A stretch of 13,120 nucleotides of DNA, taken from an uncultured Ruminococcus sp. (GTDB taxonomy: Bacteria > Bacillota > Clostridia > Oscillospirales > Acutalibacteraceae). Location of the stretch: assembly GCA_902773155.1 (NCBI GenBank), contig CACYDK010000216.1:1-13120 (forward strand), in the 5' to 3' direction. Each line of letters opens with the position of its first letter. Within the stretch, counting starts at the first letter, position 1. Below, one piece after another: positions 1-13,120 of this stretch. Position numbers and translations under genes: made by a program. The notes beneath the pieces were generated by a model. It did not search any database. It saw nothing but the letters and a program-made list of their open reading frames with translations, and was not told the DNA's origin.

Positions 1-376
1 CCTTGTCGATGGTCTCGGGAACAGCTCCGAGCAGCTTTACGCCGTACTTATCAAGGAAGCCCTCTTTCGCGAGCTGCATCGAAAGCGTAAGACCTGTCTG
101 ACCGCCGAGGGTCGAAAGCAGAGAGTCGGGACGCTCCTTGATGATGATCCTCTTTACTATTTCCAGCGTGAGCGGCTCTATGTATACCTTGTCCGCCATC
201 GCGTTGTCTGTCATGATCGTAGCGGGGTTGGAGTTTACGAGGATTACTTCTAACCCCTCCTCCTTAAGCGCGCGGCACGCCTGGGTGCCGGCGTAGTCGA
301 ATTCCGCGGCCTGTCCGATAACGATAGGGCCGGAGCCGATTACCATAACTCTTTTAATATCCGGTTTCAGTGGCAT
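1..376 (-). CDS. carB: Carbamoyl-phosphate synthase large subunit, N-terminal part (runs off the window)
   Basis: Reading leftward from an ATG at 376, the first 125 codons encode a protein starting [20 protein letters not shown] and containing [30 protein letters not shown] and [10 protein letters not shown]. These are the hallmark N-terminal sequences of the CarB ATP-grasp synthetase half. CarB uses ammonia delivered by CarA, bicarbonate and two ATP to make carbamoyl phosphate for pyrimidine and arginine synthesis in the cytoplasm. An AAGGA ribosome binding site lies about 8 bases upstream of the ATG. It sits 29 bases after the carA stop on the same strand, with no terminator between, so carA-carB should be one operon. 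Only roughly a tenth of the usual ~1070 residues is present because the window ends. Identification is secure. Confidence 0.96.
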
Positions 377-405
377 ATTATCATTCCTTTTCAAGCAATA
401 TCGTA

Positions 406-1491
406 TTATGAGTTCTTGTTTTCCCTGATCATATCAATAAACCTGTCGAACAGGAACGCGGTGTCCTTGGGACCGCCGCAGGCCTCGGGGTGGAACTGTA
501 CGGAGAAGGCCGGCATATTTTTGTAGCTGACGCCCTCGCAGGTTCCGTCGTTTCCGTTTACGAAGCTCACCTCGGCGGTTTCGGGGATGGAGTCGTTGAT
601 CACCGCGTAGCCGTGGTTTTGGGAGGTAATAAAGACGCGGTCGGTCTTAAGCTCCTTGGCGGGCTGGTTGGCTCCTCTGTGGCCGTAGTGGAGCTTTTCG
701 GTTTCGGCTCCCTGAGAGAGCGCCAAAAGCTGATGGCCGAGGCATATCCCAAAGGTCGGGATCCTGTGCTCGCAGAGCTTTTTGAGCTCGCCTATTGCGC
801 CTGTGTTCTCCTTAGGATCTCCGGGGCCGTTCGAGAGCATTATGCCGTCCGGCTTGAGGGCGAGTATTTCCTCGGCCGTAGTGTCGTAGGGAACGACCGT
901 GAGATTGCAGCCGCGTTTTACGAGCTCGCGTCCTATGTTGTGCTTTGCGCCGTAGTCGATCAATACGACGTTGTACTCGGGATTTTCGGCGTTAAAGCTG
1001 AGCTTTTGCGCGGTTGAGGTATTTTTTACGGCGTCGGTGACGCGGTACGGCCTGATCTCCTCGATGACCTTATCAAGGTTTTCGAGCGAGTAAGAAAGCC
1101 TGCAGTTCATAACGCCGTATTCGCGCACGATCCTGGTGAGCGCGCGGGTGTCAATGTCGTAAAGTCCGGGAATTCCGGCATTTTTTAAAAAAGTGTCAAG
1201 ATCCCCCTCGCAACGGAAGTTGCTGGGAGCTTGGCACCAGTTTCTTACAATATACGCTTTTAAGGCCGGGGACTCGCTTTCAAAATCAGCGGGAATAACC
1301 CCGTAGTTGCCGATAAGAGGGAAGGTCTGAATAACCACCTGACCGTAGTAGCTGGGGTCGGTGAGTGTTTCGAGATAACCTGTCATAGCGGTAGTAAAGA
1401 CGAGCTCTCCCGTAGTTTCCTTTTCGGCTCCGAAGGACTTGCCCTCGAAATATGTGCCGTTTTCCAAAATAAGGTATGCTTTGCGGCTCAT
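406..1491 (-). CDS. carA: Carbamoyl-phosphate synthase small (glutaminase) subunit
   Basis: The protein has 361 residues, a normal length for CarA. The N-terminal CPSase_sm_chain domain covers about residues 4-135 ([30 protein letters not shown]). The class I glutamine amidotransferase domain covers about 173-355. The nucleophile is Cys250 in FGICLGHQ, and His334 and Glu336 of FHPEACGG complete the triad; SNGPGDP is at 220-226. It hydrolyses glutamine and passes ammonia to CarB. The ATG at 1491 is preceded by GAAAGGA at good spacing. The upstream ANTAR regulator gene on the same strand ends 51 bases away. No GC-rich hairpin with a T-run and no convincing promoter is visible between them, so regulator-carA-carB may be co-transcribed (inference). 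Nothing in the protein looks broken. Confidence 0.97.
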
Positions 1492-1542
1492 AAAACCAAT
1501 CCTTTCGTAAAACTTTTTTATATGAATATGTAGACGGCTTAG

Positions 1543-2133
1543 TTACTGCTTATTGCCCGTGAAGCCCTGATTGTCGTAGGTTTTAATGACCTGCTTGGAT
1601 ATTTCAAGCTTGCTTGTGCGCAGGTTCATAGCCTGCTTCTCAAGGTAGCGGTGAGCCTGCTGCTCGGTCATCGAAAGACACTGAATGAGCAGAAGCTTCG
1701 CGCGGTTGATGATGTTTATCTCCTCAAGACGGGTTTTAAGCTTTATGTTTTCCTGTTCTGTCGCGAGCATTCGCTCCTTGAAGGCGCGGGTAAATATGAG
1801 GTAATGGTGAAAGAGGTGGCGGTTGAGCGGCTTTGAGATCACGAGCACTCCGTGGCTGTCGACCATACCGAAAACCTCGGAGGCTTTTTCCTGCTTTACA
1901 ACAAGTATCACGCTTGCCTTGGTTTTTTCGGCGCAGTAAACCGAAAGCTCGAGCCCGTTCTCATCCGAAAGGGGAGAGTTTATCACAATCAGGTCAAACC
2001 GGGTTTCGGCGAGCTTTTCTTTAGCTTCGGCGGAGGTCGAAGCGGATTCTATCGCTACGTAGCCTTCATCCCCGAGCAAGCTCGAGATTATCCTCAGCCC
2101 TGATTCGTTTTTCGAGATAATTAATGCGTTCAT
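1543..2133 (-). CDS. ANTAR-domain response regulator (RNA-binding antiterminator) with degenerate receiver
   Basis: From the ATG at 2133 the protein has 196 residues. Residues 1-~115 form a CheY-like receiver fold (MNALIISKN..., FDLIVINSPLSDENGLEL, VISKPL). A coiled-coil linker follows at ~120-140, then a C-terminal ANTAR domain at ~138-192 (INRAKLLLIQCLSMTEQQAH, YLEKQAMNLRTSKLEISKQV). ANTAR proteins bind twin-hexaloop RNA and prevent transcription termination. The phosphoacceptor Asp is Asn52, and the acidic pair after strand 1 is replaced by Ser/Lys/Asn, while Lys101 is kept; the receiver therefore resembles the pseudo-receiver of AmiR. An earlier in-frame ATG at 2166 has no ribosome binding site; the chosen start has GGTGGA upstream. 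It diverges from glnN, whose leader carries an ANTAR-like hairpin overlapping a terminator, so glnN is the likely target. Similar regulators (NitR in clostridia) control glutamine synthetase. Confidence 0.9.
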   Translation of the reverse strand: MNALIISKNESGLRIISSLLGDEGYVAIESASTSAEAKEKLAETRFDLIVINSPLSDENGLELSVYCAEKTKASVILVVKQEKASEVFGMVDSHGVLVISKPLNRHLFHHYLIFTRAFKERMLATEQENIKLKTRLEEINIINRAKLLLIQCLSMTEQQAHRYLEKQAMNLRTSKLEISKQVIKTYDNQGFTGNKQ

Positions 2134-2309
2134 AGTTTCCACCATCACAGTATACCATCTCAACATTTTAATCTATTTGAATTAAAAAGAATTTACTTAT
2201 TAGAATTAAATTAAAATAATTTTGCACCTAATTTTTCCGCTTTTGTGATTGTGAGGGAAATTGTACATTTTTTTAAGGTAAACCATCTTTTTTATCGGCA
2301 TAAAAAACA

Positions 2310-2338
2310 TTGACAAAATCTGCCTCCGAGTATATACT
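2310..2338 (+). promoter_or_regulatory. Sigma-A promoter of glnN
   Basis: A consensus -35 box TTGACA (2310-2315) and a TATACT -10 box (2333-2338) are separated by exactly 17 bases. Transcription should begin near 2345, giving a leader of about 70 nt before the glnN ATG at 2416. The promoter is very strong on paper, which fits control by attenuation in the leader rather than at initiation. Confidence 0.85.
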
Positions 2339-2349
2339 GTCTATGTAAA

Positions 2350-2363
2350 CAGCAAAGGCGCTG
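2350..2363 (+). promoter_or_regulatory. ANTAR-target hexaloop hairpin in the glnN leader
   Basis: The leader contains CAGC-AAAGGC-GCTG: a 4-bp stem closing a six-base loop with A at loop position 1 and G at position 4. This is the signature of ANTAR RNA-binding sites. Its 3' half (2358-2363) is also the first part of the 5' arm of the terminator stem, so the two structures cannot form together. That is the usual geometry of the P2 hairpin in ANTAR antitermination. No clear P1 hexaloop is visible upstream, and the predicted transcription start (~2345) leaves no room for one. The short stem makes this a reasoned call rather than a certain one. Confidence 0.65.
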
Positions 2364-2393
2364 CGGGTCATACCTGCGGCGCGTTTTATTTTT
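2358..2393 (+). terminator. Intrinsic terminator (attenuator) in the glnN leader
   Basis: The arms GCGCTGCGGGT (2358-2368) and ACCTGCGGCGC (2372-2382) pair over 11 bp with two G-T wobbles and a three-base loop. A T-rich tract of four T, one A and five T (2384-2393) follows. The structure lies between the promoter and the glnN ribosome binding site (AAGGAG at 2403-2408), so it should stop transcription before the gene unless it is disrupted. It overlaps the ANTAR hexaloop hairpin, making it a regulated attenuator. Confidence 0.85.
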
Positions 2394-2415
2394 CTGCATA
2401 TTAAGGAGTAATCTT

Positions 2416-4509
2416 ATGGTAAATGTTCCCGAGCTGTTCGGCAGTAATGTGTTCAACGACGACGTAATGAAGGACAGACTTCCCAAACCGGTCTATAAGG
2501 CGCTTAAGAGCACTATTCAGGAGGGCGCGACTCTCGACCCGAGCGTTGCCAACGCCGTGGCTCACGCTATGAAGGAATGGGCTATCGAAAAGGGCTGTAC
2601 TCACTACACCCACTGGTTCCAGCCTCTGACCGGGATCACGGCCGAAAAGCACGACAGCTTCATTAATCCCGACGGTGACGGAAAGGTTATTATGACCTTC
2701 AGCGGCAAAGAGCTCATAAAGGGCGAGCCCGACGCGTCGTCCTTCCCTAACGGCGGAATCCGCGCGACCTTCGAGGCAAGAGGCTATACCGCGTGGGATC
2801 CCACCTCATACGCCTTTGCCAAGGACGGAACTCTCTATATTCCTACAGCCTTCTGCTCATATACCGGCGAGGTTCTCGACAAAAAGACTCCTCTGCTTCG
2901 CTCTATGGAGCGTATCTCGAAGGAGGCCGTCCGCATTCTTCACCTCTTCGGAAAGGACGACGTAAACCGTGTTATCACGACCGTAGGCCCCGAGCAGGAG
3001 TACTTCCTAATTGATAAGGCGATGTATGACAAGCGCCCCGACCTCAGATTTACGGGTCGCACCCTGTTCGGCGCTAAGGCTCCCAAGGGTCAGGAGCTCG
3101 ACGACCACTACTTCGGCGCTATCAAGCCCAGAGTAGCCGCGTTTATGGCCGAGCTTGACCGCGAGCTGTGGAAGTTTGGTATTTACGCAAAAACCGAGCA
3201 CAATGAGGTTGCCCCCTCTCAGCACGAGATCGCCCCGATTTTTACGACAACAAACGTAGCCGTCGACCACAACGAGCTGCTTATGGAAATCCTTAAGAAA
3301 ACTGCCGAGAAATACGACCTCGTGTGCCTACTGCACGAAAAGCCCTTCGCCGGAGTCAACGGCTCGGGTAAGCACAACAACTGGTCGCTCTCCACAAACA
3401 CCGGCGAGAATCTCTTAAAGCCCGGAAAGAAGCCGGCCGAGAACACCCAGTTCCTTCTTTTCCTCGCCGCTATAGTAAAGGGCGTTGACGAGTATCAGGA
3501 TCTGCTGCGCATTTCCGTGGCTTCCGCCGGAAACGATCACCGTTTAGGCGCCAACGAAGCTCCTCCCGCTATTCTCTCCGTATTCCTCGGAGACGATCTG
3601 GGCGGCGTTGTCGATTCGATAATTGCCGGCGAGGAGTACGAGGGCGAAGGCAAGAAGAACATGGATCTCGGAGTTGAGGTTCTTCCGACAGTCCGCCGCG
3701 ATACAACCGACCGCAACCGCACCTCGCCGTTTGCGTTTACCGGCAACCGCTTTGAGTTCAGAAGCCTCGGTTCGGCCGAGAATATCGCAAGCCCCAACAT
3801 TGTGCTCAACACTGTTGTAGCCGAGGAGCTTAAGCAGTTCGCCGACAAGCTCGAGGGCGCCGAGGATTTCGACAAGGCGGTAAAGAAGCTTATCGCGAAA
3901 ACCTTCCGCGCTCACCACAGAATTATATTCAACGGCGACAACTATTCTCAGGAATGGGTGGAGGAGGCCGAGCGACGCGGACTTCTCAATCTAAAGAGCG
4001 TTCCCGACGCCGTAGCTCATTATATCGACGAAAAGAACATCCGCCTCTTTACAGAGAACGAGGTGTTCACCAAGGAAGAGCTTATGGCGCGTTATGAGGT
4101 CGACCTCGAGAATTACGCAAAGCTCATCAATATAGAAGCTCTTACTATGATAGATATGGCTAAAAAGGATATTATCCCGGCTGTAACCTCCTATGTAAGA
4201 GACCTCACAGAAACGGCTCTCGCAAAAAAATCTCTCAGCGCGGATATCCCTGTATCTCTCGAAGCCAAGCTTGTGAGCTCCTTGAGCCAGAAGCTGGTCT
4301 GCTTCGACGAGAAGGTTGACGAGCTCGAGAACGACCTTATTAAGGCCGGCGAGTATTCGGACGATATTCAGGCTTACGCCGATTTCTACTGCGACAGCGT
4401 GTTCGCCGATATGCAGGCCTTAAGAGCTATCGGCGACGAGATCGAAACCGAGACCGGCGCGAGCTACTGGCCCTATCCGACCTACGGCGAGCTTCTTTTC
4501 GGGGTATGA
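2416..4509 (+). CDS. glnN: Glutamine synthetase type III
   Basis: At 697 residues this matches the long GSIII class (about 700-730) rather than GSI (~450). It makes glutamine from glutamate, ammonia and ATP in the cytoplasm. The GSIII-specific N-terminus is present ([26 protein letters not shown] at 60-73). Catalytic-core motifs follow: PEQEYFLID (192-200), [13 protein letters not shown] (262-274), [11 protein letters not shown] (314-324), NEAPPAI (380-386) and [18 protein letters not shown] (432-449), then the helical GSIII C-terminal domain to 697. The ATG is preceded by AAGGAG. Its leader has a near-consensus promoter and a terminator overlapping an ANTAR hairpin, and a divergent ANTAR regulator lies immediately upstream, so it is probably controlled by antitermination according to nitrogen state. 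It is monocistronic, ending at a strong terminator. Confidence 0.97.
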
Positions 4510-4520
4510 TACAAAACAAT

Positions 4521-4562
4521 ACGGCAGACAGGCTGATGAACTCAGCTTGTCTGCCGTTTTTC
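4521..4562 (+). terminator. Intrinsic terminator after glnN, probably bidirectional
   Basis: A 16-bp stem with one G-T wobble (4521-4536 with 4542-4557) and a five-base loop is followed by a run of T. On the opposite strand the hairpin is followed by TATTGTTTTG, so it may also end the convergent membrane-protein gene that stops at 4586. Confidence 0.9.
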
Positions 4563-4585
4563 TGTTTATTCTTTTTCAAAAAGCA

Positions 4586-6430
4586 TTAATGCTTGAGCTT
4601 GTAGATCTCGGCAAAGCCGCCGGTTTTGATAAGCTCGTAGCTGTCGCCCATAAAGGTCTGAGCCGGAGCCAGATCGTCGGCGTAGCGTGTGTCGAGCACA
4701 TAATACTCGGTCTGGGCAAATTCGGTGCTTGTCGAGCTTACGGAGCGTACGTCCTTAATAAAGTAGAGATGAGGCATAAGGCGGTGTGTAGCCGTAACAG
4801 TCGAATCCTCCGGAATTTCTCTCAATGCGGCCTCAACATTCGCGGACTGGCCGGCGGTATTGTCTTTGTAGGCGATATTGTTCTTGATTTTGCCGAACAT
4901 AAGCGAGGTCGACGCCACCGCGCACATAAACAGCGACATTACAACTACCACTCTTTTGCGGTCGCCCTTTAGCTTTAGGATCACAAAAATCGCCGACATA
5001 ATAACGAGCGCCGCCACACCGTAGGTGTACTGGAAGTCGATATTGTATTGGTATTGCCACGATTGCATAAGGTTGATCGGAACGATCGGGAGCAACAGTA
5101 TGAACGACGAGATCTTCTTCGTCATTACAGGAGCAAAGGCTACGGGAAGCAGCATCCAGATCACGAACGGGATCTTGTCCGCTGTGAACATTTGCTTTAT
5201 CAGGAAGCCTACGTCGAAGAACACGCTCTTAGCTACAGCGGCGAAATTCTGCTCGTCTCCGAGGAAGTAGTCCGAAAGTCGCCACATCATTACGCCCTCT
5301 GTTCCAAGCGCGGCTACGACAGCCTGAGCGATCAGGAAGTAGATCACCGCCATTGCGAGCATTATTGCGCCCCAAAGCACCTTCTTGCGGTTTATCATAA
5401 CGAACAGCGCTATAGCGATCAGGTAAATCGCCGCGTCCTCTTTTACGGAAAGCAGCAGAAGCGAGAACACAAGAGTTCCGATCAAATTGTCGCGGATCAA
5501 AAAGTAGAAGAGGAAGAGTATGATCACCGTCAGGAATTTGTTTTCGTGGAAATCGTAGAAGGCTCCGTCAAAGAGCGAGGGATAAAAGGCGTAGATAAAG
5601 AGCAGAGCCAGAGTAAGCTTGCCTGAAAGCCCGAGCTTCTTTGCGATGAGGTATATGGCGAAAACGCCTCCTGCAATGGCGAAGGACTGGAAATAGCACA
5701 GCGCTACGGGGCTTCTGAAAATCATATAGAAGGGCAAAAGCAGATAGAAGAAGGGCGAGAAATGCACTCCAAAGTGCGATGTGAGTCCGGTGCGTTCCAC
5801 GGTGGTGTCCGGGAGGCCGGTCGTGGCCATACGCTCAAACATCTGCGCGAAAATGCCAAAGTCAAAGGTGGAGTTCGCGTAGCCTATGTAACGAAGCGAG
5901 GTAAAGTAGCCGAAAGCGATACCGGTTATAAAGAACAGCGCGATAGCCGTTATAAAGCAGGCCTTGTAGCCTACCTTTACCTTGCTTATTCCGAGCTTGT
6001 CTCCCGTAACCAGCCACTTAATGATGATAAAATCTATGATTCCGATTCCAAGCACAAAGAATACGTTCGACTCGTTGTTGAACATCGCGTACATCACAGA
6101 CAGCGTGAGCGTCGTTGCGAACAGCGACCAGGGTATCAGAGCGCCGAGCTTTTTGCGGTAGGTTATGAGTACCAGCACGATAATCACTACCGCTCCGAGC
6201 ATAAAGAATACTCCGAAGTTTATCGAGTCGTAGTAGGCTTTAAGCTCATAGAAGCAGTTGTTTGAGAAAAGCTGAACGATATACGAGAACATCAGTCCCG
6301 TGAGTATCGCCGCGAGTATTCTGTCCGGCGACGAATAATGCTCCGTAAGCTTGTCGGAAAAATCCCGGAGCTTTGCGCCGAATCCCGTAGCGGCCGGCTT
6401 TTTTTCGGCCGTCTTTTGGGTTTTTTTCAT
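4586..6430 (-). CDS. Multi-pass membrane protein of the DUF2079 family
   Basis: From the ATG at 6430 the protein has 614 residues. A basic, Lys-rich cytoplasmic N-terminus (MKKTQKTAEKK) is followed by around a dozen hydrophobic segments. The DUF2079 core has the typical patterns NSTFDFGIFAQMFERMATTG, SHFGVHFSPFFYLLLPFYMI, LLFIYAFYPSLFDGAFYDFH and HENKF. A short soluble C-terminal domain ends the protein. DUF2079 proteins resemble GT-C-fold membrane glycosyltransferases, but no substrate is known, so any sugar-transfer role is inference. An earlier in-frame ATG at 6508 would add 26 residues; the chosen start has GGGAG upstream and lies about 40 bases after a TATAAT box, so it is preferred. The small membrane-protein gene upstream on the same strand ends 86 bases away. 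The 3' end faces glnN across a shared terminator. Confidence 0.82.
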   Translation of the reverse strand: MKKTQKTAEKKPAATGFGAKLRDFSDKLTEHYSSPDRILAAILTGLMFSYIVQLFSNNCFYELKAYYDSINFGVFFMLGAVVIIVLVLITYRKKLGALIPWSLFATTLTLSVMYAMFNNESNVFFVLGIGIIDFIIIKWLVTGDKLGISKVKVGYKACFITAIALFFITGIAFGYFTSLRYIGYANSTFDFGIFAQMFERMATTGLPDTTVERTGLTSHFGVHFSPFFYLLLPFYMIFRSPVALCYFQSFAIAGGVFAIYLIAKKLGLSGKLTLALLFIYAFYPSLFDGAFYDFHENKFLTVIILFLFYFLIRDNLIGTLVFSLLLLSVKEDAAIYLIAIALFVMINRKKVLWGAIMLAMAVIYFLIAQAVVAALGTEGVMMWRLSDYFLGDEQNFAAVAKSVFFDVGFLIKQMFTADKIPFVIWMLLPVAFAPVMTKKISSFILLLPIVPINLMQSWQYQYNIDFQYTYGVAALVIMSAIFVILKLKGDRKRVVVVMSLFMCAVASTSLMFGKIKNNIAYKDNTAGQSANVEAALREIPEDSTVTATHRLMPHLYFIKDVRSVSSTSTEFAQTEYYVLDTRYADDLAPAQTFMGDSYELIKTGGFAEIYKLKH

Positions 6431-6473
6431 TTTATTCAACTCCCGTACAGTTTTTGGGGTTTGCCCATGCCTG

Positions 6474-6479
6474 ATTATA
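6474..6479 (-). promoter_or_regulatory. Candidate -10 box for the DUF2079 gene
   Basis: Read on the minus strand there is a perfect TATAAT 44 bases before the chosen ATG at 6430. The -35 region is poor (CTTTTG or TTTTGT at about the right distance), so this is a tentative promoter. Its position supports the downstream ATG over the one at 6508, which lies upstream of it. Confidence 0.4.
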
Positions 6480-6516
6480 ATAGCACAAGTCTCCGACAAA
6501 AGCAACAAAAAACCGA

Positions 6517-7080
6517 CTAATAATACACTGAATTTAGGATAATTGCCCCCGAGTCGATGTGCTCCGGAATGATCCCGAACAGTCCGCTTGACGGATCTCT
6601 GAATATCGGGAGCTCAGGAGGGCAGACGGTAAAACAGAAGAACATCATGAATATCAGAAAAATCAGGAAACAGGCGGGGTAAAAGAGTTTCGAGACATCA
6701 AAAGAGCCAAGCGTCATCAGCCGAGAGGCGCCAAAGCTCAAAAACAGCGATATAAAAACGTTTGCGCCGTTATCAAAGCACCCGTGCGTCAGCAGGCTGA
6801 GTGTTATGTAAGAGGCCGAAAGCACGAGCAGTCCGATTGCCTTCGACGCAGTAAAACGCCTGAAATAGGGCTTTAAGCCGAAAAGCTCCAGCCCGCCGTA
6901 AAGAAAGTAGCAGAGCAATAGCGGCTTTAGCTGTTCCCACACGCTGAAATTTGCCGAAAGAAAAACCGCCGCCGCCAGACTTCTTCCGCTAAGCTCGTAA
7001 ACGCCTCTGAGCATAATCGCCGAAAACCCGGCAATTCCTATTCCTGTCAGCTCCGAAAGCTTAAAAAGCCTTATCCTCAA
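6517..7080 (-). CDS. Small integral membrane protein, resembling DUF6512
   Basis: The 187-residue protein starts at a TTG (7080), preceded by a strong AAGGTGAT ribosome binding site that decides the start. About five to six hydrophobic segments are visible (for example around residues 12-26, 50-64, 80-97, 104-118 and 130-150). The patterns FLSANFSVWEQLKPLL and PIFRDPSSGLFGIIPEH resemble the NESVWEHLK and late RDP..G-(F/Y)GI features I associate with DUF6512 proteins. No biochemical function is known for them. It precedes the DUF2079 gene on the same strand, but an 86-base gap with a -10 box separates the two. A weak promoter (TTGTCA, 17 bases, CAGAAT at 7102-7130) can be proposed just upstream. 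The family assignment is from memory of the motifs. Confidence 0.7.
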   Translation of the reverse strand: MRIRLFKLSELTGIGIAGFSAIMLRGVYELSGRSLAAAVFLSANFSVWEQLKPLLLCYFLYGGLELFGLKPYFRRFTASKAIGLLVLSASYITLSLLTHGCFDNGANVFISLFLSFGASRLMTLGSFDVSKLFYPACFLIFLIFMMFFCFTVCPPELPIFRDPSSGLFGIIPEHIDSGAIILNSVYY

Positions 7081-7237
7081 ACGATCACCTTATACATAAT
7101 TATTCTGATATATTTATGAAAAACTGACAAAAAATATTCTTGCGGTTTTCTTAATTGCTCATCGGAAAAATAATCGAAAACTTTAATTTTCTATATGGAA
7201 ATATACTATTTGTATTTTTCTTATTCTCAAAGATAAT

Positions 7238-7346
7238 TGTGGAAAACTCTGTTGAAAGTGTGAAAAACAAGGCTCCTAAACATCAAAAACCACTGTTATA
7301 CTAATACGATTAACAGCTTTCCACCTTATCCGCAGAGTTTTCCACA
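7238..7346. other. DnaA-box-like cluster, possible replication origin or DnaA-binding locus
   Basis: Three 9-mers differ by one base from the DnaA box TTATCCACA. They are TTTTCCACA at 7338-7346 (+), TTATCCGCA at 7326-7334 (+) and TTTTCCACA at 7238-7246 (-). Weaker relatives lie at 7259-7267 (TGTGAAAAA) and around 7318-7325 (TTTCCACC). The two plus-strand boxes are three bases apart, a phasing common in Firmicute origins. An AT-rich segment (7347-7455) lies directly next to them, as an unwinding element would. The flanking genes point away on both sides. dnaA, dnaN and rpmH are not present here, and a true origin next to dnaA elsewhere cannot be excluded. The resemblance to oriC is observed; the function is inferred. 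Confidence 0.5.
7238..7346. repeat. Perfect 14-bp inverted repeat with nested 6-bp repeat
   Basis: TGTGGAAAACTCTG (7238-7251) and its exact reverse complement CAGAGTTTTCCACA (7333-7346) enclose about 81 bases. Inside is a second inverted pair, CTGTTA (7293-7298) and TAACAG (7311-7316). A third relative, AGCTTTCCACC (7315-7325), is similar to the outer arms. No T-tract follows, so this is not a terminator; the arms coincide with the DnaA-box-like sites. Confidence 0.85.
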
Positions 7347-7486
7347 TTATTCTTTATAAAAAATTAACCCTGATTATTGATTACAAATAGTATTATTGGC
7401 CTGTCAATGCTTTATTGGAAAATTACAGAATTGAAAATAATTTTTTATTTATTCGTAACCGTTTGGCTCGGCTGATACTACTTCGG

Positions 7487-7515
7487 TTGCATTTTTCATA
7501 ATAATATTGTATAAT
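7487..7515 (+). promoter_or_regulatory. Sigma-A promoter of the esterase gene
   Basis: TTGCAT (7487-7492) and a perfect TATAAT (7510-7515) are spaced by 17 bases. The predicted start near 7522 gives a leader of about 70 nt to the GTG at 7595. Confidence 0.8.
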
Positions 7516-7550
7516 ATACTTGAAATTGATGTGAAACTGCTGATACTCTA

Positions 7551-7574
7551 ATCCCGACGGTCTTGCCGCGGGAT
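7551..7574 (+). promoter_or_regulatory. Stable hairpin in the esterase leader
   Basis: ATCCCG-A-CGG (7551-7560) pairs with CCG-CGGGAT (7566-7574) around a TCTTG loop: nine base pairs with a single bulged A. It ends six bases before the AGGAGAG ribosome binding site and is not followed by a T-run. It may stabilise the transcript or modulate translation; no known riboswitch is recognised. Confidence 0.5.
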
Positions 7575-7594
7575 ATGATAGGAGAGTTGATAAC

Positions 7595-8908
7595 GTGGAC
7601 ATAACAAAGATTCAAAAGGCTTTTACCAAGCTCTTCGCGCCTTCCGAGGAGAAGGCTGATCACGACGACAATAAATCCGCAGAGCCTGAAAAAGCCGATA
7701 CAGAGGTTCAGACGTCGTTTCTCAGCGACGAGACCACAGTAGAGGCTTCTGCCGAATATGTTCCCGAGCCAAAAAAAGCTCCGGTCGTAAAAATGTCGTC
7801 GAAGGTCAAGATCTTCTTTACGAATAACATCGGTTGGGACAATGTGTATTTCTATCTCTACAACACAGTAACCTCTGAGGAGGCCTTAAAATGGCCGGGC
7901 GTAAAGCTGATCAATTCCGTTGCAAACAGTCTCGGCGAGCTGATTTACACCGCGACAGCCGACACCGATAAGTTCAACCGTGTCATTTTCAACAACGGCT
8001 GCGGCGAACAGACGGTCAACATCCCGCTTTGCACCCTAAGCTCGGGCTTCTATGTTTCCTCGGGCATTTACCGCGGAGCCGCTCAGGTAGGGATTTACGC
8101 TAACGAGGGCTCGTATTCCGGCAAGCGTACGGTTGTAAAGCTGCCTTATCCCGACGGAACCGAGCGAAAGGTGAGCATATGGACTCCCGCGGACTATAAG
8201 CCCGACGGCGACTGCTTCCGCACGGTTTATCTTACGGACGCTCAGAATCTCTTTAACTCCGACCAGCAGGACGCCTACGGCGGCTGGCGCGTTACGGACG
8301 CGGTTGAGGGAATGATTTACAACGGCGGACGCGGCGCGATAATAGTCGGAATAGACAATTCTACCGGCACTCGCGACAGCGAGCTGACTCCCGACCTCGG
8401 CGAGGTGACCGAGCGTTACGCGACCGATTTCGCCAAGCGTACAGGCTCCGAATTCGCTGATTTTATAATCAATACCGTTATGCCTTACGTTTGGGAGAAT
8501 TACAACAGCGGCCGCTCGGCTGACGATAATTTCATCGTCGGTTCAAGCTCCGGCGGACTCGAGGCCTTTTATATAGGACTCGAGCACAGGGACAGGTTCT
8601 CCGCGATAGGCGCGCTTTCTCCGGCCTTTCTGCTCTTCGGCTCTGAGGTGTGGGATAACTATCTCGGCGGCTTCGACTTCTCCTCGCCCGATATGCCCAA
8701 GCTCTATATTTATAACGGCAACGGCGAGTATGACCGCGAGCTTCTTCCGGCTGTTGAGGATATGCATCTGCGGCTTTTAAAGCTCGGCTATCCATACCAT
8801 ATGCTGCGCTGTACGATCGAGGATAACGCCGCTCACAACGAGGCCTTCTGGCGCATTATGTTCCCCGAGGCTTTGTCGTGGTTTATGAGTCCGGACAAAG
8901 AGGACTGA
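7595..8908 (+). CDS. Esterase-family alpha/beta hydrolase with N-terminal starch-binding-like module
   Basis: The start is GTG, with AGGAGAG eight bases upstream. The 437-residue protein has three parts. Residues 1-~66 are an acidic, low-complexity segment without a signal peptide. Residues ~70-157 (VKIFFTNNIGWDNVYFYLYN, KWPGVKL, DKFNRVIFNNGCGEQTVNIP) look like a CBM26-type starch-binding beta-sandwich. Residues ~175-432 are a putative-esterase (esterase D/Fes-like) hydrolase. The nucleophile is probably Ser318 in GSSSGG (316-321) and the general base His414 in NAAHNEAFW; the acid is likely near GEYD (377-380). The substrate is unknown. A cytoplasmic esterase carrying an alpha-glucan-binding module suggests action on or near glycogen, but this is inference. 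It is a single gene with its own promoter and terminator. Confidence 0.85.
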   Translation: MDITKIQKAFTKLFAPSEEKADHDDNKSAEPEKADTEVQTSFLSDETTVEASAEYVPEPKKAPVVKMSSKVKIFFTNNIGWDNVYFYLYNTVTSEEALKWPGVKLINSVANSLGELIYTATADTDKFNRVIFNNGCGEQTVNIPLCTLSSGFYVSSGIYRGAAQVGIYANEGSYSGKRTVVKLPYPDGTERKVSIWTPADYKPDGDCFRTVYLTDAQNLFNSDQQDAYGGWRVTDAVEGMIYNGGRGAIIVGIDNSTGTRDSELTPDLGEVTERYATDFAKRTGSEFADFIINTVMPYVWENYNSGRSADDNFIVGSSSGGLEAFYIGLEHRDRFSAIGALSPAFLLFGSEVWDNYLGGFDFSSPDMPKLYIYNGNGEYDRELLPAVEDMHLRLLKLGYPYHMLRCTIEDNAAHNEAFWRIMFPEALSWFMSPDKED

Positions 8909-8963
8909 GTCCCGTTTACGACAAAATATAAGACTCGTGCTGTCAAATTGCACAAAACTTAAC

Positions 8964-8990
8964 GCCGCCGGCTTTGTCCGGCGGCTTTTT
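8964..8990 (+). terminator. Intrinsic terminator after the esterase gene
   Basis: An 8-bp GC-only stem, GCCGCCGG (8964-8971) with CCGGCGGC (8978-8985), has a six-base loop and is followed by five T. Confidence 0.92.
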
Positions 8991-9164
8991 AATGCTTGGA
9001 TATTGGTTTGAAATAATAGGATAATTCTGCGTTTCGGGGTCTTTTTTGTGTATAATGATAATTTTTATTTTTCTTCTGAAAAAGCCTTTTCAAAACCTCC
9101 GACAAGTAGTAAAATATCCGTAATAAATGCAGTAAATATTATAGTATAAAAGGAAGGGATTACG

Positions 9165-11015
9165 ATGAAGAAGTTTATTTCCGTTATGCTCGCGGTGCTG
9201 GTGATAGGCTCAGCGCTTCCGTTCGCGGTTTACGCGGCTGACGAAAATTCCGCCGATCCCGCGGAAAAATCTGTAGTGTCAGAAATTTCTGAGACCACGG
9301 CTCCAACCGAGACTACAGAGTCCACCGAAGCTACGGAGTTTACAGAATCCACCGAGGCTACGGACTCCACAGAGCCCGAAACAACCGAACCCACAGAGAG
9401 CGTCACGGATCCTGTAACCGAGCCGTCCACAGCTCCCGATACGGAGCCCACTACAGCTCCCGATACAGAACCCGTAACAGAACCCTCGAAGCTTGCCAAC
9501 GTTAAAAACCTCACTCTCAAGGCAACCGAGAACAAGGCGGTAATAAAATGGACAAAGAGCGCGACGGCCACGGGCTACGTGCTCCAGAGGGCCATCGAAT
9601 ATGATAACGGTAAAATGAGCGCCTTCAAGAACTACAAAACCCTGCAGGCCACATCCTTTACCGATACGGGTCTCACCCCGGGCAAGCTGTACAAGTACAA
9701 GGTTTTTGCCTGCCGTGTAAACGGAAGCACCGCTACTTACAGCAGCGGCGTTGTAGGCTCTGTAATAACCAACCCTGCCGCTCCGAAAACCGTAAAGGTT
9801 GACGGTAAGGACACCAATATGCTTGTAATAAAATGGAGTAAGGTGTCGGGCGCAACAAAGTACATAATCTACCGTTCTGTCGAGAAGGCCGACGGAAAGT
9901 TTACCAAGTACACGATCTATAAGACAGTAAAGGCTAAAAAGACCGGCCTTAAGGATACCAAGCTTGTTCCCGGTAAGGTCTACCGCTATCGCGTCAGACC
10001 AGTTCGCGTAAAAGGAAAGCTCACCGCTACCGGAAAAACAAACGGTATCAGAACTATCACAATGCTCAGCGCTCCTAAAAAATTCGTTGTAAAAAGCGCC
10101 AAGTCGACCTCGATCACGCTTGCGTGGAGCAAGGTTACGAGAGCCGATAAGTATGAGCTCTACCGCAAGACCGAGGGCAGCGATTACAAAAAGCTCACAA
10201 CTACGACCGATCGCGTTTATACCGACACAGGCGTAATGAGCGGCGGCACAGAGTATAAGTACCTCGTTCGCGGTATCCGCGTTATCAACGACAAAAAGCA
10301 CGTAGGCAAGGATATCACAATTATCGCCGCTACGGCTGTCGGAAGCGTCGGAGGTATTACGGCTCGCTCTTATCTCAGCAGAGCGGTGCTGACCTGGAAG
10401 GACGTAAGCGGAGCCGACGGATACGACGTTTTCGTATACAAGGCAAACGGCAAATGGAAGTATAAGGATACGGTTTACCACGGAGCCTATCTCTCAGGAA
10501 AGCTCGACACAGGCCGCACCTATGTCTACTCCGTAAAAGCCTTTACAAAGTCCGGCGGCAATAAAGTTTATTCCAACTCAAAGACAGTCAACGTCACTCC
10601 GACAAACACCGCCTTCGGCTCGGCCGCTCCTACGGGAACATGGGTCGAAATTTGTACCGAGACTCAGATGATGTTCATGTACGTAAACAACAAGATGTAT
10701 GTAAAGACCCCTGTCGTTACAGGTATGTACAACAGTCAGGACACCACTCCCGGATACCACACCGTAATCAGCCGCGGCTCGCCCACACGTCTTGCGGGCT
10801 CCGCCGGCGGACATTCCTGGGACGTTGCGGTTCAGTACTGGATGGGCTTTACAGGCGACGGTCAGGGAATTCACGACAGCTCGTGGAGAACCTCCGGCTA
10901 CGGCGGAACGATCTATATGGGCGACGGCTCCAACGGTTGTGTAAACACTCCCTACGACGCTGTTGCTAAGATGTATCCCAAGAGCTACATCGGAATGCCC
11001 GTAATAGTATTCTAA
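9165..11015 (+). CDS. Secreted protein with four Fn3-like repeats and C-terminal L,D-transpeptidase (YkuD) domain
   Basis: The 616-residue protein starts at an ATG with AGGAAGG upstream. Residues 1-24 are a clear signal peptide (MKKFISVMLA... PFAVYA). Residues ~45-108 are a Thr/Glu/Pro/Ser linker. Four fibronectin-III-like repeats follow at about 111-207, 208-300, 302-395 and 398-487, each with a VIKW/LAWSK/LTWKD strand and a GxxYKYKV-like strand. Residues ~499-616 resemble YkuD L,D-transpeptidases, which cross-link peptidoglycan or attach proteins to it. His570 lies in GQGIHDSSW and the nucleophile is Cys592 in GSNGCVN. The usual SHGC(V/I)N is SNGCVN here, so the His before Gly-Cys is Asn590. 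No LPXTG anchor is seen. It should act outside the membrane at the cell wall. It is transcribed alone, ending at a strong terminator. Confidence 0.88.
   Translation: MKKFISVMLAVLVIGSALPFAVYAADENSADPAEKSVVSEISETTAPTETTESTEATEFTESTEATDSTEPETTEPTESVTDPVTEPSTAPDTEPTTAPDTEPVTEPSKLANVKNLTLKATENKAVIKWTKSATATGYVLQRAIEYDNGKMSAFKNYKTLQATSFTDTGLTPGKLYKYKVFACRVNGSTATYSSGVVGSVITNPAAPKTVKVDGKDTNMLVIKWSKVSGATKYIIYRSVEKADGKFTKYTIYKTVKAKKTGLKDTKLVPGKVYRYRVRPVRVKGKLTATGKTNGIRTITMLSAPKKFVVKSAKSTSITLAWSKVTRADKYELYRKTEGSDYKKLTTTTDRVYTDTGVMSGGTEYKYLVRGIRVINDKKHVGKDITIIAATAVGSVGGITARSYLSRAVLTWKDVSGADGYDVFVYKANGKWKYKDTVYHGAYLSGKLDTGRTYVYSVKAFTKSGGNKVYSNSKTVNVTPTNTAFGSAAPTGTWVEICTETQMMFMYVNNKMYVKTPVVTGMYNSQDTTPGYHTVISRGSPTRLAGSAGGHSWDVAVQYWMGFTGDGQGIHDSSWRTSGYGGTIYMGDGSNGCVNTPYDAVAKMYPKSYIGMPVIVF
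9289..9491 (+). repeat. Thr/Glu/Pro-rich coding repeat
   Basis: The linker of the Fn3/YkuD protein is built from short units. A (T/S)TE(A/P)T-type pattern recurs at residues ~45-80. A tandem pair of TAPDTEP units (residues 89-103) is nearly identical in DNA (CAGCTCCCGATACGGAGCCC and its copy 27 bases later). Such flexible, possibly glycosylated linkers are common in secreted Clostridia proteins and are prone to length change. Confidence 0.75.
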
Positions 11016-11035
11016 ATAACAGCTGAAAATAATAA

Positions 11036-11074
11036 CAGCGCTTCCGGCATTTAGCGTCGGAAGCGCTGCTTTTT
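11036..11074 (+). terminator. Intrinsic terminator between convergent Fn3/YkuD and mreB-like genes
   Basis: CAGCGCTTCCG (11036-11046) pairs perfectly with CGGAAGCGCTG (11058-11068), with a T-run at 11070-11074. On the minus strand the stem is followed by TTATTATTTT, so it may also serve the mreB-like gene ending at 11079. Confidence 0.92.
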
Positions 11075-11078
11075 GTTG

Positions 11079-12095
11079 TCAATATGCCGCCATAAGCGGG
11101 TTTATATCGATTTTAGCCGTCTTTTCAACGTCGTTTATATAGCTTATGGCCTCGCCGCAGCCGAGTATTACGCAGTCCTCGGGAGTCTGAGCCACAGTGA
11201 CGCTTACGTCGGTGTTTGCGGAAATGAGCTCGTCAAAGCCCTTGATTTTCGCGAGCCCTCCGGTAAGCACAAGGCCGTCTGTGTATATATCGCCGACAAG
11301 CTCGGGAGGGGTGTTTTCCAGAACGTCCTTGATTACGGCTACGATCTCCATGGCGGTTTCCATAATGACCTCGCGGATCTCCGACGAACTCACGTCAACG
11401 TATCTCGGAAGTCCGCCCAGAGCGTCCCGTCCCTTTACGCGGAAGGTTTTTTCCTCCTTCTGCGTTGTGAGACAGCCTATGGAGTTTTTGCATCTCTCGG
11501 CCATCGGATTACCGATTAGGAGCGAGTATTTGTGCTTCATATATTTTACGATTTCGTCGTCCATATTGTTGCCGCCGAGCTTAACGCTTCGTCCCACGGC
11601 GACACCGCCGAGCGAGAGTACGGCCACGTTCGAGGTTCCTGCTCCGAGGTTTGCAACAAGAACGCCGTGAGGCCCCATAATATCCTTGCCGGCGCCCATA
11701 GCGGCTACCTTGGTGTTTTCGATCAGGTAAACCCTGCGAACGCCGAAGCTGCTTATGGCGTTAACTACGGCGCGTTTTTCTACCTCGGTAATATCGCCGG
11801 GAATGCTCGCGACGACCCTCGGCATAACGATCTTGCTGGTGCAGATATGCTTCATCAGGATGTTCACCATATCCTCTACGAGAAAGGACTGCGCGATCAC
11901 GCCGTTTTCAATCGGATATTCGGCGCTTATACTGTCGGGGGTTTTCCCGAGCATAGCGTAGGCTTCGTCGCCTACGGCGATTATGCGGTTTTCCGCTACA
12001 TTGTACGCGGCCACGCTGGCCTCGTCAAGAACCTTTCCCTTGTTATCGATAAAAAGCCTTGTACGGCTGCTTCCTAAATCAATTGCGATATCCAA
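11079..12095 (-). CDS. Divergent MreB/Mbl-family actin-like protein
   Basis: The chosen start is a TTG at 12095, giving 338 residues beginning MDIAIDLGSSRTRLF, as MreB proteins do. GGGTGAT lies about four bases before it; the in-frame GTG at 12104 overlaps that ribosome binding site and is less likely. Family features are SIPGDITEVEKRAV, LIENTKVAAMGAG, LSLGGVAVGRSVKLGGNNMD and a C-terminal LTGGLAKIKGFD. MreB proteins are membrane-associated ATP-dependent filaments guiding cell-wall synthesis. Several nucleotide-site residues differ from the usual forms. DIGGGT is NLGAGT (Asn149), IEEP is IENT (~125-128), and LTGGGA is LTGGLA. It may therefore be a specialised or ATPase-deficient paralogue, which is inference. 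Its own promoter lies just after comF, and it faces the Fn3/YkuD gene across a shared terminator. Confidence 0.85.
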   Translation of the reverse strand: MDIAIDLGSSRTRLFIDNKGKVLDEASVAAYNVAENRIIAVGDEAYAMLGKTPDSISAEYPIENGVIAQSFLVEDMVNILMKHICTSKIVMPRVVASIPGDITEVEKRAVVNAISSFGVRRVYLIENTKVAAMGAGKDIMGPHGVLVANLGAGTSNVAVLSLGGVAVGRSVKLGGNNMDDEIVKYMKHKYSLLIGNPMAERCKNSIGCLTTQKEEKTFRVKGRDALGGLPRYVDVSSSEIREVIMETAMEIVAVIKDVLENTPPELVGDIYTDGLVLTGGLAKIKGFDELISANTDVSVTVAQTPEDCVILGCGEAISYINDVEKTAKIDINPLMAAY

Positions 12096-12128
12096 GCATA
12101 TCACCCTTTCGGTAATTATTCAGTTATC

Positions 12129-12157
12129 ATTATATTACAATCCGCGTTGTTTTTCAA
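12129..12157 (-). promoter_or_regulatory. Sigma-A promoter of the mreB-like gene
   Basis: On the minus strand TTGAAA (12157-12152) and TATAAT (12134-12129) are 17 bases apart. The predicted start near 12122 gives a short leader before the TTG at 12095. It lies entirely in the 75-base gap after the comF stop at 12171, so the mreB-like gene can be expressed independently of recD2-comF. Confidence 0.8.
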
Positions 12158-12170
12158 CAGTTGTAACAAT

Positions 12171-12821
12171 TTAGATAGTTTTTGCGCAGACTGTCGCGCA
12201 GTGGATTGTTCCGGCTCCGGCTCTTCTCAGCACCTTACAGCACTCGCCGAGCGTGTAGCCTGTCGTTAGGATGTCGTCGATAACCAGGATACTCTTACCC
12301 TTTATGGCGTCCCTGTTTACCGCCTTGTATACTCCTTTGACGTTTTCGCGTCTTTGCGCCAGACCCTTGCACAGGTGTTGCTCACGATTGTCGCGGTGCT
12401 TGATTATGAGGGTCGAGGCCTTTTGGCCGAACAGCTCGGCCGCTTCCTCGGCCAGAAGCTTCGACTGGTTATAGCCGCGCCTTTTCTCCTTTTTATCGAA
12501 CATCGGCACATAGGTTATCAGGTCGTATTTCATGCCGCCGTTTTGCGAGCGCACGCTTTCCACAAGCTTTGCCGCGAGCTTCTCGGCGTAGTCCGTGCGG
12601 TTATGAAACTTAAAATTCTTTACCGCTTCGGCGTATCTTCCCTGATAGAAAAACGGAGAGAAGCAGGGAAATCCGCCCTTTGCGTAGTGCGTATAGCTGA
12701 TTTCCGGGAATAACGCCGAGCAAATCGGACATGCTATCTCGCCGCTCTTCACGGTTTTGTCGCAGTAGGGACAGCGCTCGGGATAAAAAAGCCCGATGAT
12801 TTGTTTAAGTATCTTTTTCAT
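12171..12821 (-). CDS. comF: ComF-family phosphoribosyltransferase-like protein
   Basis: The 216-residue protein is a normal length for ComF/GntX-type proteins. The N-terminus has a four-cysteine zinc-binding motif (CPYC at 17-20, CPIC at 31-34). A phosphoribosyltransferase fold follows, with YVPMFDKKEKRRGYNQSKLL at 104-123, the CKGLAQRREN region at 151-160, and the PRPP-binding loop ILVIDDILTTGYTL at 178-191. In competent bacteria ComF supports uptake of single-stranded DNA across the membrane; many non-competent species also carry it, and its enzymatic reaction is not settled. The ATG at 12821 lies inside the end of recD2 (17-base overlap), implying translational coupling; no strong ribosome binding site is seen. 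Pairing with a helicase fits a DNA-uptake or recombination role (inference). Confidence 0.9.
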   Translation of the reverse strand: MKKILKQIIGLFYPERCPYCDKTVKSGEIACPICSALFPEISYTHYAKGGFPCFSPFFYQGRYAEAVKNFKFHNRTDYAEKLAAKLVESVRSQNGGMKYDLITYVPMFDKKEKRRGYNQSKLLAEEAAELFGQKASTLIIKHRDNREQHLCKGLAQRRENVKGVYKAVNRDAIKGKSILVIDDILTTGYTLGECCKVLRRAGAGTIHCATVCAKTI

Positions 12822-13120
12822 TTTCTGTCAAAAAGAATCGGAGTCCGCTGTATCGTTTGTTTTTGCGGTTGTTGCTGACCATTCTTTCCACAACCTCGTC
12901 GCTTCCGACCATAATGAGCAGCTTTTTTGCCCTCGTAACGGCGGTGTAAAGCAAATTGCGGTAACATAGCATTGGCGCTCCGCGGTACATCGGCATAACC
13001 ACGGCCTCGAATTCGTTGCCCTGACTCTTGTGTACGGTGGTCGCGTAGGCGAGGTCAAGGTCTGAGGCGAAATCAAAGTCGTAGGCGGCGGTTTTGTCGT
13101 CGAATACGATTTTTATTACC
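12805..13120 (-). CDS. recD2: RecD2-type SF1 DNA helicase, C-terminal part (runs in from outside the window)
   Basis: The last ~104 codons are present; the reading frame stays open to the window edge. The sequence contains AYATTVHKSQGNEFEAVVMP and NLLYTAVTRAKKLLIMVG. These are the UvrD_C_2 helicase motifs of the RecD/TraA group (TVHKSQG and the LYTAxTRAKK arginine-finger motif). RecD2 is a 5'-3' helicase acting in DNA repair and recombination without RecBC. The stop overlaps the comF start by 17 bases, so the two are one transcription unit. The length of the full protein cannot be judged here; RecD2 rather than another SF1B helicase is chosen from the motif wording and the Firmicute context. 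Confidence 0.88.
   Translation of the reverse strand, partial: VIKIVFDDKTAAYDFDFASDLDLAYATTVHKSQGNEFEAVVMPMYRGAPMLCYRNLLYTAVTRAKKLLIMVGSDEVVERMVSNNRKNKRYSGLRFFLTENEKDT

Follow-up and report, generated by a model that had tools for sequence, protein, structure and literature searches.

A single promoter-proximal hexaloop overlapping the terminator of the glnN leader in an uncultured Ruminococcus, a predicted ANTAR attenuator

Background

The RNA target of ANTAR proteins has been defined as a motif of two hairpins with two hexaloops (PMC3369931), and this two-hairpin model has been retold in PMC3369936 and retained as the definition in actinobacteria (PMC8164766). In E. faecalis, induction of eutP was ablated by deletion of the first hairpin, P1 (PMC3369931). 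The linker between the hexaloops is given as 5-12 nt in E. faecalis eut and as 2-25 nt in PMC8164766. SELEX with NasR returned a C:G closing pair and an A1/G4 loop, and NasR bound a lone P2 at about 12 uM as against 1 uM for the pair of hairpins (PMC7496416).

The description of EutV in PMC8934654 has the two ANTAR domains of the dimer both contacting one hexaloop, and redefines the binding motif as one hexaloop, yet it holds both hexaloops to be necessary for antitermination, which a longer linker between them abolished in vitro. The same source foresees single sites where the moving polymerase imposes no time limit, and judges contact with two transcripts unlikely. It also mentions EutX RNA, with one extra single hexaloop, and mycobacterial sites that sometimes break the two-hairpin rule, and it leaves as an open question why two hairpins are needed when the dimer grips one at a time. 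An open-access literature search found no paper on a one-hexaloop leader that overlaps its terminator or on the glnN leader described here, the tables of PMC3369931 aside; the supplementary tables of that paper, whose text names glutamine synthesis genes among the targets, may list this leader or its kin.

Results and Discussion

Organization of the glnN leader and comparison with known systems

The window is the whole stretch of DNA that was analysed, 13,120 nucleotides from an uncultured Ruminococcus sp. The glnN leader and its divergent neighbour have the following features.

2310..2315, + strand: -35 box TTGACA of the glnN promoter, read in the sequence
2333..2338, + strand: -10 box TATACT of the glnN promoter, 17-nt spacer to the -35 box
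2345..2346, + strand: predicted transcription start, from the -10 box (6-7 nt beyond its end)
2350..2363, + strand: ANTAR-type hexaloop hairpin CAGC-AAAGGC-GCTG, proposed antiterminator (sequence, stem covariation)
2358..2382, + strand: intrinsic terminator GCGCTGCGGGT-CAT-ACCTGCGGCGC, 11-bp stem
2384..2393, + strand: U-rich terminator tail, read in the sequence
2403..2408, + strand: ribosome-binding site AAGGAG of glnN, read in the sequence
2416..4509, + strand: glnN, type III glutamine synthetase (GSIII), 697 aa, ATG at 2416 (Pfam GSIII_N, 272.8 bits)
1543..2133, - strand: divergent REC-ANTAR protein, predicted regulator (Pfam ANTAR 51.8 bits, Response_reg 40.5 bits)

The promoter (2310-2338) agrees with the consensus at 11 of 12 positions and ranks in the top two of the window's 25 promoter-like sites. 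The hairpin is made of CAGC (2350-2353), the loop AAAGGC (2354-2359, with A1 at 2354 and G4 at 2357) and GCTG (2360-2363), and six of its bases (2358-2363) belong also to the terminator. The first-pass annotation had described this promoter, the hairpin and an 11-bp terminator with a six-base overlap, all of which are exact to the base in the sequence, and its divergent ANTAR gene adjoining glnN is borne out by Pfam, which identifies 1543-2133 as REC-ANTAR and 2416-4509 as type III glutamine synthetase. It had further claimed that no space is left for P1. With the predicted start at about 2345, about five bases of RNA lie ahead of the hairpin, and a scan of 2134-2349 for A1/G4 hexaloops with at least 3 pairs found none, in agreement with that claim. 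The rest of the window leader has no further A1/G4 hexaloop with at least 4 pairs, the hairpin at 2350-2363 being the only one. The minimum-energy fold of the leader, terminator included, has -24.1 kcal/mol and the hairpin alone -3.7 kcal/mol. An Rfam search returned no family at 2310-2415 and four weak matches (E up to 5) elsewhere in the window.

Two other genes of the window may be recorded here. On the same strand as the ANTAR gene and 51 bp after it lies carA (406-1491, - strand), encoding the small chain of carbamoyl-phosphate synthase, a glutamine-using enzyme; carA and the regulator gene may be co-transcribed. At 9165-11015 (+ strand) there is a 616-aa open frame with threonine- and glutamate-rich repeats near its N-terminus.

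Among the closest described systems is EutV of E. faecalis, acting at the eutP, eutG, eutS and eutA leaders, where the distal arm of an A1/G4 hexaloop hairpin likewise overlaps the 5' side of the terminator and the regulator is a REC-ANTAR protein of the same fold. The eut leaders differ in having P1 and P2 at a constrained distance, with P1 needed in vivo, whereas here one hexaloop lies at the predicted 5' end, and EutV is phosphorylated on Asp54, where the window protein has Asn52. NasR at nasF of Klebsiella oxytoca shares the closing C:G and the A1/G4 hexaloop, as in SELEX, but binds two hairpins at about 1 uM and a lone P2 at about 12 uM (PMC7496416), and it carries a NIT domain in place of REC. 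AmiR at amiE of Pseudomonas aeruginosa is an ANTAR protein with a pseudo-receiver (PMC8934654), and in the alignment it has, as does the window protein, a His at the loop-stacking position; however, the amiE leader has two hairpins (PMC3369931, PMC3369936), the partner of AmiR is AmiC, and the pathway is amide catabolism. One protein-stabilised hairpin overlapping a terminator is also the arrangement of the RAT sites of LicT, SacY and BglG, although these proteins belong to another family and their RNA site is larger, at 29-30 nt (PMC3369931). Compared with the target of Ramesh et al. 2012, the window leader has the A1/G4 loop and lacks the two consecutive hexaloops, and its gene-side hairpin overlaps and would exclude the terminator, as judged from sequence and covariation alone. 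Of the single-hexaloop motif of Walshe et al. 2022, a hairpin whose G4 points outward, the hairpin and the G4 letter are present and conserved in sequence.

Conservation among glnN leaders

With the window ANTAR protein, 33 related loci were fetched, 16 of which have a GSIII gene in the fetched stretch; these 16, the family locus L003 and the window form a close set of 18 leaders. The promoter, with TTGAC[AT] as its -35 box and a spacer of 17 nt, is present in all 18, together with a [CA][AG]GC-AANGG[CT]-GCTG hairpin and the T-run; there are two deviants, L048, whose stem has 3 bp, and L050, whose hairpin stands 59 nt behind the -10 box. In L050 the -10 box is separated from the conserved hexaloop by about 48 extra bases, among which an inverted repeat was seen by eye, and this leader is a natural test of the importance of promoter distance.

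A broader set of leaders was chosen by GSIII and not by the motif: at least 165 of 200 sampled family genomes have a GSIII match, and the best 110 family GSIII places by score were read, window included, a choice that favours nearer GSIII genes. When the test was anchored on a C-AANG[GA]N-G hairpin behind a strong promoter, it was passed by 78 of 127 glnN leaders (three with a stem of less than 4 pairs) and by 62 of the 110 in the family sample; 18 of the 76 ANTAR genomes whose leaders were read had no anchored motif at glnN. Without any constraint on the loop letters, a search at 5-16 nt behind a strong promoter gave 78 hairpins with six-base loops, spread over 76 of the 127 leaders, and because 74 of these 78 have both A1 and G4, the hairpin is more than a product of chance.

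A strict filter was passed by 63 of the 127 leaders, including 16 of the 18 close ones. In these strict leaders the gap from the -10 box to the hairpin is 6-14 nt (mode 11), the predicted RNA before the hairpin is about 1-9 nt, and the closing pair is C-G in 63 of 63, the letters of the pair having been no criterion of selection. The second GSIII gene of the window's own genome (L068) has the same leader design.

The one-hairpin layout is thus not restricted to the window locus, being found in related glnN leaders and elsewhere in the class. The first-pass annotation had offered a one-hairpin variant as one reading of the leader, and had named an upstream P1, or a failure of the loop and terminator overlap to be conserved in relatives, as what would speak against it. 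The conservation proved strong, no strict leader has an upstream A1/G4 hexaloop, and related glnN leaders, like others across the class, keep the A1/G4 loop and its overlap with the terminator and likewise lack P1.

Search for P1 or a second hexaloop

No A1/G4 hexaloop was found upstream of the hairpin in the 63 strict leaders, nor in a stretch of the same leaders that begins 80 nt upstream of the -35 box and ends at the start (0/63, expected 0.08). The same result was obtained for hexaloops with at least 4 pairs within 60 nt upstream of the match at class loci (0/27) and for upstream A1/G4 hexaloops at genus loci (0/28). A canonical P1 further upstream was rejected, as it is absent in the scans of the strict, class and genus leaders and of the window. 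As a control for canonical two-hairpin leaders we scanned 30 EutP/PduV-family loci; the strict scan found none and the relaxed scan gave two implausible pairs, at a density no higher than background, so the control failed and the absence of P1 therefore rests mainly on the missing room before the hairpin. A two-motif pattern matched 25 of 245 class genomes, as matched strings only, and the reversed control matches too. Among the 127 glnN leaders, one (L139) has a linked hexaloop pair of classical spacing.

Downstream of the hairpin, a further A1/G4 hexaloop with at least 4 pairs occurs in 8 of the 63 strict leaders (expected 1.9), and seven of these eight look like tandem attenuators from their sequence. 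Other A1/G4 hexaloops with at least 3 pairs were found in 11 of 63 (expected 10.3), which is no commoner than in shuffles. In the tandem leaders (L104, L108, L128, L129, L148, L160 and L178) a promoter-proximal hexaloop and terminator are followed by further A1/G4 hexaloops; a second T-run is present, and some of the later hexaloops are long-stemmed and free-standing.

Covariation and competing folds

In all 63 strict leaders the arm shared by the two structures sits in the terminator side of the minimum-energy fold. We measured covariation on 40 aligned leaders, for which a hairpin stem of at least 4 pairs was required of each row, so that the complete pairing of the four inner positions follows from row selection, whereas neither the double changes nor the terminator counts depend on it; the terminator stem played no part in the choice of rows. 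The hairpin has 25 double-change cells as against 7.8 in shuffles, and the terminator 101 as against 34.7. In the terminator, 10 of 12 modelled pairs are altered on both sides in relatives, although the numbers of pairs so altered are unremarkable in themselves when set against shuffles (hairpin 4 versus 3.1, terminator 10 versus 8.1). When the partner strand is shifted, pairing falls from about 90% to 56% or less for both hairpin and terminator. Variants of the hairpin stem include CAGC/GCTG, CGGC/GTCG and AGGC/GTCT, and the second stem pair is G-U in 11 of the 40 leaders. This covariation indicates that both rival structures, the hairpin and the terminator, are selected.

Co-occurrence of the leader motif with ANTAR genes

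To follow the motif across genomes we used a covariance model (R1) of the -10 box, the hairpin sequence and the terminator, trained on 40 leaders, and the presence of ANTAR was called by the Pfam cut-off. At E<=1e-6, a cut that was set after the tables were seen, R1 matched 76 of the 115 family genomes with ANTAR and 3 of the 85 without, where 34 of the training leaders come from family genomes later searched, chosen regardless of ANTAR, and match by construction, and where genome G083 was counted as ANTAR-absent though a truncated relative sits at a contig end. At this cut a match is missing from 39 of the 115 family ANTAR genomes. At the search's own cut of 0.001 the counts are 97 of 115 with ANTAR and 27 of 85 without. 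For 16 genera with both kinds of genome, the motif is present solely in the ANTAR member in 10, the reverse in 0, both in 1 and neither in 5; kinship is allowed for solely through this comparison, which leaves out the family genome G156.

The sample of 100 genomes from the window's own genus gave R1 matches at 1e-6 in 75 of 76 genomes with ANTAR and in 7 of 24 without; at 0.01 the counts are 76 of 76 and 20 of 24, weak matches being counted by score alone. Strong matches in ANTAR-free genomes are those of G006 (96% complete), G072 (84%) and G147 (75%) in the family and of G474, G482, G511, G514, G522, G527 and G531 (72-92% complete) in the genus. Two same-genus ANTAR-free genomes listed as 100% complete (G074 and G185) have kept the glnN promoter, and the hairpin is absent (L090 and L076). 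In the ANTAR-free family genome G110, the glnN leader (L094) appears by eye to contain a decayed copy that lacks A1 and has a disrupted stem.

The window's own genome has only two strong R1 matches, each before one of its two GSIII genes. Matches 3 to 7 (E 0.002 to 1.1) were inspected and judged to be chance. The 15-base motif with at most two mismatches occurs 27 times in this genome, as against 8 times for the reversed pattern; among the 10 of these 27 matches that were inspected for other targets, a promoter and terminator were present only at the two GSIII leaders. Binding of the ANTAR protein and antitermination at the leader are predicted from this co-occurrence and from adjacency.

The putative regulator

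The protein encoded at 1543-2133 is the only ANTAR match in its 1.54-Mb, 94% complete genome, and its 51.8 bits stand against a curated cut-off of 27.3 for the ANTAR domain (PF03861). Its predicted structure (pLDDT 88.5) has EutV (6wsh) as the top Foldseek match, followed by Rv1626 and AmiR. The acceptor Asp of the receiver is replaced by Asn52, so that the protein falls outside the phosphorylated REC-ANTAR class of the EutV type; the acceptor position is Asn in 57 and Asp in 0 of 62 aligned sequences, window included. As the receiver has no phospho-acceptor, the likely route of a nitrogen signal is by way of a partner protein or a ligand, in the manner of AmiR, and not by way of a kinase.

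The residues of the RNA face, R144, K146, H161 and M169, are found in all 63 sequences compared, that of the window among them. By positions counted from the alignment, H161 corresponds to Tyr164 of EutV, M169 to Met172 and R144 to Lys147; the roles of these EutV residues are taken from PMC8934654. The window protein departs from the majority at Asn140, a position taken by Lys or Arg in 59 of 63 sequences.

Distribution beyond glnN

At E<=1e-4, R1 matched 90 of 245 class genomes. We read 27 of the 30 best matches returned; the other three (L185, L236 and L238) were members of the family set and had been covered there. An A1/G4 hexaloop with at least 3 pairs is present in all 27 of these class loci, and a GSIII-like N-terminus was seen by eye downstream in 15. 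Pfam identified ten chosen genes from family, class and R. bromii loci as asnA (four), amtB (five) and purC (one). In the last of these (L247) a purine synthesis gene, outside the nitrogen theme, is preceded by a -10 box, a hexaloop and a terminator arranged in the same way. Among new genus loci the gap is 10-13 nt in 28 of 29, the exception being L325, which has no readable promoter-hairpin.

In Ruminococcus bromii YE282 (L051) glnN and amtB are each preceded by a one-hexaloop element. At 2784-4558 of this locus, an ACAC-AACGGC-GTGT hexaloop and a 15-bp terminator precede an ammonium transporter with a C-terminal PII domain, whose gene sits between glnN and the ANTAR gene. The design appears from these loci to be widespread in related Clostridia, at the predicted 5' ends of glnN, asnA and amtB transcripts.

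A probable one-hexaloop attenuator and its alternatives

We consider it probable that the glnN leader is a one-hexaloop ANTAR attenuator, antiterminated by the neighbouring REC-ANTAR protein when nitrogen is short. Transcription would begin about five bases ahead of the hairpin. Without the protein, the nascent RNA would form the 11-bp terminator and transcription would end before glnN. Under nitrogen shortage the REC-ANTAR protein, probably as a dimer, would catch the AAAGGC hexaloop as it emerges from the polymerase; since the 3' arm of the hairpin is part of the 5' arm of the terminator, a bound hairpin that retains this arm would block the terminator, and glnN would be read. Candidate reasons why a lone hairpin could suffice are a higher affinity, the placing of both domains of the dimer on one loop, and proximity to the promoter. 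The first-pass annotation had suggested, as its other option, that the switch may depend on a dimer contacting something else; such a contact is not required in view of the EutV-RNA structure, where both ANTAR domains are on one hexaloop (PMC8934654).

A second contact of another kind, in a standard two-contact switch, could be a hairpin outside the A1/G4 type, a hairpin on another nascent transcript nearby, or RNA polymerase. Deletion of P1 in the EutV system abolished induction in vivo (PMC3369931), and lengthening of the EutV linker abolished antitermination in vitro (PMC8934654). The distance between hairpin and promoter is moreover nearly fixed (6-14 nt; 10-13 nt in the genus), as if the start region mattered, but L050 with its hairpin at 59 nt from the -10 box indicates that the position is not absolute, and the predicted 1-9 nt before the hairpin are too short for another hairpin. 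In the strict leaders other A1/G4 hexaloops, the type to which the scan was confined, are about as frequent as expected (11/63 versus 10.3), and contact between two transcripts has been called unlikely (PMC8934654). A two-contact arrangement is therefore in our view unlikely for this leader.

Much less probable still is a DNA operator, formed by the palindrome (about +5 to +18) and bound by a repressor, with the terminator as a feature of its own. An inverted repeat right behind a strong promoter is in the classical operator position, but its loop is asymmetric and conserved (A1, A2, G4) and its stem accepts G-U (11 of 40 at one position), and an RNA element is therefore favoured over a DNA operator; in addition, both mutually exclusive RNA structures covary, and the motif tracks an RNA-binding protein family. 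We give equally little credence to an attenuator that answers to something other than the ANTAR protein, the adjoining gene being a bystander. The strong matches in genomes that lack ANTAR, three in the family and seven in the genus, would fit a bystander, although nine of these ten assemblies are at most 92% complete. The closing pair and loop match those of NasR SELEX (PMC7496416), the discordant genera stand at 10 to 0, and a GSIII gene lies in the fetched stretch of 16 of the 33 relatives that were found by the ANTAR protein, all of which speak against a bystander.

Implications for ANTAR control and nitrogen regulation in Clostridia

What is new here is the predicted ANTAR attenuator with a single hexaloop close to the promoter, which serves mostly genes of ammonium assimilation. 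The combination of one hexaloop and a terminator that overlaps it is a case that PMC8934654 leaves open, and conserved natural one-hairpin leaders, with the same protein family and the same loop and no P1, make the question of why there are two hairpins testable. More tentatively, and as a possibility that we hold to be short of even, ammonium assimilation in Clostridia (glnN, asnA and amtB) may be governed by one-hexaloop ANTAR antiterminators within about 10 bases of the 5' end, with proximity replacing P1 and with a non-phosphorylatable receiver fed by a partner. Proximity could replace P1 if the protein were to load onto the early elongation complex. If this is true, the two-hairpin rule would hold for one branch of ANTAR control, and a class-wide regulon would have escaped covariance searches based on pairs. 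The findings point to an ANTAR subgroup, and to a class-wide nitrogen regulon in Clostridia, including Ruminococcus bromii, which two-hairpin searches would be expected to miss.
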